From Pinisolibacter aquiterrae (lineage in GTDB: Bacteria > Pseudomonadota > Alphaproteobacteria > Rhizobiales > Ancalomicrobiaceae), in assembly GCF_019160155.1 (NCBI RefSeq), contig NZ_JAFNIH010000030.1, positions 1-64,000 on the forward strand: a stretch of DNA of 64,000 bases, in the 5' to 3' direction. Below the pieces are notes generated by a model. The model did not search any database. It was not told where the DNA came from and saw only the letters and a program-made list of their open reading frames with translations. The translations under genes and the position numbers were made by a program. Shown here in pieces: positions 1 through 64,000 of the stretch (its first letter is position 1; the number at the start of each line of letters is the position of its first letter).

Positions 1-48
1 GAACTCGTAGAACAGGGAGTCTTGAACGACTTGCCGATCGCCCATCAT
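1..48 (-). CDS. IS1182-type transposase, 5' end only (runs off the window)
   Basis: Only the first 16 codons are present; reading leftwards they give MMGDRQVVQDSLFYEF and run open to base 1. This resembles the start of IS1182-family DDE transposases, which as I remember begin with a short Met-Gly-Asp/Glu lead-in and a conserved LFYEFSLE stretch; I could not search for it. A good ribosome site (AGGAG, rc of bases 57-61) lies 8 nt before the ATG at 48-46. The rest of the gene, including the catalytic residues, is outside the window, so activity cannot be judged. The family call rests on a very short peptide. Confidence 0.6.
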   Translation of the reverse strand, partial: MMGDRQVVQDSLFYEF

Positions 49-131
49 CGACTTCACTCCTGCCGCCGTGACACGAGTGAATCAGTGATCGACGCTCGGC
101 GCAACGCCTGAGTTTTTCAACAGAATCGGCG
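1..131 (-). mobile_element. End of an insertion sequence (probable IS1182 group), right boundary approximate
   Basis: The transposase start at 1-48 is preceded by about 60 nt of leader and then by the motif GAGTTTTTCAACAGAATC at 111-128. Its complement, ending TTGAAAAACTC, is of a type I recall at the ends of this class of IS, so it is a candidate terminal repeat. The other end and any target duplication are outside the window, so the exact boundary is inferred. The inserted DNA is noticeably less GC-rich than the cobalamin genes that follow. Confidence 0.4.
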
Positions 132-253
132 CAATGCGGTCGTTGAAGAGTTCCCACATGCGACGTACTTCGGCGACATGAGGGCGAGCACCGCTCGCAC
201 ATTTCAAATACTCGAACCGGATCCCCGTCCTCGAAATCCCCCGGTCCCGCCCC

Positions 254-1243
254 TCACACCACCAGCGCCGCGATCACCACCAACACCGCCGCCTGCACCA
301 TCAGCGCCGTGCGATAGAGGCGGAGCGCGCGGCGGATGTCGCCGGGGCCGAGGTCGCGGCGGCCGTCGCCCATGTAGGCGCCGTCGTAGATCTCGCCGTG
401 GTAGACGCGCGGCCCCGCCAGCGCGAGGCCGAGCGCGCCGGCCATCGCCGCTTCCGGCCAGCCGGCGTTGGGGGAGCGATGCGCCTTCGCGTCACGGCGG
501 ATCGCGGCGATCGCCGCGCGCGGCGAGGCGCCCGGCGTCAGCGCGGCGGCGGCGATCAGCCACAGCGCCGAGAGGCGCGAGGCCGGCAGATTGACGAGAT
601 CGTCGAACCGCGCCGCCGCCCAGCCGAAGGCCTCGTGGCGCGGAGTGCGATGGCCGATCATGCTGTCGGCGGTGTTGGCGGCCTTGTAGAGCGCCCCGCC
701 CGGAAGCCCGCCGACGGCGGTCCAGAAGAGCGGCGCCACGATCCCGTCGGAGAAATTCTCGGCGAGGCTCTCGATCGCCGCGCGCGCGACGCCGCCCTCG
801 TCGAGCACGCTCGGGTCGCGCCCGACGATCATCGACACCGCCCGTCGCCCCTCCTCGAGGCTCGCCGCGAGCCCGTCGGCGACGGCGCCGACATGGGTGT
901 CGAGGCTGCGCTGCGCCGGCAGGCTCGCCGCCAGCGCTCCGACGGCCAGGACACCGAAGAGGCTCGGCAGCAGCGAGAGAAGCAGCGCCTGCACCCCCCA
1001 GGCGAGCCCGCCGACGACCCCGAGCAGGATCGCCAGCGCTCCGACGCCGGCGGCCTTCCGCCGCGCGAAGGGCTCGTCCTCGCGATTGAGGCGACGATCG
1101 AGCGCGCCGATCAGTCGACCGATCCAGGTGACGGGATGGCCGATGGCGGCGTAGAGAGGGGCGGGCCAACCGACCGCCGCCTCGATCGCCAGCGCGATCA
1201 GCGCCACCGCGAGCGACGAGCCGGGCGAGGGAACAAGCGACAT
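254..1243 (-). CDS. cbiB: Adenosylcobinamide-phosphate synthase CbiB/CobD
   Basis: Membrane enzyme of late cobalamin synthesis that joins adenosylcobyric acid to aminopropanol phosphate, giving adenosylcobinamide phosphate. The 329-residue product has the family length and several hydrophobic segments (about 9-30, 67-105, 225-240, 305-329). Conserved blocks are visible: GHPVTWIGRLI (35-45), ENFSDGIVAPLF (162-173), YKAANTADSMIGHR (186-199) and GWAAARFDDLVNLPASRL (207-224). It is divergent from cobC, whose product makes the aminopropanol phosphate, so the two supply consecutive steps. The ATG (1243-1241) shares the CATG tetranucleotide with the cobC start. No good ribosome site precedes it, so the true start may be a little downstream. 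Confidence 0.95.
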   Translation of the reverse strand: MSLVPSPGSSLAVALIALAIEAAVGWPAPLYAAIGHPVTWIGRLIGALDRRLNREDEPFARRKAAGVGALAILLGVVGGLAWGVQALLLSLLPSLFGVLAVGALAASLPAQRSLDTHVGAVADGLAASLEEGRRAVSMIVGRDPSVLDEGGVARAAIESLAENFSDGIVAPLFWTAVGGLPGGALYKAANTADSMIGHRTPRHEAFGWAAARFDDLVNLPASRLSALWLIAAAALTPGASPRAAIAAIRRDAKAHRSPNAGWPEAAMAGALGLALAGPRVYHGEIYDGAYMGDGRRDLGPGDIRRALRLYRTALMVQAAVLVVIAALVV

Positions 1244-2327
1244 GAGTGATCCGCAAGTGAGCGAAATGGGGACGGGGCCGAGGGGCGAGACGCCGGCCGG
1301 CGCGGCGAGCCCGGTCTATCACGGCGGCAACCTCGCGCAAGCGCGCGCCGCCCATCCCGGCGCCCCGACGCCTTGGATCGATCTCTCCACCGGCATCGAC
1401 CCCGTCGCCTGGCCGGTGCCCGCGCTCCCCCCCGAGGCCTGGACGCGCCTGCCCGAACCGGCCGACGTCGCCGCGCTGGAGGCCGTCGCGGCGACGGCCT
1501 TCGGCCTGCACGATCCCGCCGATCTCGCCGCCGTGCCCGGGACCCAAGCCGCGATCCAGATGCTGCCGCGTCTCCTCTCGGGCGCCACCGTCGGCATCCT
1601 CGGCTTCACCTATCAGGAACACGCCCACGTCTGGCGCGCCGCCGGCCGGACCGTGACCGTGGTCGAACGGCTGGAGGATCTCGCCCGCTTCGACGTCGGC
1701 CTCCTGGTCAATCCCAACAATCCCGACGGCCGCCTCGTGCCGCCCGAACGGCTCGCCGCGCTGGCCCTCGACATGGGCGCGACCGGCCGCCGTCTCGTCG
1801 TCGACGAGGCCTTCGTCGACATCCTACCCGATGGCGCGAGCCTCGCGCCGCGCCTGCCGCTCGCCGGGGCGGTCGTGCTGCGCTCCTTCGGCAAGACCTG
1901 GGGCCTCGCCGGGCTCCGCCTCGGTTTCGTCGCCGCCGATGCCGCCTTCGCGGCGGCGATGCGGAACGCCTTCGGCCCCTGGGCTCTCTCGGGCCCGGCG
2001 CTGGCGATCGGCCGCGCCGCGCTCGCCGATCGCCTCTGGCTCGAGGCCGCCCGCGCCCGTACGGCCGTCGACGCCGCCCGCCTCGATGCCCTGCTCATGC
2101 GCGCCGGCCTGACCGTGATCGGCGGAACCCCGCTCTTTCGTCTCGCCCGTTCGGAAGATGCGGCGCGTCTCGCCGAAGGCTTGGCGCGGGCCGGTATTCA
2201 CCTCCGCCGTTTCCCCCACGACCCGCGTCTCCTGCGCTTCGGCCTCCCCGGCGACGTGGCCGAATGGCGCCGTCTCGCCGAAGCCCTCGAAGATCTCGCG
2301 CGCCGAGACGCCGGGATCGCGGGATGA
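1242..2327 (+). CDS. cobC: L-threonine-O-3-phosphate decarboxylase (PLP class I/II fold)
   Basis: PLP enzyme making (R)-1-aminopropan-2-yl phosphate for the cobalamin side chain, used by CbiB next door. The 361-residue protein has the HGGN start block (27-30), DLSTGIDP (47-54), VNPNNPDGR (156-164), VDEAF (187-191), and the PLP lysine K218 in SFGKTWGLAGLRLGF. A GAGGGA ribosome site about 9 nt upstream supports the ATG at 1242; an alternative ATG lies at 1266. The gene is called cobC in aerobic-pathway organisms and cobD in enterics. Its start overlaps the cbiB start, so its promoter must lie inside cbiB. Confidence 0.93.
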   Translation: MSDPQVSEMGTGPRGETPAGAASPVYHGGNLAQARAAHPGAPTPWIDLSTGIDPVAWPVPALPPEAWTRLPEPADVAALEAVAATAFGLHDPADLAAVPGTQAAIQMLPRLLSGATVGILGFTYQEHAHVWRAAGRTVTVVERLEDLARFDVGLLVNPNNPDGRLVPPERLAALALDMGATGRRLVVDEAFVDILPDGASLAPRLPLAGAVVLRSFGKTWGLAGLRLGFVAADAAFAAAMRNAFGPWALSGPALAIGRAALADRLWLEAARARTAVDAARLDALLMRAGLTVIGGTPLFRLARSEDAARLAEGLARAGIHLRRFPHDPRLLRFGLPGDVAEWRRLAEALEDLARRDAGIAG

Positions 2328-2678
2328 ACCGCGCTCGCGCCGAAGTCGATATGTGACGTAGGGTAAATTCCAGTCGATCAATCTCTGATCGAAGCCGAGG
2401 TTACTCGAAGTCCGGAAGGTTGATGAAGTACAATATTCATCGATGATCGGGTTGTCGGCTCACGCTGCCTCTGATCGATGAAGACGCTGCCAGAAACATT
2501 TCAAAGCATGAAGTCGTGAATCATAAGGGAGGATGATGGACGCGACTGGGTGGCCACGGATACGCTCGAAGTTGCATCGCATACGGTTCAATACGAATAT
2601 GACGTAGCGGAATCCGTTATCATTTTATTCATCGGCGATGGGCAGTCTCCGCGCAGTGAGAATGCGGCGGAGGGCCCC
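2328..2678. other. Intergenic leader between cobC and the PAS gene
   Basis: About 350 bases without a convincing gene, more AT-rich than the surroundings around 2400-2530 (for example tacaatattcatcgatgatc at 2428-2447), so it probably carries the promoter of the taxis gene pair. A strong Shine-Dalgarno AAGGGAGG at 2526-2533 is directly followed by ATGs at 2533 and 2536. These open only a 23-codon frame, out of phase with the PAS gene. A GTG at 2550 is in frame with the PAS gene but has no matching ribosome site. No riboswitch or terminator hairpin was recognised. Confidence 0.5.
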
Positions 2679-3266
2679 ATGCAGTTTCCCTTCCTCGGTC
2701 CGAAGCGGGCGGTGTCCGGCGGTCCGGCCCGGCAGAAATTCGCCTCGACCGTTCATCCGTCCGGGGTCGAGCGCACCTTCTCCCCCGACGACGTGATCGT
2801 CTCGAAGACCGACGCCAAAGGCATCATCACCTACGCCAACGAAGTGTTCCTCGACCTCGCCGGCATGACCGAGCGACAGGCGATCGGTGCGCCCCATTCG
2901 GTGATCCGTCATCCCGACATGCCCCGCGCGGTCTTCAAGCTCCTGTGGGAGACGATCGCGGCGGGCGAGGAGATCTTCGCCTATGTCCTCAACATGTCCT
3001 CCAACGGCGATCACTATTGGGTCTTCGCCCATGTCACGCCGACCTTCACCCGCGACGGCGGCATCGCCGGATACCACTCCAACCGCCGTGTGCCCGAGGC
3101 CCGGGCGCTTCGCGTGATCCAGCCGCTCTATGCCGAGCTGAAGGCGATCGAGAGCCGCGCCGGCGATCGCGCCGCCGGTCTCTCCCGCAGTTTCGACCAC
3201 TTGACCGATCACTTGCGTGCCGAGGGCGTGAGCTATGATGAATTCGTCTTCTCTCTCACGCGCTGA
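2679..3266 (+). CDS. Aer-like PAS-domain redox sensor (soluble partner of the following MCP)
   Basis: A 195-residue soluble protein with one PAS domain at about 35-140. The block [19 protein letters not shown] (75-93) closely follows the FAD-binding region of the E. coli aerotaxis receptor Aer, whose Arg-His-x-Asp and Trp contact FAD; here R77, H78, D80 and W90. [12 protein letters not shown] later in the domain is also Aer-like. No membrane segment or methyl-accepting region is present, so it probably works with the adjacent MCP, whose start overlaps its 3' end by 32 nt. The start chosen is ATG 2679 with GGAGG 5 nt upstream; a GTG at 2550 would add 43 weakly conserved residues. Confidence 0.85.
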
Positions 3267-4563
3267 GTGGGCGCTGGGCGCGATCAGCGTCCTGCTGATG
3301 ATCGGCACCGTCCTGCACACCGCCGTCGAGCTGCGTCCGCGCGACGCCGCCGCGATGGTGTTCCTGTGCACGCTCGCGGTGCTCGCCTTCGTCTTCGTGC
3401 GCCACGCTCGCCGCTCGATCGATCAGGTCTCCGGGGTGATGCGGGCGGCGGCCGCCGGCGATCTCGAGAGCCGCGTCGTCCTGCTCGCCGAGGGCGGCGA
3501 ATTGGCGGTCCTCGCCCGCGACGCCAATCGCCTCCTCGACGTCTCCGACGCCTTCGTGCGCGAGGCGCGGGCGACGCTCGCCTGCGTCCGCGACGGCCGG
3601 CACCATCGCCGCATCGTCGAGCGCGGCATGGTCGGCACCTTCGGCCGCGCCTCGCAGGTGATGAACGAGGCGGTCACGACCATCGCCTCGCGTCTCGACG
3701 GCTTCTCCCGGGTGATGGGCGAGTTCGAGACGACCGTCGGTGGCGTCACCCTGTCGCTCGGCGAGGCGGTGGAGAGCCTCGCGCGCTCCGCCGGCACCAT
3801 GCGCGACACCGCGACCGATACCGAGCACCGCTCCACCACCATCGGCGCCTCCGCCGAGGAGACCTCGGTGACCGTCGCCACCGTCGCCGCCGCGACCGAG
3901 GAACTGACCGCCTCGGTCGAGGACATCGCCCGCCAGTCGGAACTGGCGCTCACCATCTCGCGGCACGCCGGCCACCGGGTCGAGGAGAGCCGCGAGGCGA
4001 TCGGCGACCTCTCCGGCGCCGTCGCCGACATCGTCGGCGTGGTCGATCTGATCCGCTCGGTCGCCGAACAGACCAAGCTCCTCGCCCTCAACGCCACCAT
4101 CGAGGCGGCGCGCGCGGGCGAGGCCGGTCGCGGTTTCGGCGTCGTCGCGACCGAGGTCAAGGCGCTCGCCGGCCAGACCGCCTCGGCCACCGAGCAGATC
4201 GCCGAACGCATCCAGGCGGTCGAGGATCGCGCCCGCCGCTGCATGGCCTCGATCGACGGCATCACCGAGATCGTCGCCGAGATCGCCACCGCGGCGAACG
4301 CGATTTCCGCCGCCGTTCAGGAACAGACCACCGCCACCCAGGAGATCGCCCGCTCGATGCAGATGGCCTCCACCGCGACCGACGACGTCTCCGCCAACGT
4401 CGGCAACGTCGCCGCCGCTGCCGGCGCCACCGGCCGCGCCGCCGGGGAGGTGGCCCATGCCTCCGGCGATCTCGCCGACCAGACCGAACGGCTGCGCCAT
4501 TCCGTCCGCGCCTTCCTCGATCGCGCCCGCGACGTCGCCGGCGGTCGGCGCGTCGCCGCCTGA
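3235..4563 (+). CDS. Membrane methyl-accepting chemotaxis protein without a ligand domain
   Basis: 442 residues: two hydrophobic helices (about 11-33 and 37-56) joined by only a few residues, so there is no periplasmic sensor. A HAMP-like stretch (about 55-110) and a long helical signalling domain (about 170-430) follow. The signalling tip reads [20 protein letters not shown], with Lys where Asn is usual, then [15 protein letters not shown], the segment that binds CheA/CheW. Lack of its own sensor, plus a 32-nt overlap with the upstream PAS gene, suggests the pair forms one bipartite energy-taxis receptor like CetA/CetB of Campylobacter. A terminator-like hairpin follows the stop. Confidence 0.92.
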
Positions 4564-4579
4564 GAGCGTCCGTTTCGGT

Positions 4580-4610
4580 CGAACGCCGCCTTCGGGCGGC
4601 GTTCGTGTTT
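4580..4610 (+). terminator. Hairpin terminator after the MCP gene
   Basis: CGAACGCCGCC (4580-4590), TTCG tetraloop, then GGCGGCGTTCG (4595-4605) form an 11-bp perfect stem followed by TGTTT. It starts 17 nt after the MCP stop. The U-tract is short but the stem is very stable. Confidence 0.7.
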
Positions 4611-4623
4611 CGCCCGGGCGGCG

Positions 4624-4652
4624 TTTACTTCGCCCCGACCCGTCGCTATGGT
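4624..4652 (+). promoter_or_regulatory. Candidate sigma-70-type promoter of prfB
   Basis: TTTACT (4624-4629) and TATGGT (4647-4652) are separated by exactly 17 bp. Each matches four of six consensus positions, in DNA just after the MCP terminator and 61 bp before the prfB start. Assigned by eye. Confidence 0.4.
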
Positions 4653-4712
4653 CCGCCCCCGACCCGCGAGGCGCGACCGTGCCTCGCCCCGAGATTCGTC
4701 GAGGACAATCCG

Positions 4713-5844
4713 ATGAAGGCAGAGATCCAGTCCGTCGTGGACGAGATCGAGCAGGCGCTCAGCCTGCTGAGGAGGCATCTTTGACTGGGATGTCGCGCTC
4801 AAACGACTGGACGAGCTGAACGCGCTCTCCGAAAGCCCCGATCTGTGGAACGACCCGACCAACGCTCAGAAGCTGATGCGTGAACGCGATCAGCTGTCGA
4901 AGTCGGTCGACATCGTCCAGAGCATCCGCCGCGACCTCGACGACAACGTCGGTCTGCTCGAACTCGGCGAGATGGAGGACGACGAAACCGTCGTCGCCGA
5001 GGCCGAGGAGGCTCTGAAGCAGCTCGGCCACGACGTCGCCAAGCGGCAGGTCGAGGCTCTGCTCTCCGGCGAGGCCGACGGCAACGACACCTATCTGGAA
5101 ATCCACGCCGGCGCCGGCGGCACCGAGTCCCAGGACTGGGCGCAGATGCTGGCGCGCATGTACGTGCGTTGGGCGGAGCGTCGCGGCTACAAGGTCGAGG
5201 CGGTGGAAGCCTCCGAGGGTGAAGAGGCGGGCCTCAAGTCCGTCACCTACATCATCAAGGGCCTCAACGCCTACGGCTGGCTCAAGACCGAATCCGGCGT
5301 GCATCGCCTCGTGCGCATCTCGCCCTTCGATTCGGCGGCGCGCCGCCACACGTCCTTCGCCTCGGCCTGGGTCTATCCGGTGGTCGACGACTCGATCAAC
5401 ATCGTCATCCCGGAATCGGACGTGCGCGTCGACACCTACCGCTCGTCGGGCGCCGGTGGTCAGCACGTCAACACGACCGACTCGGCCGTGCGCCTGACCC
5501 ACATTCCGACCGGCATCGCGGTCGCCTGTCAGGCCGAGCGCTCGCAGCACAAGAACCGCGCCAAGGCGTGGGACATGCTGAAGTCGCGCCTCTACGAGGC
5601 CGAGCTGCAGAAGCGCGAGGAGAAGGCCAGCGCCGAGGCCGCCGCCAAGACGGAGATCGGCTGGGGCCACCAGATCCGCTCCTACGTCCTCCAGCCCTAC
5701 CAGATGGTCAAGGATCTGCGCACCGGCGTGCAGACCACCGATCCGGCCAAGGTGCTGGACGGCGATCTCGACGCCTTCATGGAGGCCTCGCTCGCCGCCC
5801 GCGTCAAAGGCGCGGCGACCGCCGTCGTCGAGGACATCGACTGA
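4713..5844 (+). CDS. prfB: Peptide chain release factor 2, with programmed +1 frameshift
   Basis: Recognises UGA and UAA stop codons and triggers peptide release. The gene is in two frames: codons 1-23 from ATG 4713 to CTT (4779-4781), an in-frame TGA at 4782-4784, then reading resumes in +1 at GAC 4783. This gives 376 residues, normal for RF2. Residues past the shift, [17 protein letters not shown], match the family N-terminal helix. The stop-reading tripeptide SPF is at 203-205 (RF1 would have PxT) and the catalytic GGQ at 248-250. The gene is autoregulated: scarce RF2 favours the shift. GAGGA lies shortly upstream of the ATG. A pipeline starting at ATG 4876 would lose 54 residues. Confidence 0.96.
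4771..4785 (+). promoter_or_regulatory. RF2 programmed +1 frameshift signal
   Basis: An internal Shine-Dalgarno AGGAGG is followed by 3 nt (CAT) and then the slippery CTT TGA C. E. coli prfB has AGGGGG-TAT-CTT-TGA-C with identical spacing. The SD pairing with 16S rRNA pulls the ribosome forward one base when UGA is read slowly. Confidence 0.93.
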
Positions 5845-5848
5845 CGAG

Positions 5849-5875
5849 GAGAGGGGCGCCGCGAGCGCCCCTCTC
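5849..5875 (+). terminator. Hairpin terminator after prfB
   Basis: GAGAGGGGCGC (5849-5859), loop CGCGA, GCGCCCCTCTC (5865-5875): an 11-bp perfect stem starting 4 nt after the prfB stop. There is no U-tract, so it may act with Rho or mainly protect the 3' end. Confidence 0.6.
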
Positions 5876-5992
5876 GCGTCTGCCATCTTCTCATGCCGAT
5901 GTCGCAGCGCAACGGGGCCGCCGTCAGGATGATGCGGCGAAGCCTCGCGAACCGCATCGCCCCGCCCGTCCGCACGTCGAGGACCCCGTCCG

Positions 5993-6811
5993 ATGGATCT
6001 GATCTACCTCCTCAAGGCCGCTGTCCTCGGCGTCGTCGAAGGCCTGACCGAGTTTCTGCCGGTCTCCTCGACCGGCCATCTCATCCTCACCGACGATCTG
6101 CTGAACTTCGATTCGGGATCCGGCAAGGTGTTCGAGGTGGTGATCCAGCTCGGCGCGATCCTCGCGGTGTGCTGGCTCTATCGCGAGAAGATCCTGACGC
6201 TCATCGGTGGCGTTCTGCGGCGCGAGCGAGCGGCGCTGATGTTCGCCGGCGCGGTGATCGTGGCGTTCCTGCCCTCCGCCGTGATCGGCTTCGTGGCGCT
6301 CAAACTGATCAAGGCCTATCTCTTCAAGCCGGTGATCGTCGCGATCACGCTGATGGTCGGCGGCCTGATCATCCTCTGGGTCGAGGAACGCGAGCACACC
6401 GTCACCACCGAGGTCGCCGATCGCATCACCTGGAGACAGGCGCTCGCCGTCGGCGTCGCTCAGGTGGTTTCGATGATCCCGGGCATCTCGCGCTCCGGCG
6501 CCACCATCATCGGCGGCATGCTCGGCGGCATGTCGCGCTCGGCGGCGACCGAATTCTCGTTCTTCCTGGCGATCCCGACCATGCTCGGCGCCACGGTGCT
6601 CGATCTCGCCAAGAACGGCGCCCATCTCGACGCCCGGGAGATCGCGGCGATCGGCGTCGGCTTCGTCGTCGCCTTCGTCTCGGCGCTGATCGTGGTCAAG
6701 TTCCTGATCCGCTACGTGGCGCATCACACCTTGAGCGTCTTCGCCTGGTACCGGATCGGCTTCGGCGCGCTGCTCTTCGCCTGGTACGGCATCTGGCCGC
6801 TCGTCGCCTGA
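5993..6811 (+). CDS. uppP: Undecaprenyl-diphosphatase UppP/BacA
   Basis: Integral membrane phosphatase that recycles undecaprenyl pyrophosphate to the carrier lipid used for peptidoglycan and other envelope polymers; extra copies give bacitracin tolerance. It has 272 residues, the usual size, with about eight hydrophobic segments. The two catalytic blocks are present: EGLTEFLPVSSTGHLI (16-31) and PGISRSGAT (163-171). It follows prfB after a hairpin terminator, so it is probably transcribed separately. It converges with the M23 peptidase gene, with only 4 bases between the stop codons and no terminator between them. Confidence 0.96.
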   Translation: MDLIYLLKAAVLGVVEGLTEFLPVSSTGHLILTDDLLNFDSGSGKVFEVVIQLGAILAVCWLYREKILTLIGGVLRRERAALMFAGAVIVAFLPSAVIGFVALKLIKAYLFKPVIVAITLMVGGLIILWVEEREHTVTTEVADRITWRQALAVGVAQVVSMIPGISRSGATIIGGMLGGMSRSAATEFSFFLAIPTMLGATVLDLAKNGAHLDAREIAAIGVGFVVAFVSALIVVKFLIRYVAHHTLSVFAWYRIGFGALLFAWYGIWPLVA

Positions 6812-6815
6812 CGCT

Positions 6816-8099
6816 TCAGAACCCGAGAGTCTTGCCGGCGTCGAGCCAGTCGTGCGGATCGACCGGCTCGCCCGCCACCCGCGTCTCGTAGTGGAGATGC
6901 GGCCCGGTCGAACGTCCGGTGGAGCCGGCGAGCCCGACCGTGTCGCCGGTCTTCAGCTTCTCGCCGACCGAGACCGAGAGGCTCGACATGTGGCCGTAGC
7001 GGGTGACGACCCCGTTGCCGTGATCGACGTCGACGCAGAGCCCGTAGCCGCCCTGGCGACCCGAGGCGATCACCGTGCCGGGGCCGGTCACGCGGACGGG
7101 ATCGCCGGTCTCGGCGCGAAAGTCGAGCCCCGTATGCATGGCGCCGATGCCGAGGAACGGATCGGAGCGCACGCCGAATTCGGAGGTGATCACCCGCTCG
7201 CCGTCGAGCGGACGCGCCAGCGGCAGCCGGCGGGCGACCGCCCGGATCCCCGCGAGCCGCGCCAGCGCCGCGTCGGCGCGCGAGAGCGCGTCCAACGGCG
7301 CCGGCACGAAGGGGCCGCCGACCGCCTCGCCGCTCGGGCGAGGGGAGGGCAGGGGATGAGGATCGTTCACGCGGAAGCCGACCTTGGCGAGCGCCCGGGT
7401 CCACGACTTGCCGCGGCTCTCGGCGAGATCGGCGAGCCCGGCCAGCGCCGCCGCCTGCCGGTGCTCGAACTGATCGATCGAATGCTCCGCCGCCGCGATT
7501 CGTACCGCCGGATCGCCGTCGGTCTCCGCCGCCTGGGCGCGGCCGGTGAAGGGGATCAGCCAGGAACTGCGCAGCGGCGTCGCGAAACGGTCGGTGTCGA
7601 GCGGCGCCGGAGCGATCGGCGCCACGGCGGGCGCCATCGGCGTGCCGATCGGCGTGATCGCCGGTCCCTTGGTCGAGGGCAGCGGCAACCCCAGTTCGCC
7701 GACCTTGGCGACGAGACCGGAGAATTTGGCCTGGGCGGCGACCAGCTTCGCCTGCCGGTCCATCAGCGTGTCGACCTTGGCCTCGAAGGCGTCCTGATCG
7801 ATCAGGCGGCGGCCGTTGATCCGGTCGATCTCGGCCCTGAGCGCCGCCACGCGGTCCTCGTAGACCCGCTCCATCCGGACCTGCCGGGTCAGAGAATCCG
7901 CCAGAATGTCGTCGCGGAAGAACAGGTAGCCGGTTGCCCCGAGATAGGCGAGGGCGAAGACCCCGACCACCGCGCCGACCGCGGCCAAGCGGCCGGTGTC
8001 GACGTGAAAGGCGCGCACCCGATCGCCGTGGACGATGGTGATGCGGTGGAGGTCGGAGCGGCGGCCGAAGCTGCGCGATCTGTCTTCCGAAGGGGTCAT
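6816..8099 (-). CDS. Membrane-anchored M23 family peptidoglycan metallopeptidase
   Basis: 427 residues: a basic cytoplasmic N-terminus, one membrane helix (about 38-61), a coiled-coil-like region (about 70-130), a Pro/Ala-rich linker and a C-terminal LytM domain (about 300-415). Zinc and catalytic residues are intact: H322 and D326 in MHTGLDF, H370 in RYGH, H401 and H403 in GPHLHYE. This points to an active endopeptidase cutting peptide cross-links at the outer face of the inner membrane, or a divisome/elongation factor. A segment at about 246-262 (DPHPLPSPRPSGEAVGG) looks like a translated intergenic repeat. GTG/ATG alternatives were not favoured over ATG 8099. Confidence 0.92.
   Translation of the reverse strand: MTPSEDRSRSFGRRSDLHRITIVHGDRVRAFHVDTGRLAAVGAVVGVFALAYLGATGYLFFRDDILADSLTRQVRMERVYEDRVAALRAEIDRINGRRLIDQDAFEAKVDTLMDRQAKLVAAQAKFSGLVAKVGELGLPLPSTKGPAITPIGTPMAPAVAPIAPAPLDTDRFATPLRSSWLIPFTGRAQAAETDGDPAVRIAAAEHSIDQFEHRQAAALAGLADLAESRGKSWTRALAKVGFRVNDPHPLPSPRPSGEAVGGPFVPAPLDALSRADAALARLAGIRAVARRLPLARPLDGERVITSEFGVRSDPFLGIGAMHTGLDFRAETGDPVRVTGPGTVIASGRQGGYGLCVDVDHGNGVVTRYGHMSSLSVSVGEKLKTGDTVGLAGSTGRSTGPHLHYETRVAGEPVDPHDWLDAGKTLGF
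7325..7361. repeat. Repeat-like palindromic segment inside the M23 peptidase gene
   Basis: CCTCGCC (7325-7331), 5-nt loop, GGCGAGG (7337-7343) forms a hairpin. It is followed by GGAGGGCAGGGGATGAGG, which on the other strand reads CCTCATCCCCTGCCCTCC, like the opening of the intergenic repeats at 30959 and 31076. It keeps the reading frame and encodes a Pro-rich linker. Confidence 0.4.
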
Positions 8100-8177
8100 C
8101 TCGAACGGGCCTCGGCGGCTCTTGTGTCGAGACGATTACACTTCGTTAGGGTTAAGAATTGCTTCCCGAAGAGGCGT

Positions 8178-9332
8178 TCATCCCACGATCACATGGGGAA
8201 GAAAGCGCGATCGATCGGTGGTGATCGGCCCGGCGTCCTCGCGCAGGCCGATCCCGCAGGCGGCGTCGCCGACGATCCAGCTGCCGATCACCATGTGGTT
8301 GCCGTCGACGTTCGCGAGCGGCGCCAATTGCTGCACGACGCTGCCTTCCGCCCCGTAGCTGCCCTCGGAACGGGCGAGGAGGCGGCCCCGATCGACCAGC
8401 ATCACGTTGCCGCCCTCGCGCGAGAACAGCGGCTTGATCGCATGGGAGGAGAGGCCGTCGCGGCGGGGATCGTCGTCGAAGAAGGTCGGCAACAGGTTGG
8501 GATGGCCGGGGGCGAGATCCCACAACATCGCCATCGCGCCCTTGTTCGCCAGGATCGCCTTCCACGCCGGCTCGACGAATCGCGTCCGCGCCATCGCCGG
8601 TGAGCGGCCGAAATCCTCCGCGAACAGCCATTCCCAGGGGTAGAGCTTGAACAGGGTTTCGATCGGCCGCTCGTCGAGGTCGACGAAGCGATCGTCGAGA
8701 AGCCCGATGTCGGCGACGTCGAGGATCTCCGCCTCGAGCCCGGCCGCCACGGCGCAGTCGGCGAGATAGGCGACCGTGCCGGTGTCCTCCGGCGAGACCG
8801 TCATCGCGGTCAGGTGGAGCCGCGAGCCCGCCGCGACCTCGGGGAGGCGGGCGATCAGCCGCTCGTGGATCGAGTTGAACTGGTCGGCGCCGGCCGGCAG
8901 CGTGCCGCGCGCGAGCCCGTCCTCGAGCCAGGTCCATTGCACGACCGCGCTCTCGAAGAGGCTCGTCGGCGTGTCGGCGTTGAATTCGAGCAGCTTCGCC
9001 GGCCCGTGCCCGTCCCAGGAGAGGTCGAACCGACCGTAGAGTGAGGGTTCGCCCGCCCGCCGGCTCGCGGCGATCCGGTCCCAGGCGTGCTCGGGGATCC
9101 TCAGCCGGGCGAGCCGCTTCTCGTCGGCGATCACCCGGTCGACCAGATCGAGGCAGAGCGCCCAGAGATCGGTGGTCGGATCCTCGATCCCGCCCTCGAT
9201 CTCCCGAAGCGTGAACTCCCAATGGGCGGTCTCGTCCCAATAGGGCTCGCCGCCGATCTCGGCGAAACCGAAGCCGATCGCCGCATGGCGCTCGGCGGCG
9301 TCCGCCCGTGGGATGTCGCGGCGCCGGCGCAT
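8178..9332 (-). CDS. Glutathionylspermidine-synthase-like ATP-grasp ligase (YgiC/YjfC family)
   Basis: A 384-residue protein of the C-terminal synthetase family of glutathionylspermidine synthase, without the amidase half. Recognisable family stretches include SLYGRFDLSWDG, LLEFNADTPTSLFE, NSIHERLIARL, SREGGNVMLVD and a C-terminal block ending VIGSWIVGDAACGIGLRED. Such proteins are expected to join an amine to a carboxyl group using ATP; the substrate of YgiC/YjfC is not established. The ATG at 9332-9330 overlaps the stop of the upstream DUF1190-like gene (TGATG), so they are translationally coupled. Gene order DUF350, DUF1190-like, ATP-grasp equals the E. coli yjfL-yjfM-yjfC order. The longer frame upstream is antisense noise. 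Confidence 0.88.
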   Translation of the reverse strand: MRRRRDIPRADAAERHAAIGFGFAEIGGEPYWDETAHWEFTLREIEGGIEDPTTDLWALCLDLVDRVIADEKRLARLRIPEHAWDRIAASRRAGEPSLYGRFDLSWDGHGPAKLLEFNADTPTSLFESAVVQWTWLEDGLARGTLPAGADQFNSIHERLIARLPEVAAGSRLHLTAMTVSPEDTGTVAYLADCAVAAGLEAEILDVADIGLLDDRFVDLDERPIETLFKLYPWEWLFAEDFGRSPAMARTRFVEPAWKAILANKGAMAMLWDLAPGHPNLLPTFFDDDPRRDGLSSHAIKPLFSREGGNVMLVDRGRLLARSEGSYGAEGSVVQQLAPLANVDGNHMVIGSWIVGDAACGIGLREDAGPITTDRSRFLPHVIVG

Positions 9333-9802
9333 CACGAGCCTCCGAAGAGGTGGAACGACCCGATCGAGCCGAACCCGCCGCGCGTCGCCGTGCTCTTCAC
9401 CGGGCCGGAGGCGACCGGCCCCGCCGTCGGCGCGGCGCGAAACGACGAGCCGCTCCAGCTCGACCCGCCGCCGCGCCAGAACCAATGCCCGAGCCACGGG
9501 TGGCCGCCGGAATGACGGCGCGTCGTCGCGCAGTCGCCGATCTTCGATTCGTCGACCGTCGGCGTCGTCGGATCGTCGACGCAAGTCCGCTTGCCGCTCT
9601 CTGCGAACCACAGGCCGGCGGCGGTCAGCGCCCCGGCGGTGGCGAGCGAGAGGCCGAGCGTGCGCTTGCGCGCCCGCGCCACCATGGCGGCGCCGTCGGG
9701 CAGGAGCGAGGAGGGCGGCTTCGGCCCCACGGCGCGCGGCTCTGGCGCCGCGCCGGGATCGGGCACCGTCCCACGTCGACCGAAGGGGCGTCGCTCGACC
9801 AT
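9332..9802 (-). CDS. Small DUF1190-like (YgiB/YjfM-type) membrane-anchored protein
   Basis: 156 residues: a basic region (41-47), one hydrophobic segment (about 50-66), two Cys close behind it (C74 and one near 86), then a His/Gly/Ser/Trp-rich low-complexity part ending TRGGFGSIGSFHLFGGS. The TRGGFG motif near the C-terminus also occurs in E. coli YgiB, as I recall, and the gene sits immediately before an ATP-grasp gene as ygiB does before ygiC. Function is unknown. The product is shorter than YgiB. Translation may instead start at the internal Met40 (about 9685), directly before the basic/hydrophobic segment. Its stop overlaps the next start. Confidence 0.7.
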   Translation of the reverse strand: MVERRPFGRRGTVPDPGAAPEPRAVGPKPPSSLLPDGAAMVARARKRTLGLSLATAGALTAAGLWFAESGKRTCVDDPTTPTVDESKIGDCATTRRHSGGHPWLGHWFWRGGGSSWSGSSFRAAPTAGPVASGPVKSTATRGGFGSIGSFHLFGGS

Positions 9803-9806
9803 CGCC

Positions 9807-10211
9807 TCACCCCGTCATGGCGGCGGCGGAGAGGAGGCCGGCGGTCAGCGACACCGCGCCGAGCCAGATCGCCGCCGAGAGCGCGTTCGCCTCGATCGCC
9901 TCGGAGAGGCCGGGGTGGGCGAAGCGGGCGAGCCCATAGGCGGCGAACTGCACGACGAAGGCGACGACGGCCCACACCACGAATTCGACGATCGAGACCG
10001 ATTGCGCCATCGCCCGCGCCAGCGGCACGGCGAAGCCGAGGAGGCTCCCCCCGAGCGCCACCGCGGCGGCGGCGTTGCGCTCGCGCACGATCAGATCGAA
10101 TTCGCGATGCGGCGTCAGCCGCGTGTAGACCGCCAGGAACAGCGCGGTGAACCCGGCCGCCGTCATCAGCCAACCGAGAAAGGCGAGAACGGCGGAAGCA
10201 AAGGGCGGCAT
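9807..10211 (-). CDS. DUF350 (YjfL-type) four-helix membrane protein
   Basis: A 134-residue integral membrane protein with four hydrophobic segments (about 8-28, 47-67, 74-98, 110-132), matching the DUF350/UPF0719 pattern of paired helices. It is the first gene of a three-gene minus-strand unit with the DUF1190-like and ATP-grasp genes (4-nt gap to the next). In enterics the same trio is yjfL, yjfM, yjfC; no biochemical role is established. The overall arrangement suggests a membrane anchor or channel serving an amine-ligating enzyme. That role is inference. Confidence 0.85.
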   Translation of the reverse strand: MPPFASAVLAFLGWLMTAAGFTALFLAVYTRLTPHREFDLIVRERNAAAAVALGGSLLGFAVPLARAMAQSVSIVEFVVWAVVAFVVQFAAYGLARFAHPGLSEAIEANALSAAIWLGAVSLTAGLLSAAAMTG

Positions 10212-10285
10212 CGGTCACTCCGCGTGGGGGACGAATCCCCGGATCTCCTCAGATTACGCGAAATCGCGTCCGCCGGCGCCGCCGA

Positions 10286-10753
10286 TCAGGCGGGAAGCGC
10301 GTCGACGGCGGCGAGCACCGCCTCGGCATGACCGGCGACCTTCACCTTGCGCCAGATCGCGGCGATCTTGCCGTTCGCGTCGACGAGATGGGTGGCTCGT
10401 TCCACGCCCATGTACTTGCGGCCGTACATCGACTTCTCGACCCACACGCCATAGGCCTCGAGCACTGCCTTTTCCGGATCGGAGCCGAGTTCGACGCCGA
10501 GTTCGTGCTTGGCGCGGAACTTCGCGTGCGCGGTGACGCCGTCGGGCGAGATGCCGATCACCACGGCGTTGCGCTTCTCGAATTCGGGCAGCAGCTCGGT
10601 GAAGGCGATCGCCTCCCTGGTGCAGCCCGAGGTGTCGTCCTTCGGGTAGAAATAGACGACGACGGGCCGCCCGCGCAGCGCCGACAGGCGGATTTCGCCG
10701 CGATCGCCGGCCAGCGTGAAGTCGGGGGCGAGATCGCCGATGGAGAGGGCCAT
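10286..10753 (-). CDS. bcp: PrxQ/Bcp-type peroxiredoxin lacking the resolving cysteine
   Basis: Thiol peroxidase reducing hydrogen peroxide and organic hydroperoxides. 155 residues, the family size. The peroxidatic cysteine is C44 in DDTSGCTREA (family usually TPGCT). The resolving cysteine of Bcp normally sits five residues later; here that position is Ile49, and C44 is the only cysteine in the whole protein. It must therefore be reduced by an external thiol as a 1-Cys enzyme. The start ATG 10753 fits the family N-terminus MALSIGDLAPDFTL; an upstream in-frame extension to 10855 is not conserved in character. Confidence 0.93.
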   Translation of the reverse strand: MALSIGDLAPDFTLAGDRGEIRLSALRGRPVVVYFYPKDDTSGCTREAIAFTELLPEFEKRNAVVIGISPDGVTAHAKFRAKHELGVELGSDPEKAVLEAYGVWVEKSMYGRKYMGVERATHLVDANGKIAAIWRKVKVAGHAEAVLAAVDALPA

Positions 10754-10968
10754 GTCTGCCTTCCTTTCGTCTCGAAGAGATGGTCTCGGAGGGGCGCGCG
10801 AGCGCGGGGTCGGGTTCGGGAGAGCGAGCCTAGACGCGACGCCCGCGCCCGCCAAGCGGTTCGCGTCGCCTCGGCGGCCGCCCGCGTTCGACCGGGAGCG
10901 CGAAAGCGTGTACCCCGGCGCGAACCGTGGCGTGTGATCCGGATCGATTCGTCGTGAAGGCGATCCGA
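10754..10968. other. Divergent intergenic region between bcp and the DUF3971 gene
   Basis: About 215 bases that must hold promoters for both directions. A GAAGG ribosome-site-like motif lies before the ATGs at 10969/10972. No clear operator, riboswitch or OxyR-like site was recognised by eye. Confidence 0.35.
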
Positions 10969-13900
10969 ATGATGAGAGACGTCGGCCTCGGGCCGACCGG
11001 AAGGGAAAGAACGGGACAGGTGCAGGATCGGGCCGACGACAATGCCGTGGCGTGCGCTCTCCCGCGTCGATCGGGTCGTCGCTTCCTGACCAGATGCGGC
11101 CTCTTCGCCGCCTGGAGCTGCGGCATCGGCACGCTCCTCGTCGTCCTCACCACGCTCGCCGCCCTCCTCGTTCTGGCGCGCGGCCCCTTCGAGACCGAGG
11201 CCGCCGCCCGCGCCGCCGAGCGCGCGCTGGCCGAACTCGGCGGCCCCGGCTCGACCGCCCGCGTCGCCGGCGCCGGGCTCGACTGGTCGTGGTCGGCCGG
11301 TCTCTCGGTGGCGCTCAGCGACATCGCCGTCGAGCGCGACACCGCGCTCCGGCTCGATCTGCCCCGCCTCGTGGTGCGCCTGCGCCTGTTGCCGTTGCTG
11401 ATCGGCCGGGTCCAGCCCCGCGCCGTCGAGATCCAAGAGCCGCGCCTCTCCGTCGACACCGCCGAGTTGCGCGAGCGCGGCGAGGGCGGCGTGCCGACGC
11501 CGGCCGAACGCGTCGAGCCCGGCACGGCGCCCGCCACGGGCGCGCCGCCGGCCCCGGTGTCGACCCGTCTGGCGGAATCGGTCGACGCGGTGATCGAACG
11601 CGCCGTGGCGCTCGCCCACGATCAGGGTTTCGAGACCTTCCAGCTGCGCGGCGGGCGCATCGACGTGCATCACGTCGGCGCCACCGGCATCGAGCGGCAG
11701 GTCCATTTCGTCGAGATCGACGCCGACGGCGTCGTCGACGGCCCGGCCGGCGAATTCGATGCCGGCATCTCCGCGCGCGGCGACGTCGGGCGCTGGTCGA
11801 TGCGGCTGACCCGCACCATCCGCGAGGACGGCGGCCGCCGTCTGCGCTTTTCCGCCGAGGACGTGACGCTCCCCGATCTGATCGGCCCCGGCGGTCCCGC
11901 CTTCGCGCTCGGGGTGCCGTTCTACCCACGCCTCGTGCTCGGCTTCGCGCCGGGCGGCCATTTCGACGGCGCCGACCTCGATCTGCGCCTCGGCGCCGGT
12001 CTCTTCCGCTTCGGTCAGATGCCGGAAGACCAGATCCTGCTCGACGAACTGACCGCGCGCGCCGCCTGGAACCCGAAGGAGCGGGTCTTCGCGCTGGAAC
12101 AGCTCGCCGTCTCGGTCGGCGAGACCCACGGCGCGCTCCATGGGCGCATCATGCCGCCGCCGGTCGCGACCGGCCCCTGGGGCTTCGCCCTCGCCATCGA
12201 CGAGGGCGCCCTGAAGCCGCGCGACGTCGCCGGGCCGGCGGTGCCGATCAAGGGCGGCGGCCTGACCGGCTCCTTCGATCCGACCACCTCCTTCCTCGAC
12301 GTGACCCTCGGCGAGATCCGCTTCGGTGCCGCCGAACTGCGCTCGGCCGGCCGCCTCGATCTCTCCGGCGAGGAACCGAAGCTCACCTGGGATCTCCAGT
12401 TCTCGCCGATGACGACCGCCGAGGTGGCGCATGCCTGGCCGCATTGGGTCGCGCCCGACGCCCGCGCCTGGTTCGTGAAGAACGTCTCCGCCGGCAGACT
12501 GACCGAGACGCGGATCCAACTGGCGATGCCCCGCTTCGATCGGCCGGAGACCTGGCCGGGCGAGGCCATGCGCATCGGCGCGCGCTTCGACGGCCTGCGC
12601 TTCACGCCCCTCGGCAATCTGCCCGCCGTCACCGCCGCCGAGGGCCATCTCTCGGTGACCGATCGCCGTTTCGAGGCGGCGGTGGAGAAGGGGCGCGTCG
12701 CCACCAAGGGCCGCGAGCCCACCCTCGAGAGCCTCAAGTTCTCCGTCGCGGACATCTTCTTCAAGCCGCCGCGCGGCTCGATCCGCTTCCGTGTCGCGGG
12801 CGACGCCGCCGCGCTCGCCGAGATCGCCGACGCCGAGCCGCTCGCGGTGCTCTCCCAGGCCGGGATCGCCGCCACCGGCTTCTCCGGCACCGGCTCGGTC
12901 GGCGCCCAGATCGACGTCGTCTTCGACAAGGTGATCGACGCCAAGTCGATCGACTACAAGGTCGACGCCCAGCTCGACGGTTTCTCCGCCACTCAGCCGA
13001 TCCAGGGGCGCCGCTTCCAGGACGGCAAGTTCAAGATCACCGCCGATCCGCGCGGCCTCGACGTCTCCGGCCGCGCCGTCGTCGACGGCGTGCCGACCGA
13101 CGTCCACGTCTTCGATCCGCGCGGCGGCTCCAAGACGGCCGAGAAGCGCGACTTCAAGATGGAGGTCGACGATGCCGCGCGCCAGCGCCTCGGCATCGAT
13201 CTCGGCGGCATCGTCGAGGGCGCGATCGGTCTCTCGGTGTCGCAGCCGGACCCCAATCAGACCCGCAGCCACGTCGAGGCCGATCTCGCCCCGAGCCGGC
13301 TCAATCTCGCCGTCCTCGGCTGGACCAAGGGCCCCGGCGTGCCGGCCAAGGCGTCCTTCGATCTCTGGGACGACGATCGCGGGCTCCATCTCGACAACGT
13401 CGTGCTGGAGAGCGAGGGCCTGACCATTCGCGGCAGTCTGCTGCTCGACAAGGACCGCAACCTCGTCGCTGCCGACTTCCCGAAATTCGCCCTGCGCAAG
13501 GGCGACGACGCCAAGATCAAGGTGACGCGCGGCGCCGACAAGGCGCTCACCATCGCCTTCGAGGGCGGCAAGTTCGACGTCCGCGGCCTGTTGCGCTTCA
13601 ACCGCCGGCCGAACTCCGCCGGCGGCGACACGACGACGCCCGATCTCGTCCTGAAGCTGCGCGCCGGGGCGCTGCTCGGCTTCAACGACACCACGCTCTC
13701 CGACGTCTCGATCGACGGCCGCTGGCACGCCGGCGCCTTCCAGGCCCTGGAGCTGAAGGCCCGCACCCAGGCGCGCCGCCCGCTCTCGGTGTCGATCCGT
13801 CCGGAGGCGGGCCGGCGCCGGCTCACCGTCGCCTCCGAGGATGCCGGGGCGGCGCTGAGCTTCCTCGACCTGTTCGATCGCATCCAGGGCGGCACCCTGA

Positions 13901-14493
13901 CGGTCTCCGCCCGTCTCGACGGACCCGGCACCTCGATCGGCACGCTGCGCCTTCTCGCCTTCCACCTCCTCGAGGAGCCCAAGGCCGGCCGCATCACCGC
14001 CTCCAAGGAGGGCGCCGACGGCATTCGACAAGTGCCGATCCGCCGCGCCGAGATCGATCGCTCGACCAATTTCGACCGCGCCTCGGTCCATTTCGCCATG
14101 CACGACGGCATCATCGACGTCACCGAGGGCGTCGCCAAGGGCGCGTCGGTGGGCGCCACCGCCACCGGCCAGATCGACGTCGCGGCTCAACGCCTGTCGC
14201 TCTCCGGCACCTATATTCCGGCCTACGGCCTCAACAATCTCGCCGGCCGCATTCCGATCCTCGGCGCGATCGCCGGTGCCGGCTCCAACGAGGGTCTCGT
14301 CGGCGTCACCTTCCGGGTCGTCGGCGCGATCGACGATCCGATCCTCCAGATCAATCCGCTCTCGGCGGTCGCCCCGGGTATCTTCCGCCGCATCTTCGAG
14401 TTCCAGAACGAGGAGATGCCGCAGGGCGGCGGCGACCCCAACGCCCCGACCCGGCTGATGCCCGGCGACGGCCCGACCAAGATCACCCCGTGA
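10969..14493 (+). CDS. DUF3971/AsmA-like C-terminal domain envelope protein (YhdP/TamB-like superfamily)
   Basis: A very long protein (1174 residues from this ATG) with a short cytoplasmic N-terminus, one membrane helix (about 44-70) and a huge periplasmic part of repeating beta-rich segments. The start of the periplasmic part, with the pattern LSDIAVERDTALRLDLPRLVVRL, and the C-terminal block around GLNNLAGRIPILGAI and LQINPLSAVAPGIFRRIFEF are characteristic of the DUF3971/AsmA-like family. Relatives (YhdP, TamB, AsmA) are thought to bridge inner and outer membranes and move phospholipids; that role here is by family inference. An in-frame GTG at 10927 would add 14 residues but lacks a ribosome site. 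Confidence 0.88.
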   Translation: MMRDVGLGPTGRERTGQVQDRADDNAVACALPRRSGRRFLTRCGLFAAWSCGIGTLLVVLTTLAALLVLARGPFETEAAARAAERALAELGGPGSTARVAGAGLDWSWSAGLSVALSDIAVERDTALRLDLPRLVVRLRLLPLLIGRVQPRAVEIQEPRLSVDTAELRERGEGGVPTPAERVEPGTAPATGAPPAPVSTRLAESVDAVIERAVALAHDQGFETFQLRGGRIDVHHVGATGIERQVHFVEIDADGVVDGPAGEFDAGISARGDVGRWSMRLTRTIREDGGRRLRFSAEDVTLPDLIGPGGPAFALGVPFYPRLVLGFAPGGHFDGADLDLRLGAGLFRFGQMPEDQILLDELTARAAWNPKERVFALEQLAVSVGETHGALHGRIMPPPVATGPWGFALAIDEGALKPRDVAGPAVPIKGGGLTGSFDPTTSFLDVTLGEIRFGAAELRSAGRLDLSGEEPKLTWDLQFSPMTTAEVAHAWPHWVAPDARAWFVKNVSAGRLTETRIQLAMPRFDRPETWPGEAMRIGARFDGLRFTPLGNLPAVTAAEGHLSVTDRRFEAAVEKGRVATKGREPTLESLKFSVADIFFKPPRGSIRFRVAGDAAALAEIADAEPLAVLSQAGIAATGFSGTGSVGAQIDVVFDKVIDAKSIDYKVDAQLDGFSATQPIQGRRFQDGKFKITADPRGLDVSGRAVVDGVPTDVHVFDPRGGSKTAEKRDFKMEVDDAARQRLGIDLGGIVEGAIGLSVSQPDPNQTRSHVEADLAPSRLNLAVLGWTKGPGVPAKASFDLWDDDRGLHLDNVVLESEGLTIRGSLLLDKDRNLVAADFPKFALRKGDDAKIKVTRGADKALTIAFEGGKFDVRGLLRFNRRPNSAGGDTTTPDLVLKLRAGALLGFNDTTLSDVSIDGRWHAGAFQALELKARTQARRPLSVSIRPEAGRRRLTVASEDAGAALSFLDLFDRIQGGTLTVSARLDGPGTSIGTLRLLAFHLLEEPKAGRITASKEGADGIRQVPIRRAEIDRSTNFDRASVHFAMHDGIIDVTEGVAKGASVGATATGQIDVAAQRLSLSGTYIPAYGLNNLAGRIPILGAIAGAGSNEGLVGVTFRVVGAIDDPILQINPLSAVAPGIFRRIFEFQNEEMPQGGGDPNAPTRLMPGDGPTKITP

Positions 14494-14514
14494 GCGGCGC
14501 TCCGGCCCCGCGCC

Positions 14515-14946
14515 TCATCCTTCCGCGGGCGCCGGGCAGGGGGGATGCTCCGCCTCGCCCTCGAGACAGGCCTCGCTCATCGGCGCGGCCGGCGTCGCGA
14601 GCCCGATCCAGGCGGCGACGAGATCCGTGTCGAAGCCGACCTCGCGCCGCCCGTCGGCTTCCATCAGCGGTCGGCGGATGAGGAGCGGATCGGCCAGCAT
14701 CGCCGCCAGCGCCGCCGCCTCGTCCATCGCCTCCGGCACCACCTCGCCCGCCTTGACGCGCGGACTGGCGCGGTTGAACCACGCCGCCACCGGCCGATCG
14801 CCGAAGAACGAGCGCAGCCGCGCCGCCTCCCATGTCTCGGTGAGGAGGCTCCGCGCCTCCACCTCGTGTCCGGACGCCACCAGCAGGGCCTTCTGCCGGG
14901 AGTTGTTGCCGCACCCCGGCTTTTCCCAGAACGTCACCACCGTCAT
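14515..14946 (-). CDS. ArsC/Spx-like thioredoxin-fold protein (nitrogenase-associated protein type)
   Basis: 143 residues beginning MTVVTFWEKPGCGNNSRQK, with a single N-terminal cysteine C12 in the GCGNN motif typical of the ArsC-like NifO/nitrogenase-associated family. The rest (RSLLTETW, SFFGDRPVAAWFNRASP, DPLLIRRPLMEADG) also follows the ArsC-fold pattern around the conserved RRP turn. Arsenate reductase activity is unlikely without the other family cysteines and Arg context. The name 'nitrogenase-associated' is historical, and no nif genes are nearby. The gene converges with the DUF3971 gene, 21 nt away. Physiological role unknown. Confidence 0.82.
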   Translation of the reverse strand: MTVVTFWEKPGCGNNSRQKALLVASGHEVEARSLLTETWEAARLRSFFGDRPVAAWFNRASPRVKAGEVVPEAMDEAAALAAMLADPLLIRRPLMEADGRREVGFDTDLVAAWIGLATPAAPMSEACLEGEAEHPPCPAPAEG

Positions 14947-15075
14947 TGTCGGCTTTCCTTCACTGCGCACCATCGCGCCGGGGCCGAGCAAGACCGATGC
15001 CGCGCCGAGGGAACGTTCGGCACTTTCGTTCAAACGATCGATTGATTTACCGGCGGAACCGGGTATGCTGCCGCC

Positions 15076-15801
15076 ATGACCGACGACATCCAGCCCTCCG
15101 CCGCCCCCTCCCTCGACCCGCCCCGCGCGCCGGAAGGCTCGGCCGCGGCCGGGGAGAAGACCCGCGCCTCGCTGATCCGGGTCGCTCTCGACCTGTTCGG
15201 CCGCAAGGGCTACGACGCCACCTCGACCCGCGACATCGCCGGCGCCGCCGGGGTCAACATCGCCGGCATCGCCTATCACTTCGGCGGCAAGGCCGGGCTG
15301 CACAAGGCCTGTGGCGAGCTGGTCGCCGGTTTCCTCGGCGAACGATTGGGGATCCTCACCCCCGGCGACCCCGCCACCGACGACGCCTTGTCGGCCGACG
15401 AGGCCGCCGCTCTGTTCGAAGCGTCGATCTCCGACTTCGCCCGGTTCATCCTGTCGCGTCCGGAGGCCGAGGCGATCGCCCGCTTCATGGTGCGCGAACA
15501 GATGGACCCGACCGCGACCTTCGAGATCCTCTACCACGGCCTGATCCGGCCCCGTCACGAGCGGCTCTGCCGCCTGTGGGGCCGCGCCACCGGCGAGGAT
15601 CCGGCGAGCGAGGGGGTGATCATCACCGTCTCCGCGCTGTTCGGGCAGGTCCTGTTCTTCCGCGTCGGTCGCGCCACCGCGCTGCGTCGCCTCGGCTGGG
15701 CCGACATCGACGCGACCAACGTCGAGAAGATCGTCGAAACGGTCCGCGAGAGCACCCGCGCCATGCTGGCGTCGCGGCGCGCGGGGAGGGATCCGTCGTG
15801 A
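15076..15801 (+). CDS. TetR-family repressor of the CecR (YbiH) type
   Basis: 241 residues. The N-terminal helix-turn-helix (about 30-75) contains STRDIAGAAGVNIAGIAYHFGGK, closely matching CecR-type regulators, whose recognition helix reads N-x-A-x-I-x-Y-H-F. A larger C-terminal ligand domain (about 95-235) follows. It is the first gene of a plus-strand operon with an HlyD-like adaptor, ABC ATPase and ABC-2 permease, the same context as E. coli cecR-ybhGFSR, which affects sensitivity to certain antibiotics. Its stop overlaps the adaptor's GTG start (GTGA). It is probably an autorepressor of the operon; the operator was not located. Confidence 0.9.
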   Translation: MTDDIQPSAAPSLDPPRAPEGSAAAGEKTRASLIRVALDLFGRKGYDATSTRDIAGAAGVNIAGIAYHFGGKAGLHKACGELVAGFLGERLGILTPGDPATDDALSADEAAALFEASISDFARFILSRPEAEAIARFMVREQMDPTATFEILYHGLIRPRHERLCRLWGRATGEDPASEGVIITVSALFGQVLFFRVGRATALRRLGWADIDATNVEKIVETVRESTRAMLASRRAGRDPS

Positions 15802-16754
15802 TCGGTTGGCTCTGTTCCCTCGCGATCGTCGGCGGGCTTCTGCCCGGATGCGACCCCACGATCCGCGTCTACGGCTACGTCGAGGGCGAATACGTCGCCA
15901 TGGCGCCGCTCGAGGCGGCCCGCATCGCCTCCGTCGAGGTGCGTCGCGGCGACCGGGTCGAACCCGGCGCCGTCGTCGCCCGCATGGAGACCGACGACGT
16001 CACGATCGCCGTGCGCGACGCGACCGCCCGCCTCGCCCAGGCCGAGAGCGACCTCGCCGATCTGAAACGCGGCCGCCGGCCCGAGGAGATCGACGTCATC
16101 GCCGCGACTCTCGCCTCGGCGCGCGCCCAAGAGATCGACGCCCTGCGCGCTCTCGATCGCCGCCGCGATCTCTTCCAGCGCAAGGTCGCCTCCCAGGCGG
16201 AACTCGATCAGGCCCAGACCACCCGCGACGTCGCCGCCGCGCGCGTCCGCGAACTCGAGGCCAATCTCGAGGTGGCCAAGCTCCCCGCCCGCGACGACGT
16301 CGCCCGATCCGCCGAGGCCCGTGTCGATCAGGCCCGCGCCGCGCTCGCCAACGCCAAATGGCGCCTCGAACAGCGCACCCTGACGGCGCGCGCGCCCGGC
16401 CGCATCGCCGATCTCGTCCGCCGCCCGGGCGAGGTCGCCGGCCCCCAGGCGCCGGTCGTCAGCTTCCTGCCCGACGGCGCGGTGAAACTGAAACTGTGGG
16501 TTCCGGAACCCGCCTTCTCGAAGATCGCGCTCGGCGGCGAATTGCCCGTCGCCTGCGACGGCTGCGGCCCGGGGTTGGTCGCGCGCGTCACCTATGTCTC
16601 GCCGGAGCCGGAATTCACGCCCCCTGTGATCTATTCGGTCGAGACCCGCGCCAAGCTCGTCCACCTCGTCGAGGCGCGTCCCGAGGCCGGTTCGCTCGGC
16701 CGGCTGCGGCCCGGCCAACTCGTCGACGTGACCCTCCCCGGATCGGCGCCATGA
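15798..16754 (+). CDS. HlyD-family periplasmic adaptor, YbhG-type, probable lipoprotein
   Basis: 318 residues from GTG 15798. The first 18 residues form a hydrophobic signal ending LLPGC, a plausible lipobox with Cys18, whereas E. coli YbhG is anchored differently. Then come a split biotinyl-lipoyl domain (about 25-60 and 185-215), a long alpha-helical hairpin (about 65-180, rich in RAQEIDAL- and ARVRELEANLEVAKL-like heptads) and a beta-barrel region. It would link an inner-membrane ABC exporter to an outer-membrane channel. It overlaps the upstream regulator by 4 nt and the downstream ATPase by 4 nt (ATGA). Confidence 0.9.
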   Translation: MIGWLCSLAIVGGLLPGCDPTIRVYGYVEGEYVAMAPLEAARIASVEVRRGDRVEPGAVVARMETDDVTIAVRDATARLAQAESDLADLKRGRRPEEIDVIAATLASARAQEIDALRALDRRRDLFQRKVASQAELDQAQTTRDVAAARVRELEANLEVAKLPARDDVARSAEARVDQARAALANAKWRLEQRTLTARAPGRIADLVRRPGEVAGPQAPVVSFLPDGAVKLKLWVPEPAFSKIALGGELPVACDGCGPGLVARVTYVSPEPEFTPPVIYSVETRAKLVHLVEARPEAGSLGRLRPGQLVDVTLPGSAP

Positions 16755-17689
16755 GCATCGTCTCGGTCCAGGGCCTCACCAAGCGCTTCGGCGACCACAC
16801 CGTGGTCGATCACGTCTCGATGGAGATCGAGAAGGGCGAGATCGTCGGCTTTCTCGGCCCCAACGGCTCCGGCAAGACGACGACCATCCGCATGATCTGC
16901 GGCCTGCTCACCCCCGACGGCGGCTCCGGCACGGTGCTCGGCCACGACGTCCTGACCGAGAGCCGGTCGATCAAGCGCCGGGTCGGCTACATGACGCAGA
17001 GGTTCTCCTTCTACGAGGACCTGACGATCGCCGAGAACCTCGACTTCGTCGCCCGCCTCTACGAACTCTCCCCGCGCCGCGACACCGTCGACCGCACCCT
17101 CGAGAACCTCGGCCTGACCTCGCGCCGCGATCAGCTCGCCGGCACCCTCTCCGGCGGCTGGAAACAGCGCCTGGCGCTCGCCGCCTGCATCATGCACGAA
17201 CCCGACCTGCTCCTGCTCGACGAGCCGACCGCCGGCGTCGACCCCAAGGCGCGGCGCGAGTTCTGGGACGAAATCCATCTCCTCGCCGCCGACGGTCTCA
17301 CGGTCCTGGTCTCGACCCACTACATGGACGAGGCCGAGCGCTGCCACCGCATCAACTACATCTCCTACGGCAAGCTGCTCGCGCGCGGCACGGTCGAGGA
17401 CGTGGTGGCGGGGGCCGGCCTCACCACCTTCGTCGCCCGCGACGCCCCGGCCGATCTCGCCCGCCGCCTGCACGGGCTCCCCGCCGTCGAACAGGTCGCC
17501 CCCTTCGGCGCGACGCTCCACGTCGTCGGCGCCGACGGCGAGCGCCTCGCCGCGACGCTCGCGGGGGTGACCGCCGAGACCGGGATCCGCTTCGAGCGCG
17601 GCGAAACGAGCCTCGAGGACGTCTTCATCCAATTCATGGCCCGCGCCGAGGACAACATGGCCGGAGCGGGGAAGGGGGCGTCGTCGTGA
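16751..17689 (+). CDS. ABC-2 type exporter ATP-binding protein (YbhF-like, single domain)
   Basis: 312 residues with one nucleotide-binding domain: Walker A GPNGSGKT (36-43), signature LSGGWKQR (133-140), Walker B LLLLDEP (153-159), H-loop His190. The C-terminal extension ends DVFIQFMARAEDN, as in drug/polysaccharide export ATPases. E. coli YbhF carries two fused ATPase domains; here there is one, so it should act as a homodimer. It starts inside the adaptor gene (ATGA) and overlaps the permease start (GTGA). Confidence 0.93.
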   Translation: MSIVSVQGLTKRFGDHTVVDHVSMEIEKGEIVGFLGPNGSGKTTTIRMICGLLTPDGGSGTVLGHDVLTESRSIKRRVGYMTQRFSFYEDLTIAENLDFVARLYELSPRRDTVDRTLENLGLTSRRDQLAGTLSGGWKQRLALAACIMHEPDLLLLDEPTAGVDPKARREFWDEIHLLAADGLTVLVSTHYMDEAERCHRINYISYGKLLARGTVEDVVAGAGLTTFVARDAPADLARRLHGLPAVEQVAPFGATLHVVGADGERLAATLAGVTAETGIRFERGETSLEDVFIQFMARAEDNMAGAGKGASS

Positions 17690-18825
17690 TCGATCTCTCG
17701 GTCTCCCGGTCGCGCCTGTGGGCGGTGCTGGTCAAGGAGTTCATCCAGATGCGGCGCGACCGCATCACCTTCGCGATGATGCTCGGCGTGCCGATCATGC
17801 AGCTCCTGCTGTTCGGCTTCGCCATCAATTCCGATCCCAAGGGCCTTCCCACCGCGATCGTCGACATGGACGGCGGCCACTACGCCCGCGCCGTCACCAC
17901 GGCGATGGAGACCTCCGGCTATTTCCGCTTCACCGATCGTCCGGCGACGCTGGCCGAGGGCGAGCACCTGATCGCCTCGGGCGAGGTGCTGTTTCTGGTG
18001 ACCATTCCAGCCGATCTCGGCGCCCGCGTCGATCGCGGCGACGAGCCCCAGATCCTGGTCGATGCCGACGCCACCGATCCCGCCGCCGCCTCCGGGGCGC
18101 TCGGCGCGCTCGGCACCGTCGCGCAGCGCGCGCTGACCCGCGAGAAGGGCGAGGCGGCGGAGGTGGAGGCGCTGCAGAAGAAGCAGCTCTCGATCGTCGT
18201 CCACCGCCGCTACAATCCCGAGGGCGTGTCGCAATACAACATCGTCCCGGGTCTCCTCGGCGTCATCCTGCAGATGACCATGGTGATGATGACCGCCATG
18301 GGCCTGACGCGCGAGACCGAGCGCGGCACCATGGAGAACCTCCTCGCCATGCCCGCGACCCCGGTCGAGATCATGCTGGGCAAGATCCTGCCCTTCCTCG
18401 GCGTCGGCGCGGTCCAGGTGGTGGTGGTGCTGGTGGCGGCGAAGGTGCTCTTCGCCGTGCCCTTCGTCGGCTCGTTGACCCTGCTGATGGCCTCGGTGCT
18501 GACCTTCGTCCTGTCGCTGGTGCTGATGGGCTATTTCATCTCCACCTTCGCCCGCACTCAGATGCAGGCGATGCAGCTGACCTTCTTCTTCTTCCTGCCG
18601 TCGCTGATGCTGTCGGGCTTCATGTTCCCCTTCGACGGCATGCCCGGATGGGCACGGACGATCGGCGAGTGCTTCCCCCTCACGCATTTCCTGCGCATCG
18701 TCCGTGCGGTGATGCTGAAGGGCGCGGACCTTCAGGCGATCGCCTGGGAATGGTCGATGCTCGCCGTCTTCATCGGTCTCTATGCGGCGATCGCGTTGAC
18801 ACGCTTCCGTCAGACCCTCGATTGA
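17686..18825 (+). CDS. ABC-2 type exporter permease (YbhS/YbhR-like)
   Basis: 379 residues from GTG 17686. An N-terminal helix (about 28-48), a long periplasmic domain (about 50-180) and five C-terminal helices give the ABC2_membrane_3 layout. The pattern GVSQYNIVPGLLGVILQMTMV and TRETERGTMENLLAMPATPVEIMLGK before the helices is family-typical. Unlike E. coli, which has paired ybhS and ybhR, only one permease gene is present, so the pump should be a homodimer. The last 56 nt overlap, on the opposite strand, the 3' end of the next gene. Confidence 0.92.
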   Translation: MIDLSVSRSRLWAVLVKEFIQMRRDRITFAMMLGVPIMQLLLFGFAINSDPKGLPTAIVDMDGGHYARAVTTAMETSGYFRFTDRPATLAEGEHLIASGEVLFLVTIPADLGARVDRGDEPQILVDADATDPAAASGALGALGTVAQRALTREKGEAAEVEALQKKQLSIVVHRRYNPEGVSQYNIVPGLLGVILQMTMVMMTAMGLTRETERGTMENLLAMPATPVEIMLGKILPFLGVGAVQVVVVLVAAKVLFAVPFVGSLTLLMASVLTFVLSLVLMGYFISTFARTQMQAMQLTFFFFLPSLMLSGFMFPFDGMPGWARTIGECFPLTHFLRIVRAVMLKGADLQAIAWEWSMLAVFIGLYAAIALTRFRQTLD

Positions 18826-19597
18826 CCCGCCCGTTCACGCCCTTGCGGCGCGGCCGGCGGCGCGGGTGCGCGAGACCGAGCCCGACCAGCCCCGCGAGCG
18901 TCGTGTCCGCGGCCGCGCTCGCGTCGGGCGGCACCGGCAGCGTCACCGCGGACGCCTGGCGTCCGGTCCGCGCCAGCCAGGAATAGCGCACGATCATGCG
19001 ATCCGGATCCCGCGCCGTCGTCACCCCGTCGAGACGGGTCAGCGGCAGCGCCCAGACGTGCAGCACGCCGTTGAAGAGGAGACCGCGTTCGCCGACGATC
19101 ACCCGGCCGTCACGCATCCGCCAATGGTCCTGACGGACCCGTCCGCCGAGAAGATGGGCGAGCCCGGTCAGCGCGGCCACGACGACCGCGATCGCGATCA
19201 TCGCCGGCGCCGCCTCCGGATCGTAGAGGGCGAAGCCGCCGAAGATCACCGCCAGGAAACCCCAGATCAGCAGCAGCGCCTGACGCTTGTCCGCGTTCTC
19301 CTCCGCGAGCGCGCCCGGGGCCGCCGCCGCGAGGGTGGCCGCGTCGACGCTCCAGGCGCCCAGCACCCGTCGCCCCTCGAGCAGTTCCCTGCGCACGGTC
19401 GCCATGCGCGCGAAGAACCCGGCGACGATCAGCGCGGCGATCACCAGGAAGATCGACAGGAAGGTGATCGCGTGCATGTCGAAACCGAACCGGGCGAACA
19501 GCGCGTCCGGATCGATCGCCAAGGCGAGGAACCAGAGACAACCGGCCAGCGCGACCGGCAATGCGGCGTAGACGACTTTCTTCGGATCGGTGAGCAT
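18770..19597 (-). CDS. Hypothetical multi-spanning membrane protein
   Basis: 275 residues, not recognised. Hydrophobic segments are at about 8-28, 41-62, 108-125 and 130-150. A soluble C-terminal domain (about 155-245) contains a PH-like beta pattern (MRDGRVIVGERGLLFNGVLHVW, MIVRYSWLARTG). The tail from about 250 is basic and low-complexity, and its last codons overlap the 3' end of the permease gene in antisense. That tail may result from loss of an earlier stop. It stands alone between two operons. The start ATG 19597 precedes the first helix directly. Confidence 0.7.
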   Translation of the reverse strand: MLTDPKKVVYAALPVALAGCLWFLALAIDPDALFARFGFDMHAITFLSIFLVIAALIVAGFFARMATVRRELLEGRRVLGAWSVDAATLAAAAPGALAEENADKRQALLLIWGFLAVIFGGFALYDPEAAPAMIAIAVVVAALTGLAHLLGGRVRQDHWRMRDGRVIVGERGLLFNGVLHVWALPLTRLDGVTTARDPDRMIVRYSWLARTGRQASAVTLPVPPDASAAADTTLAGLVGLGLAHPRRRPRRKGVNGRVNRGSDGSVSTRSPHRDR

Positions 19598-19781
19598 GGC
19601 TTCTGCCTCCGCTCGGAGCGGGAGACCGACGTTCTTCGCGTAAGATGAATTGGTCCGTCCTCATCCCTCCCTCGAGTTGTGCCACGATCAGGCCGCCGCG
19701 ACCTTGACCGAAGTCGGGTCGCCGGTGGCGCGAGGCTCGAGACGGAAGAAAAGGAGAGAGGGGAGGTCGAGAGAACCGGCC

Positions 19782-20996
19782 TCACCCGGCGATCCGCACC
19801 AGCGACACCAGCACCGCCGCGAAGATCGCCGAGGTGATGACGCCGGAGATGTTGGCCCCGAGCGCATGCGGCATGATGATCGAGTTGGGATTGCTCTTCG
19901 TCACCAGCTTCTGCGCCACCTTGGCGGTGGTCGGCACGCAGGAGACGGCCGCGATGCCGATCACCGGATTGTATTTGCCGCCCGACAGGAAATAGAGCAC
20001 GTAGCCGCCGGCGAGCCCGCCGATCGCCGAGAAGGTCAGCGCCAGGATGCCGAGGATGAGCAGGATCAGGACCTTCGGGTCGAGGATGGTGCTGGCTTCG
20101 CAGAGCACGCCGAGCACCAGCCCGAGGAAGAAGGTCGCGCCGTAGAGCATCTGGTTGGAGAACAGCTCGTAGAAGTACTTCAAGCCGGATTCCCGCACCA
20201 CCACGCCGAGGAACAGCGACAGGAACAGCGGCGCCGCGACCGGGAACAACAGCGACAGCACCACGCAGGTGATCACCGCGAACACCATCTTCTCGCCCGA
20301 GGAGATCTTGCGCACCGTCTCCGCCGGCATCTCGATGGCGCGGATCCGCTCCGGCACCAGCGCCTTCACGATGTAGGGATAGCCGCCGTAGGTGAGCCCC
20401 AGATAGAGGTAGCCGACCACCGTGATCGGCACGAAGATCTCCGGCGCCAGCACCAGCGAGGCGAACAGAACCATCGGTCCGTCGGCGCCGCCGATGGTCG
20501 CGGTCGCGGCGGCCTGATTGAGCGGCAGGCCCATCCACCAACCGAGCGGGAAGGTGATCAACGTGCCGATTTCGGCGCAGATCGCCAGGAACATCGAGCG
20601 GAACGGCCGCGCCATCACGAAGCCGACGTCGAGCAGCGTGCCGATGCCGAGAAACACCAGACAGGCGATCAGACCGTTGGAGAAGGTCAGTGAATAGATC
20701 GGCTGCAACCAGTCGATCTGCATCTGCGTCATCACCTGATCGTTGGTGGTGGCGAGCGGATCGAGGAACAGCGTGCCGACCTTGCCGCCGTTGAGGTGGA
20801 GCACGCCGGCGTTGACCGTCGCCATGCCGAGCCCCATCGGGATCATCAGGAGCGCCTCGAGGATCCCCTTGTAGCCGAGATAGATCAGCAGGAAGCCGAG
20901 CAACATCAGCCCGATCCGCCCGATCATGATGTGGGTGGGGGCGGCGGCCAGGGTCGCGATGCCCTGGAACATGTCGAGGAAGGAGAGGTCCGGCAC
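19782..20996 (-). CDS. Na+-translocating decarboxylase beta subunit (OadB/MmdB type)
   Basis: Membrane subunit that decarboxylates carboxybiotin and pumps Na+ outward. 404 residues from GTG 20996, chosen because GGAGG lies 7 nt upstream. There are many helices. Conserved blocks are the ATIGGADGPMVLFAS motif with its key Asp, and SGGKYNPVIGIAAVSCVPTTAK plus PHALGANISGVI near the end, which carry the conserved Asn/Ser/Tyr positions; the usual HAMGPNV reads HALGANI here. It follows the gamma-type gene on the same strand. The carboxyltransferase and biotin carrier are encoded divergently at 21965-23984, so together they form a complete pump. Confidence 0.93.
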   Translation of the reverse strand: MPDLSFLDMFQGIATLAAAPTHIMIGRIGLMLLGFLLIYLGYKGILEALLMIPMGLGMATVNAGVLHLNGGKVGTLFLDPLATTNDQVMTQMQIDWLQPIYSLTFSNGLIACLVFLGIGTLLDVGFVMARPFRSMFLAICAEIGTLITFPLGWWMGLPLNQAAATATIGGADGPMVLFASLVLAPEIFVPITVVGYLYLGLTYGGYPYIVKALVPERIRAIEMPAETVRKISSGEKMVFAVITCVVLSLLFPVAAPLFLSLFLGVVVRESGLKYFYELFSNQMLYGATFFLGLVLGVLCEASTILDPKVLILLILGILALTFSAIGGLAGGYVLYFLSGGKYNPVIGIAAVSCVPTTAKVAQKLVTKSNPNSIIMPHALGANISGVITSAIFAAVLVSLVRIAG

Positions 20997-21067
20997 GGGT
21001 GATCCTCCGCGAGATCCGAGGCGCCTCGACCATGGCCGGGAGGCGCGTTCGGCCCGTCGTGTCCGCG

Positions 21068-21424
21068 TTATTGATGGGGGTGATGCGATCCGTGATGGCG
21101 CTGGCGCACCTCTCCGGTCCAACCGCCCATCGGCTGCGTCTCGCCGATGTAGACGATGCGCCCGGCGCCGGAAACGGCCTGCACCGCCGCCGCGATCGCG
21201 GCGACGACGGCCGGGTCGAGACCTCGGGCCGCCTCGGGCGCGACCGTCGGCGGCCGCGCCGCCACCGGCGCGGGAACCGCCGCGGCGCCGACGCGACGAC
21301 CCATCGCCGCCAATCCGGCGACGAGGGCGGCGACGAAGCCGGCGGTGGCCATCGCGATCACGGCCATCAGGCCGTAGGCGAAGAAAGACGTGGCGATCAC
21401 GTCGCCGAGTCCTTGTGTGGGCAT
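21068..21424 (-). CDS. Na+-pump decarboxylase small membrane subunit (OadG/MmdD type)
   Basis: 118 residues: one N-terminal membrane helix (about 11-38), an Ala/Pro-rich flexible linker (45-68), then a short C-terminal domain with GRIVYIGETQPMGGW and a histidine-rich tail (His at 110, 111, 114, 115, 117). OadG-type subunits assemble the complex and some bind zinc through C-terminal histidines, so the tail may be a metal site. It lies 71 nt upstream of the beta subunit on the same strand. Its leader contains two stem-loops (21434-21513), described separately. Confidence 0.8.
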   Translation of the reverse strand: MPTQGLGDVIATSFFAYGLMAVIAMATAGFVAALVAGLAAMGRRVGAAAVPAPVAARPPTVAPEAARGLDPAVVAAIAAAVQAVSGAGRIVYIGETQPMGGWTGEVRQRHHGSHHPHQ

Positions 21425-21964
21425 GATGCGGAACGCCCCCTCGCGTTCGTTTCATGGGGCGGTGGCGCGCCTCATGGTCCCCTGCGACTCGCTCGGGATC
21501 GTGAGGCGCCACCGTCACGATTTCGCCCCGAGCCTAACCGAGAGGACGCCGGTCACAAGTGGGAACTCTCCCGATGCCGCGCCGCACACCGCCGGCCCGC
21601 CGCTCCACGCCGTCGCCGCCGTGCGCGGAACGGCTGTAATTTCAATTGGAAAGCCGAGCGGCGCCGGACGCGTCCACCCGCCTCGGGGCTGTCACGATTG
21701 GCGCTACTACGAGGGCGAGCATCGCCGATCGCGGCCTTTTCGGCCGGAGCCCCCGTGGAGAACCCCCATCAGGGCTGACCCCAAGAGAAGCGCATCGGCG
21801 ACGCGATTATTATTTCACCTCGAACGAACCGCGTCGCGCGGGGCTCGATCCCTCGAGGGAGCCTGCCCCGCGATCGCTTTCCGGGACAGGGGACCACGCC
21901 TCGAACGGGGGTTGAGGTCGGCCGGCGCGCGGGGGATGATCGCCGACGAGGAGGCGCGTGATCG
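21425..21964. other. Long divergent intergenic region between the two halves of the Na+-pump locus
   Basis: 540 bases without a credible gene; the short open frames have no ribosome sites or family features. It must hold the promoters for oadG/oadB (leftwards) and mmdA (rightwards). The left 90 bases form two stem-loops in the oadG leader. The middle (21640-21660) holds an AT-rich patch taatttcaattgg, and 21808-21820 another (gattattatttca), both plausible promoter DNA. No known riboswitch (cobalamin, glycine, SAM) was recognised. Confidence 0.5.
21434..21513 (-). promoter_or_regulatory. Paired stem-loops in the oadG leader
   Basis: On the minus strand GGTGGCGCCTCA (complement of 21502-21513) pairs with the complement of 21461-21474 with a 2-nt bulge, around a loop of about 27 nt. 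A second stem then pairs CGCCCC with GGGGCG (21434-21461). The latter contains the GAGGGGG that is the likely ribosome site of oadG, so translation could be masked. The structure is read by eye only. Confidence 0.4.
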
Positions 21965-23518
21965 ATGACACTACCCGTTGAATTTCTGGACGACTTGAAA
22001 CGGCGCCGCGATGCGGTATTCGCCGGGGGCGGCGCCGACAAGATCGAACAACGACACGCCAAGGGCATGCTGACGGCGCGCGAGCGCCTCGACACGCTGT
22101 TCCAGGAGGGGACCTTCCAGGAGATCGGCACCCACGCGCGTCACTCCGCCCGATTCTTCGGGATGGAGGGCAAGGATCTGCCGGCCGACGGCGTCGTCGT
22201 CGGCACCGGCTACGTCGGCGGCCGACTGGTGGCCTCCTTCAGCCAGGACTTCACCGTCGCCGCCGGCACGCTCGGCAAGATGCACGCCAAGAAGATCGTC
22301 GCCGTGATGGAAGCGGCGGTCAAACTCGGCGCGCCGATCGTCGCCTTCAAGGATTCCGGCGGCGCCCGCATCCAGGAGGGCGTCGACGCGCTCTCCGGCT
22401 ACGGCAACGTCTTCTATCAGAACGTCCTTCTGTCCGGCGTGGTGCCACAGATCGCGGTGATCTGCGGGCCCTGCGCCGGTGGCGCGGCCTATTCGCCGGC
22501 GCTGATGGACTTCGTGATCATGACCCGGAAGAACGCCTACATGTTCATCACCGGGCCCGAGGTCATCAAGGCGGTGACCGGCAAGGCGGTCACGATGGAG
22601 GAGGTCGGCGGCGCCGACATGCACGCGGCCGTCTCCGGCAACGTCCATTTCCTCGCCGAGGACGACGCCGACGCCATCCGCATCGTCCAGCGGCTGCTCT
22701 CCTTCCTGCCCTCCAACAACACCGAGGATCCGCCGCACCATCCCGGCCCCGCCATCTCGCTCGCCGAGGACGAGGAGATGCGCCACCTGATCCCCGACGA
22801 CGGCTCCAAGCCGATGGACGTGCGCGCCGTGATCGAACGTCTGGTCGACCCGGGCGAGTTCCTCGAGGTCCATCGCTCCTTCGCGGAGAACCTGATCGTC
22901 GGCCTCGGCCGGATCGAGGGCATGGTGGTCGGCATCGTCGCCAATCAGCCGGCGGTGCGCTCGGGCGCGCTCGACATGGACGCCTCCGACAAGGGCGCCC
23001 GCTTCATCCGGTTCTGCAACACCTTCAACATCCCGTTGGTGACGCTCGTCGACGTCCCCGGCTTCCTGCCGGGCATCGAGCAGGAACGCGGCGGCATCAT
23101 CCGTCACGGCGCCAAGCTCCTCTTCGCCTATGCCTCGTCGACCGTGCCGAAGATCACCATGATCCTGCGCAAGGCCTATGGCGGCTCCTATCTCGCCATG
23201 TGCAGCCAGGAGATGGGCGCCGACTTCGTCTTCGCCTGGCCGACCGCCGAAATCGCCGTGATGGGCGCCGAGGGCGCGATCAAGATCCTCTACAATCGCG
23301 AACTGAAGGCGGCCGAGGATCCCAAGGCCATGGCCGCGGAACTGGCACGCAACTACCGCGCCGAATTCGCCTCGCCCTATCTCTCCGCCGGCGCCGGCTA
23401 CATCACCGACGTCATCGATCCCGCGATCACCCGCTCGACCATCGCGTTGTCGCTGCGCAAGGCGGTGTCGAAGCGCGAATTCCGTCCGCCGAAGAAGCAC
23501 GGCAACATTCCGCTGTGA
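21965..23518 (+). CDS. mmdA: Methylmalonyl-CoA decarboxylase alpha subunit / carboxyltransferase (MmdA/PccB-like)
   Basis: 517 residues of the acyl-CoA carboxyltransferase family (two crotonase-fold halves). It moves the carboxyl group from an acyl-CoA, probably methylmalonyl-CoA, to biotin. Conserved oxyanion regions are SGGARIQEG (131-139) with GPCAGGAAYSPAL (168-180), and in the second half VDVPGFLPG and KAYGGSYLAM. Alone it could be a propionyl-CoA carboxylase beta chain. However, no biotin carboxylase gene is present, while a separate biotin carrier gene follows and the Na+-pump beta and gamma genes are divergent, which favours the decarboxylase. The start has GAGGAGG about 10 nt upstream. 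Confidence 0.9.
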   Translation: MTLPVEFLDDLKRRRDAVFAGGGADKIEQRHAKGMLTARERLDTLFQEGTFQEIGTHARHSARFFGMEGKDLPADGVVVGTGYVGGRLVASFSQDFTVAAGTLGKMHAKKIVAVMEAAVKLGAPIVAFKDSGGARIQEGVDALSGYGNVFYQNVLLSGVVPQIAVICGPCAGGAAYSPALMDFVIMTRKNAYMFITGPEVIKAVTGKAVTMEEVGGADMHAAVSGNVHFLAEDDADAIRIVQRLLSFLPSNNTEDPPHHPGPAISLAEDEEMRHLIPDDGSKPMDVRAVIERLVDPGEFLEVHRSFAENLIVGLGRIEGMVVGIVANQPAVRSGALDMDASDKGARFIRFCNTFNIPLVTLVDVPGFLPGIEQERGGIIRHGAKLLFAYASSTVPKITMILRKAYGGSYLAMCSQEMGADFVFAWPTAEIAVMGAEGAIKILYNRELKAAEDPKAMAAELARNYRAEFASPYLSAGAGYITDVIDPAITRSTIALSLRKAVSKREFRPPKKHGNIPL

Positions 23519-23539
23519 GATCATTCGACCATCTGGAGC

Positions 23540-23575
23540 CGGGACGATCGCGCCTCGAGTGCGGGTCGTCCCGGT
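23540..23575 (+). promoter_or_regulatory. Intercistronic hairpin between mmdA and the biotin carrier gene
   Basis: CCGGGACGA (23540-23548) pairs with TCGTCCCGG (23567-23575), a 9-bp perfect stem with an 18-nt loop, between the mmdA stop and the carrier start. It may set the ratio of the two subunits or stabilise the upstream message. Confidence 0.5.
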
Positions 23576-23594
23576 CGACCGACGAGGACCCTCC

Positions 23595-23984
23595 ATGCAC
23601 AAGCATTTCAAGATCAGCGTCGACGGACGCGCCTATGACGTGATCGTCGAGGAAATCGCCTCCGACGGCACCGCTCCCATGCCGGCCGCTCCGGTGGCCG
23701 CCGCCTCGGCGGTGGCCCGGGCCGAGGCCTTCGCCGCGCCCTCCGCGCCGACGCCCCCGATCGCCGCCGGCGCCGGCTCCCAGGTCGCGCCGCTCGGCGG
23801 CGTGATCGATTCGATCGCCGTCACGGTCGGCACCGTCGTCGCGGTCGGCGACCTCCTCGCCGTCATCGAGGCGATGAAGATGAAGACCGAGATCCTGGCG
23901 CGCGTCTCCGGCACGGTCGCCGCCATCCCCGTCCAGGTCGGTCAGGCGGTCGACGCCGGCGCCGTCCTGGTCGAGATCGCCTGA
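23595..23984 (+). CDS. mmdC: Biotin carrier subunit of the Na+-pump decarboxylase
   Basis: 129 residues: an N-terminal segment MHKHFKISVDGRAYDVIVEE typical of these carriers, an Ala/Pro-rich swinging linker (about 26-60), and a C-terminal biotinyl domain (about 62-129) with the biotinylation motif EAMKM, biotinyl lysine K95. It carries CO2 from the MmdA active site to the membrane beta subunit. The start ATG 23595 is 76 nt after mmdA. No biotin ligase is encoded nearby. Confidence 0.93.
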   Translation: MHKHFKISVDGRAYDVIVEEIASDGTAPMPAAPVAAASAVARAEAFAAPSAPTPPIAAGAGSQVAPLGGVIDSIAVTVGTVVAVGDLLAVIEAMKMKTEILARVSGTVAAIPVQVGQAVDAGAVLVEIA

Positions 23985-24066
23985 GGATCCCCCTCGGCAT
24001 CGACGCCGGCGCGGCGGAAGGCATCCCGCCGGGGTGTCGTCCGGCTTCGGCGCGCCCGCCGGTCGC

Positions 24067-25008
24067 TCAATAGCCGCGGTCGCGCGGCACCGCTCCGAGC
24101 AGGGGCAGCCCCGCGACCAGACGGCGGGCATCCTCGGCGATCGAGCCGACGATGGTCTCGAACCCGGCCTCGGCGGCGTCGTGCGACGTCACCAACACTT
24201 TCGGGTGGGTCCAGAACGGATGATCGCTCGGCAGCGGCTCGACCGCGAAGACGTCGAGCGACGCCCCGCCGATCGGTCCGGTCTCCAGCGCCGCGAGCAG
24301 CGCCGCCTCGTCGAGATGGGCGCCGCGTCCAACCTGGATCAGCACCGCGCCTTGCGGCATCCGCGCGAACAGGTCGGCGGAGAGAAGCCCGCGCGTCTGC
24401 GCCGTCAGCGGCAGCAGATTGACCAGGAAATCGGCCTCGCCGACCACCCGTTCGAGACCCTCCGCGCCGGTCTCGAGCCGAACCCCGTCGATCGCGCCGG
24501 AGGTCGTGCGCGCCCAGCCGATCACCCGGAAGCCGAGCGCCAGCAGCGCCTCGGCGCTCGCCCGCCCCATCAGGCCGAAGCCGAGGATGCCGACCGTCAC
24601 CGTCGAGGGCGCGTGATGGGAGAGCCGCTCCCAACGCCGCGCCGCCTGATGGGCGAGCCGCTCGCGGAACCGGCGATGCCACCACAACACGTTCCACACC
24701 ACGTGCCCGGCCATGATCTTGGCCTGTTCGGGATCGCGCACCCGCGTCACCGGCACGTCCGGAAGGCTCGAGGCGGCGACGATCCCGTCGATGCCGGCGG
24801 CGATCGAGGCGACCATGCCGAGCGCGGGGTAGGGGAGGAAGGCGTCGTCGGCCGGCTCCCAGCAGACGGCGAACCGCACCGCGCCGGGATCCTCGATCCG
24901 ATCGGGCGCGCGCAGGTCGAGATCGGGCGCGAGCCGGGCGAAGGTCTCGCCGAAGATCGCCTCGAGATCGATCGAACGCGACAGGTAGACGCCGGGAATG
25001 CGGGTCAT
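24067..25008 (-). CDS. NAD(P)-dependent 2-hydroxyacid dehydrogenase, GhrA-like (glyoxylate/hydroxypyruvate reductase A type)
   Basis: 313 residues of the D-isomer 2-hydroxyacid dehydrogenase family. The Rossmann glycine motif is GILGFGLMG (140-148) and the catalytic triad is R228 (VGRGAHLDE), E257 (VEPLP) and H276 (SHDAAEA). Absence of a C-terminal ACT domain, and the HVVWNVLWWHRRF segment, fit the GhrA group, which reduces glyoxylate and hydroxypyruvate; the true substrate is not shown. It is the last gene of the minus-strand catabolic block but is separated from the M20 gene by 130 nt with a strong hairpin, so it may have its own promoter. Confidence 0.88.
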   Translation of the reverse strand: MTRIPGVYLSRSIDLEAIFGETFARLAPDLDLRAPDRIEDPGAVRFAVCWEPADDAFLPYPALGMVASIAAGIDGIVAASSLPDVPVTRVRDPEQAKIMAGHVVWNVLWWHRRFRERLAHQAARRWERLSHHAPSTVTVGILGFGLMGRASAEALLALGFRVIGWARTTSGAIDGVRLETGAEGLERVVGEADFLVNLLPLTAQTRGLLSADLFARMPQGAVLIQVGRGAHLDEAALLAALETGPIGGASLDVFAVEPLPSDHPFWTHPKVLVTSHDAAEAGFETIVGSIAEDARRLVAGLPLLGAVPRDRGY

Positions 25009-25075
25009 GGAAATCCTCTCGTGACGGGATGACGCCAGTCTGGCGGAAGCGGGACTGGTCGGCAAATGCACGCGG

Positions 25076-25118
25076 CGCAACGCTCCCTTCTCCCGCGAGG
25101 GGAGAAGGGAGCGTTGCG
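25076..25118 (-). terminator. 19-bp perfect stem-loop after the M20 hydrolase gene
   Basis: CGCAACGCTCCCTTCTCCC (25076-25094), 5-nt loop, and its exact complement (25100-25118). It lies 21 nt past the M20 stop on the minus strand. The core TTCTCCCGCGAGGGGAGAA is also the second half of the repeats at 30959 and 31076, so it is both a probable terminator and a member of that repeat family. Confidence 0.65.
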
Positions 25119-25138
25119 GGAAAGCCGCTGCGCCGTCC

Positions 25139-26386
25139 TCAGCCGCGCGCCAGCGTGGCGTCGAAATCGAGCACGGCGTTCAGGAGCACCTGGGCTCCGG
25201 CGGCGCAGTCGGCCGGGGTCGCGTCCTCGAACTCGTTGTGGCTGACGCCGCCGGCGCAGGGCACGAAGATCATCGTCGTCGGCACCACCTTCGACAGATA
25301 GACCGCGTCGTGACCGGCGCCCGAGACCATGCGCCGCTTGGAATAGCCGGCCTTGTCGGCGGCCCGGTCGACACAGTCGACGAGACGCGGATCGAAACGC
25401 ACGGCGGGCGAGTTCCAGAAGACGCTCTCGGTCCACTCGAGCCCGCGCGGCTCCAGGACCGAGGCGAGCAGGGCGCGGAATTCCGCCTCCATCTGGTCGA
25501 TCACCGCCTCGTCCGGGTGACGCAGGTCGACGGTGAAGGTCACCTCGCCCGGCACCACGTTGCGCGACTGCGGCTTGACCTCGACCGTGCCGACGCTGGC
25601 GACGGCATCGGGCGCATGGGCGGCGGCGATCGCCTCGATCCCGGCGATCACCAGCGAGGCGCCGACCAGCGCGTCCTTGCGGAGCCGCATCGGCGTGGCG
25701 CCGGTGTGGGCGTCCTGGCCGGTCACCGTGACGTCGTACCAGCGCATGCCCTGGACCCCGGTCAGGACACCGATCGTCTCGCCCTCGGCCTCGAGGATCG
25801 GGCCCTGCTCGATGTGCAGCTCGAAATAGGCGGTGAGCGGATGGGCGCCCGGCGTCTCCTCGCCGAGATAGCCGATGCCGGCCAGCGCGTCCTTGTAGGC
25901 GATGCCGTCGCGATCCTTGGTCTCCCAGGCGGTCTCGCGCGTGAAGATCCCGGCGAAGACGCCCGAGGCCAGCATCGCCGGCGAGAAGCGCGCCCCCTCC
26001 TCGTTGGCCCAGTCGACCACCTCGATCGGCGCGTTGGTCTCGTAGCCGGCCTGATGGAGCGTGCGCAGTACCTCGAGCGCGCCGAGCACGCCGAGAATAC
26101 CGTCGAACTTGCCCCCGGTCGGCTGGGTGTCGAGGTGCGAGCCGAGCGCGATCGGGGCGAGCGTCGGGTCGCGGCCCTCGCGCCGGGCGAAGAGATTGCC
26201 GACCGCGTCGACGGTGACGGTGCAGCCCATCGCCGTCGCCTGTTCCACGAACCAGTCGCGAACCTGCTTGTCCTCGGCCGAGAGCGTCAGCCGCTTGAGC
26301 CCGCCCTTCGGCGTCGCGCCGAACTTCGCGGTGTCCATCAGCGTGCCCCACAGGCGTTCGCCGTCGATCATCAGGTTGGGAATCAT
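25139..26386 (-). CDS. M20-family amidohydrolase (N-carbamoyl-L-amino-acid / allantoate amidohydrolase type)
   Basis: 415 residues, the usual length of Zn-dependent amidases (AtzF/HyuC/AllC relatives). Metal ligands are visible: H84 in GSHLDTQPTGG, D95 in KFDGILG, E129/E130 in ANEEGARF, H191 in ELHIEQGP, and a late His in GGVSHNEFE. The dimerisation lid contains DAHTGATPMRLRKDA. Members cleave N-carbamoyl amino acids, allantoate, ureidoglycolate or similar ureido/amide compounds; which one cannot be read from sequence. It overlaps the end of the HDAC-like gene by 4 nt (ATGA), so the two are co-translated. Confidence 0.9.
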   Translation of the reverse strand: MIPNLMIDGERLWGTLMDTAKFGATPKGGLKRLTLSAEDKQVRDWFVEQATAMGCTVTVDAVGNLFARREGRDPTLAPIALGSHLDTQPTGGKFDGILGVLGALEVLRTLHQAGYETNAPIEVVDWANEEGARFSPAMLASGVFAGIFTRETAWETKDRDGIAYKDALAGIGYLGEETPGAHPLTAYFELHIEQGPILEAEGETIGVLTGVQGMRWYDVTVTGQDAHTGATPMRLRKDALVGASLVIAGIEAIAAAHAPDAVASVGTVEVKPQSRNVVPGEVTFTVDLRHPDEAVIDQMEAEFRALLASVLEPRGLEWTESVFWNSPAVRFDPRLVDCVDRAADKAGYSKRRMVSGAGHDAVYLSKVVPTTMIFVPCAGGVSHNEFEDATPADCAAGAQVLLNAVLDFDATLARG

Positions 26387-27414
26387 GCGTGGCGAGCCTC
26401 GTCGAAAGCGCCCAGGAAGGCGACGGCGTTGTCGGAGAGCGAGGGGCCGAGATAGCCCCCCTCCTGAACCAGTACGGTCGGAAGACCGAGGCGGGCGATC
26501 CGCCGCGCCCCTTCCGCGAACCCTTCGCCGGTCATGCCGACCAGCGACAGCGGATCGTCCTTCGACATGTCGAGCCCGAGCGAGATCACCAGCGCCTCGG
26601 CGCCGAAGCCCCGGATCAGATCGAGCGCCTCGTCGTAGCGGGCGAGGATGTCGTCGACGCTCGCCCCGACCGGCAGCACCAGATTGCGGGTCGCGCCGAC
26701 TCCGTCGCCGGCCCCGGTCTCGTCGGCATAGCCGGTGAAGAACGGCGTATAGGCGCTCGGATCGGTGTGGATCGAGACGAAGAACACGTCGCCGCGCCGA
26801 TAGAAGACATCCTCGGTGCCGTTGCCGCCGTGGGTGTCGACGTCGAGGATCGCCACCTTCGAGAAGGTCCCGCGCAGACGCTGCGCGGCGATCGCGGCGT
26901 TGTTGAAGAAGCAGAAGCCCATGGTCTGGTCGTGGGTGGCGTGATGTCCGGGCGGCCGACACAGCGCATAGGCATGGCTCTCCGCGCCGGAGGCGACACG
27001 GTCGGCGGTGTCGATCGCGGTCTGCGCCGACCAGTAGATCGCCTGCGCCGTGCCGGGCACGATCGGACAGGACGTGTCGGTCGAATACCACCCGAGCCGG
27101 CCGAGCACGCTGGCGGGAAGCCGGGTGTCGCGCCGCTGCGGATGGAAGGTCGGCACGATCGGATCCGGACCGAGTTCCGCCCCGAGCGCCTCCCAGGCGC
27201 CCATCAGGCAGGCGACGAAATCGGGATCGTGCACCGCACGGATCGGGTCGAGCCCGTGATCGGCGGGATGCGCCCGCTCATGGCCGGCGGCGAGAAGCGC
27301 GTCGCGCAGCAGGATCGCCCGTTGCGGCTGCTCGGGATGGCCGATCAGCGCGCCGCGACGGAAATAGAGCTCGGGATCGTGCGCCAGCTGGCGCTCGTCG
27401 AAGACGATCTTCAT
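26383..27414 (-). CDS. Histone-deacetylase-fold amidohydrolase (acetylpolyamine/class II-type), copy 1
   Basis: 343 residues with the arginase/deacetylase fold. The catalytic tandem His is RPPGHHA (H157, H158) and the zinc ligands are D193 and H195 in DVDTHGGNGTE and D282 in SLGLD. The motif normally reads D-x-D-x-H-H-G-N-G; here the second His is Gly196. EGGYLGP near the end is the conserved glycine-rich loop. Bacterial members deacetylate acetylpolyamines or other small amides. It sits between a dipeptide ABC importer and the M20 gene, pointing to hydrolysis of an imported acylated compound. Confidence 0.92.
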   Translation of the reverse strand: MKIVFDERQLAHDPELYFRRGALIGHPEQPQRAILLRDALLAAGHERAHPADHGLDPIRAVHDPDFVACLMGAWEALGAELGPDPIVPTFHPQRRDTRLPASVLGRLGWYSTDTSCPIVPGTAQAIYWSAQTAIDTADRVASGAESHAYALCRPPGHHATHDQTMGFCFFNNAAIAAQRLRGTFSKVAILDVDTHGGNGTEDVFYRRGDVFFVSIHTDPSAYTPFFTGYADETGAGDGVGATRNLVLPVGASVDDILARYDEALDLIRGFGAEALVISLGLDMSKDDPLSLVGMTGEGFAEGARRIARLGLPTVLVQEGGYLGPSLSDNAVAFLGAFDEARHA

Positions 27415-27438
27415 GGGAACCCTCGTGTCGTCAGGGGA

Positions 27439-29085
27439 TCACGCGCCGGCGGCGCGCACCCGTCCGAGCGGTCCGCTCTCGGAGCGCCCGGGAATGGCGG
27501 CGATCAGCCGTCGGGTATAGTCGTGCTGCGGATCGCCGAAGACCTGGCCGACCGGCCCCATCTCGACGATCTCGCCGCGCTGCATCACCGCGACCTTGTC
27601 GCAGATCGTCGCCGCGACCCGGAGGTCGTGGGTGATGAAGATCAACGCCAGATCGAGCCGGGCCTTGAGGTCGGCGAGAAGCCGCAGCACCTGCGCCTGG
27701 ATCGACACGTCGAGCGCGGAGACCGCCTCGTCGGCGATGATGATGCGCGGGTCGAGCGCCAACGCCCGGGCGATGCCGATGCGTTGCCTCTGACCGCCGG
27801 AGAACTCGTGCGGGAAGCGGTCGACCGCCGAGGCGTCGAGCCCGACCATCGCCAGGAGATCGGCGGCCTTGGCGATCGCCGTCTTGACCGGCACGCCGGC
27901 CGCGATCGGCCCCTCCGCGACGATCCGCCCGACCCGCGAACGCGGGTTGAGCGAGCCGTAGGGATCTTGGAACACCATCTGCATCCGCCGCCGCCACTGT
28001 CGCATCTGGCCGATCGACTGACCCATGGTTTCGGCGCCCTCGATCTTGATCGAGCCCGCCTCCGGCTCGATCAGCCGGACGAGACAGCGCCCGAGCGAGG
28101 ACTTGCCCGAGCCGCTTTCGCCGACCACGCCCAGCGTCTCGCCGCGCGCCAGATCGAAGGAGACGGACTTGACTGCATGGACCACGCGCGCCGGCCGCAT
28201 GAACCCGCCCGAGGTGGTGTAGGTCTTGGTCAGCCCCGCGACCTCGAGCACGATCTCGCGCGCGCGCGGCGTCGCCGGCGGGGCGACCTCGGGATGGCCG
28301 GTCGGGATCGCCGCGATCAACGCCTTGGTATAGTCGTGCTGCGGGTCGCCGAGCACGGCCGCCGCCGTCCCTGTCTCCACCACCTTGCCCTGACGCATCA
28401 CCACGACGCGGTCGGCGATGTCGGCGACGACGCCGAAGTCATGGGTGATGAACATCACGGCGGTGCCGTGTTTCCTCTGCAGCTCCTTGATGAGCTTGAG
28501 GATCTGCGCCTGGGTGGTGACGTCGAGCGCGGTCGTCGGTTCGTCGGCGATGAGCAGCACCGGATCGAGCGCCAGCGCCATGGCGATCATCACGCGCTGA
28601 CGCTGACCGCCGGAGAGCTGGAACGGATAGGCGTGGATGGCGCGTTCCGGTTCGGGAATGCCGACCTCGGTCAGGAGCGCCAGCGCCCGCGCCCGGCGCT
28701 CGGCCGGCGTCAGGAGCCCGTGCGCCTCGAACACCTCGGCGATCTGCTCGCCGACCCGCATCAGGGGGTCGAGCGCGGTCATCGGCTCCTGGAAGATCAT
28801 GCCGATGCGCCGGCCCCGGATCGCCCGCATCCCCGCCTCGTCGAGGTGGAAGAGATCGACCCCGTCGAGTTTGGCGATGCCCTGGGCGACGCGGGTGCCG
28901 GGCGGCAAGAGGCCCATCACCGCGTTGGCCGACATCGACTTGCCCGAGCCGCTCTCACCGACGATCGCCAGCGTCTCGCCGGGACGGATCTCGAAGGAGA
29001 CGCCCTCGACCGCGAACAGGCGGTCGGCGCCGGCCGGAAGCTCCACGGCGAGATTTTCGACGCTCAAGATCGCTTCTTCGCTCAT
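27439..29085 (-). CDS. Dipeptide/oligopeptide-type ABC importer ATPase, fused DppD-DppF
   Basis: 548 residues with two complete nucleotide-binding domains. The first has Walker A GESGSGKS and signature LSGGQRQR with DEPTTALD. The second has GESGSGKS again, FSGGQRQR and DEAVSALD (Ala in place of Pro). Linkers with [11 protein letters not shown] and [10 protein letters not shown] end each half, as in dipeptide/nickel systems. The start is [12 protein letters not shown] at 29085. It is preceded by the two permeases and the binding protein on the same strand. The substrate cannot be told from the ATPase. Confidence 0.95.
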
Positions 29086-29096
29086 CGTCCGCCTCC

Positions 29097-29936
29097 TCAG
29101 TGGTGATCGCGCGAGGAGCGCGGATCGAGAGCCTCGGCGAGACCTTCGCCGACCAGATTGATCGCGAGCACGGTGATCAGGATCGCCACGCCCGGGAAGA
29201 ACGACAGCCACCACGCCTGCCGCACCACCGTGCGCGCCGCGCCGATCATGTAGCCCCACGACATCACGGAAGGATCGCCGAGCCCGAGGAAGGAGAGCGA
29301 GCTCTCGAGCAGGATGGCCGTCGCCACCATCAGCGAGGCCAGCACCACGATCGGCGAGACCACGTTGGGCAGGATCTGACGGGTGATGATGGTGAAGTTC
29401 GACTGTCCCGCCAGAATCGCCGCCTCGACATATTCGCGGCGCCGTTGGGCCAGCACCTCACCGCGCACCAGCCGCGCCACCGGCGGCCAGCCGACGACCC
29501 CGATCGCCGCGATCACCGAGGTGAGGCTCGGCTGGAAGATCGCCACCAGCACGATGGCGAGAGCGAAGCTCGGCACCGTCTGGAAGAACTCGGTGAAGCG
29601 CATCAGGACGTCGTCGACGATGCCCCCGAAATAGCCGGCGATCGCGCCGATCGGCACGCCGACGGCGAGCGCGACCAGGGTCGAGACGATGCCGATCAGG
29701 AGCGACACCTGCGCCCCGTGGGCGAGACCGCTCGCCACGTTGCGGCCGAGCGTGTCGGTGCCGAGCGGCACCAGGGCGTTGGCGAAGGGCGGCAGGAACG
29801 GCCGCTGCACCATCTTCCACGGCGACTGCGGGTAGAGATAGGGGGCGGCGATGGCGACCGCCACCACCAGGGCCACCACGATCAGACCGATCATGGCGAT
29901 CCGTCGACGTCTAAAGCGGGACCAGAAGCCGGTCAT
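29097..29936 (-). CDS. Dipeptide-type ABC importer permease, DppC-like
   Basis: 279 residues with an N-terminal helix (about 13-33), a short external loop with PLGTDTLGRNV and five further helices. The EAA cytoplasmic loop is present as EAAILAGQSNFTIITRQILPN. PLGTD-x-LGRD-like motifs mark the DppC/OppC type. The start ATG 29936 overlaps the DppB-like stop by 4 nt. Confidence 0.95.
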   Translation of the reverse strand: MTGFWSRFRRRRIAMIGLIVVALVVAVAIAAPYLYPQSPWKMVQRPFLPPFANALVPLGTDTLGRNVASGLAHGAQVSLLIGIVSTLVALAVGVPIGAIAGYFGGIVDDVLMRFTEFFQTVPSFALAIVLVAIFQPSLTSVIAAIGVVGWPPVARLVRGEVLAQRRREYVEAAILAGQSNFTIITRQILPNVVSPIVVLASLMVATAILLESSLSFLGLGDPSVMSWGYMIGAARTVVRQAWWLSFFPGVAILITVLAINLVGEGLAEALDPRSSRDHH

Positions 29937-30910
29937 CGGGCCACCTCGATGCGCGGATCGACCAGACGGTAGACCCAGTCGGTCAGGATGTTGAAGACGA
30001 CCACCATGGCGGCGGAGACGAGGAAGACGCCGAGCAGCAGATTGTAGTCGCGCTGCAGGAGCGCCTCGTACATCAGCCGCCCGATGCCGGGCCAGGCGAA
30101 CACGGTCTCGGTCATCACCGCGCCGCCGACCATCTGCCCGGCCTGGAGACCGGCCAGCGTGACGACCGGAAGCACGGCGTTGCGCAACACGTGGCGGCGC
30201 AGGATCACGCCCTCGGTGAGCCCCTTGGCGCGCGCCGTCTTGACGAAGTCCATCCGCGCCGTCTCGATCATCGAGGAGCGCGTCATGCGGACGTAGACGG
30301 CGGTGAAGAAGAGGCCGAGCGTCACGGCGGGCAGCACCAGATGGCGCGACACGTCGAGAACCCGCTCGAAGACGTTGTCGGTGTTGCCGACCTCCTCGAA
30401 GCCGAAGCCCGGCAACCAGTCGAGCCATACCGAGAACACCAACACCGACATCAACGCCATCCAGAACAAGGGCGTGGCGTAGAAGATCAGCGAGATCGTG
30501 GTGATCGCCCGGTCGAGCGGCCGGTCCTTGTTGGCGGCGGCCCAGGCACCGGCGGCGACGCCGATCACCAGCGAGAAGACGAAGGCCGCGCCGGTCAGGA
30601 TCAGGGTCGCCGGCAGGCGGTCCATCACCAGATCGAGAACCGGCATCTGCTGGCGATAGGAATAGCCGAGGTCGAGCCGGACGACGCCCCAGAGATAGAG
30701 CCCGAGCTGGGTCATGAGCGGCTGATCGAGGCCGAACTTGACCCGGAGCTGCTGCAGGAAGATCTCGTCGGTGGCGCCGCTCTCGCCCGCCATCACGGCC
30801 GCCGGATCGCCCGGGGCGAAATGGATCAGGAAGAAGTCGAGCACCACGATCGCCAGCACCACCAGGATGCCTTTGACGAGGCGCGAGGAGAGAAACCAGA
30901 GCGTCTGCAT
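29933..30910 (-). CDS. Dipeptide-type ABC importer permease, DppB-like
   Basis: 325 residues, starting MQTLWFLSSRLVKGI with six helices. The DppB-type periplasmic segment HFAPGDPAAVMAG and the EAA loop (TARAKGLTEGVILRRHVLRNAVLPV) are present. The start 30910 is preferred; the in-frame upstream extension is only translated repeat DNA. It follows the binding-protein gene after a 264-nt gap filled with palindromic repeats. Confidence 0.95.
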   Translation of the reverse strand: MQTLWFLSSRLVKGILVVLAIVVLDFFLIHFAPGDPAAVMAGESGATDEIFLQQLRVKFGLDQPLMTQLGLYLWGVVRLDLGYSYRQQMPVLDLVMDRLPATLILTGAAFVFSLVIGVAAGAWAAANKDRPLDRAITTISLIFYATPLFWMALMSVLVFSVWLDWLPGFGFEEVGNTDNVFERVLDVSRHLVLPAVTLGLFFTAVYVRMTRSSMIETARMDFVKTARAKGLTEGVILRRHVLRNAVLPVVTLAGLQAGQMVGGAVMTETVFAWPGIGRLMYEALLQRDYNLLLGVFLVSAAMVVVFNILTDWVYRLVDPRIEVAR

Positions 30911-30958
30911 CGATCGTCCTCGTTCGTGTGCGGCGCCGTGGCGGGAAGAGGGCGCGGG

Positions 30959-31121
30959 CCCCCTCATCCGCCCTTCGGGCACCTTCTCCCACGAGGGGAG
31001 AAGGAAGAGCCTCGCTTCGCTCGGGCGCGAGAGCGCAAATCGATCCGAGCACCGGCCGGAGGCCGGTCTTTCCACCTCCCCTCGCGGGAGAAGGCGCGCC
31101 CCTGAGGGGTGGACGAGGGGG
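30959..31121. repeat. Inverted pair of REP-like palindromic elements with a central hairpin
   Basis: Element A (30959-31004) reads CCCCCTCATCCGCCC, a TTCGGGC turn, then CCTTCTCCCACGAGGGGAG. Element B (31076-31121) is the same sequence inverted with a few changes (CCCCCTCGTCCACCC and CCTTCTCCCGCGAGGGGAG on the minus strand). Between them ACCGGCC-GGA-GGCCGGT (31051-31067) forms its own hairpin. The arrangement is like a BIME: two inverted repeats around a spacer. It lies between the binding-protein and permease genes, where it may stabilise the binding-protein message. Confidence 0.75.
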
Positions 31122-31174
31122 CGCCACGCCGTGGCTCCGGCGCCCCGCTCTCTTTCATCAGCCGATCGCGGCGA

Positions 31175-32737
31175 TCACTCGATCCACGCTTCCTTGAACC
31201 CGTCGTTCACGCCGATGCCGGTGGTGATCAGGTTCTTGACGTTGCAGTGGGTGATGGTCGGGAACTTCAGGTCGATCAGCCAGGCGTAGACCGCGTCCTC
31301 GGAGAGCTTCTTCTGGACGGCGGAATAGGCCTTCTGACGCGCGCTGTCGGGGAAGGCGGTCGCGCCTTCCGCGAAGAGCTTGTCGACTTCCGGGTTCGCG
31401 TAGCCGCCGACGTTGTTGAACGGCGAGCCCTTGGCGATGTTGGTCGAGACATAGGCGCGCGACACGCCCAGCGCCGGATCGCCGTACTGGTAGAGATAGG
31501 TGGTCGAGATGTCGAAGTCCCAATCGCCCATCTTCTTGTTCCAGCCGGCGACGTCGGTGGCGATCAGTTCGACCTTGATGCCGACGTCCTCGAGGTTCTG
31601 CTTGATCGCCTCGGCCCAGCGCTGCCAGGTCTCGCCATAGGGCATGTAGGGGAAGCGGATGACCTCGCCCTTGTAGCCCATCTCCTTGAGCAGAGCCTTG
31701 GCCTTGGCCGGATCGTAGTCGTACTTCACGAGAGCGGATTCGTCGCGGAAGGCGGTCGAGTCCGCGAAGGGTCCGGTCGAGACCTTGCCCATGCCGTTCC
31801 ACAGCGCCTCGTGGGCGAACTTGCGATCGATCGCGTAGGAGACCGCCTTGCGGAAGCGTGCGTCGGCGGTGACGCCCTGACGGTGATTGAACCACAGCCA
31901 CGCCTGCGGCGCGAAGAACTCCCAACCCTTGTCGGTGATGCAGGCGTTCTTGGTCTTGGCGAGGCGGGCGACGTCGAAGTTCTCGACCGAGCCGCCGGGC
32001 AGGATGTCGATCTTGCCGGTCTCGAAGGCGACCGAGCGGGCGGCCGCGTCGGGGATCACGTGCCAATAGATCTCGTCGAGATGGGGCAGGCCCTTCTCGT
32101 AATAGTCGGGGTTCTTGACCAGCCGGATGTGCGAGCCCTTGACCCATTCGGCGAACTTGAACGGGCCGGTGCCGATCGGGGTGTTGTTGGCGGGGTTGGT
32201 CTTGAAGTCGGTGCCTTCATAGATGTGCTTCGGCACCATCGGCAGCGTGCCGGCCTCGAACATGCGGATGAAGGGACCGAATGTCTCCTTGAGCTTGAAC
32301 ACCACGGTCAGATCGTCCGGGGCGGTAATGGTCTCGACATGAGCGAGCGAGGCGCGGGTGCGCGGGTTGGTCTCGCGCAGGAACTTGTCGGCGGAGAAGA
32401 CGACGTCGGCCGAGGTGAAGGGCTTGCCGTCGTGCCACTTGACGCCCGGGTGGAGCTTGAACGTGTAGGTCAGGCCGTCCGGCGAGATCTCCCAGGAGGT
32501 GGCGAGCTGGGGATGGGGCTTCAGCTCGGTGTCGAAGCGCAGCAGGCTCTCGAAGATGTTGCCGCCGACCATCTGCGCGGGAGCGTTCTGGACGATGCCG
32601 GTCATGATCCCCGGCGGTTCCGGCTGGATCACGACGTTGGCGCGCCCGCCTTCCTTGGGGCCGGCGAGAGCCGGGACCGCGACGGACGCGGCCAGGACGA
32701 GGGAGGTGGCGAGGGTTCCCAGGAGTTTCGCTTTCAT
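31175..32737 (-). CDS. Dipeptide-type ABC substrate-binding protein (SBP_bac_5)
   Basis: 520 residues with a Sec signal peptide (about 1-25, cut after PALAG-like AxA). Family-5 landmarks are visible: an N-terminal block ending LATSWEISPDGLTYTFKLH, then VKWHDGKPFTSADVVFSADKF, IGTGPFKFAEWVKG, and a late region with ISTTYLYQYGDP. It captures an unknown solute for the DppB/C/DF-type transporter next to it. Family 5 also binds opines, ureides and heme, so peptides should not be assumed. It is second in the operon, after the class II aldolase. Confidence 0.94.
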   Translation of the reverse strand: MKAKLLGTLATSLVLAASVAVPALAGPKEGGRANVVIQPEPPGIMTGIVQNAPAQMVGGNIFESLLRFDTELKPHPQLATSWEISPDGLTYTFKLHPGVKWHDGKPFTSADVVFSADKFLRETNPRTRASLAHVETITAPDDLTVVFKLKETFGPFIRMFEAGTLPMVPKHIYEGTDFKTNPANNTPIGTGPFKFAEWVKGSHIRLVKNPDYYEKGLPHLDEIYWHVIPDAAARSVAFETGKIDILPGGSVENFDVARLAKTKNACITDKGWEFFAPQAWLWFNHRQGVTADARFRKAVSYAIDRKFAHEALWNGMGKVSTGPFADSTAFRDESALVKYDYDPAKAKALLKEMGYKGEVIRFPYMPYGETWQRWAEAIKQNLEDVGIKVELIATDVAGWNKKMGDWDFDISTTYLYQYGDPALGVSRAYVSTNIAKGSPFNNVGGYANPEVDKLFAEGATAFPDSARQKAYSAVQKKLSEDAVYAWLIDLKFPTITHCNVKNLITTGIGVNDGFKEAWIE

Positions 32738-32811
32738 GACGGCCGGTTCCTCCGGATGGGGGTGGTCGAGGAGATGCGAGGGGTCGTTCGTGGTCCCGAG
32801 GCGCGGACGCC

Positions 32812-33579
32812 TCAGTGTTCGAAGTCGGGCGCCACCGCGCGGCCGAGCCGCAGGAAGGCGTCCCACTCGGGGTCGTCGAGACCGCTGTCGGCATGCAGCG
32901 CGTCCCAGGTCTCGTATTGGCGAGCCGTGATCTCGGCGATCTCGGCCGAGGGCAGGCGCAGCGCCCGCCCGGTCGAGAGCGCCGCGATCTGCGCCTGACA
33001 GGCCCGCTCGAGATTGTGCATCAGCACGAAGGCCTCGCCGACGGTGCGGCCGCAGGTCATCAGGCCGTGATTGCGCAGGATCATCGCCTTGGCGGTGCCG
33101 AGATCGGCGACGAGACGCTCGCGCTCGGCGAGATCGAGCGCCATGCCCTCGTAGGCGTGGTAGGCGATGCGCCCGTGGAACTGCAGCGACCACTGGTTCA
33201 GCGGCAGGAGCCCCTCCTCGAGACAGGAGACGGCGACGCCGGCGACCGTGTGGGTGTGCAGCACGCAGCCGACGTCGGGGCGCGCGCCGTGCACGGCGGA
33301 ATGGATGGTGAAGCCGGCGGCGTTGATGCCGTGGCCGAGTGGATCGTCGACCACGGTCCCGTCGAGATCGACGGTCACCAGCTCGGACGCCTTCACCTCA
33401 GAGAAGCGCTGGCCGTAGGAATTGAGCAGGAACAGCTCACCCCCCGGCGCCTTGGCCGAGATGTGGGTGTAGATGCTGTCGTCCATCCCGAAATGCGCGA
33501 TCAGGCGATAGGCCGCCGCCAGATCGGTGCGTTCCTTGGGAAGATTGCCGCCCATCGCGGTGGTGGTGATCGCGTTCAT
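32812..33579 (-). CDS. Class II aldolase/adducin family protein
   Basis: 255 residues. Zinc-binding pattern: HTHTVAG (two His of the metal site), NHGLMTCG with a further His, and a catalytic acid position in the E-x-KASEL region. Start MNAITTTAMGG at 33579. The sequence lacks clear fuculose- or ribulose-phosphate signatures and resembles the large group of aldolase-like decarboxylases/dehydratases. It is the first gene of the catabolic operon, divergent from the GntR regulator, with a palindromic operator candidate in the 197-bp gap. Substrate unknown. Confidence 0.9.
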   Translation of the reverse strand: MNAITTTAMGGNLPKERTDLAAAYRLIAHFGMDDSIYTHISAKAPGGELFLLNSYGQRFSEVKASELVTVDLDGTVVDDPLGHGINAAGFTIHSAVHGARPDVGCVLHTHTVAGVAVSCLEEGLLPLNQWSLQFHGRIAYHAYEGMALDLAERERLVADLGTAKAMILRNHGLMTCGRTVGEAFVLMHNLERACQAQIAALSTGRALRLPSAEIAEITARQYETWDALHADSGLDDPEWDAFLRLGRAVAPDFEH

Positions 33580-33714
33580 GCCGCTCGCCGTTCCTGGTTG
33601 GTCGTGCCCGGCGCCGTGCCGCCTCGGCCGGTCGGGCCGCGCCCCGATCCGAAGGACCGGAATGGGACGCAAGTCTCGTTTGACCGGCTAAGGGTAAACA
33701 CATAGAATTCGAAT

Positions 33715-33729
33715 TGTCGACAGTCGACA
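33715..33729. promoter_or_regulatory. Palindromic operator candidate of the GntR regulator
   Basis: TGTCGAC-A-GTCGACA is a perfect 15-bp palindrome in the AT-richer gap between the aldolase and GntR genes, flanked by AATT-containing half repeats. GntR-FCD proteins bind short palindromes in exactly such divergent gaps, so control of both directions is likely. Confidence 0.55.
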
Positions 33730-33776
33730 CCGTCGAATTTTTGAGCAGTTCGATTTCCGAGCGAGGAGAGGGGCCC

Positions 33777-34478
33777 ATGACCGACGCGAGCGCGGAAACC
33801 GCCGAGAAACGCCTCCCGTCCGTCGCCGTCGACGACCTCGTCAACCGCATCGCCGCGCGTCTGACCGAGGCGATCGTCGGCGGGCGTTTCGAGCCGGGCG
33901 CCCGTCTCAACGAGGTGCATCTGGCCAGCGAGCTCGGCGTGTCCAGGGCGCCGCTGCGCGAGGCGGCGCGTCTGCTCGAGAATCGCGGGCTGGTGGTTGC
34001 CCATCCCCGTCGCGGCTTCTTCGTGCGCGACCTCGACGCCAAGGGCCTCGACGAGATCTACGACCTGCGCATCTGCCTCGAGCGCCACGCCGGCCTCCGG
34101 GTGTGCGAGCGTCTGACCCCGGAGATGGCGGCGGCGCTGACGGCGCAGGCCGCCCGCATCGCCGCCTTCGTCCACGATCCCGGCCGTCAGGTGGAGGAGG
34201 ATTTCGCCTTCCACCGGATGATTCAGGTCTTCGCCGACAATCAGCGGGCCTTGCGCGTCTACGACGAGCTGACCCACGAGATGCGCTTCGGCATCGCCGT
34301 GATCGGCCATCTCTATGCCGATCCGGCGGTGATCGCCCGCACCCACGATCCCGTGTTGGAGGCGCTGCTCGCGCGCGACGGCGCGCGCTGGCTGGCGGCG
34401 ATCGACGTCCACGTCGGCGTGGCGCGCGACAACGTCGTCAGGCTCCTGGCCGCGCGCGAGGCGGGCGGCGAGGGCTGA
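33777..34478 (+). CDS. GntR-family transcriptional regulator, FCD subfamily
   Basis: 233 residues: winged helix (about 15-80, with LNEVHLASELGVSRAPLREAARLLENRGL) and an all-helical FCD ligand domain (about 95-220). Metal/ligand residues include the Asp and His of EDFAFHRMI, then H in IGHLY and H in AAIDVHV. It probably controls the divergent aldolase/ABC/amidohydrolase operon in response to an intermediate. Start ATG 33777 with GAGGAG about 8 nt upstream; an ATG-less extension to 33714 would run through the operator. Confidence 0.92.
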   Translation: MTDASAETAEKRLPSVAVDDLVNRIAARLTEAIVGGRFEPGARLNEVHLASELGVSRAPLREAARLLENRGLVVAHPRRGFFVRDLDAKGLDEIYDLRICLERHAGLRVCERLTPEMAAALTAQAARIAAFVHDPGRQVEEDFAFHRMIQVFADNQRALRVYDELTHEMRFGIAVIGHLYADPAVIARTHDPVLEALLARDGARWLAAIDVHVGVARDNVVRLLAAREAGGEG

Positions 34479-34501
34479 GACGAGGCGCGTCGCCGGCCGG
34501 T

Positions 34502-35911
34502 TCATCGCGCCCGCCCTTTCCCCGTCGCCTCGAACGCGCAGGCCGCGGCGAGAACCCGGGCATCGGCGCCGCGCGCGCCGATGATCTGGAGCGAGGTCGG
34601 CAGCCCCGCGGCGGTCGGATCGGACGGGACCACCGCCGCCGGCTGCTGACCGAGGTTGATCGGGAAGGAGAAGCCGGCCCACAGGTGCCAGCGCGCCAGC
34701 CCGCTGCCCTCCGGCACCTCGAGCCCGGCGCCGAACGGCAGCACCGCCGCGCCGGGGGAGACGACGAAGTCGTAACGGTCGAGAAGGCGGTCCATGTCGG
34801 CGCCGAACCCGGCCCGCGCCACCTGCGCCGAGACCAGATCGACCGCGCTCATCGCCGCGCCCGCCGCCGCCACCTCGAGGAGACCGGGATCGATCTCGCC
34901 GCGCAGCGCCTCGGGAACCTGCGTCAGCCGATTGGCCGCGCCGGCGAACCAGTGCTTCTCGAAGATGTCGACGATCCGGTCCGCCATCGGCAGCTCGATC
35001 GGCTCGAGGATCGCGCCGAGCGCCTCGAGCCGCGCCAGCGCCGCCTGGAAGGCGATCGCCACCTCCGGATCGACCGTGCCGCAGGGCGGGGTCGCCCACA
35101 CGCCGACCCGCGCGCCGGAGAAGATCGTCTCGGTGGCGACGTCGTCGAGCCCGTCGAGCGCGCCCACGCCCTGAGACCAGTCGGCGAGGTCGCGACCCGA
35201 CATCGCCCGGAGCATCGGCGCGAGATCGGCCGCGTGGCGCGCCATCGGCCCGAGATGGGCGACGGTGCCGAAGGAGGAGGCGGGATAGGCAGGCACCCGG
35301 CCGAAGGTCGACTTCAGCCCGGCGATGCCGCAGAAGGCCGCCGGCACGCGGATCGATCCACCGCCGTCGGTGCCGAGATGCAGCACGCCGGCGCCGGTCG
35401 CCGCCGCCACCGCCGCGCCGCCGGAGGAGCCGCCCGAGGTGAGGGCCGGGTTCCAGGGATTGCGGGTGATGCCGTGGGCGCGGCTGTCGGTCACCGCCTT
35501 CCAGCCGAATTCCGGCGAGGTGGTGAGGCCGATGAAGACGGCGCCGGCGGCCCGCATCCGGGCGACGGCGGGCGCGTCCTCGCCGTAGGGCGTGGCCGAG
35601 GTGGTGCGGCTGCCGTAGCGCACCGACCAGCCCTTCACCCAGACGATGTCCTTGAGCGTCGTGGGGATGCCGTCGATCGGCGACAGCGGCCGTCCGGCCC
35701 GCCAGCGCGCCTCCGAGGCGGCGGCGGCGGCGAGCGCGCCGTCGCGGTCGATCGAGACGAAGGCGTCGAGCGCCGGGTCGATCGCCTCGGCCCGATCGAG
35801 CGCCGCGCGGGTCACTTCGACCGGCGATCGCTCGCCCGTGGCGAAGGCGCGGCCCAGCGCCGCCACCTGCGGGCCTTCATCGGGAGGAACGAACGATTGC
35901 GTCGACGTCAT
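34502..35911 (-). CDS. Amidase-signature family amidase
   Basis: 469 residues. The Ser-cisSer-Lys triad is intact: K87 in IPTTLKDI, Ser162 in the SGGSSGGAAVAAAT glycine/serine loop, and nucleophile Ser186 in GTDGGGSIRVPA. It hydrolyses an amide, but family members range from aryl amides and malonamate to urea derivatives, so the substrate is open. It is not a GatA: there are no gatB/C neighbours and the C-terminal half is typical of catabolic amidases. It is divergent from a LysR-type regulator that probably controls it. Confidence 0.92.
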   Translation of the reverse strand: MTSTQSFVPPDEGPQVAALGRAFATGERSPVEVTRAALDRAEAIDPALDAFVSIDRDGALAAAAASEARWRAGRPLSPIDGIPTTLKDIVWVKGWSVRYGSRTTSATPYGEDAPAVARMRAAGAVFIGLTTSPEFGWKAVTDSRAHGITRNPWNPALTSGGSSGGAAVAAATGAGVLHLGTDGGGSIRVPAAFCGIAGLKSTFGRVPAYPASSFGTVAHLGPMARHAADLAPMLRAMSGRDLADWSQGVGALDGLDDVATETIFSGARVGVWATPPCGTVDPEVAIAFQAALARLEALGAILEPIELPMADRIVDIFEKHWFAGAANRLTQVPEALRGEIDPGLLEVAAAGAAMSAVDLVSAQVARAGFGADMDRLLDRYDFVVSPGAAVLPFGAGLEVPEGSGLARWHLWAGFSFPINLGQQPAAVVPSDPTAAGLPTSLQIIGARGADARVLAAACAFEATGKGRAR

Positions 35912-35992
35912 GCCAAGCCCCCTGCTCGAAAAAGCGGCGACCTATGTCGCTGCCCTATCCGGAGGCAATCATGAGGGGCTCGCGGGAAATCA

Positions 35993-36009
35993 CAAAATGT
36001 ATTATTTTG
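35993..36009. promoter_or_regulatory. Dyad operator candidate for the LysR-type regulator
   Basis: CAAAAT-GTATT-ATTTTG is a perfect dyad in the 128-bp AT-rich gap between the amidase and LysR genes, and it contains the T-N11-A pattern of LysR-type binding sites. It is 31 bp before the chosen regulator start. Confidence 0.6.
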
Positions 36010-36039
36010 ACGGCATTCAGCTATTTGATGGATGAATCA

Positions 36040-36996
36040 ATGTCGCTCACGGTCCGCCAGGTCCGCTACGTCGTCGAGGTCGCCCGCCTCGGTTCGGTCC
36101 AGGCCGCGAGCCGGGATCTCGGGATCTCCCAGTCGTCGATCCTGGCGGCGATCGACATCGCCGAGGCCGACATCGGCGCGGAAATGTTCATCCGCCGCCC
36201 CTCCAAGGGGATGCAGACGACGCCGGCCGGCGAGCGCTTCGTCGCGGCCGCGCGCGCGCTGGTCGCCGCCGAGACCGAGTTCGTGCGGGAGATCGGCGCG
36301 CTCGCCGACGGCCCGCCGCGCACCATCCGCATCGGCTGTTTCGAGCCCTTCGGCCCGCTCTTCCTGCCCGAGGTCCTGAAGCGGCTGACCGCCCGCACGG
36401 GACCGATCGACATCAATCTGCTCGAGGCGGATCAACATCAGTTGCGCGAGTGGCTCGACACCGGCCATGTCGACGCCGTCGTCACCTACGAGATGGGCCC
36501 GCCCTTTTCCGGCGAGGTGACCCGGATCTGCCGGATGCCGGCCCATGTGCTGCTCAGGGTCGACGATCCCCTGGCCGCCCTCGACGCGGTGCCTCTGGCG
36601 GCGATCGCCGATCGGCCGATGATTCTCCTCGATCTCCCGCAGACCGGCGCCTATCTCTCCACCATCTTCGACATGTCCGGCCTCGGCCGGCGCATCGGTT
36701 TCCGCACCCGGTCCTACGAGACGGTGCGCGCGGCGGTCGCCGCCGGTTTCGGCATCGCGGTTCTCAACATGCGGCCGATCTCGCCGGTGATGGGCGACGC
36801 GCCCCATCTGGTGCGCCGCCCCATCGCCGACCCGCTGCCGCCGCCGGCCCTGATCGTCGTCGACCCCTACGGCGCCCGCAAACCGCGCTTCCTCTCCGAT
36901 TTCATCGGGGAGATGAAGGGCTTCTTCCGCGACCTCGGCCCCTCCCGCTTCGCCGTCGCGACGCCCGAGACCGAGGCGAAGCTGTTCGACATCTGA
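36040..36996 (+). CDS. LysR-family transcriptional regulator
   Basis: 318 residues: helix-turn-helix (about 3-62; VRYVVEVARLGSVQAASRDLGISQSSI) and a two-lobed effector domain (about 90-295). Probable activator of the divergent amidase gene. The start was placed at the ATG of MSLTVRQVRY (36040), which has GGATGA just upstream and fits the family N-terminus. In-frame ATGs at 36028 and 35944 exist, but the longer version would translate the operator region. Confidence 0.9.
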   Translation: MSLTVRQVRYVVEVARLGSVQAASRDLGISQSSILAAIDIAEADIGAEMFIRRPSKGMQTTPAGERFVAAARALVAAETEFVREIGALADGPPRTIRIGCFEPFGPLFLPEVLKRLTARTGPIDINLLEADQHQLREWLDTGHVDAVVTYEMGPPFSGEVTRICRMPAHVLLRVDDPLAALDAVPLAAIADRPMILLDLPQTGAYLSTIFDMSGLGRRIGFRTRSYETVRAAVAAGFGIAVLNMRPISPVMGDAPHLVRRPIADPLPPPALIVVDPYGARKPRFLSDFIGEMKGFFRDLGPSRFAVATPETEAKLFDI

Positions 36997-37023
36997 ACGG
37001 GAGGAGGGCCGGGCGGACCGGCC

Positions 37024-37761
37024 TCAGCGCTCGCCCTCCCACAGCTTCTGCGTCTCGAGGAACGCCTCGTCGAGCCGGCGGCCCGGCCGATAGGCGTCGA
37101 GGCTCGCCGCGCGCGGCGTGTCGGTGGCGCCGCGCGGGCAGGGTTCGGCGGCGCCGATCACCTGCGCGACCGGGATCACCGCGGCCCAGACCGGATGCCC
37201 GAGATCCTCCTCGTCGTCGGCGACGCCCTTGGCGCGGGTCTTCATCGCCGCCTCCTCGATGGTCATGGCGATCACCGAGGTCGCCTTCATTTCCTGCGCC
37301 GAGATCGGCCGCAGCATCGCCGCGCGGTCGGGATAGTAGCGGTCGATCAGCGCCTCGAGCGCCGCCGCCTTCTCCGCCGGATCCTCGACCAGCGCGGCCG
37401 TGCCGAAACACATCGCCGAGCGGTAATTGGCCGAGTGGTTGAAGCCCGTGCGCGCCAGCACCAGCCCGTCGAGATGCGACACGGTCAGGCACACCGGAAC
37501 CCCGTGCGCCAGCGCCCGCAGCATCCGGCTCGCCGAGGAGCCGTGCCAATAGAGCCGGTCGCCGTCGCGCCAGTGGATCGTCGGGGTGCAATAGGGCTGG
37601 CCGTCGATGACATAGGCGACATGGCACAGCATCGCCGAATCGAGCACCGACCAGACCGAGGCGCGGTCGTATTTCGCGCGCTCGTGCAGACGCTTGACGC
37701 GGTTTCTCGAGCCGATGGGATAGGACGTTTCGGCGGCGGGGGCGGAGATCGGATCGGTCAT
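37024..37761 (-). CDS. FMN-binding split-barrel protein, pyridoxamine 5'-phosphate oxidase family
   Basis: 245 residues. The N-terminal beta-barrel contains MLCHVAYVIDGQPYCTPTIHWRDGDRLYWHGSSASRMLRAL, a pattern of flavin-binding PNPOx-like proteins (split into shorter pieces: HVAYVIDGQPYCTPT, YWHGSS, CFGTAAL). It is longer than the usual small PNPOx-like proteins through a helical C-terminal part. It is divergent from a MocR/PdxR-type regulator with 69 bp between them, a common pairing. The protein may sense or detoxify a vitamin B6 form; true PdxH activity is not indicated. Confidence 0.87.
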   Translation of the reverse strand: MTDPISAPAAETSYPIGSRNRVKRLHERAKYDRASVWSVLDSAMLCHVAYVIDGQPYCTPTIHWRDGDRLYWHGSSASRMLRALAHGVPVCLTVSHLDGLVLARTGFNHSANYRSAMCFGTAALVEDPAEKAAALEALIDRYYPDRAAMLRPISAQEMKATSVIAMTIEEAAMKTRAKGVADDEEDLGHPVWAAVIPVAQVIGAAEPCPRGATDTPRAASLDAYRPGRRLDEAFLETQKLWEGER

Positions 37762-37805
37762 GGCTTGCCTTTCGGGTGGCGATGGCCCACCGATAGCGCG
37801 ACAGC

Positions 37806-37851
37806 ATTGGCTCGAAGAAGATCCAATTCCATGACCAATGAACGAACCAAT
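37806..37851. promoter_or_regulatory. CCAAT repeat array at the MocR regulator start
   Basis: CCAAT occurs at 37823, 37835 and 37847, exactly 12 nt apart, and the inverted form ATTGG is at 37806-37810. MocR-type regulators often bind short direct repeats overlapping their own start. The second and third copies fall in the first codons of the regulator gene. Confidence 0.5.
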
Positions 37852-39246
37852 CTGCCCGACTGGTCCACCCTGATGCCGCTCCTGCCCGACCAGGGGCCGC
37901 GCCGCTGCGCGCTCTACGAGGCGCTGCGCCGGCTGATCGAGACGCGCACGCTGGCGCCGGGGGCCAAACTCCCGACCACCCGCGAATTGAGCACCCGCTT
38001 CGGCCTGTCGCGCGGCGCGGCGGTGGCGGCCTACGAGATGCTGATCGCCGACGGCTTCGCCGAGGCGCGGATCGGCGCCGGCACCTTCGTGGCGAGCGCC
38101 GTCCCCCATCTCGCCGAAATCGCGCCGCCGCGCGCGCGTCGGCCCGAGCCGGCGCCGGTGCTGCCCGGCGCCCTCGGCGTGGCGAGCCCCGACGCGCGCA
38201 CCACCGTGATCTTTCGCCGGCTCATGTCGACCCGGCTCGCCCGCCCGACGCCGCGTGCCTACCATTACGGCGATCCGCGCGGCGCCCGCGTCCTGCGCGA
38301 GGAGATCGCCGCCTATTTGCGCGCCGCGCGCGGCGTGCGCTGCGATGCCGAGACCGTGGTCGTCACCACCGGCACCCAACAGGGGCTCGACCTCGTCGTC
38401 CGCGCCGCCTTGTCGCCGGGCGATCCCGTCTGGATCGAGGATCCCTGCTATCCGATGGCGCTCGCCGCCCTGCGCGGCGCGGGCCTGCGCGTCACCGGCG
38501 TCCCGGTCGATGCCGAGGGGCTCGATCCGGCCCTCGGCGAGACGCTCGCGCCCGGCGCCCGCGCGGTCTACGTCACGCCCTCGCATCAGTTTCCGATGGG
38601 CGTCGCCATGACCATGCGCCGCCGTCTGGCGCTGATCGAGTGGGCGCGACGGACCGGCGCCTGGATCGTCGAGGACGATTACGACAGCGAATTCCGCTAT
38701 GCCGGCGCGCCGCTCACCGCCCTCCAGGGCATCGACGACGCCGAGCGCGTCGTCTATCTCGGCACCTTCTCCAAGGCGCTCCATCCGGGCCTCAGGATCG
38801 CCTATGCGGTGCTGCCGGAGGCCCTGCTCGGCCCGGTCCTCGCCTTGCGCGAGCGCACCGATCGCTTTCCCTCGACGCTCGCCGACGAGGCGCTCGCCGA
38901 TCTTCTGCGCGAGGGCCATTTCGCCGCCCATGTCCGCCGTGCCCGCCGCCGTGCCGAGGTCGCCCGCGACGCCCTGGTCGAGGGGCTCGCCGCCGGCGGG
39001 TTGGCGGTGGCGGCCCCCGAACAGGGCCTGCATCTGATCGCGAACCTGCCCGAGGGCGTCGAGGACGCCGTCTGCCTGCCGCGTCTCCACGCCGCCGGGC
39101 TCGGGGCGCGGGCGCTCTCGTCGATGGCGGTCGGCGCGACGCGTCGCAACGGTCTGGTGATCGGCTTTTCCGGCTTTCCGCCCGATGTGCTGCGCGCGGC
39201 GGTGGCGCGCGCCGGCCCGCTGGTCGGCGCCGCGTCGCCGGGCTGA
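37831..39246 (+). CDS. MocR/PdxR-family regulator (GntR DNA-binding domain fused to aminotransferase fold)
   Basis: 471 residues: winged helix (about 22-90, ALRRLIETRTLAPGAKLPTTRELSTRFGLSRG) and a class I aminotransferase-like domain (about 115-465). The PLP lysine is K315 in FSKALHPGLRIAY; TTGTQQGLD, EDPCYPM and DDYDSEFRY are the usual cofactor-site blocks. It likely senses PLP or an amino compound and controls the divergent PNPOx-like gene and itself. Start ATG 37831, 30 nt after the ATTGG/CCAAT dyad begins; a later start at 37873 is possible. Confidence 0.92.
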   Translation: MTNERTNLPDWSTLMPLLPDQGPRRCALYEALRRLIETRTLAPGAKLPTTRELSTRFGLSRGAAVAAYEMLIADGFAEARIGAGTFVASAVPHLAEIAPPRARRPEPAPVLPGALGVASPDARTTVIFRRLMSTRLARPTPRAYHYGDPRGARVLREEIAAYLRAARGVRCDAETVVVTTGTQQGLDLVVRAALSPGDPVWIEDPCYPMALAALRGAGLRVTGVPVDAEGLDPALGETLAPGARAVYVTPSHQFPMGVAMTMRRRLALIEWARRTGAWIVEDDYDSEFRYAGAPLTALQGIDDAERVVYLGTFSKALHPGLRIAYAVLPEALLGPVLALRERTDRFPSTLADEALADLLREGHFAAHVRRARRRAEVARDALVEGLAAGGLAVAAPEQGLHLIANLPEGVEDAVCLPRLHAAGLGARALSSMAVGATRRNGLVIGFSGFPPDVLRAAVARAGPLVGAASPG

Positions 39247-39252
39247 ACCGCC

Positions 39253-40218
39253 TCACCCGAGCGCGGGGATCCGTCCGGCGAGATCCTCGGCGAAGCGCGC
39301 GACCGCCGTCTCCGGCATCAGGGCGCCGGGATGGCGCACCACCTCGGCCGCGACCCCATGGGCGAAGCGGCAGGCCTCGAGCGCCGGGAGGCCGCAGAGC
39401 CGCGCCGCGAGATACGCCCCGCCGAAGGCATCGCCGGCGCCGGTGGTGTCGCGCGCGTCGGCGACCGGCACCGACGCCACCTCGACCGCCGCGCCGTCCG
39501 ACCACAGCATCGCCGCCGCCGCGCCGTTCTTGACGACGATCTCGCCGACGCCGAGCGCGGCGATCCGCGCCACCGTCTCGGCCGGCGTCGCGTCGCCCCA
39601 GAGCGCGGTCTCGTCGTCGAAACTCGGCAGCGCCACGTCGGCGAGGCGGAACGCCGCCGCCATCGCCGCCCGCAACGGCTCGACGTCGCGCCACAGCCGC
39701 CGGCGCACGTTCGGATCGAAGGAGACGATCGCCCCTCGTGCCCGCGCCTCTTCCAGCGCGGCGAAGAGACGGCGCCGCCCCGGCTCCTCGATCACCGCGA
39801 GTGTGATGCCGGAGACGTGGATCAGCGCCGCCCCGTCGAGCGCGGCGGCGAGGCGGACGGGATCGTCGGCGAGCCGTTTGGCGGCGGAATGGTCGCGCCA
39901 ATAGCTGAACCGCCGCTCGGCGCCGTCGAGGTCGATCACGTAGAGCCCGACGGTGCGCTCGGGGTCGCGAAAGATCCGGGTGGTCGCGATGCCGGCGTCC
40001 TCGAGGAAGTCGACCATCGCCTGCGAGGCCGGATCGGTGCCGACGCCGGTCAGATAGCCGACCGTGTGCCGGGCGCCGAGCAGGCGGCGCAGATACCAGA
40101 CCGTGTTGAACGTGTCGCCGGCGATGCCGCGCCGATAGAGCCCGCCCTCGACCGGGGCGAATTCCACCATCGCCTCGCCGACGCCGATCAGATCTCCGTC
40201 ACGTCGCGCCAGGGTCAC
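39253..40218 (-). CDS. kdgK: PfkB-family sugar kinase, probable 2-keto-3-deoxygluconate kinase
   Basis: 321 residues. The PfkB signature DTTGAGDAFGGAYLA near 262-276 contains the catalytic Asp; the N-terminal [15 protein letters not shown] and GDTFNTVWYLRRLLG fit KDG kinases. Phosphorylates 2-keto-3-deoxygluconate, the shared product of ManD and UxaA branches in this cluster. It is the last gene of the minus-strand uxuB-uxaA-kdgK unit and overlaps uxaA by 4 nt. The aldolase that would split the product is not in the window. Confidence 0.9.
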   Translation of the reverse strand: MTLARRDGDLIGVGEAMVEFAPVEGGLYRRGIAGDTFNTVWYLRRLLGARHTVGYLTGVGTDPASQAMVDFLEDAGIATTRIFRDPERTVGLYVIDLDGAERRFSYWRDHSAAKRLADDPVRLAAALDGAALIHVSGITLAVIEEPGRRRLFAALEEARARGAIVSFDPNVRRRLWRDVEPLRAAMAAAFRLADVALPSFDDETALWGDATPAETVARIAALGVGEIVVKNGAAAAMLWSDGAAVEVASVPVADARDTTGAGDAFGGAYLAARLCGLPALEACRFAHGVAAEVVRHPGALMPETAVARFAEDLAGRIPALG

Positions 40219-41714
40219 AGCACCGCTCCCACGTGCCAGGGGACGAATTCGTCGTCACCATAGCCGAAAGCCTCGCTCATGGTCTGCCGGCCCGAGGCGA
40301 CCTCGAGGATCAGCTCGAAGATCTCCTCGCCGACCGCGTCGACCGAGACCCCGGCCGAGACGATCCGTCCGGCGTCGACGTCGATGTCCTCGGCCATCCG
40401 CGCCGCGAGATCGGAATTCGAGGCGACCTTGATCGAGGGCGTCGGCCGGCAGCCGAAACACGAGCCGCGTCCGGTGGTGAAGACCACCAGATTGGCCCCG
40501 CCCGCCACCTGTCCGGTCGCCGAGACCGGGTCGTAGCCGGGCGTGTCCATGAATACGAGGCCGTGCGCGGCGACCGGCGCGGCATAGTCGACCACGTCGA
40601 CGAGCCGGCTCCGGCCGCCCTTGGCGACCGCCCCGAGCGACTTCTCGAGGATGGTGGTGAGCCCGCCGCGCTTGTTGCCGGGGGAGGGGTTGTTGTCGAG
40701 CGAGGCGCCGGTCGCTGCGACGTAACGCTCCCACCACGCGAGCCGCGCCGCGAGCTTGGCCGCGACCTCCGGCGTCGCGCGGGCGGTCAGGAGATGTTCC
40801 GCCCCCCAGATCTCCGGCGTCTCCGAGAGGATCGCCGTGCCCCCGGCCGCGACCAGCCGGTCCATGGCGGCGCCCAGCGCCGGATTGGCGGTCAGGCCGG
40901 AAAACCCGTCGGACCCGCCGCATTGCAGCCCGACCTTGAGCTCGGAGGCGTCGATCGGCACGCGCGTCGCCTTCGAGGCCTCCGCCGCGATGCCCTCGAG
41001 CAGCTCCAGCGCCCGCGTCACCGCCGCGCGCGAACCGCCGACGTCCTGGATGTTGAACGCGGTCACCGGCGCCTCGCGCCCCGCCGCCGCGTAGAGGACG
41101 ATCTGGTTGACCTCGCAACCGAGCCCGATCAACAGGCTGCCGCCGAAATTCGGATGGCGCAGATAGCCGGCCAGCGTCCGCCGCAGGATCGCCGGACCGT
41201 CGCCCGCCGCCGTCGAGCCGCAGCCCTGGCCATGGACGATCGGCACGAACCCGTCGATGCCGGGAAAGCGCGGCAGGAGATCACGATTGGCGATCTCCGC
41301 GATCTTGCGGCAGACGGTGGTCGAGCAGTTCACGCTGGCGACCACGCCGACGTAGTTGCGGGTGCCGGCGCGACCGTCGGCGCGGGCGTAGCCCTGGAAC
41401 GTGGCGCGGCGCGGCGCGACGGCGGGCGCGGGGGAGGGCGTCGCCGCCCGTCGTTCGTCCCCCGCGCCGAAGCCGAGCTCCTCCACGTGGACGTGCTCGC
41501 CCGGCGCGACGTCGCGCAGCGCCTCGCCGATCACCTGTCCGTATTTCACGACGGCCTGCCCGCGCGCGATCGGCCGGATCGCAACCTTGTGGCCGGCCGG
41601 GATCGCGGCGGCGGCGACGACGCCCTCGGCGATCGCCTCGCCGGGCACGAGCGCGCGCGTCGCCACCGCCACGTCGTCGTCGGGAGAGAGGATCACCACG
41701 GCGGCCGTCGTCAT
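40215..41714 (-). CDS. uxaA: Altronate dehydratase (UxaA family, full length)
   Basis: 499 residues: an N-terminal SAF domain (about 5-90) and the large catalytic domain. Family landmarks include GYARADGRAGTRNYVGVVASVNCS, VHGQGCG, GLQCGGSDGFSGLTANP, DNNPSPGNKRGGLTTI and RGSCFGCRPTPSIKV. The conserved cysteines are consistent with the iron-dependent site. Dehydrates D-altronate to 2-keto-3-deoxygluconate in galacturonate breakdown. Overlaps uxuB upstream and kdgK downstream by 4 nt each. No tagaturonate reductase (UxaB) gene is seen; UxuB next to it may cover that step or the gene is elsewhere. Confidence 0.95.
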   Translation of the reverse strand: MTTAAVVILSPDDDVAVATRALVPGEAIAEGVVAAAAIPAGHKVAIRPIARGQAVVKYGQVIGEALRDVAPGEHVHVEELGFGAGDERRAATPSPAPAVAPRRATFQGYARADGRAGTRNYVGVVASVNCSTTVCRKIAEIANRDLLPRFPGIDGFVPIVHGQGCGSTAAGDGPAILRRTLAGYLRHPNFGGSLLIGLGCEVNQIVLYAAAGREAPVTAFNIQDVGGSRAAVTRALELLEGIAAEASKATRVPIDASELKVGLQCGGSDGFSGLTANPALGAAMDRLVAAGGTAILSETPEIWGAEHLLTARATPEVAAKLAARLAWWERYVAATGASLDNNPSPGNKRGGLTTILEKSLGAVAKGGRSRLVDVVDYAAPVAAHGLVFMDTPGYDPVSATGQVAGGANLVVFTTGRGSCFGCRPTPSIKVASNSDLAARMAEDIDVDAGRIVSAGVSVDAVGEEIFELILEVASGRQTMSEAFGYGDDEFVPWHVGAVL

Positions 41715-43195
41715 CGGCGTGCCTCCGCCACCATCGCCTCGACCGTCGCCTTGGCGCCGCGCCGCAAGAGCCGGTCGAGCGCCGATTCCACCGCCCCGGT
41801 GAAGCGCGGATCGCCCGGCAGATCGGCGCCGAAGACCTCGCCGACCGTCAGCAGCGCCGGCGCCAGCCGCTCCGCCACCGGCCCGGCCGCATCCGCCAGC
41901 GCCCGGAGCCGCGCCGCCATCGGATCGCGCACGTCGATCGGACGGCCCTGCTCGTCGATGCCGGTGACCCAGCGCATCCAGGCGGCGACACCGAGCGCCA
42001 GCCGGTCGATCGGCGCTCCCGCCGCGAGCCGGTCGCGGATCGTGCCGAGCAGGCGCTGCGGCAGCTTCTGCGATCCGTCCATGGCGATCTGCCACGTCCG
42101 GTGCCGGAGCGCCGGGTTGCGGAACCGGGCGATCAGCGAGGCGCAATAGGCGGGAACGTCGAAACCGGCGAGATCCGGCAGCGTCGGCGCGCTCTCGTGC
42201 GTCATCAGATCGGCGACGAGCCGGGCGAGCGCCGGTTCGGCCATGGCCTCGGCCACCGTCTCGTGACCCATGAAATGGCCGAGATAGGAGAGCGTCGAAT
42301 GCGAGCCGTTGAGGAGGCGGAGCTTCATCAGCTCATAGGGCGCGACGTCGGCGACGAACTGCGCCCCGACCGTGTCCCAGGCCGGGCGCCCGAGCGAGAA
42401 GTCGTCCTCGATCACCCATTGCATGAAGGGCTCGGTGGCGATCGGCCAGGCGTCCTCGAGCCCGATCGCCGCCGAGATCGCGGCGCGATCGGCGTCGGTC
42501 GTCGCCGGCACGATCCGGTCGACCATGGTGGAGGGAAACCGCACCTCGCCCGCCACCCAGGCGCCGAAATCCGGATCGATCAACTCCGCGAACCGGGTGA
42601 CGAGCCCCCGCAGGGTGCGGCCGTTGGCGGGGAGATTGTCGCAGGCGAGCACGGTGAAGGGGGCGAGGCGAGCGTCGCGGCGCCGCTTCAGCCCGGCGGC
42701 GATGGTGCCGATGGTCGAGCGCGGCCGTTCGAGATGGACGAGGTCGTGGCGGATGTCGGGATCGTCCTCGTTGAGCCGGCCCGTCGCCGGATCGTGGCTG
42801 TAGCCCTTCTCGGTGACGGTGGTCGAGACGATCCGGACCTCCGGCTGGGCGAGGCGGATCGAGAGCCCGGTCGGATCCTCGTGCGCCACCATCATCCCGG
42901 TCGAGGCGCCGACCACCCGGTGACGGGCGCCGTCCGCGTCGACGGTCGCGACGGTCCAGAGCCCGTCCTGGGGGGAGAGCGCGTCGCGGGTCTCGCCGGA
43001 GCGCAAGGACACCCCGAGGATGCCCCAACGCGGGTCCTCGCCGAGGATCCGGTCGGTGTAGACCGCCTGATGCGCCCGGTGAAAGGCGCCGATGCCGAGA
43101 TGGACGATCCCGGTCGTCACCGCCTCGCGGTCGTAGGTCGGGCGCTCGACCTCGGCCGGCAGGCGATCGAGAGTGGCTTCGCAGAGGCGGTCCAT
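41711..43195 (-). CDS. uxuB: Mannitol dehydrogenase-family uronate reductase, probable fructuronate reductase
   Basis: 494 residues of the polyol-specific long-chain dehydrogenase family. The N-terminal NAD site is IVHLGIGAFHRAHQAVYTD; the catalytic motif KLRLLNGSHS has the K-x5-N-x2-H arrangement. Middle region ACDNLPANG and FPSTMVDRIVP are typical of UxuB. Reduces D-fructuronate to D-mannonate, which ManD at 49827 dehydrates. Mannitol or arabitol dehydrogenase is the main alternative, but the uxaC/uxaA/manD context argues for uronates. A terminator-like hairpin separates it from the upstream ABC genes. Confidence 0.9.
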   Translation of the reverse strand: MDRLCEATLDRLPAEVERPTYDREAVTTGIVHLGIGAFHRAHQAVYTDRILGEDPRWGILGVSLRSGETRDALSPQDGLWTVATVDADGARHRVVGASTGMMVAHEDPTGLSIRLAQPEVRIVSTTVTEKGYSHDPATGRLNEDDPDIRHDLVHLERPRSTIGTIAAGLKRRRDARLAPFTVLACDNLPANGRTLRGLVTRFAELIDPDFGAWVAGEVRFPSTMVDRIVPATTDADRAAISAAIGLEDAWPIATEPFMQWVIEDDFSLGRPAWDTVGAQFVADVAPYELMKLRLLNGSHSTLSYLGHFMGHETVAEAMAEPALARLVADLMTHESAPTLPDLAGFDVPAYCASLIARFRNPALRHRTWQIAMDGSQKLPQRLLGTIRDRLAAGAPIDRLALGVAAWMRWVTGIDEQGRPIDVRDPMAARLRALADAAGPVAERLAPALLTVGEVFGADLPGDPRFTGAVESALDRLLRRGAKATVEAMVAEARR

Positions 43196-43224
43196 GGCGG
43201 GTCTCGATGATGTCCGATGGGGAG

Positions 43225-43250
43225 CGCCGCCCGCCGTCGCGCGGGCGGCG
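43225..43250 (-). terminator. 10-bp stem-loop between the ABC genes and uxuB
   Basis: CGCCGCCCGC (43225-43234), loop CGTCGC, GCGGGCGGCG (43241-43250). On the minus strand it begins 6 nt past the permease stop and lies 30 nt before the uxuB start. No U-tract; probably an attenuating or stabilising hairpin. Confidence 0.5.
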
Positions 43251-43256
43251 ACGGGG

Positions 43257-44111
43257 TCAGTGATCGCCGCGTTTGGCGCGCGCCACGATCTGGGTCGGGT
43301 TGACGAACCTCAGCGCGATGATCAGCCAGACGAGAGTCGTCACCATGTAGACGACCGCCATCGCGTCGATCGACTGCACCGCGCGCACGCCCGAGGCGAA
43401 GACCGCGTAGTAGAGCGCCACCACCAGCGTTTGCGATCCCGGTCCGGCGACCAGGAAGGTCAGTTCGAACATGGCGATGGTCCGCACCAGGACGAGCAAC
43501 AGCGCCGCCAGCACCCCGGGCATCAGGATCGGCACCAGAACATAGACGAAGACCTGGAGGGTGCCGGCGCCGAAGACGCGGGCGGCGGCCTCGATGCGCG
43601 GATCGATCTGCTCGATGAAGGGGATCATCACCAGCACCACGAAGGGAACCGTCGGCACCAGATTGGCGAGGATCACGCCGGCGAGCGAGCCGCCGAGGCC
43701 GAACTTGTAGAGCACGGTGGCGAGCGGAATGCCGTAGGTGACAGACGGCACCAGGAGCGGCAGGAGGAGGAGCAGCATCACCGCGCGCTTGCCCCGGAAC
43801 TCGCGCCGCGCCATCGCATAGGCGGCGGGAACGCCGAGGAGGCCGGAGAGCACCACCACCGCGCCGACCACCTCGAAGGTGATCCACAGGACGTCGCCGA
43901 GCTGGAACTCCTCCCAGGCGGCGAAATACCATTTGGTGGTGAAGCCGTGCGGGAACCACGTCCCGAGCCAGCGCGTGGCGAAGGACGAGGTGAGGACCGA
44001 GCCGATCAGGCCGATCAGATTGAGCACGAAGAAGCCGACGACGGTCCAAACGCCGGCGGCCCACAGCCGCGTCGAGAGCGTCGTCTTGCTGGCGGAAGTG
44101 TCGGCGGACAT
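43257..44111 (-). CDS. ABC importer permease (spermidine/Fe3+-type), second subunit
   Basis: 284 residues with six helices; the EAA loop reads EAAARVFGAGTLQVFVYVLVPILMP. Second of two membrane subunits of the importer in the uronate cluster. Type: PotC/ThiP-like. The gap to the first permease gene is 10 nt. Confidence 0.92.
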   Translation of the reverse strand: MSADTSASKTTLSTRLWAAGVWTVVGFFVLNLIGLIGSVLTSSFATRWLGTWFPHGFTTKWYFAAWEEFQLGDVLWITFEVVGAVVVLSGLLGVPAAYAMARREFRGKRAVMLLLLLPLLVPSVTYGIPLATVLYKFGLGGSLAGVILANLVPTVPFVVLVMIPFIEQIDPRIEAAARVFGAGTLQVFVYVLVPILMPGVLAALLLVLVRTIAMFELTFLVAGPGSQTLVVALYYAVFASGVRAVQSIDAMAVVYMVTTLVWLIIALRFVNPTQIVARAKRGDH

Positions 44112-44121
44112 GGGCCTCTCC

Positions 44122-45006
44122 TCACCCTTTCGCCGCGGCGACGGGGCCGCGATAGAACAGGCCGCGCGCGCCGAGCACCACGGCGACGACGCCGAGCTGG
44201 ACAGCGCCCATGATCATCGCGATCGCCGAGGCGAGCGAGTAGTCGTAGGCCTCGAAGGCCGCCTGATAGGCCGCGATCGAGATCACGCGGGTGGTGTTGG
44301 AGGGATCGCCCACCAGGATCGCCGACGGCAGCACCGAATAGGCCTGGACGAAGCTGAGGCAGAAGGTGATCGCCAATCCCGGCAGCAACAGCGGCAGGAA
44401 CACCTCGCGGAACCGCGCCGCCGGGCTCGCCCCGAGCGTCGCCGCCGCCTGTTCGAGCGACGGATCGATGCCGGTCACGTAGGAGAGGATCAGGAGGAAG
44501 GTGAAGGGAAAGCCCGTGATCACCAGCGACAGGAACACGCCCCAATAACCGTGGGTGATCGAGAGCGGATGATCGAGCACGCCGAGCGCCATCAGCGATC
44601 GGGTGAACCAGCCCTGCGGTCCGAAGTAGAACAGCATGCCCTCCGCGACCAGCACCGTGCCGAGTGTGATCGGCAGCACCAGGATGGTCGTGAGCAACCG
44701 CTGGCGCCGCATCAGCCGCACCCGGAAGGCGATCGGCAGCGCCGCCAGAAGGTTGACCACCGTGACCGGGATCGCCAGCCGCAGCGTCGTCCAGATCGTG
44801 TCGTAGAGGAACGCGTCCGTGAAGAAATTGCGGTAATTGCCGAGAAACGTTCCATCTTTCGGTTCGAACGACAGGAACAGCCCATAGAAGAACGGGTAGA
44901 CGAAGAGCGCCACCACCGCCGCCACGCAGGGCAGAACCAGGAGCGTCACCCCGTCGAGCCCGTTGGCGCGGAGCCGTTGGATCAGGGTCGGGCCGTCGTC
45001 GGTCAT
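44122..45006 (-). CDS. ABC importer permease (spermidine/Fe3+-type), first subunit
   Basis: 294 residues, six helices, start [16 protein letters not shown] at 45006. The EAA loop is EQAAATLGASPAARFREVFLPLLLP. It overlaps the ATPase stop by 4 nt. Together with the next permease it forms the membrane channel of a four-gene importer whose likely cargo, from context, is a hexuronate. Confidence 0.92.
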   Translation of the reverse strand: MTDDGPTLIQRLRANGLDGVTLLVLPCVAAVVALFVYPFFYGLFLSFEPKDGTFLGNYRNFFTDAFLYDTIWTTLRLAIPVTVVNLLAALPIAFRVRLMRRQRLLTTILVLPITLGTVLVAEGMLFYFGPQGWFTRSLMALGVLDHPLSITHGYWGVFLSLVITGFPFTFLLILSYVTGIDPSLEQAAATLGASPAARFREVFLPLLLPGLAITFCLSFVQAYSVLPSAILVGDPSNTTRVISIAAYQAAFEAYDYSLASAIAMIMGAVQLGVVAVVLGARGLFYRGPVAAAKG

Positions 45007-46076
45007 GCCGGTTCTCCCGGATAGACGAGGACCTTCTCCGGCGCCGCGCCGAGGCGGATGGTCTCGCCGAGCCCGACCGGCTTCAGCGAGCCGAAGTGCA
45101 GTTCCTGACCGTTCGGCGTCCGCGCCAGACCATGGTATTCGCGCCCTCGGAACTCGATCGCCTCGACCACGGCGGGGATGCCGTCGGCCGCCTCGGTCGG
45201 CTCGAGGTCGTCCGGCCGCGCCGCCGCCACTGCCCGGCCGCCCGCGACCCCGTCGCGGGCGAGGCCGATGATGTGGGCGCCGTCGCCGACGTCGAGGGTG
45301 ACGCACTCGCCGTCGCGGGCGATCACGGTGCCGTCGATGCGGTTGCGGAAGCCCATGAAGTCGGCGACGTCGAGATGGGCCGGTGCCGAATAGAGTTCGG
45401 CCGGCGTGCCGACTTGACGGATCGCCCCGTCGCGGATGACGACGATGCGGTCGGCGAGCGACAGCGCCTCTTCCTGGTCGTGGGTGACGTAGATCGTCGT
45501 CGAGCCGAGCGAGCGGTGGATGCGGCGGATCTCGGCGCGCATCTCGAGCCGGAGCTTGGCGTCGAGGTTGGAGAGCGGCTCGTCCATCAGGACCAGCGGC
45601 GGCTCGATGACGATGGCGCGGGCGATGGCGACGCGCTGTTGCTGGCCGCCGGAGAGCTGGCCCGGCAGCTTGTCGGCCTGTGCCTCGAGCCGCACGGTGG
45701 CGAGCGCGGCGTCGACCCGCCGGTTCAGCTCGTCCTTCGGCACCCCGCGCATCTTCAGCCCGAAGCCGACGTTGCGGCGCACGCTCATGTGCGGGAACAA
45801 CGCATAGTTCTGGAACACCATGCCGAAGCCGCGTTCCTCCGGCCGGAGCCGATCGACGCGGCGATCGTCGAGCATGATGCGCCCGCCGCTGACGTCGAGG
45901 AGACCCGCGATACAGTTGAGCGCGGTGGTCTTGCCGCAGCCCGAGGGGCCGAGCAGGGCGATGAATTCGCCGCGTTCGATGACGAGATCGAGGCCTCGAA
46001 GGGCGTTGAAGGCGCCGAAGGTGCGCTTCACCCCCTCCAGGCGCAATTGTTTGAACGTCGCGGGTCCGGCGGTCAT
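45003..46076 (-). CDS. ABC importer ATPase with C-terminal TOBE domain (PotA/UgpC-like)
   Basis: 357 residues: Walker A GPSGCGKT, signature LSGGQQQR, Walker [13 protein letters not shown]-loop YVTHDQEEA, then an OB/TOBE regulatory region (about 245-355). This type powers sugar, polyamine and iron importers. Start [11 protein letters not shown] at 46076. It follows the binding-protein gene across a 137-nt gap containing two strong hairpins. Confidence 0.94.
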
Positions 46077-46144
46077 GAAACGGCTCTCGCTCGAGGCACG
46101 AAGATACCGCCCCTCGCCGGCATCGCGGACGGGGAGCAGGGAGA

Positions 46145-46204
46145 GGGACGCCGGCGGCGTCCCGGGCGGAGCGGGGGACCGGCGGCGGCCGAGGTCGCCG
46201 CCGG
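46145..46204 (-). promoter_or_regulatory. Two tandem hairpins between binding-protein and ATPase genes
   Basis: CCGGCGGCG (46179-46187) pairs with CGCCGCCGG (46196-46204), 9 bp with 8-nt loop, directly after the binding-protein stop. GGGACGC-CGGCG-GCGTCCC (46145-46163) follows. Such structures commonly keep binding-protein mRNA more abundant than the membrane subunits. Confidence 0.55.
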
Positions 46205-46213
46205 CCCGGTCGC

Positions 46214-47401
46214 TCACTTACCGCGTGAGCCGATCTCCTCGTCCCAACGCCGGAAGGCGGCGACGAGCTTGTCGGCGGCGAGCGGCAGTTCGATCGGCGC
46301 GGAGGCGATCAGCTTCTCGTAGGAGGGACGGCCGAACTCGGCGATCGCGTCCTGGCTCTCCTTCGGCGCCATGGCGAGCGTCACGCCCTTCACCGCCGGG
46401 CCCGGATAGAAATAGCCCTCGTCAAAGGCATAGGCCTGTTGGGCGGGGGTGAGGAGATGGTTCATGAGGTCGAGCAGGACCGCCACCTTCTCCGCGCTCA
46501 CCCCCTTGGGGATGCACATGTAATGTGCGTCGCAGACCCACTTGAAGCCTTCGAGCGCGAACACTTCCGCCGACTTCGGCACGACGCCGAGCACGCGCGG
46601 GTTGATGTCCCAGCCGGTGGTGGTGGCGATCATGTCGACCGAGCCCTCGCCCAGCGCCTTCATCGTCGGCGTGGTGCCGGACGGGTAGTTGTCGATGGTG
46701 GTGCCGAGTTCCTTGAGGAAAGCCCAGGTCTTGTCCCAGCCCTTGATCGGATCGGTCGGATCCTTGTCGCCGAGGAGATAGGGCATGCCCATCAGGAAGG
46801 TGCGGCCGGGACCGGAGTTGGCCGGACGGGCATACATGAAGCGCTTCGGATTGGCCTTGGCCCAGGCGAGCAGCTCGGCCGCCGTCTTCGGCACCGTCTT
46901 GACCCGCTCGGGCGCGTATTCGAAGAGCGGCCCGGAGGGATAATAGGTGACGACCACGCCCTGGCCCTGCGCCAGCGCCTGCATCCGCCACGCCGGCTCG
47001 AGGAAGATGTCCTGGAGCTTCGGCAGGTCGGCGGCATGGGCCGGAATCAGATCCTGCCAGAGCTTCTGTTCGACGCCGGCCGACAGCACGTCGGTGCCGG
47101 TCAGCACCATGTCGATGTCGACGCGGTTGGCGTCCTGCTGCGCCTTGAGCTTGCCGGGAAGCTCCGGCGCCGGCGCCTTGGAGAAGATGATGCGCGAGAC
47201 CCAGTCGGGCTTGGCCTTGCGATAGTTCTCGATCGCCTTCTGCGTCAGCGCCAGATTGCCGGCGACGTCGACGATGTTGAGGGTGACGGGCGACGCCGGC
47301 TTGGCGAGCGCCGCGAACACCGGGGTTCCGCCGACCGCCAGACCGGCGATGCCGCCGGTGGCCTGCAGGAACATGCGGCGGGACATCGAACGAACGAACA
47401 T
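46214..47401 (-). CDS. Extracellular solute-binding protein with Tat-type signal
   Basis: 395 residues. The N-terminus MFVRSMSRRMFLQATGGIAGL carries the twin-arginine motif S-R-R-M-F-L, so it is probably exported folded by Tat and cut after FAALA (about 32). The mature part is a family-1/6-type binding protein (PotD/SfuA-like; e.g. IENYRKAKPDW, ATTTGWDINPRV). Encoded directly upstream of ATPase and permeases and downstream of uxaC, so the cargo is probably a uronate or uronate oligomer. That is inferred only from neighbours. Confidence 0.88.
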   Translation of the reverse strand: MFVRSMSRRMFLQATGGIAGLAVGGTPVFAALAKPASPVTLNIVDVAGNLALTQKAIENYRKAKPDWVSRIIFSKAPAPELPGKLKAQQDANRVDIDMVLTGTDVLSAGVEQKLWQDLIPAHAADLPKLQDIFLEPAWRMQALAQGQGVVVTYYPSGPLFEYAPERVKTVPKTAAELLAWAKANPKRFMYARPANSGPGRTFLMGMPYLLGDKDPTDPIKGWDKTWAFLKELGTTIDNYPSGTTPTMKALGEGSVDMIATTTGWDINPRVLGVVPKSAEVFALEGFKWVCDAHYMCIPKGVSAEKVAVLLDLMNHLLTPAQQAYAFDEGYFYPGPAVKGVTLAMAPKESQDAIAEFGRPSYEKLIASAPIELPLAADKLVAAFRRWDEEIGSRGK

Positions 47402-47463
47402 GACTCTCTCCCTTCGGTCACTGTTTTCACACGCCGGTTTCTCCGCCCGGCGCGGTGAAGTGC

Positions 47464-47495
47464 GGCGCCCGGTGGACCGTCGAGGCCCGGGCGCC
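47464..47495 (-). terminator. 9-bp stem-loop after uxaC
   Basis: GGCGCCCGG (47464-47472) and CCGGGCGCC (47487-47495) enclose a 14-nt loop, 5 nt past the uxaC stop on the minus strand. Probably a partial terminator or stabiliser before the binding-protein gene. Confidence 0.45.
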
Positions 47496-47500
47496 TTGCG

Positions 47501-48901
47501 TCACAGTCGATAGGCCGCCTTGGCGAGGCGGTAGGCGAGGTCGTGGGCGACCTCGCCGGCTTCGTCTTCGTCCAACCGATGGGTGACGACCAGATCGGCG
47601 AGGAAGGCACAGTCGATCCGCCGCGACACGTCGTGACGCGCCGGGATCGAGGGGAAGGCGCGGGTATCGTCGTTGAAGCCGACGGTGTTGTAGAAGCCGG
47701 CGGTCTCCGTCACCTGTTCGCGGTAGCGCCGCATGCCCTCGGGGCTGTCGTGGAACCACCACGCCGGCCCGAGCTTCAGCACCGGATAGTGCCCGGCGAG
47801 CGGCGCCAGTTCCCGCGCGTAGGTGGTCTCGTCGAGGGTGAAGAGGACGATGGTGAGGTCGCGCGAATTGCCGAAGCGATCGAGCAGCGGCTTCAAGGCC
47901 CGCACGTAGTCGGTGCGGGTCGGGATGTCCGCACCCTTGTCGGCGCCGAACCGCTCGAACACCTCCGCGTTGTGGTTGCGGAAGGCGCCGGGATGGATCT
48001 GCATCACGAGCCCGTCGTCGAGGCTCATCCGCGCCATCTCGGTCAGCATCTGCGCCCGGAAGGTCTCGGCCTGGGCGGGCGTCGCCGTGCCGCGCCGCAC
48101 CTCGGCATAGAGCGCCTCGGCCTCGGCGGTGGAGAGATCGGCGGTGGCGGCGGTCGGATGACCATGGTCGGTCGAGGTCGCGCCCATCGACTTGAAGAAC
48201 GCCCGTCGGCGACGATGCGCCTCGAGATAGCCCGCGAAGGTGCCGACGTCGACGTCGGCGATCTCGGCGAATTTCGCGAGATTGGCGAGGAAGCCGCGAT
48301 GCTCGGGGTCGACCACCGGATCGGGCCGATAGGCGGTGATCACGCGGCCGGCCCAGCCGGAGGCGCGGATCGCGGCGTGGTGGCGGAGATCGTCGAGCGG
48401 GCTCTCGGTGGTGGCGAGCACCTCGATGTTCATCCGCTCATAGAGCGCGCGCGGGCGGTATTCGGGCCGCGCCAGCGCCTCGGCGATGGTGTCGTAGAGC
48501 CGGTCGGCATTGGCCGCGCTCGGCGCCTCGTCGATGCCGAACAGACCCTCGAAGGCATGCGACAGCCACATCCGCGACGGCGTGCCCCGGAAGAGGTGCC
48601 AATTGGCGCAGAAGAGCCGCCAGATCTTACGCCCGTCGGTTTCCACCGCGCCGCCGTCGCGCCGCGGCACGCCGAGATCCTCGAGCCGGAGGCCCTGGCT
48701 CATCAGCATGCGGAAGACATAGTGGTCGGGCACCACGAACAGCGAGGCGGGGTCGGCGAAGGGCTCGTTCTCGGCGAACCAGCGCGGATCCGTATGGCCG
48801 TGCGGCGACAGGATCGGCAGATCGCGAACCCGTCCGTAGAGGCGGCGCGCGACGTCGCGCGTGGCGGGGTCGGCCGGGAACAGCCGGTCGGGATGCAACA
48901 T
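47501..48901 (-). CDS. uxaC: Uronate isomerase
   Basis: 466 residues of the amidohydrolase superfamily. The N-terminal metal motif is LSPHGHTDPRWFAEN; later LFCANWHLFRGTPSRMWLSHAFEGLFGI, MGATSTDHGHP, MQIHPGAFRNHN and GPAWWFHDSPEGMRRY are family signatures. Interconverts D-glucuronate/D-fructuronate and D-galacturonate/D-tagaturonate, the first step of the pathway encoded here. Start MLHPDRLFPADP at 48901. First gene of the minus-strand half, divergent from the GntR regulator. Confidence 0.96.
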   Translation of the reverse strand: MLHPDRLFPADPATRDVARRLYGRVRDLPILSPHGHTDPRWFAENEPFADPASLFVVPDHYVFRMLMSQGLRLEDLGVPRRDGGAVETDGRKIWRLFCANWHLFRGTPSRMWLSHAFEGLFGIDEAPSAANADRLYDTIAEALARPEYRPRALYERMNIEVLATTESPLDDLRHHAAIRASGWAGRVITAYRPDPVVDPEHRGFLANLAKFAEIADVDVGTFAGYLEAHRRRRAFFKSMGATSTDHGHPTAATADLSTAEAEALYAEVRRGTATPAQAETFRAQMLTEMARMSLDDGLVMQIHPGAFRNHNAEVFERFGADKGADIPTRTDYVRALKPLLDRFGNSRDLTIVLFTLDETTYARELAPLAGHYPVLKLGPAWWFHDSPEGMRRYREQVTETAGFYNTVGFNDDTRAFPSIPARHDVSRRIDCAFLADLVVTHRLDEDEAGEVAHDLAYRLAKAAYRL

Positions 48902-48992
48902 GGCGAAACGCCTCTCCTCCCAGGGGTCACGGCCTTCGAGGCACGCGGGGGACGGCCGCTTGGTCGAGCCGTCTCGTTGATTGAGAGGAAGG

Positions 48993-49039
48993 CTAGTATG
49001 GAAGTTAACGCTTCGCAAGTGGAAACTCGTATGGTAGTC
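48993..49039. promoter_or_regulatory. Direct-repeat operator candidate between uxaC and the GntR gene
   Basis: CTAGTATGGAAGTT (48993-49006) and CTCGTATGGTAGTC (49026-49039) match at 11 of 14 positions and are spaced 33 bp, about three helical turns. They lie just before the GntR start and in the uxaC promoter region, the natural place for the uronate regulator to bind. Confidence 0.5.
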
Positions 49040-49047
49040 TTCACCTC

Positions 49048-49785
49048 ATGAATTCGATCGTCCCCCCCGAAATGGCCACCTCCGCCGAACCGATCGCTCG
49101 ACGTCTCGTCGAATGGCTGCGCCATGCCATCGTCACCATGCGGATCAAGCCGGGGGAGAAGCTCTCCGAGCAGGACCTGGCGCGCCGATTCGGCGTGTCG
49201 CGCCAGCCGGTGCGCGAGGCCTTCATCAAACTCGCGGAAGCCGGCCTGGTGCGGGTGCTGCCCCAGCGCGGCACGATGGTGGTCAAGATCTCGTTCGAGG
49301 CGGTGGCCGACGCGCGTTTCGTCCGCGAGGCGATCGAATGCGCGGTCGCGCGCGAAGCGGCGCGGCGCGCCGATCGCCGGGCGCTCGCCGAAGTGCGCGC
49401 CTGTCTCGACGAGACCGCGCGGGCGATCGTCGCCGGCGACGGCGAGCGTCTCTTCGCCCTCGACGAGACCTTCCATCACCTCCTCGCCACCGCCGCCGGC
49501 CGGCCCAACGCCTGGCACGTGGTGGAGGAGCAGAAGGCGCAGATGGACCGTGTCCGTTATCTCGACATGTCCGACGCCATTCCGATGAAGACGGTGCTCG
49601 CCCAGCACCTCGACATCCTCGCGGCGGTCGAGGCCGGCGATCCCGCCGCCGCCGAGGCCGCCATGCGTACCCATCTCACCGAAATCCTGGTGTCGCTGCC
49701 CAAGCTCGCCGCTCGCTGGCCCGATCTCTTCGAGGCCCCCGACCGCGAGCCCGGGGAGGCCGCCACCGGACCGCTCGCGGACTGA
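49048..49785 (+). CDS. GntR-family regulator, FCD subfamily, likely uronate-responsive
   Basis: 245 residues: winged helix (about 15-80; [30 protein letters not shown]) and FCD domain (about 90-220) with metal/ligand residues in [16 protein letters not shown] and MRTHL. Same subfamily as ExuR/UxuR. Placed between uxaC (divergent) and manD (co-directional, 41 nt gap), so it probably controls both directions. Confidence 0.92.
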
Positions 49786-49826
49786 GCCGAACACCAACGA
49801 GAAAGCCGCCCCAGGGAGAGACGACC

Positions 49827-51035
49827 ATGAAGATCACCGCAGCCCGGGTCATCGTGACCTGCCCGGGACGGAATTTCGTGACCCTGAAGATCGAGACCGA
49901 CGAGGGCCTGACCGGCCTCGGCGACGCCACCCTCAACGGGCGCGAACTCGCCGTCGCCTCCTATCTCACCGACCATGTGATCCCCTGCCTGATCGGCCGC
50001 GATCCCCATCAGGTCGAGGACATCTGGCAATATCTCTATCGCGGCGCCTATTGGCGGCGCGGCCCCGTCACCATGAGCGCCATCGCCGCCGTCGACACCG
50101 CGCTCTGGGACATCAAGGCCAAGGCGGCCGGCCTGCCGCTCTATCAGCTGCTCGGCGGCCGCTCGCGCGAGGGCGTGATGGTCTATGGCCATGCCAACGG
50201 CCGCGACCTCGCCGAGACCACCGATCAGGTCGGGAAATATCTGGAGATGGGCTACAAGGCCGTGCGCGCCCAGACCGGCATTCCCGGCATGAAGACCGCC
50301 TACGGCATCGGTCGCGGCACGCTCTTCTACGAGCCGGCCACCAAGGGCCTGCCCGAGGAGCAGATCTGGTCGACCGAGAAATATCTCGACTTCGTGCCGA
50401 AACTCTTCGAGGAACTTCGCAAGGTCTACGGCTTCGGCCCCCATCTCCTCCACGATGCCCACCACCGCCTGACCCCGATCGAGGCCGGTCGGCTCGGCAA
50501 GGCGCTGGAGCCCTACCGCCTGTTCTGGCTAGAGGACTGCACGCCTGCCGAAAACCAGGAAGCCTTCAAGCTGGTGCGCCAGCACACCGTCACGCCGCTG
50601 GCGGTGGGCGAGATCTTCAACTCGATCCACGACTGCCGCGAGCTGATCCAGAATCAGCTGATCGACTACATCCGCACCACCGTGGTCCATGCCGGCGGCA
50701 TCACCCAGTTGCGCCGCATCGCCGATCTCGCCGCCCTCTACCAGATCAAGACCGGCTCGCACGGCGCCACCGACAATTCGCCGGTGTGCATGGGCGCGGC
50801 GCTCCATTTCGACATCTGGGTGCCGAACTTCGGCATCCAGGAATACATGCGCCACACCCCCGAGACCGACGCGGTCTTCCCCCACGCCTATACGTTCTCC
50901 GACGGCTACCTCCATCCCGGCGAGGCGCCCGGCCACGGTGTCGAGATCGACGAGGCGCTGGCGGCGAAATATCCCTACGACCCCGCCTATCTGCCGGTCT
51001 GCCGGCTGGAGGACGGGACCATGTGGAACTGGTGA
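49827..51035 (+). CDS. manD: D-mannonate dehydratase, ManD type (enolase superfamily)
   Basis: 402 residues, the ManD length. Metal ligands and catalytic residues are visible: D and H in [12 protein letters not shown] in [12 protein letters not shown] in AVGEIFNS; the specificity loop around [11 protein letters not shown] and the ending [10 protein letters not shown] are characteristic. Dehydrates D-mannonate to 2-keto-3-deoxygluconate, replacing the unrelated UxuA. Some homologues (RspA-like) act slowly on D-gluconate, but the uxuB/uxaC context favours mannonate. CAGGGAGAG lies 8-16 nt before the ATG. Confidence 0.95.
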
Positions 51036-51057
51036 GGCGTCCGGCGGTCCGCCCGGG

Positions 51058-51948
51058 TCACGCCCCGGCGGACCGCGTCGCCCGCCCGATGAAGGCGTCG
51101 ACGTCGTCGAGCACCTCGGCGCGCCAGCGCAAGGGGCGGGCGAGCGCCGAGACGAGGCCGACATGGCCGATGCCGGCATATTCGATCGCCCGCGCCTCGC
51201 CGCCGGCCGCCACCAGCGCGGCGGTGAAGTCGCGCGTGTTCTGGAGCATGACGGTGCGATCGAGCCGGCCGTGCAGGAGCAGCGCCGGGATCGGCCGCCG
51301 CGCCCCGACGAAGGCGATCGGCCGCCCCCGGTCCGGCGCCTCGGCGGCCGGCGCGAAGATCGCGGCGGTCGACTTCCAGGTGGTCGGATCGAAGGCCGGA
51401 TCGAAGGCATAGGGTCCGGCGAGGCCGATCAGCCCGGCCGGCCGCGCCGCGCCGGGGGCCCCGGCCGCGAGCCGGCGGTCGTCGACGGCCAGAAGCGCCG
51501 CGATGTGCGCCCCCGCCGAATGGCCCATCAGGAACACCGGCCGCGCGCTGGCGTCGCCCCGGGCGAGATGCCGATCGACCCAGCCGTAGGCGAGGGCGGC
51601 ATCCTCGACGAAGGCGGGGTAGAGCACCTCCGGATGGAGACGATAATCGGCGATCACCGTGGTGATCCCGCGCGAGGCGAGGGCGGTTCCGACGAATTCG
51701 TAGGTGCCGCGATCGCCGCTCGTCCAGGCGCCGCCGTAGAGGAACAGCACGATCGGCCCGTCGGCGCGGGCGAGCGGGGTGAAGACGTCGAGCCGATGGC
51801 GCGAGAGCGGCCCATAGGCGATCGCGCCCTCGAAACGCACACCGTCCTCGCGAATCAGAAAGTCGAGCGCCGAGCGTCCCGAGGTCGAGGCGACCGATGC
51901 CGGGGCCGGCGCGGCGATCCCTGCGAGGCGGGAGAGGAGTTTCTTCAT
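51058..51948 (-). CDS. Alpha/beta-hydrolase, BD-FAE-like esterase
   Basis: 296 residues. Oxyanion block LFLYGGAWTSGDRG (HGGxW type with Tyr for His), nucleophile elbow GHSAGAH, then Asp in LLLHGRLDRTVM and His in GIGHVGLVS complete the triad. A short hydrophobic/Ala-Pro N-terminus (1-22) may be a weak signal peptide. Carboxylesterase acting on a small ester; substrate unknown. It is downstream of the malonyl-CoA decarboxylase gene on the same strand, 152 nt away, separated by a 32-bp palindrome. Confidence 0.88.
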   Translation of the reverse strand: MKKLLSRLAGIAAPAPASVASTSGRSALDFLIREDGVRFEGAIAYGPLSRHRLDVFTPLARADGPIVLFLYGGAWTSGDRGTYEFVGTALASRGITTVIADYRLHPEVLYPAFVEDAALAYGWVDRHLARGDASARPVFLMGHSAGAHIAALLAVDDRRLAAGAPGAARPAGLIGLAGPYAFDPAFDPTTWKSTAAIFAPAAEAPDRGRPIAFVGARRPIPALLLHGRLDRTVMLQNTRDFTAALVAAGGEARAIEYAGIGHVGLVSALARPLRWRAEVLDDVDAFIGRATRSAGA

Positions 51949-51980
51949 CGCCGTCCTCGATCGGGATCGTCGGTGGGTGC

Positions 51981-52012
51981 GGTCGCGGCCTCCGGCGCCG
52001 GAGGCCGCGACC
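51981..52012. repeat. 32-bp perfect palindrome
   Basis: GGTCGCGGCCTCCGGC (51981-51996) is followed directly by its exact reverse complement (51997-52012) with no spacer. It lies between the malonyl-CoA decarboxylase and hydrolase genes, 33 bp before the hydrolase start. As RNA it makes a very stable hairpin, so it may end the upstream message; a protein-binding site is the alternative. There is no U-tract. Confidence 0.7.
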
Positions 52013-52100
52013 GAGGAGAAGACCAGACCGTGCGCCCGGAGAAAACCGCGCCGCCGCATGCCTCCCATCGGCGACGGCGCGGGATCGGCGGCCGGCCGCG

Positions 52101-53462
52101 TCAGACCTTGGCGACGGCCTCGCGCGGCAGGCGTTTGCGCACCTCGCTCGAGGCGGTGACGACCGACCGTTCGACGAATTCCTCGTGATTGCGTTCGATG
52201 TCCTCGAGCACGTAGAGGTAGTTCACCATCAGCCCGTGCGATTGGGCGAGGCCCTGCGGTGAGCGATCGCCGAGGAAGTCGAGCCGTTCCAGCCGCGCGC
52301 CGTTGCCGAGATGGAAGCGGCCGACCGGATCGGGCAGGCGCCCGTCGACCCGCGCCACCAGGAAGTAGCGCGCGGCGGCGGCGAGCAGCGCCGGACGGAT
52401 CGCCTCGCAGGCGGCCGGATCGCGATGCCACTCCGGATCGTCGAGCCGGTCGAGCGCCGTGCGTTCGCTCGCCCCGAGATGCGTCGAGGCCGCGTCGGCG
52501 CGCTCCTTGGCGAGCCATTTGGCGAAGCCCGGCACCGGCGACAGCGTCACGAAGGTGGTCAGGTTGGGCAGCGCGTGGCGCAGATCCTCCACCACCTGCT
52601 TGATCAGGAAGTTGCCGAAGGAGACACCGGCCAGGCCCTTCTGGGTGTTGGAGATCGAATAGAACACCGCCGTGGTCGCCTCTTCCGCCGCGATCGGATC
52701 GCGCGCGAGCACGAGCAGGGGGGCGATCGCGTCGGGGATCGCGCGGGTCAGTGCCACCTCGACGAAGATCAGCGGCTCGTCCGGCAGGCCCGGATGGAAG
52801 AAGGCGAAACAGCGCCGGTCGGGCGGGGCGAGCCGGCTGCGCAGGTCGTCCCAGCCCTCGATGACGTGGACCGCCTCGTAGCGGATGATCTTCTCGAGCA
52901 CCGCCGCCGGCGTGTGCCAGTCGATCGGGCGCAGGGTGAGGAATCCGCGATTGAACCAGGACGCGAAGACCTGGGCGAAATCGTCGTCGAGCGGCTTGAG
53001 GCCGGGCTCCTCGCGCAGGCGCGCCAACACGTCCTCGCGCATCCGCACCAGCGCCGGCGTCCCCTCGGGCGCCAGATTGAGGCGCCGCAGCACCTCGCGC
53101 CGGCGCGGTTCGCTGGCGGCGTTGAGCCGCGCGGCCGCCTGCGGCGACGGGGCCACGTGGAAGGCCTCGATCGCGGCGGCGAGCGCCGTCTCGTCGGCGC
53201 CGAAGCTCTCGCACAGTGTGCGCAGGAACAGGGTCTTCTCCTCGGCGGAGGCGTCCTCATAGGCGTCGAGCACGAGCCGCGCCAGCATCACCCCGGAGGC
53301 CTCGCCGCGCCGCGACAGCAGCGCCTCGACGGTCTCCAGGAGCGCGTCGGCACCGACCGGCCCGCGCCCCTTGCCGGTCGACCACAACGAGATCGTCTCG
53401 AGCAGATCCCCGACCAGGGTGGCGACCTTCCGGCCGGAGAGATTGGTCAGCAACGTCTTCAT
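52101..53462 (-). CDS. Malonyl-CoA decarboxylase
   Basis: 453 residues, the bacterial MCD size. A helical N-terminal domain (about 1-190) precedes a GNAT-fold catalytic domain. Signatures: AVFYSISNTQKGLAGVSFGN, VTLSPVPGFAKWL (with the catalytic Ser region) and FHLGNGARLERLDFLGD (with the catalytic His). Converts malonyl-CoA to acetyl-CoA and CO2, used in malonate breakdown or to limit fatty-acid synthesis. The usual matB (malonyl-CoA synthetase) and transporter genes are absent here. It is 130 nt downstream of the efflux ATPase gene and may have its own promoter. Confidence 0.94.
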   Translation of the reverse strand: MKTLLTNLSGRKVATLVGDLLETISLWSTGKGRGPVGADALLETVEALLSRRGEASGVMLARLVLDAYEDASAEEKTLFLRTLCESFGADETALAAAIEAFHVAPSPQAAARLNAASEPRRREVLRRLNLAPEGTPALVRMREDVLARLREEPGLKPLDDDFAQVFASWFNRGFLTLRPIDWHTPAAVLEKIIRYEAVHVIEGWDDLRSRLAPPDRRCFAFFHPGLPDEPLIFVEVALTRAIPDAIAPLLVLARDPIAAEEATTAVFYSISNTQKGLAGVSFGNFLIKQVVEDLRHALPNLTTFVTLSPVPGFAKWLAKERADAASTHLGASERTALDRLDDPEWHRDPAACEAIRPALLAAAARYFLVARVDGRLPDPVGRFHLGNGARLERLDFLGDRSPQGLAQSHGLMVNYLYVLEDIERNHEEFVERSVVTASSEVRKRLPREAVAKV

Positions 53463-53592
53463 GTCCGCTCCTCGTTCGAGGGGGTTTCGACGCGGCATCG
53501 CGGAACCACGACACCGGGCTCGAAACCGATGGGACCCGCTCGACGTGGCGGAAGCAAGACGCATCGCTCGAAGACGGACGAAAGGGGGAGGC

Positions 53593-54291
53593 TCAGCCGT
53601 CGACCACCCGCCCGTCGCGCAGGGTGAAGATATGATCGAAGCGATCGTAGATCTTCTCGTCGTGCGTGACCACGACCACGGTCGCATGCCGGTCGACCGC
53701 CACTTTCCGTAGGAGATCCATGACGATGCCGGCGCGCTGACCGTCGAGCGCCGCCGTCGGCTCGTCGGCGAGGATGATGCGCGGCCGATTGGCGAGCGCC
53801 CGGGCGATCGCCACGCGCTGCGCCTCGCCGCCCGAGAGGCTCGACGGCCGCGCCGTCTTGCGATGGCCGACCTCGAGATAGTCGAGCAACTCGTGCGCCC
53901 GCTCGATCGCGGGGCGGCGCGGAATGCCCGCCATGTCGAGCACCAGCGCCACGTTGTCGGTGACGTCGAGAAACGGCAGCAGATTGTGGAACTGGAAGAT
54001 GAAGCCGATCTTCTCGAGCCGCAGCCGGCGCAGATCCGGCCGCAGCCAACGCCCGTCCCAGATCCGTTCGCCGTCGAGGAGGAGCGTCCCCCCACTCGGC
54101 TCGGCGATGCAGCCGATCAGGTTGAGGAGCGTCGTCTTGCCCGAGCCGGAGGGGCCGAGCAGGCCGACCACCTCGCCGGGCATCAGATCGAGATCGACGC
54201 CCTTCAGCGCGTCGACGCGGGCCGAGCCCTCGCCGTAGTGCTTGGCGAGGCCGCGCATCGAGACGAGCGGGGCGGGGGAGGTCTCGGTCAT
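53593..54291 (-). CDS. ABC ATPase of a MacB/DevA-type exporter
   Basis: 232 residues: Walker A GPSGSGKT (about 44-51), signature LSGGEAQR, Walker B IILADEPTAALD and H-loop VTHDEK. The LolD/DevA branch of type VII ABC transporters, which work with FtsX-like permeases by mechanotransmission. It is 4 nt after the permease gene and last of the TetR-HlyD-permease-ATPase unit. Confidence 0.93.
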   Translation of the reverse strand: MTETSPAPLVSMRGLAKHYGEGSARVDALKGVDLDLMPGEVVGLLGPSGSGKTTLLNLIGCIAEPSGGTLLLDGERIWDGRWLRPDLRRLRLEKIGFIFQFHNLLPFLDVTDNVALVLDMAGIPRRPAIERAHELLDYLEVGHRKTARPSSLSGGEAQRVAIARALANRPRIILADEPTAALDGQRAGIVMDLLRKVAVDRHATVVVVTHDEKIYDRFDHIFTLRDGRVVDG

Positions 54292-54295
54292 CGCG

Positions 54296-55432
54296 TCAGC
54301 TCCCGAGCGCCGTGGCCGGATCGACCTTCAAGGCGAGCCGCACGCCGAGCCCGCTCGCCAGCACGCAGACCACCACGACGATCACCCCGAGCGCCATCGC
54401 GTCCTCCGGCAGCATCACCACCCGGCGCGGGAAGTGATCCTTGACCAGGGTGATGAGGGTCGCGCCGGCCGAAAAGCCGATCAGCCCGAGCGCCAGCGCC
54501 TGTTGCAGGATCAGTCCGACGATGCGCCCGTCCGGCGCGCCGATCAGCTTCAGGGTGGCGATCTCCTTCAGCTTGTCCATGGTCATCGTGTAGATGATGA
54601 GGGCGATGATGACCGTCGAGACGGTCAGGAGCACGGTGGTGAAGAGGCCGATCTGCTGGCGCGCCTTCTCCACCACGGAGCGGGTCAGGATGGTCTCCTG
54701 CTCGTCCTGGGTCATGGCGGCGAGATGTTTCCAGCGCCGCGCCGCCTCGGTGACGCTCTCCACCGGCACGTTCGCGGCGACCCGGGCGACGACCGCGTTG
54801 ACCGTGTCGGGCGCGCCGGTCGCGACCGGACCGCGCGCCGCCTCGCGCCGCGCCGGGGCCGGCGACAGGCGGAATTGCAGGACTTGGCTGTCGCGCAGCG
54901 ACATCCACACCACCGGGTCGCCGCTCGAGGAGACCGCGCCCCGGGTCAGCCCGACGACGGTGAAGACGTCGCCGCCGAGCGCGATCCGCTCGCCGAGGAC
55001 GAGCCCGGTCTTGACGTCGGCGATCAGCTCGAACCGGCCGCGCGCGAGGCCGCGCCCCTCGGTGATCACGGCCGGGCCGCCGAGCCGATCGGGCTCGTGG
55101 CCGACCACCTGGAGCCGCAGCTTGCGGCCGCGATGGAGCGCCTCGAGGCTCTGGAAGGTCATCGATCCGGCTTCCGTGACGCCGGCGAGCCGCGCCACCG
55201 CCTCGCGGGTGTCGCCGGGAATGCGCGACCCCTCCGCGAAGGGGCCGCGCGTACCCGTCTCCACCACCCAGAGATCGGCGCCGGGCCCGCGCACCAGGGA
55301 GAGGGCATCGGCGACGAGGCCGCGATAGATGCCGATCATCGACAGAACCACCCCGAGCAGCAGCCCGAGGCCGATCGAGGTCAGCAGGAACCGCCCGAGA
55401 TTGTGGCGGATGTCGCGGATCGCCAGGTTCAT
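54296..55432 (-). CDS. FtsX-like permease, DevC type
   Basis: 378 residues: one N-terminal helix (about 14-36), a large periplasmic domain (about 45-255) and three C-terminal helices (about 262-285, 305-325, 340-362). The DMR-type start NLAIRDIRHNLGRFLLTSIGLGLLLG and the loop DKLKEIATLKLIGAPDGRIV are typical of DevC/MacB permeases. Four helices in all, as expected. Partner of the ATPase and HlyD-type adaptor next to it; overlaps the adaptor stop by 4 nt. Confidence 0.93.
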   Translation of the reverse strand: MNLAIRDIRHNLGRFLLTSIGLGLLLGVVLSMIGIYRGLVADALSLVRGPGADLWVVETGTRGPFAEGSRIPGDTREAVARLAGVTEAGSMTFQSLEALHRGRKLRLQVVGHEPDRLGGPAVITEGRGLARGRFELIADVKTGLVLGERIALGGDVFTVVGLTRGAVSSSGDPVVWMSLRDSQVLQFRLSPAPARREAARGPVATGAPDTVNAVVARVAANVPVESVTEAARRWKHLAAMTQDEQETILTRSVVEKARQQIGLFTTVLLTVSTVIIALIIYTMTMDKLKEIATLKLIGAPDGRIVGLILQQALALGLIGFSAGATLITLVKDHFPRRVVMLPEDAMALGVIVVVVCVLASGLGVRLALKVDPATALGS

Positions 55433-56601
55433 CGCGCCGCCTCCGCCGCCGGTTCGACGATCCGCGCCGCCCGTCCCGCCATGAGCCCGCTCGCCGGCAG
55501 CGCCGCGACCACGCGCGCGCCCTCCGGCAGACCGCCGACGATGGCGACCCGGCCGTCGAGGAGACGCGCGCCGAGGCGCACGGTCCGCTCCTCGAGCCGG
55601 CCCCCTTCGACCGTCCACACCACGCCCTCGGCCGGCGCCGTCATCTGCACCGCCTTTTCCGCGACGACCAGCGCCTCGGCAAGCCGGCGGGTGGTGACGA
55701 TCACCTCGGCCTGTTCGCCGAGATGGAAGTCGGCCGGGCAGTCGCGGCAATCGACATAGAGGCGGCGTTCCTCGCCGACACGGTCGTTCTCGAGGCCGAC
55801 GCGCGCGACGGCCCCGGCGAAGACCTCGCCGGGACGCGAGCGCAGCCTGACCTCGGCCGGCTGGCCGACGGCGAGATCGCCGGCCCGCGCCTCGTCGACG
55901 AAGGCCTGGATCCACACCGTCGCCGGATCGACCAGCGTGAACAGCGCCTCGCCCGGGTTCATCACCGCGCCGAGTTCGCGGGTGCGGGCGATCACCACGC
56001 CGTCGAAGGGCGCGACCAGCCGGTGGCGCTCGAGCAGCACCTCGTCGAGCACCAACTGGGCGCGGGCGGTGTCGAGCCCGACGCGGGCGACCTCGACGTC
56101 GCGGGCGGCGATCGCCTGATCGGCGGTGGCGACGCGGGCGTCCATCTCGGCCTGTTCGGCCGCCTCCACCGACACGGTGCGCCGCTCGACCAGCGACTGG
56201 CGGCGCTCGTTGATCTGGGCCTTCTGGCGGGCGATCACCGTCGCCCGCTCGGCCAGCGCCTCGGCCTTGGCGAGGGCGGTCTCGGCGGCGCTCACCCCGG
56301 CGGCGGACTTGGCGACGCGGGCGCGCTGCTCGCCGTCCTGGAGCCGGGCGAGGAGCGTGCCCTTGGCGACCCGGTCGCCGTGGTCGGCGTTGAGCTCGAC
56401 CAGCGCGGCGGCGGTCTCGAACCCGAGCCGCGAGGCGATGCGCGCCTCCTGGGTGCCGAGGCCGAACACCTGGACGGCGACGTCGGCGATCGGCGCGGCG
56501 ACGGTGACGCTCACCGGCCGCGAGGCGGAAAAGCGAAAGGCCCCGAACCCGAGAGCGGCCACGGTCGCGGCGAGAAGGGCGAGTTTGACGGCGCGGTTCA
56601 C
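55429..56601 (-). CDS. HlyD/DevB-type periplasmic adaptor
   Basis: 390 residues from GTG 56601 (overlaps the TetR stop by 4 nt). N-terminal anchor helix (about 5-24), split lipoyl domain, a long helical hairpin (about 100-200 with VAKSAAGVSAAETALAKAEALAERA), then barrel domains. It contains a CRDCPAD motif (two Cys three apart) in the barrel region, unusual for this family. Connects the FtsX-like permease to an outer-membrane channel. Confidence 0.9.
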   Translation of the reverse strand: MNRAVKLALLAATVAALGFGAFRFSASRPVSVTVAAPIADVAVQVFGLGTQEARIASRLGFETAAALVELNADHGDRVAKGTLLARLQDGEQRARVAKSAAGVSAAETALAKAEALAERATVIARQKAQINERRQSLVERRTVSVEAAEQAEMDARVATADQAIAARDVEVARVGLDTARAQLVLDEVLLERHRLVAPFDGVVIARTRELGAVMNPGEALFTLVDPATVWIQAFVDEARAGDLAVGQPAEVRLRSRPGEVFAGAVARVGLENDRVGEERRLYVDCRDCPADFHLGEQAEVIVTTRRLAEALVVAEKAVQMTAPAEGVVWTVEGGRLEERTVRLGARLLDGRVAIVGGLPEGARVVAALPASGLMAGRAARIVEPAAEAAR

Positions 56602-57206
56602 GGGCGATCTCCGGTCTGGGACGAGGCCGGGCACAGGAGGCCGGCGAGCTGAAGGTCGAGGAGGCGCGTGCCCTCCGCGACGAGGTCGAAACCGCGTCCG
56701 GCGAGCGACCAGCGCAGCGCGAGGCCCTGGAGGAGGCCGAGGACGAGCAGCGCCGCATCTTGCGGCGAGGGCGTGAGCGCCGGCCCGAGGCGGGTGAAGA
56801 GGCGGACGAACTGCGCCGTGAGATCGGCCATCAGACCGCGAAACACCGCCGCCAGCGCCGCGTCGGCGACGCGCAGCTCGTGCGAGAACACGATCGCCAG
56901 GATCGACGGCTCGGCCGCGATCACCCCCATCTGCGCCAGCGCCAGCCGGCGCACATCGGCGAGCGGGGAGGGGCCCTCGACGGCGCTCGCCTCGGCCCAA
57001 CGCGCCCGCATCCGCGCCGAGATCTCCTCGGCGACCCCGAGCCAGAGCGCCGTTCGGGTCGGAAAATGGCGGAAGATCGCCGGCTGGGTGAGCCCGACCG
57101 CATCGGCGACGGCCTGCGTCGTCAGCCGGTCCGGCCCGACCTCGACCGCCAGCCGCAACATCGCCTCGATGATCTCCTGCCGTCGTTCGCTCGCCCGTTT
57201 GCGCAT
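56598..57206 (-). CDS. TetR-family repressor of the DevBCA-type exporter
   Basis: 202 residues. HTH at about 12-58 (LTTQAVADAVGLTQPAIFRHFPTRTALW); helical ligand domain after that. First gene of the exporter operon. A perfect inverted repeat lies 12 nt upstream of its start codon, so negative autoregulation is likely; the inducer is unknown. Confidence 0.92.
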   Translation of the reverse strand: MRKRASERRQEIIEAMLRLAVEVGPDRLTTQAVADAVGLTQPAIFRHFPTRTALWLGVAEEISARMRARWAEASAVEGPSPLADVRRLALAQMGVIAAEPSILAIVFSHELRVADAALAAVFRGLMADLTAQFVRLFTRLGPALTPSPQDAALLVLGLLQGLALRWSLAGRGFDLVAEGTRLLDLQLAGLLCPASSQTGDRP

Positions 57207-57217
57207 GGGACTTCTTT

Positions 57218-57239
57218 AGTTAGTTATGACAAACTAACT
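57218..57239. promoter_or_regulatory. TetR operator candidate
   Basis: AGTTAGTT-ATGACA-AACTAACT: two 8-bp perfect arms with a 6-bp spacer in AT-rich DNA directly upstream of the TetR gene. Length and symmetry fit a TetR dimer site overlapping the promoter. Confidence 0.7.
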
Positions 57240-57292
57240 TTGCCTGATCGGTCGCGGTTCCGCAAGGGGCGTCGCGGTCCTCGGTGGGACTC

Positions 57293-57871
57293 TCAGGGGT
57301 GGGGATGGCCGCCTCGGGCGATCGTCAGGTGGTGCTCCTGATGATGCATGCCGCGCGTCATCGCGCCGATGAAGCCGAGGCCCCGGAGTTTGGCGAGGTC
57401 CTGCGGCGGCACCCGGACGGTGAGCACCGCCCCGGCCTCCGTCCGCGCCGCCTCGAAGGTCCAGCCGCCGACCCCGTTCATGGTCGCGGCATGGGCGACG
57501 ACCATCCGGCGGATCGAATCGGCGACCGGCCCGACGCCCGTCACCACGAATCGCATCCCGCCGTCGATCGCCTCGTTCTTCACCTCGGCCTCGAGAGTGA
57601 CCCGGTTCATGTCGATCAGATGCCGCCGCAACGCCTCGAGGTCGACCTTCGACCAGTCGGTGGAAGGATCCGCCTCGAGGATCTCCTCGATCTCCTGGAT
57701 CGCTGCGAAGGCCCCCTGACCCGGCTCTCTCGGCGCCGCGGCCGCGGCGGGCATCCCGTGCATCGCATGGCCGCTCATCGAATGCACGTGCCCCATCGGC
57801 GCCGGTTCCTCGGCGGAGGCGGCGAGCGGCAGGACGAGAGCCGGGAGAAGGACGACGAGGAATGGCCGCAT
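57293..57871 (-). CDS. Periplasmic Met/His-rich protein of the copper region, family not recognised
   Basis: 192 residues with a clear signal peptide (MRPFLVVLLPALVLPLAASAEEP, cut near residue 20). A Met/His-rich stretch follows (GHVHSMSGHAMHGM), then an alpha/beta domain (about 55-165), and a His-rich end (TRGMHHQEHHLT, GGHPHP). Soft metal binding, probably Cu(I)/Cu(II) in the periplasm, is inferred from these residues and from the multicopper oxidase nearby. In-frame ATGs at 57901 and 57925 exist, but the chosen start gives the best signal peptide. Confidence 0.7.
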   Translation of the reverse strand: MRPFLVVLLPALVLPLAASAEEPAPMGHVHSMSGHAMHGMPAAAAAPREPGQGAFAAIQEIEEILEADPSTDWSKVDLEALRRHLIDMNRVTLEAEVKNEAIDGGMRFVVTGVGPVADSIRRMVVAHAATMNGVGGWTFEAARTEAGAVLTVRVPPQDLAKLRGLGFIGAMTRGMHHQEHHLTIARGGHPHP

Positions 57872-58019
57872 GGGAATCCCGATCAGGAAGGCGGTGCGCA
57901 TGACGCGCCCGGATGAGGCTACCATGGCGCGGGCCGATCGGCTCTGACGAGCACGTGAACGGGGAGGGCCTTCGCGCCGCGCGCCGTCGTGCTAACCTGA
58001 GGCGTTCTCGAGGATCGCC

Positions 58020-58382
58020 ATGAGACGCGGGTTGCGCATCGTCTTTGCCGTCTGGGTCGCGCTGGCCCTGATCCTCGCGCCGTTCACGGCCGCGCGCGCG
58101 GCGCCCTGCGCGTCGGCGGCGACGCCGGTCGCGAGCGCCGAGGCCGGGCATCGGCACGCCGGCATGGATCACGCGACGCCCATCAAGGCCGATCCCCGCT
58201 CGACCCATTGCGGCGCGGCGCATGCCTGTTGCGTCTCCACCTGCGCGGCGCCGCTGATCGCGGCCGCCGGCTCCGACCCGGTGATCGCCGGGCGCTCGAC
58301 CGTGCCGCGCCTCGCCGAGCAACGCCTGCCCGAGGGCATCCCCTCGCGTCCGCCCTTCGATCCGCCGAGGGCGACGATCTGA
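58020..58382 (+). CDS. Small secreted Cys/His-containing protein upstream of the multicopper oxidase
   Basis: 120 residues. Hydrophobic N-terminal segment (about 5-27, ending ARA) is a likely signal peptide. The mature part has GHRHAGMDHATP and HCGAAHACCVSTCAAP with four cysteines, a pattern seen in small copper-region proteins; no family name can be given. It is co-directional with the oxidase gene 98 nt downstream. Confidence 0.65.
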   Translation: MRRGLRIVFAVWVALALILAPFTAARAAPCASAATPVASAEAGHRHAGMDHATPIKADPRSTHCGAAHACCVSTCAAPLIAAAGSDPVIAGRSTVPRLAEQRLPEGIPSRPPFDPPRATI

Positions 58383-58442
58383 CCGGAACGGCGCCCCTCG
58401 CGGCGTCGATCGTCGAGGCTCGGCCTCGCCCGATTCCCTTCC

Positions 58443-58459
58443 CGACCCCTGAGGGGTCG
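58443..58459. promoter_or_regulatory. Palindrome upstream of the multicopper oxidase
   Basis: CGACCCCT-G-AGGGGTCG, 8-bp arms around one base, 21 bp before the oxidase start. Could be an operator for a metal regulator or a short hairpin in the leader; it does not match the CueR consensus as I know it. Confidence 0.4.
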
Positions 58460-58480
58460 ACCAGATCGTGAGACGGATCC

Positions 58481-60046
58481 ATGAATCGTCGTGACTTCCT
58501 GCGCGCGAGCGTCGCCGTCGGCGCCGCTCCGCTCGCCTCGCTCCCCTTCGTTCGCTCGGGGCTCGCCCAGACGCCGGCCCCCCTCGCCGCGACCACCCGC
58601 ACCCTCGACGTCGACGGCCGCGCCGCCACCGTCCTCGGCCTCGTCCGCCCCGACGGCGGTCAGGGCCTCGTCCTCGATGCCGGCAGCCGCTTCGCGGTGG
58701 CACTCTCGAACCGCCTCGCCGAGCCGACGCTGATCCATTGGCACGGCCTCACCCCGCCCTGGGATCAGGACGGCGTGCCCGATGCCCCGAAGCCGCTGAT
58801 GGCCGCCGGCGAGAGCCGGACCTACGACTTCGCGGTCGGTGACGGCGGCACCCATTGGATGCACGCTCATACGCTCCAGGAACAACGCCTGCTCGCCGCG
58901 CCCCTGATCGTCCGCACCGCCGCCGATCGCGCCGCCGACGAGCAGGAGGTGGTGATGCTGCTGCACGACTTCGCCTTCCGCTCGCCGGAGGAGATCCTGG
59001 CGGATCTGCGCAAGCCCTCGGCCGGACACGGCATGGACCACGGCGCCATGCCCGGCATGGCGATGAATCACGGATCCATGCCCGGGATGGGCATGAACCA
59101 CGGGTCGATGCCCGGGATGGGATCGATGCCGGGGATGGCCATGAACCACGGCGCCATGCCGGGCGGCATGGGGATGAATCATGGTGCCATGCCCGGGGGC
59201 ATGGGCATGGATCACGGCGCCATGCCCGGGGGCATGGCGGGGATGGCGATGGACCTGAACGACGTCGACTACGACGCCTATCTCGCCAACGACCGCACCC
59301 TGAGCGATCCGGAGGTGACGAAAGTCGCGGCCGGCGGCCGGGTCCGCCTGCGCATCATCAACGCCGCCACCTCGACCGCCTTCGTCCTCGACACCGGCGC
59401 GCTCGAGGCGACGGTGGTCGCCGTCGACGGCCAGCCGGTCGCCCCCGTCGCCGGCCGGGCCTTCCCGCTGTCGATGGGCCAGCGCATCGACCTGCGCGTG
59501 ACCGTTCCGAAGGAGGGCGGCGCCTTCCCCGTCCTGGCGCGACGCGAAGGCGCGGTCGAGCGCACCGGCATCGTCCTGGCGACCGCCGGCGCCCCGGTGA
59601 AGCGCATCGAGGCGGTCGCCTCGACCAAGGCCGGGGTGCTCGATCTCGAGTTCGAGGCGCGGCTGCGGGCGGCGGCGCCACTTGCGCCGCGCGCGCCCGA
59701 TCGCCGTTACGACGTGACCCTGACGGGCACCATGGCCGGCTACCAATGGGCGATGGCGGGCGGCGACGTCGCGGTGAAGCGCGGCGAGCGGATCGAGATC
59801 ACCATGCGCAACATGTCGATGATGGCCCACCCGATGCATCTGCACGGCCATCATTTCCAGGTCGTGGCGATCGACGGGACGCCCTTCGCGGGCGCGGTGC
59901 GCGACACCGTCCTGGTGCCGCCGATGCGCGCGGTCACCGTCGCGGTCGACGCCGGGAACCCCGGCAAGTGGGCCTTCCACTGCCACCATCTCTACCACAT
60001 GGCGACCGGCATGATGGGCTCCTTCGCCTACGAGGGCGTCGGCTGA
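58481..60046 (+). CDS. Multicopper oxidase (CopA/CueO-like) with Met/His-rich insert
   Basis: 521 residues with a Tat signal (MNRRDFLRASVAVGAAPL). Copper sites are complete: LIHWHGLTPP, THWMHAHTLQ, HPMHLHGHHFQ and FHCHHLYHMATGMM, the last holding the T1 ligands Cys, His and Met. An insert at about 183-258 has six repeats of [N/D]-H-G-[A/S]-M-P-G, giving many Met and His for Cu(I) capture. Oxidises Cu(I) to the less toxic Cu(II) in the periplasm. The insert sits before the second cupredoxin domain, unlike the Met-rich region of CueO, which covers the T1 site in domain 3. Confidence 0.93.
   Translation: MNRRDFLRASVAVGAAPLASLPFVRSGLAQTPAPLAATTRTLDVDGRAATVLGLVRPDGGQGLVLDAGSRFAVALSNRLAEPTLIHWHGLTPPWDQDGVPDAPKPLMAAGESRTYDFAVGDGGTHWMHAHTLQEQRLLAAPLIVRTAADRAADEQEVVMLLHDFAFRSPEEILADLRKPSAGHGMDHGAMPGMAMNHGSMPGMGMNHGSMPGMGSMPGMAMNHGAMPGGMGMNHGAMPGGMGMDHGAMPGGMAGMAMDLNDVDYDAYLANDRTLSDPEVTKVAAGGRVRLRIINAATSTAFVLDTGALEATVVAVDGQPVAPVAGRAFPLSMGQRIDLRVTVPKEGGAFPVLARREGAVERTGIVLATAGAPVKRIEAVASTKAGVLDLEFEARLRAAAPLAPRAPDRRYDVTLTGTMAGYQWAMAGGDVAVKRGERIEITMRNMSMMAHPMHLHGHHFQVVAIDGTPFAGAVRDTVLVPPMRAVTVAVDAGNPGKWAFHCHHLYHMATGMMGSFAYEGVG
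59027..59255 (+). repeat. Met/His-rich tandem coding repeat in the multicopper oxidase gene
   Basis: About 230 bp of imperfect tandem repeats, roughly 24-33 bp per unit, encoding M-[N/D]-H-G-[A/S]-M-P-G-M-x units (six H-G-x-M-P-G cores). DNA copies such as catggcgatgaatcacgg recur with third-position changes, so the tract has diverged but could still vary in copy number. Confidence 0.8.
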
Positions 60047-60057
60047 AGGCGCGCGGG

Positions 60058-60093
60058 CCGGGAGAGGGGAGGCGCCGCCGCCCTCTCTCCCGG
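60058..60093 (+). terminator. Hairpin terminator after the multicopper oxidase
   Basis: CCGGGAGAG (60058-60066) and CTCTCCCGG (60085-60093), 9 bp extended by GGG/CCC pairs, 12 nt after the stop codon. No U-tract. Confidence 0.5.
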
Positions 60094-60237
60094 CGCCGCC
60101 CGGGCGGGCGCATGCCCTTGTCGGACTTGGGCTCTCGAGGGAAGACCCGCGTCGTGGATTGTTGTATGTATCCCTCCGCGGAGCGAACCGTCGGCCACAA
60201 CGAGGGGCGTCTTCCGCAGGGAAGAAGGGACCCCACG

Positions 60238-61266
60238 ATGCTATCTCACGCTTTCGATCGCCGACGGCTCCTGGTCGGCGCCGGTGCCCTCGGCCTCGCC
60301 GGGCTCGTTCCGACGCCCTCGCGCGCGGCGACCAAGCTGAACCTCGGCGTGTTGCGTCTCGGTAGCCATGCGCCGAGCTTCATCGCCCATGAGCGCGGCT
60401 ATTTCCGCGACGAGGGCTTCGACGTCGAGCTGAAGTTCTTCGAGGCGGCCCAGCCGCTCGCCGTGGCGATCGCCTCGGGCGACGCCGACTACGGCGTCAC
60501 CGCCATGAGCGGCGGTCTCGTCTCGCTCGCCGAGAAGGATGCGGTCCGCGTCATCGGCGGCGCCCTGCGCGAGGAGAAGGGCCACGTCGGCTCGGTCGTG
60601 CTCGCCTCCAACAAGGCCTGGGAAGCCGGGCTGAAGAGCCCGAAGGATCTCGCCGGCCACAGTTTCGGCATCACCACGGCCGGGTCCTCGTTCCATTTCA
60701 TGATCCACAAGGTGGCGCAGGCGGTCGGCGTGCCGATGTCCGAGATCTCGCTGCGGCCGCTGCAGAAGCTCGGCGCGATCGTCGCCGCGCTCTCGAGCGG
60801 TCAGATCGACAGCTGGGCGATCCAGCCGAGCATCGCCAAGAAGATGATCGACGCCGGCACCGCGAAGCAGATCGGCGTGATCTCCGATTACGCGCCCGAC
60901 TATCAGGTGACGACGGTCTTCACTTCCAAGGCCAACGCCTCCGACGACCGTGCCAAGACCAAGGCCTTCCTCAAGGCCTATGCCCGCGCGGTCGACGATT
61001 TCGACGACGCCTTCGTCGACCGCACCGCTCCGGCGAGCGAGGTCGACGCCATCGCCGAGATCGTTCATCGCTACGTCAACACCACGACCCCGGCCGATGT
61101 CGCCCGCGCGACGCTCGTCTCCGACGCGACCCGCATCAACCGCGGCCTCGCGCTGTCGATGAAGTCGCTGCGCGAGCAGCTCGATTGGTTCAAGGCGGAA
61201 AAGATGGTCAAGGACACCGTCACGCCCGAGATGGTCTTCGACACCTCTTATGTCGAGACCATCTGA
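60238..61266 (+). CDS. ABC substrate-binding protein, NMT1/SsuA-like
   Basis: 342 residues. N-terminus MLSHAFDRRRLLVGAGALG looks Tat-type, with cleavage after SRAA (about 32). The mature part starts TKLNLGVLRLGSHAPSFIAHERGYF, typical of the nitrate/sulfonate/thiamine-precursor (NMT1/THI5-like) binding family; GDADYGVTAMSG is the usual ligand-pocket segment. Upstream AAGGGA supports the start. Forms an importer with the next two genes; ligand not predictable. Confidence 0.9.
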   Translation: MLSHAFDRRRLLVGAGALGLAGLVPTPSRAATKLNLGVLRLGSHAPSFIAHERGYFRDEGFDVELKFFEAAQPLAVAIASGDADYGVTAMSGGLVSLAEKDAVRVIGGALREEKGHVGSVVLASNKAWEAGLKSPKDLAGHSFGITTAGSSFHFMIHKVAQAVGVPMSEISLRPLQKLGAIVAALSSGQIDSWAIQPSIAKKMIDAGTAKQIGVISDYAPDYQVTTVFTSKANASDDRAKTKAFLKAYARAVDDFDDAFVDRTAPASEVDAIAEIVHRYVNTTTPADVARATLVSDATRINRGLALSMKSLREQLDWFKAEKMVKDTVTPEMVFDTSYVETI

Positions 61267-61335
61267 CCGACGCGCCGAGGCGTCGCGCAGGACGCGCGCC
61301 GTCTCGGCCCCGGCCCCCCTCCGGCGGAGACGGAC

Positions 61336-62103
61336 ATGGATCTGTTGATCGAGAACGTCGGCCATTCCTATGGATCGGTCGAGGTTCTGCGAGAGGTTTC
61401 GCTCGATATCCCGCATGGGCAGATCGTCTGCCTCGTCGGCCCCTCCGGCTGCGGCAAGTCGACCCTGCTGCGCTTCCTCGGCGGGCTCGAGGAGCCGCGC
61501 GCCGGCCGGGTGCTGACCGTCGGCGAACCGCCGTCCGATTCGCTCAATCCGCTGACCTACGTCTTCCAGCATTTCGCGCTGCTGCCCTGGCGGACCGTCG
61601 AGGGCAACGTCCGGCTGGTGCTCGAGGATCATCGCCTCGGCCGCGCCGAGATCGACGCGATCGTCGCCGACGTCCTGGCCCGCACTCGCCTCTCCGAATT
61701 CGCCGGCGCTCTGCCGAAGCAGCTTTCGGGCGGCATGAAGCAGCGCGTCGCCATCGCCCGCGCCCTCGCGGTGCGCCCGGCGGTGATGCTCCTCGACGAG
61801 CCGCTCTCCGCGCTCGACAGCCAGACCAGCGAGCTGTTGTTGGACGACCTCGTCGCCCTGTGGACGCGCCAGCCCTTCACCGCGGTCTACGTCACCCACA
61901 ATCTCTCCGAGGCGGTGCGCCTCGGCCATCGGATCGTCGTGTTGTCGCGCCGGCCGGGACGGATCCGCGAGATCCTCACGGTCGACATGCCGCTGAGCGA
62001 TCGCCACCTCGGCGATCCCGTCCTCGAGGCGCATCAGCGGCAATTGTGGGAATTGATGCGCGACGAGGCGGTCGCGGCGGATCGGGAGTTGCTCGGTGAG
62101 TGA
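61336..62103 (+). CDS. ABC importer ATPase, SsuB/TauB-like
   Basis: 255 residues: Walker A GPSGCGKS, Q-loop FQHFALLPWRTVEGNV (typical of SsuB/ThiZ), signature LSGGMKQR, Walker B VMLLDEPLSALD, H-loop YVTHNLSEA. Second gene of the transporter operon; its end overlaps the permease GTG start by 8 nt. Confidence 0.94.
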   Translation: MDLLIENVGHSYGSVEVLREVSLDIPHGQIVCLVGPSGCGKSTLLRFLGGLEEPRAGRVLTVGEPPSDSLNPLTYVFQHFALLPWRTVEGNVRLVLEDHRLGRAEIDAIVADVLARTRLSEFAGALPKQLSGGMKQRVAIARALAVRPAVMLLDEPLSALDSQTSELLLDDLVALWTRQPFTAVYVTHNLSEAVRLGHRIVVLSRRPGRIREILTVDMPLSDRHLGDPVLEAHQRQLWELMRDEAVAADRELLGE

Positions 62104-62917
62104 ACGACGAGACGAGGGCAGCGACGATCGCCGGGGCAATCCGGTCGCCTTTCGCGGGCGGGGCTTCGCGCCCCGGCCGGTGCCCGGCGTCGGGCTCGCG
62201 GTGTTCGTGATCCTGATCGCCGCCGCCGAACTCGGCACCCGCACCGGCTGGATCTCGGCCTTGACGCTGCCGCGTCCCTCGGCGGTCTTCGCCACCTTCG
62301 TCGACCTGTGGCGGAGCGGGCAGCTCTGGATTCACCTCGTGCCGTCGCTGCGCCGCATCCTGGTCGGCGGTTCGATCGGCATCGGCGTCGGCGTCTCGCT
62401 CGGCGTGATGATCGGCCTTTTCGGTCTGGTCCGGGCCGGGCTGGTGCCGCTGGTCGCGGCGCTGTTCCCGATCCCCAAGATCGCGCTGCTGCCGCTGTTC
62501 GTGGTCTGGTTCGGCATCGACGAGGCCTCGAAATACGCGCTGATCGCCTTCGGCACCTTCACGCCGACGGTGGTGGCGACCTTCGGCGCCGTCGACAACG
62601 TCGATCGCGGCCTGATCCGCATGGGGCAGAGCTTCGGCCTCTCTTGGTGGTCGATCGTCTCCAAGATCGTGCTGCCCGGCGCCTTCCCCGGCATCCTCTC
62701 GGGGCTCCGGGTCTCGATCTCGATCGGCATCATCCTGCTCGTCGCCTCCGAGATGATCGGCGCCGAGCACGGCGTCGGCGCCTACATCCTGGAGGCGGGC
62801 GCGCTCTACGATCTCGAGCGCCTCTTCACCGGCGTCGCGCTCCTGTCGATCCTCGGGCTGCTCGTCAGCTGGATCATCGACCTCGTCGAACGCCGCTTCC
62901 TCGGCTGGCGCGGCTGA
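62096..62917 (+). CDS. ABC importer permease, SsuC/TauC-like
   Basis: 273 residues from GTG 62096 with about six helices. The family pattern LPRPSAVFATFVDLWRSG, then PIPKIALLPLFVVWFGIDEASKY and the EAA-type loop DRGLIRMGQSFGLSWWSIVSKIVLPGA identify the sulfonate/nitrate/thiamine-precursor type. Converges with the HDAC-like gene, 28 nt away. Confidence 0.94.
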   Translation: MSERRDEGSDDRRGNPVAFRGRGFAPRPVPGVGLAVFVILIAAAELGTRTGWISALTLPRPSAVFATFVDLWRSGQLWIHLVPSLRRILVGGSIGIGVGVSLGVMIGLFGLVRAGLVPLVAALFPIPKIALLPLFVVWFGIDEASKYALIAFGTFTPTVVATFGAVDNVDRGLIRMGQSFGLSWWSIVSKIVLPGAFPGILSGLRVSISIGIILLVASEMIGAEHGVGAYILEAGALYDLERLFTGVALLSILGLLVSWIIDLVERRFLGWRG

Positions 62918-62945
62918 TCCCGCGCCGGCCGACGGCCGCCCGCCG

Positions 62946-63977
62946 TCACACGCTCTCGAACCCCATGAGGACGTTGACCGCGTTGAGGCCGATCTCGGCG
63001 ACGGCGTAGCCGCCCTCCATCAGGAACACGGTCGGCAATCCGGCCCGGCCGATCGCCTCGCCCATGCGCAGGAAGTCGTCCGAGGTCAGCTTGAAGAAGC
63101 TGATCGGATCGCCCTCGAAGGTGTCGACCCCGAGCGAGATCACCAGCACCTCGGCGCCGAGCCGCCGCGCCCGGCCGATCGCCTCGGCGAGCGCCGCCGA
63201 CCAGCGCGGCCAGAGCGTGCCGCGCGGCAGCGGGAAATTGGCGTTGAACCCCTCGCCCGCGCCGACGCCGATCTCGTCGGCATGGCCGAGGAAATAGGGG
63301 AAGGCGTCCATCGGATCGCCGTGGAGGGAGAGATAGACCACGTCGTCGCGGTCGTAGAAGATGTCCTGCGTGCCGTTGCCGTGATGGAAGTCGACGTCGA
63401 GGATCGCCACCCGCGAGAGCCCGCGATCGCGCAGGCGCTGCGCCGCGATCGCGGCGTTGTTGAGGAAGCAGTAGCCGCCGAACATGTCGCGTGCGGCGTG
63501 ATGGCCGGGCGGCCGACAAAGTCCGAAGACGGCGCGTTCCCCGCCGAGGACCCGATCCGCCGCGCCGACCGCGACGTCGGCGGCGGCGCGCGCCGCCGCC
63601 CAGGTGCCCTGCGAGATCGAGGTCTCGGCGGCGAGCGCGTAATGGCCGAGCCGCCCGGTGATCGATCGCGGGATCCGATCCTGCGACATGCGCCGCGCCG
63701 GCCAGATGATCGGGATCGCCTCGCCGGCCGCCCCGCTCGCCACCCATTCGTCCCAGGCGGTCTCGAGAAAGCGCACGAAGCCGGCGTCGTGGACCCGGAG
63801 CACCGGATCGAGCCCCTGCGCCTCCGGCGTCACCACCGCGCCGAGGCCGACGGCGGCGATGCGGTCGAGGACGAAGGCGACCCGCTCCGGGCATTCGAAC
63901 GGCGGCACCAATCGGCCCCCGGCGAGTTCGGTGCGGGCGGCGCGCAGGACGTGGTCGGGGGAGTGAACGGTGATCAT
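62946..63977 (-). CDS. Histone-deacetylase-fold amidohydrolase (acetylpolyamine amidohydrolase type), copy 2
   Basis: 343 residues. Tandem His H159-H160 in CRPPGHHA; zinc ligands D196 and H198 in DVDFHHGNGTQ and Asp in SLGVDTFEGDP. All family residues are intact, unlike copy 1 at 26383, with which it shares length, the NNAAIAAQRLR block and the C-terminal EGGY loop. It is expected to remove acetyl groups from acetylpolyamines or similar amides. It is convergent with an NMT1-type importer, not in its operon. Start MITVHSPDHV at 63977, near the right edge. Confidence 0.92.
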   Translation of the reverse strand: MITVHSPDHVLRAARTELAGGRLVPPFECPERVAFVLDRIAAVGLGAVVTPEAQGLDPVLRVHDAGFVRFLETAWDEWVASGAAGEAIPIIWPARRMSQDRIPRSITGRLGHYALAAETSISQGTWAAARAAADVAVGAADRVLGGERAVFGLCRPPGHHAARDMFGGYCFLNNAAIAAQRLRDRGLSRVAILDVDFHHGNGTQDIFYDRDDVVYLSLHGDPMDAFPYFLGHADEIGVGAGEGFNANFPLPRGTLWPRWSAALAEAIGRARRLGAEVLVISLGVDTFEGDPISFFKLTSDDFLRMGEAIGRAGLPTVFLMEGGYAVAEIGLNAVNVLMGFESV

Positions 63978-64000
63978 GCGGACACCTCCGGACCCGACGG

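Follow-up and report, generated by a model that had tools for sequence, protein, structure and literature searches.

The window analyzed here, the whole 64,000-nucleotide stretch of Pinisolibacter aquiterrae DNA, contained two divergent gene units separated by exactly 540 bp (21425-21964). The minus-strand unit consisted of a gene for a membrane beta subunit (19782..20996; 404 aa, called from a GTG start at 20996 to a stop at 19782) and a gene for a small subunit (21424 to 21068; 118 aa). The plus-strand unit consisted of a carboxyltransferase gene (21965..23518; 517 aa) and a biotin carrier gene (23595..23984; 129 aa, ATG start at 23595). A sequence-only reading of this DNA had proposed a complete four-subunit pump in divergent units, and the four open reading frames with their positions and the 540-bp spacing were all borne out. 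Together, the genes very probably encode a complete biotin-dependent Na+-pumping acyl-CoA decarboxylase.

The beta subunit scored 357 bits against the Pfam OAD_beta profile, 496 bits against TIGR03136 (MadB; curated cut-off, 597) and 200 bits against TIGR01109 (cut-off, 191). Judged by its sequence, beta is of the MadB type and not of the OadB/MmdB type. Its sole sequence relative in the PDB was the beta subunit of Salmonella OAD (E 5.9e-42), and when the predicted fold (mean pLDDT 76) was used for a structure comparison, 6iww_A ranked first (Z 39.7, rmsd 4.5, 369 residues) and an AspT antiporter second (Z 18.4). Equivalents of Salmonella OAD residues E40, D203, Y229, N373, S382, N412, and S419 were all present in beta, among them the Na+-coordinating D203, S382, and N412; mutagenesis of the OAD ion-site residues is described in PMC7274780. 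Among 62 rows of this beta type, the N412 position varied, with Asn in 37 rows, Ser in 24, and Gly in 1. Beta resembled the OAD beta-gamma complex (6iww/6iva) in fold and Na+-site residues, but identity over the structural alignment was 33% and R304 was replaced by Tyr.

Among subunits of the Malonomonas-type malonate decarboxylase, MadB encoded in a same-genus mad cluster shared 50% identity with beta and likewise had no counterpart of the OAD Arg304. A true malonate decarboxylase was rejected, however, because beta fell short of the TIGR03136 cut-off, whereas MadB of the genus member G009 scored 762 bits. In addition, the partner of beta was an acyl-CoA carboxyltransferase instead, and the mad partners (MadA, ACP, and MadC/D) were absent among the genes adjoining the unit.

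The small subunit had no match in either profile set (Pfam or NCBIfam). It contained an N-terminal hydrophobic stretch, an Ala/Pro linker and the tail W..E.R..H..SH, and it was assigned as a putative OadG/MmdD-like scaffold because of its position and the C-terminal tail pattern. In an alignment of 21 small subunits from the window and its relatives, which were hand-picked from more loci and included one (L066) that was out of frame, the pattern W....R.....SH was found in 17 and the stricter W..E.R..H..SH in 9.

The carboxyltransferase scored 603 bits against Pfam Carboxyl_trans. Only carboxyltransferases with more than 440 query residues matched were used for tree building, which excluded broken and partial ones, and the resulting tree held 81 of 82 rows (L059, a copy of L035, was excluded). 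The window's protein belonged to a clade of 72 rows that stood apart from the nine PccB rows with 100/100 support; this decarboxylase clade was defined by operon partners, and its rows were without a biochemically proven Mmd. Thirteen alignment positions separated the decarboxylase-type rows from the PccB rows. The window's protein carried Leu410, where seven of the nine PccB proteins had Asp, and the leucine may suit several acyl-CoA substrates, malonyl-CoA among them. Against TIGR01117, the carboxyltransferase scored 747 bits (curated cut-off, 999); the genome's own PccB scored 760 bits, so the 'mmdA' label of this model was rejected as a guide to the substrate. In the PDB, the nearest relatives were the 12S methylmalonyl-CoA transcarboxylase (645.6 bits) and a Thermotoga protein deposited as a propionyl-CoA carboxylase (645.2 bits). 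The biotin carrier was a separate protein with an EAMKM motif and an Ala/Pro linker. It scored 54 bits against Biotin_lipoyl, 91 bits against NF005117, and 76 bits against the MmdC model NF047903, the last two scores being under the respective cut-offs.

The sequence-only reading had named two findings that would speak against a pump: a carboxyltransferase that groups with PccB and a biotin carboxylase elsewhere that uses this carrier. Both checks favored the pump. As noted above, the carboxyltransferase stood apart from PccB. Five biotin carboxylases were found in the genome, each of which adjoined or was fused to other carboxylase parts; no lone biotin carboxylase was among them, and the PccB gene was a separate gene next to a biotin carboxylase gene. 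A PccB-plus-carrier reading was rejected on the basis of the tree and these pairings. Because AccC-type biotin carboxylases are able to serve more than one partner, pairing by place leaves room for sharing.

The divergent layout was also present in both other genomes of the genus that were examined (3/3 in all; in G009, a contig end falls within beta), which argues that it is more than chance. Identity between the window and these two genus members was 85-89% for beta and 84-88% for the carboxyltransferase, and pN/pS between the window and the genus member G010 was lowest for the carboxyltransferase (0.24), followed by beta (0.34), the small subunit (0.48), and the carrier (0.74). The arrangement was observed in this genus only; in 65 of 80 named relatives, the carboxyltransferase gene was located upstream of the beta gene on the same strand.

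Alignment of the 540-bp putative control region with those of the two other genus members defined two blocks conserved in all three, block 1 on the membrane-gene side (21554..21574, minus strand) and block 2 (21634..21646, minus strand). Their best matches upstream of a lone Siculibacillus membrane pair were 11/20 and 8/12, respectively. A third stretch (21764..21831, plus strand) also occurred in the DNA that precedes the carboxyltransferase operon of Siculibacillus, and none of 200 shuffles reached its score. This match held for the window and narrowly for G010, and it failed in G009 (82/200 shuffles). In the 24 upstream comparisons made, one other, between the window and the G057 operon, beat all 200 shuffles by way of a short GC-rich run. 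A by-eye likeness between the control region and that of the OadB-type membrane pair of G009 was insignificant (73/200 shuffles) and was dropped. A sigma-70 scan of 19500-24300 was uninformative, with 0 sites (0.3 expected in shuffles), and Rfam yielded 0 matches over the window at the gathering threshold.

The window's bacterial family carried two kinds of membrane half, a MadB-type half (gamma1/beta1) with the usual Na+ site and an OadB-type half (gamma2/beta2) with Ala at the position of Ser382 of that site. The window's carboxyltransferase was placed among the carboxyltransferases of two beta2 operons with 100/100 support, and the trees of the catalytic and membrane halves disagreed. A larger beta tree that included beta2 rows was set aside; it comprised 74 of 105 rows after removal of copies, fragments, and 24 near-identical loci, long branches met in it, and MadB was placed beside one Rhodoferax row. 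It was replaced by matched 38-row trees built from 34 of 46 loci and four genomes of the window's family, with 4 long branches and 8 near-copies excluded. The carboxyltransferase data rejected a group made up of the window's family and the five carriers of the nearest beta1 (p-AU 0.001), and the beta data rejected a grouping of those five relatives without the window's family (p-AU 0.008); both p values are optimistic because the groups were picked after tree inspection. In the best beta tree, the family and the five relatives did not form a clade; a tree that grouped them was worse by 9.7 log units (p 0.109).

Siculibacillus carried one decarboxylase-type carboxyltransferase and both membrane halves, as did G009 (assembly 94% complete, 6% contaminated). 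Based on the conflicting trees, the nesting of the carboxyltransferase with OadB-type operons and the gene content of Siculibacillus, the divergent unit appears to be a re-plugged pump with membrane and catalytic halves from different ancestral pumps. The carboxyltransferase and carrier would descend from an OadB-type pump, and the MadB-type half that they now face would have been inherited separately. The same conflict might reflect only duplication and loss, in which an ancestor had both halves and the genus rearranged them without transfer between lineages. This explanation, which we rate as possible but short of an even chance, fits the presence of both halves beside one carboxyltransferase in Siculibacillus and G009, but the family's beta1 was nearest to those of Blastochloris, a Xanthobacteraceae strain and a Defluviicoccus, and its carboxyltransferase was not. 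We offer a further reading tentatively, as less likely than not. One soluble half would dock on either membrane half via the tail common to the small subunits, and Siculibacillus and G009 would have alternative pumps. In the window's genus, the soluble half would have been joined divergently to the MadB-type half and given a promoter of its own, with loss of the OadB-type half in G010 and the window's strain. The modularity would be one of evolution and perhaps also of the living cell, and the two halves may differ in ion or affinity because Ala replaces the essential Ser382 in the OadB-type half.

The genome encoded a mutase and an epimerase, the two genes that the sequence-only reading had suggested looking for, as well as Ccr. 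It also encoded PFL, PFL activase, and AdhE in one stretch, which contradicted the idea of an aerobic-type background. Such pumps were not an oddity in this group either, because close relatives of beta were found in Defluviicoccus, Blastochloris, Rhodoplanes, and several Rhodospirillales records; relatives of the MadB-type beta were also found in the wastewater phosphate- or glycogen-accumulators Accumulibacter, Propionivibrio, and Defluviicoccus. An earlier proposal for Defluviicoccus is that methylmalonyl-CoA decarboxylation serves to extrude Na+ (Burow 2008, cited in PMC9041414). A search of the genome for NQR or RNF as a user or pump of the Na+ gradient gave no match. An N-type ATPase operon is likely present, and it was dropped as a candidate Na+ user since the N-ATPase rotor of Burkholderia pseudomallei is described as H+-specific (PMC5376962).

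The most likely substrate is methylmalonyl-CoA. The carboxyltransferase would take a carboxyl group from (S)-methylmalonyl-CoA and attach it to the carrier biotin, and the loaded carrier would swing to beta, which would decarboxylate carboxybiotin and export Na+, with the small subunit tethering the soluble enzyme to beta. Together with the mutase and epimerase, the pump would convert succinyl-CoA via methylmalonyl-CoA to propionyl-CoA and save the energy as a Na+ gradient, presumably when oxygen is scarce, in a bacterium that has the genes for fermentation. We consider this whole explanation, a four-subunit membrane Na+ pump acting on (S)-methylmalonyl-CoA with a derived divergent layout, to be probable.

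It is unlikely that the same mechanism serves another acyl-CoA, either malonyl-CoA or the ethylmalonyl-CoA that the ethylmalonyl-CoA pathway might release as a by-product. Leu410, the MadB-type beta and the presence of Ccr would fit such a substrate, but the mutase, epimerase, and PFL suit the methylmalonyl-CoA route, and the 12S transcarboxylase was one of the two practically tied closest PDB relatives. Still less probable is reverse operation as the main work, with a Na+ gradient driving ATP-free carboxylation of propionyl-CoA. The ethylmalonyl-CoA pathway yields propionyl-CoA. Dimroth and Hilpert in 1984 reportedly described the reversal of such decarboxylase pumps, going by the title; however, the PccB gene adjoined a biotin carboxylase gene, and an NQR or RNF pump was not found in the genome. 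It is very improbable that the carboxyltransferase and carrier are parts of an acyl-CoA carboxylase whose biotin carboxylase is encoded elsewhere, with the membrane genes as unrelated neighbors. The halves lie on opposite strands, and 6 of the 80 named relatives had the membrane genes without a carboxyltransferase despite at least 3.5 kb of upstream sequence, but the carboxyltransferase tree, the five paired biotin carboxylases, the layout kept throughout the genus and the same-strand order in most relatives argue against it.

The proposed Na+ pump has the parts of the Mmd of Veillonella parvula and Propionigenium modestum (carboxyltransferase, biotin carrier, membrane decarboxylase, and a putative small scaffold). 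It differs in its MadB-type beta, since Mmd beta is described as OadB-like (PMC7274780), and in its two divergent units, since characterized Mmd genes are described as one operon (PMC11575231). A single operon is not the rule that the sequence-only reading had assumed: the mmd genes of Xylanibacter ruminicola (PMC11575231) and the glutaconyl-CoA decarboxylase gcd genes of Acidaminococcus fermentans (PMC3035267) are each reported at two loci, likewise with the carboxyltransferase and membrane subunit apart. Those loci are separate, whereas the units here are back to back around one shared control region. Such pumps and split loci are thus already published, and what is unusual here is the MadB-type beta, the divergence and the conflicting halves.

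For the wastewater bacteria that accumulate phosphate or glycogen, published work proposes that methylmalonyl-CoA decarboxylation builds an ion gradient under anaerobic conditions (PMC9041414, PMC4930944, and PMC12604563). If our explanation is true, the decarboxylation Na+ pump would be an energy converter made of exchangeable halves, and the two membrane halves would form a natural pair that differs at a residue essential for Na+ binding, which would make ion choice testable.

The four genes of the putative Na+-pumping decarboxylase lay where the sequence-only reading had placed them, between 19782 and 23984. The minus-strand unit started with the gene for a 118-aa small subunit (21424-21068), which was followed by the beta gene (20996-19782; OAD_beta, 357 bits), and the plus-strand unit consisted of the carboxyltransferase gene (21965-23518; Carboxyl_trans, 603 bits) and, behind it, the biotin carrier gene (23595-23984; Biotin_lipoyl, 54 bits). 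A 540-bp gap separated the two units. The small subunit had no family match in Pfam or NCBIfam. Among 21 aligned small subunits, a hydrophobic N-terminal stretch was followed by an Ala/Pro-rich middle and a tail, and the tail motif W....R.....SH was present in 17, including both the type that accompanies MadB-type betas (gamma1) and the type that accompanies OadB-type betas (gamma2); it was absent from loci L063, L066, L072, and L110, and the L066 sequence was read out of frame. Also on the minus strand, a 275-aa membrane-like ORF (18770-19597) without a Pfam or NCBIfam match overlapped the end of an ABC-2 exporter gene. The plus-strand genes at 15076-18825 encoded a CecR-like regulator, an adaptor-like protein that matched nothing in Pfam at 1e-10, and an ABC exporter, and apparently the same cluster was located near the pump genes in G009, another genome of the genus.

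The idea that the carboxyltransferase is a carboxylase (PccB), which the sequence-only reading had raised against its own proposal, was ruled out by a tree of 81 sequences, in which 72 of the decarboxylase kind were split from 9 PccB sequences with support of 100/100. The window's genome contained six matches to the carboxyltransferase, including the window copy and a PccB-like copy that was 52% identical, and the genome's PccB scored higher with TIGR01117 ("mmdA") than the window protein did (760 versus 747 bits); thus, labels based on this model alone can mislead. Position 410, which was Leu in 70 of the 72 decarboxylase-type rows and Asp in 7 of the 9 PccB rows, gave a better hint; it aligned with residue 422 of Streptomyces PccB, a residue with a role in substrate choice. 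A biotin carboxylase partner elsewhere had also been suggested as a check. None of the five biotin carboxylases in the genome stood alone, as judged by gene position: those on contigs C33, C11, and C22, to which family models were applied, adjoined PccB (C33, L048) or their own carboxyltransferases (C11, L188; C22, L189), the one on C55 (L190) was directly behind a carrier gene and was taken as AccC, and the one on C59 (L191) was part of a 1149-aa protein taken as pyruvate carboxylase. AccC could serve several partners.

The window beta was of the MadB type. Its top NCBIfam model was TIGR03136, a malonate-pump subunit (496 bits; the cutoff of 597 was not reached), and the general pump model TIGR01109 scored slightly above its cutoff (200 bits). 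The protein was 50% identical to the MadB encoded in a mad cluster of the window's genus and 28-29% identical to the OadB-like betas of three relatives. That mad cluster (L041; G009, contig C129, 482-9991) was a Malonomonas-type biotin-dependent malonate decarboxylase cluster with a MadL/MadM transporter; of its six proteins searched against NCBIfam, MadA-like (955 bits), ACP (119), MadL (126), MadM (360), and MadB (762) were each above cutoff. The predicted fold of the window beta (pLDDT 76) matched the beta subunit of Salmonella oxaloacetate decarboxylase (OAD) over 369 residues (Z 39.7, rmsd 4.5).

Mutagenesis of the Salmonella enzyme, as described in excerpts of PMC7274780, indicated that D203, S382, and N412 bind Na+, and the window beta retained the equivalents of all three, plus E40. 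We counted residues in 74 aligned rows, namely, 62 MadB-type betas (beta1), 11 OadB-type betas (beta2), and one MadB. D203 was invariant in all three groups and S382 was present in all 62 beta1 rows; N412 was Asn in 37 beta1 rows, Ser in 24, and Gly in 1. R304 was found in all 11 beta2 rows versus 1 of the 62 beta1 rows, and in the same excerpts R304A and N311A caused only moderate inhibition. Five beta2 rows (Siculibacillus, G009, genome G057, and two Magnetococcales; loci L037, L040, L045, L118, and L129) had Ala at S382 and Ser one residue later, five others had Ser at S382, and one row was cut; S382A is reported there to abolish Na+ binding.

A scan of 84,980 genomes yielded 523 stretches encoding a relative of the window beta, and gene layouts were counted in the best 80 of these, which included Accumulibacter, Propionivibrio, Sulfuritalea, Rhodoferax, Dechloromonas, Defluviicoccus, Blastochloris, Rhodoplanes, Magnetococcales, Kineosphaera, and others. 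The carboxyltransferase was upstream on the same strand in 65 of the 80, no carboxyltransferase was present within at least 3.5 kb upstream in 6, and 8 were unclassified because the stretch started too close to the beta relative. The only divergent layout in this set was L059, from G010 of the window's genus. Divergence was seen in this genus only, in all three of the genomes examined (G009 beta was cut by a contig end); the exporter genes close to the window unit were also close to the G009 unit, which was in reversed orientation, and the G010 neighbors differed. Of 385 evenly sampled genomes of the class, 20 had any beta match, the window's genome included, and 4 had a match of at least 68% identity (the window's genome, G162, G341, and G358). 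Within the family, beta matches occurred in 4 of 15 genomes, and a decarboxylase-type carboxyltransferase occurred in exactly these 4.

The two halves of the pump appeared to have conflicting histories. Siculibacillus lacustris (genome G014), a member of the window's family that NCBI assigns to the Ancalomicrobiaceae, had one decarboxylase-type carboxyltransferase, in an operon with the order carboxyltransferase-gamma2-carrier-beta2 and an OadB-type beta, and a separate gamma1-beta1 pair, on a 14-kb stretch without a carboxyltransferase, whose beta was 85% identical to that of the window. G009 carried the divergent unit and a gamma2-beta2 pair without a carboxyltransferase; no second beta was found in the window's genome or G010. 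In the carboxyltransferase tree, the window's genus nested with Siculibacillus and G057, both with beta2 operons (100/100). The family's beta1 grouped with Blastochloris, a Xanthobacteraceae strain, and a Defluviicoccus (95/82). In AU tests of groups chosen after the first trees had been seen, the carboxyltransferase data rejected a group of the family plus five such relatives (p-AU 0.001), and the beta data rejected grouping the five to the exclusion of the family (p-AU 0.008); the joint group was absent from the best beta tree, yet it was not rejected (p 0.109).

The region between the units was also compared. A 68-bp stretch upstream of the carboxyltransferase was common to the Siculibacillus carboxyltransferase operon: the window scored 39 (best shuffle, 34; 0 of 200 reached it), G010 narrowly exceeded its shuffles (34 versus 33; 0 of 200), and the G009 score was reached by 82 of 200. 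Among 24 upstream comparisons, window versus G057 operon was also above all 200 shuffles (32 versus 30), a match that involved a GC-rich 22-base run at another place and was taken as composition. On the membrane-gene side, two blocks defined from the three genus members were matched poorly (11/20 and 8/12) in the sequence upstream of the lone gamma1-beta1 pair of Siculibacillus.

In the simplest story, the soluble genes would have kept their own promoter and been joined, in divergent orientation, to the other membrane half. A serious rival is an ancestor with both halves, followed by loss, without transfer. Other arrangements hinted that the halves may be exchangeable: L061 (Xanthobacteraceae) had one carboxyltransferase, then carrier-gamma1-beta1 and a second set of small gene-carrier-beta2; L106 (Opitutaceae) had one carboxyltransferase with both beta1 and beta2; and L118 and L129 (Magnetococcales) had two beta1 genes and one beta2 gene in a row, without a carboxyltransferase within the stretch examined. 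On this comparative evidence, a swap of halves was supported but not settled.

The mutase and epimerase genes that had been proposed as a search were both encoded in the window's genome: methylmalonyl-CoA mutase on C59 (large subunit, 1291 bits, above cutoff; small subunit, 397 bits, below) and epimerase on C55 (162 bits, above cutoff). A second mutase adjoined crotonyl-CoA carboxylase/reductase (611 bits) on C12 and was taken, by its place, as ethylmalonyl-CoA mutase. Right behind the C59 mutase pair, at 14316-18999 of L186, were genes that by eye resembled those for the small and large subunits of a NiFe hydrogenase, a protease for its maturation, and a sensor kinase. PFL, PFL activase, and AdhE were encoded in one stretch, each above cutoff; the genome was therefore equipped for fermentation, and the premise of an aerobic-type background fell. 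This stretch (L199; C22, 1-9000) contained, in a row, PFL activase, PFL, pyruvate kinase-like, GAPDH-like, and AdhE genes, the two "-like" names being read off the sequence alone. A search of the genome found no NQR or RNF. A second ATPase operon of N-type order (L198; C22, about 405.8-412.4 kb) ran beta, epsilon, two small membrane proteins, a, c, b, alpha, and gamma, in addition to an F-type c subunit on C24.

Excerpts of PMC9041414, PMC4930944, and PMC12604563 describe methylmalonyl-CoA decarboxylase genes, which may be of the beta1 or beta2 kind, for Defluviicoccus and Propionivibrio and propose that Na+ or proton motive force drives acetate uptake there. The excerpt of PMC9041414 states that the process was not found in Accumulibacter; in contrast, Accumulibacter records among the best 80 of 523 did carry relatives of the window beta. 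Pump genes at split loci have been published (excerpts of PMC11575231 and PMC3035267). Searches of the open-access literature turned up no report of methylmalonyl-CoA pumps with a MadB-type beta or of exchanged halves, which is weak evidence of absence. We hold the explanation as a whole to be probable, with our confidence lowered by a shade because the biotin carboxylase pairing rested on place and the promoter evidence was narrow. The case that the genes encode a pump was strong as predicted from their sequences, and Na+ would be the likely ion and methylmalonyl-CoA the likely substrate. The function is a known one, and the window's genus carries an uncommon form of a known pump.
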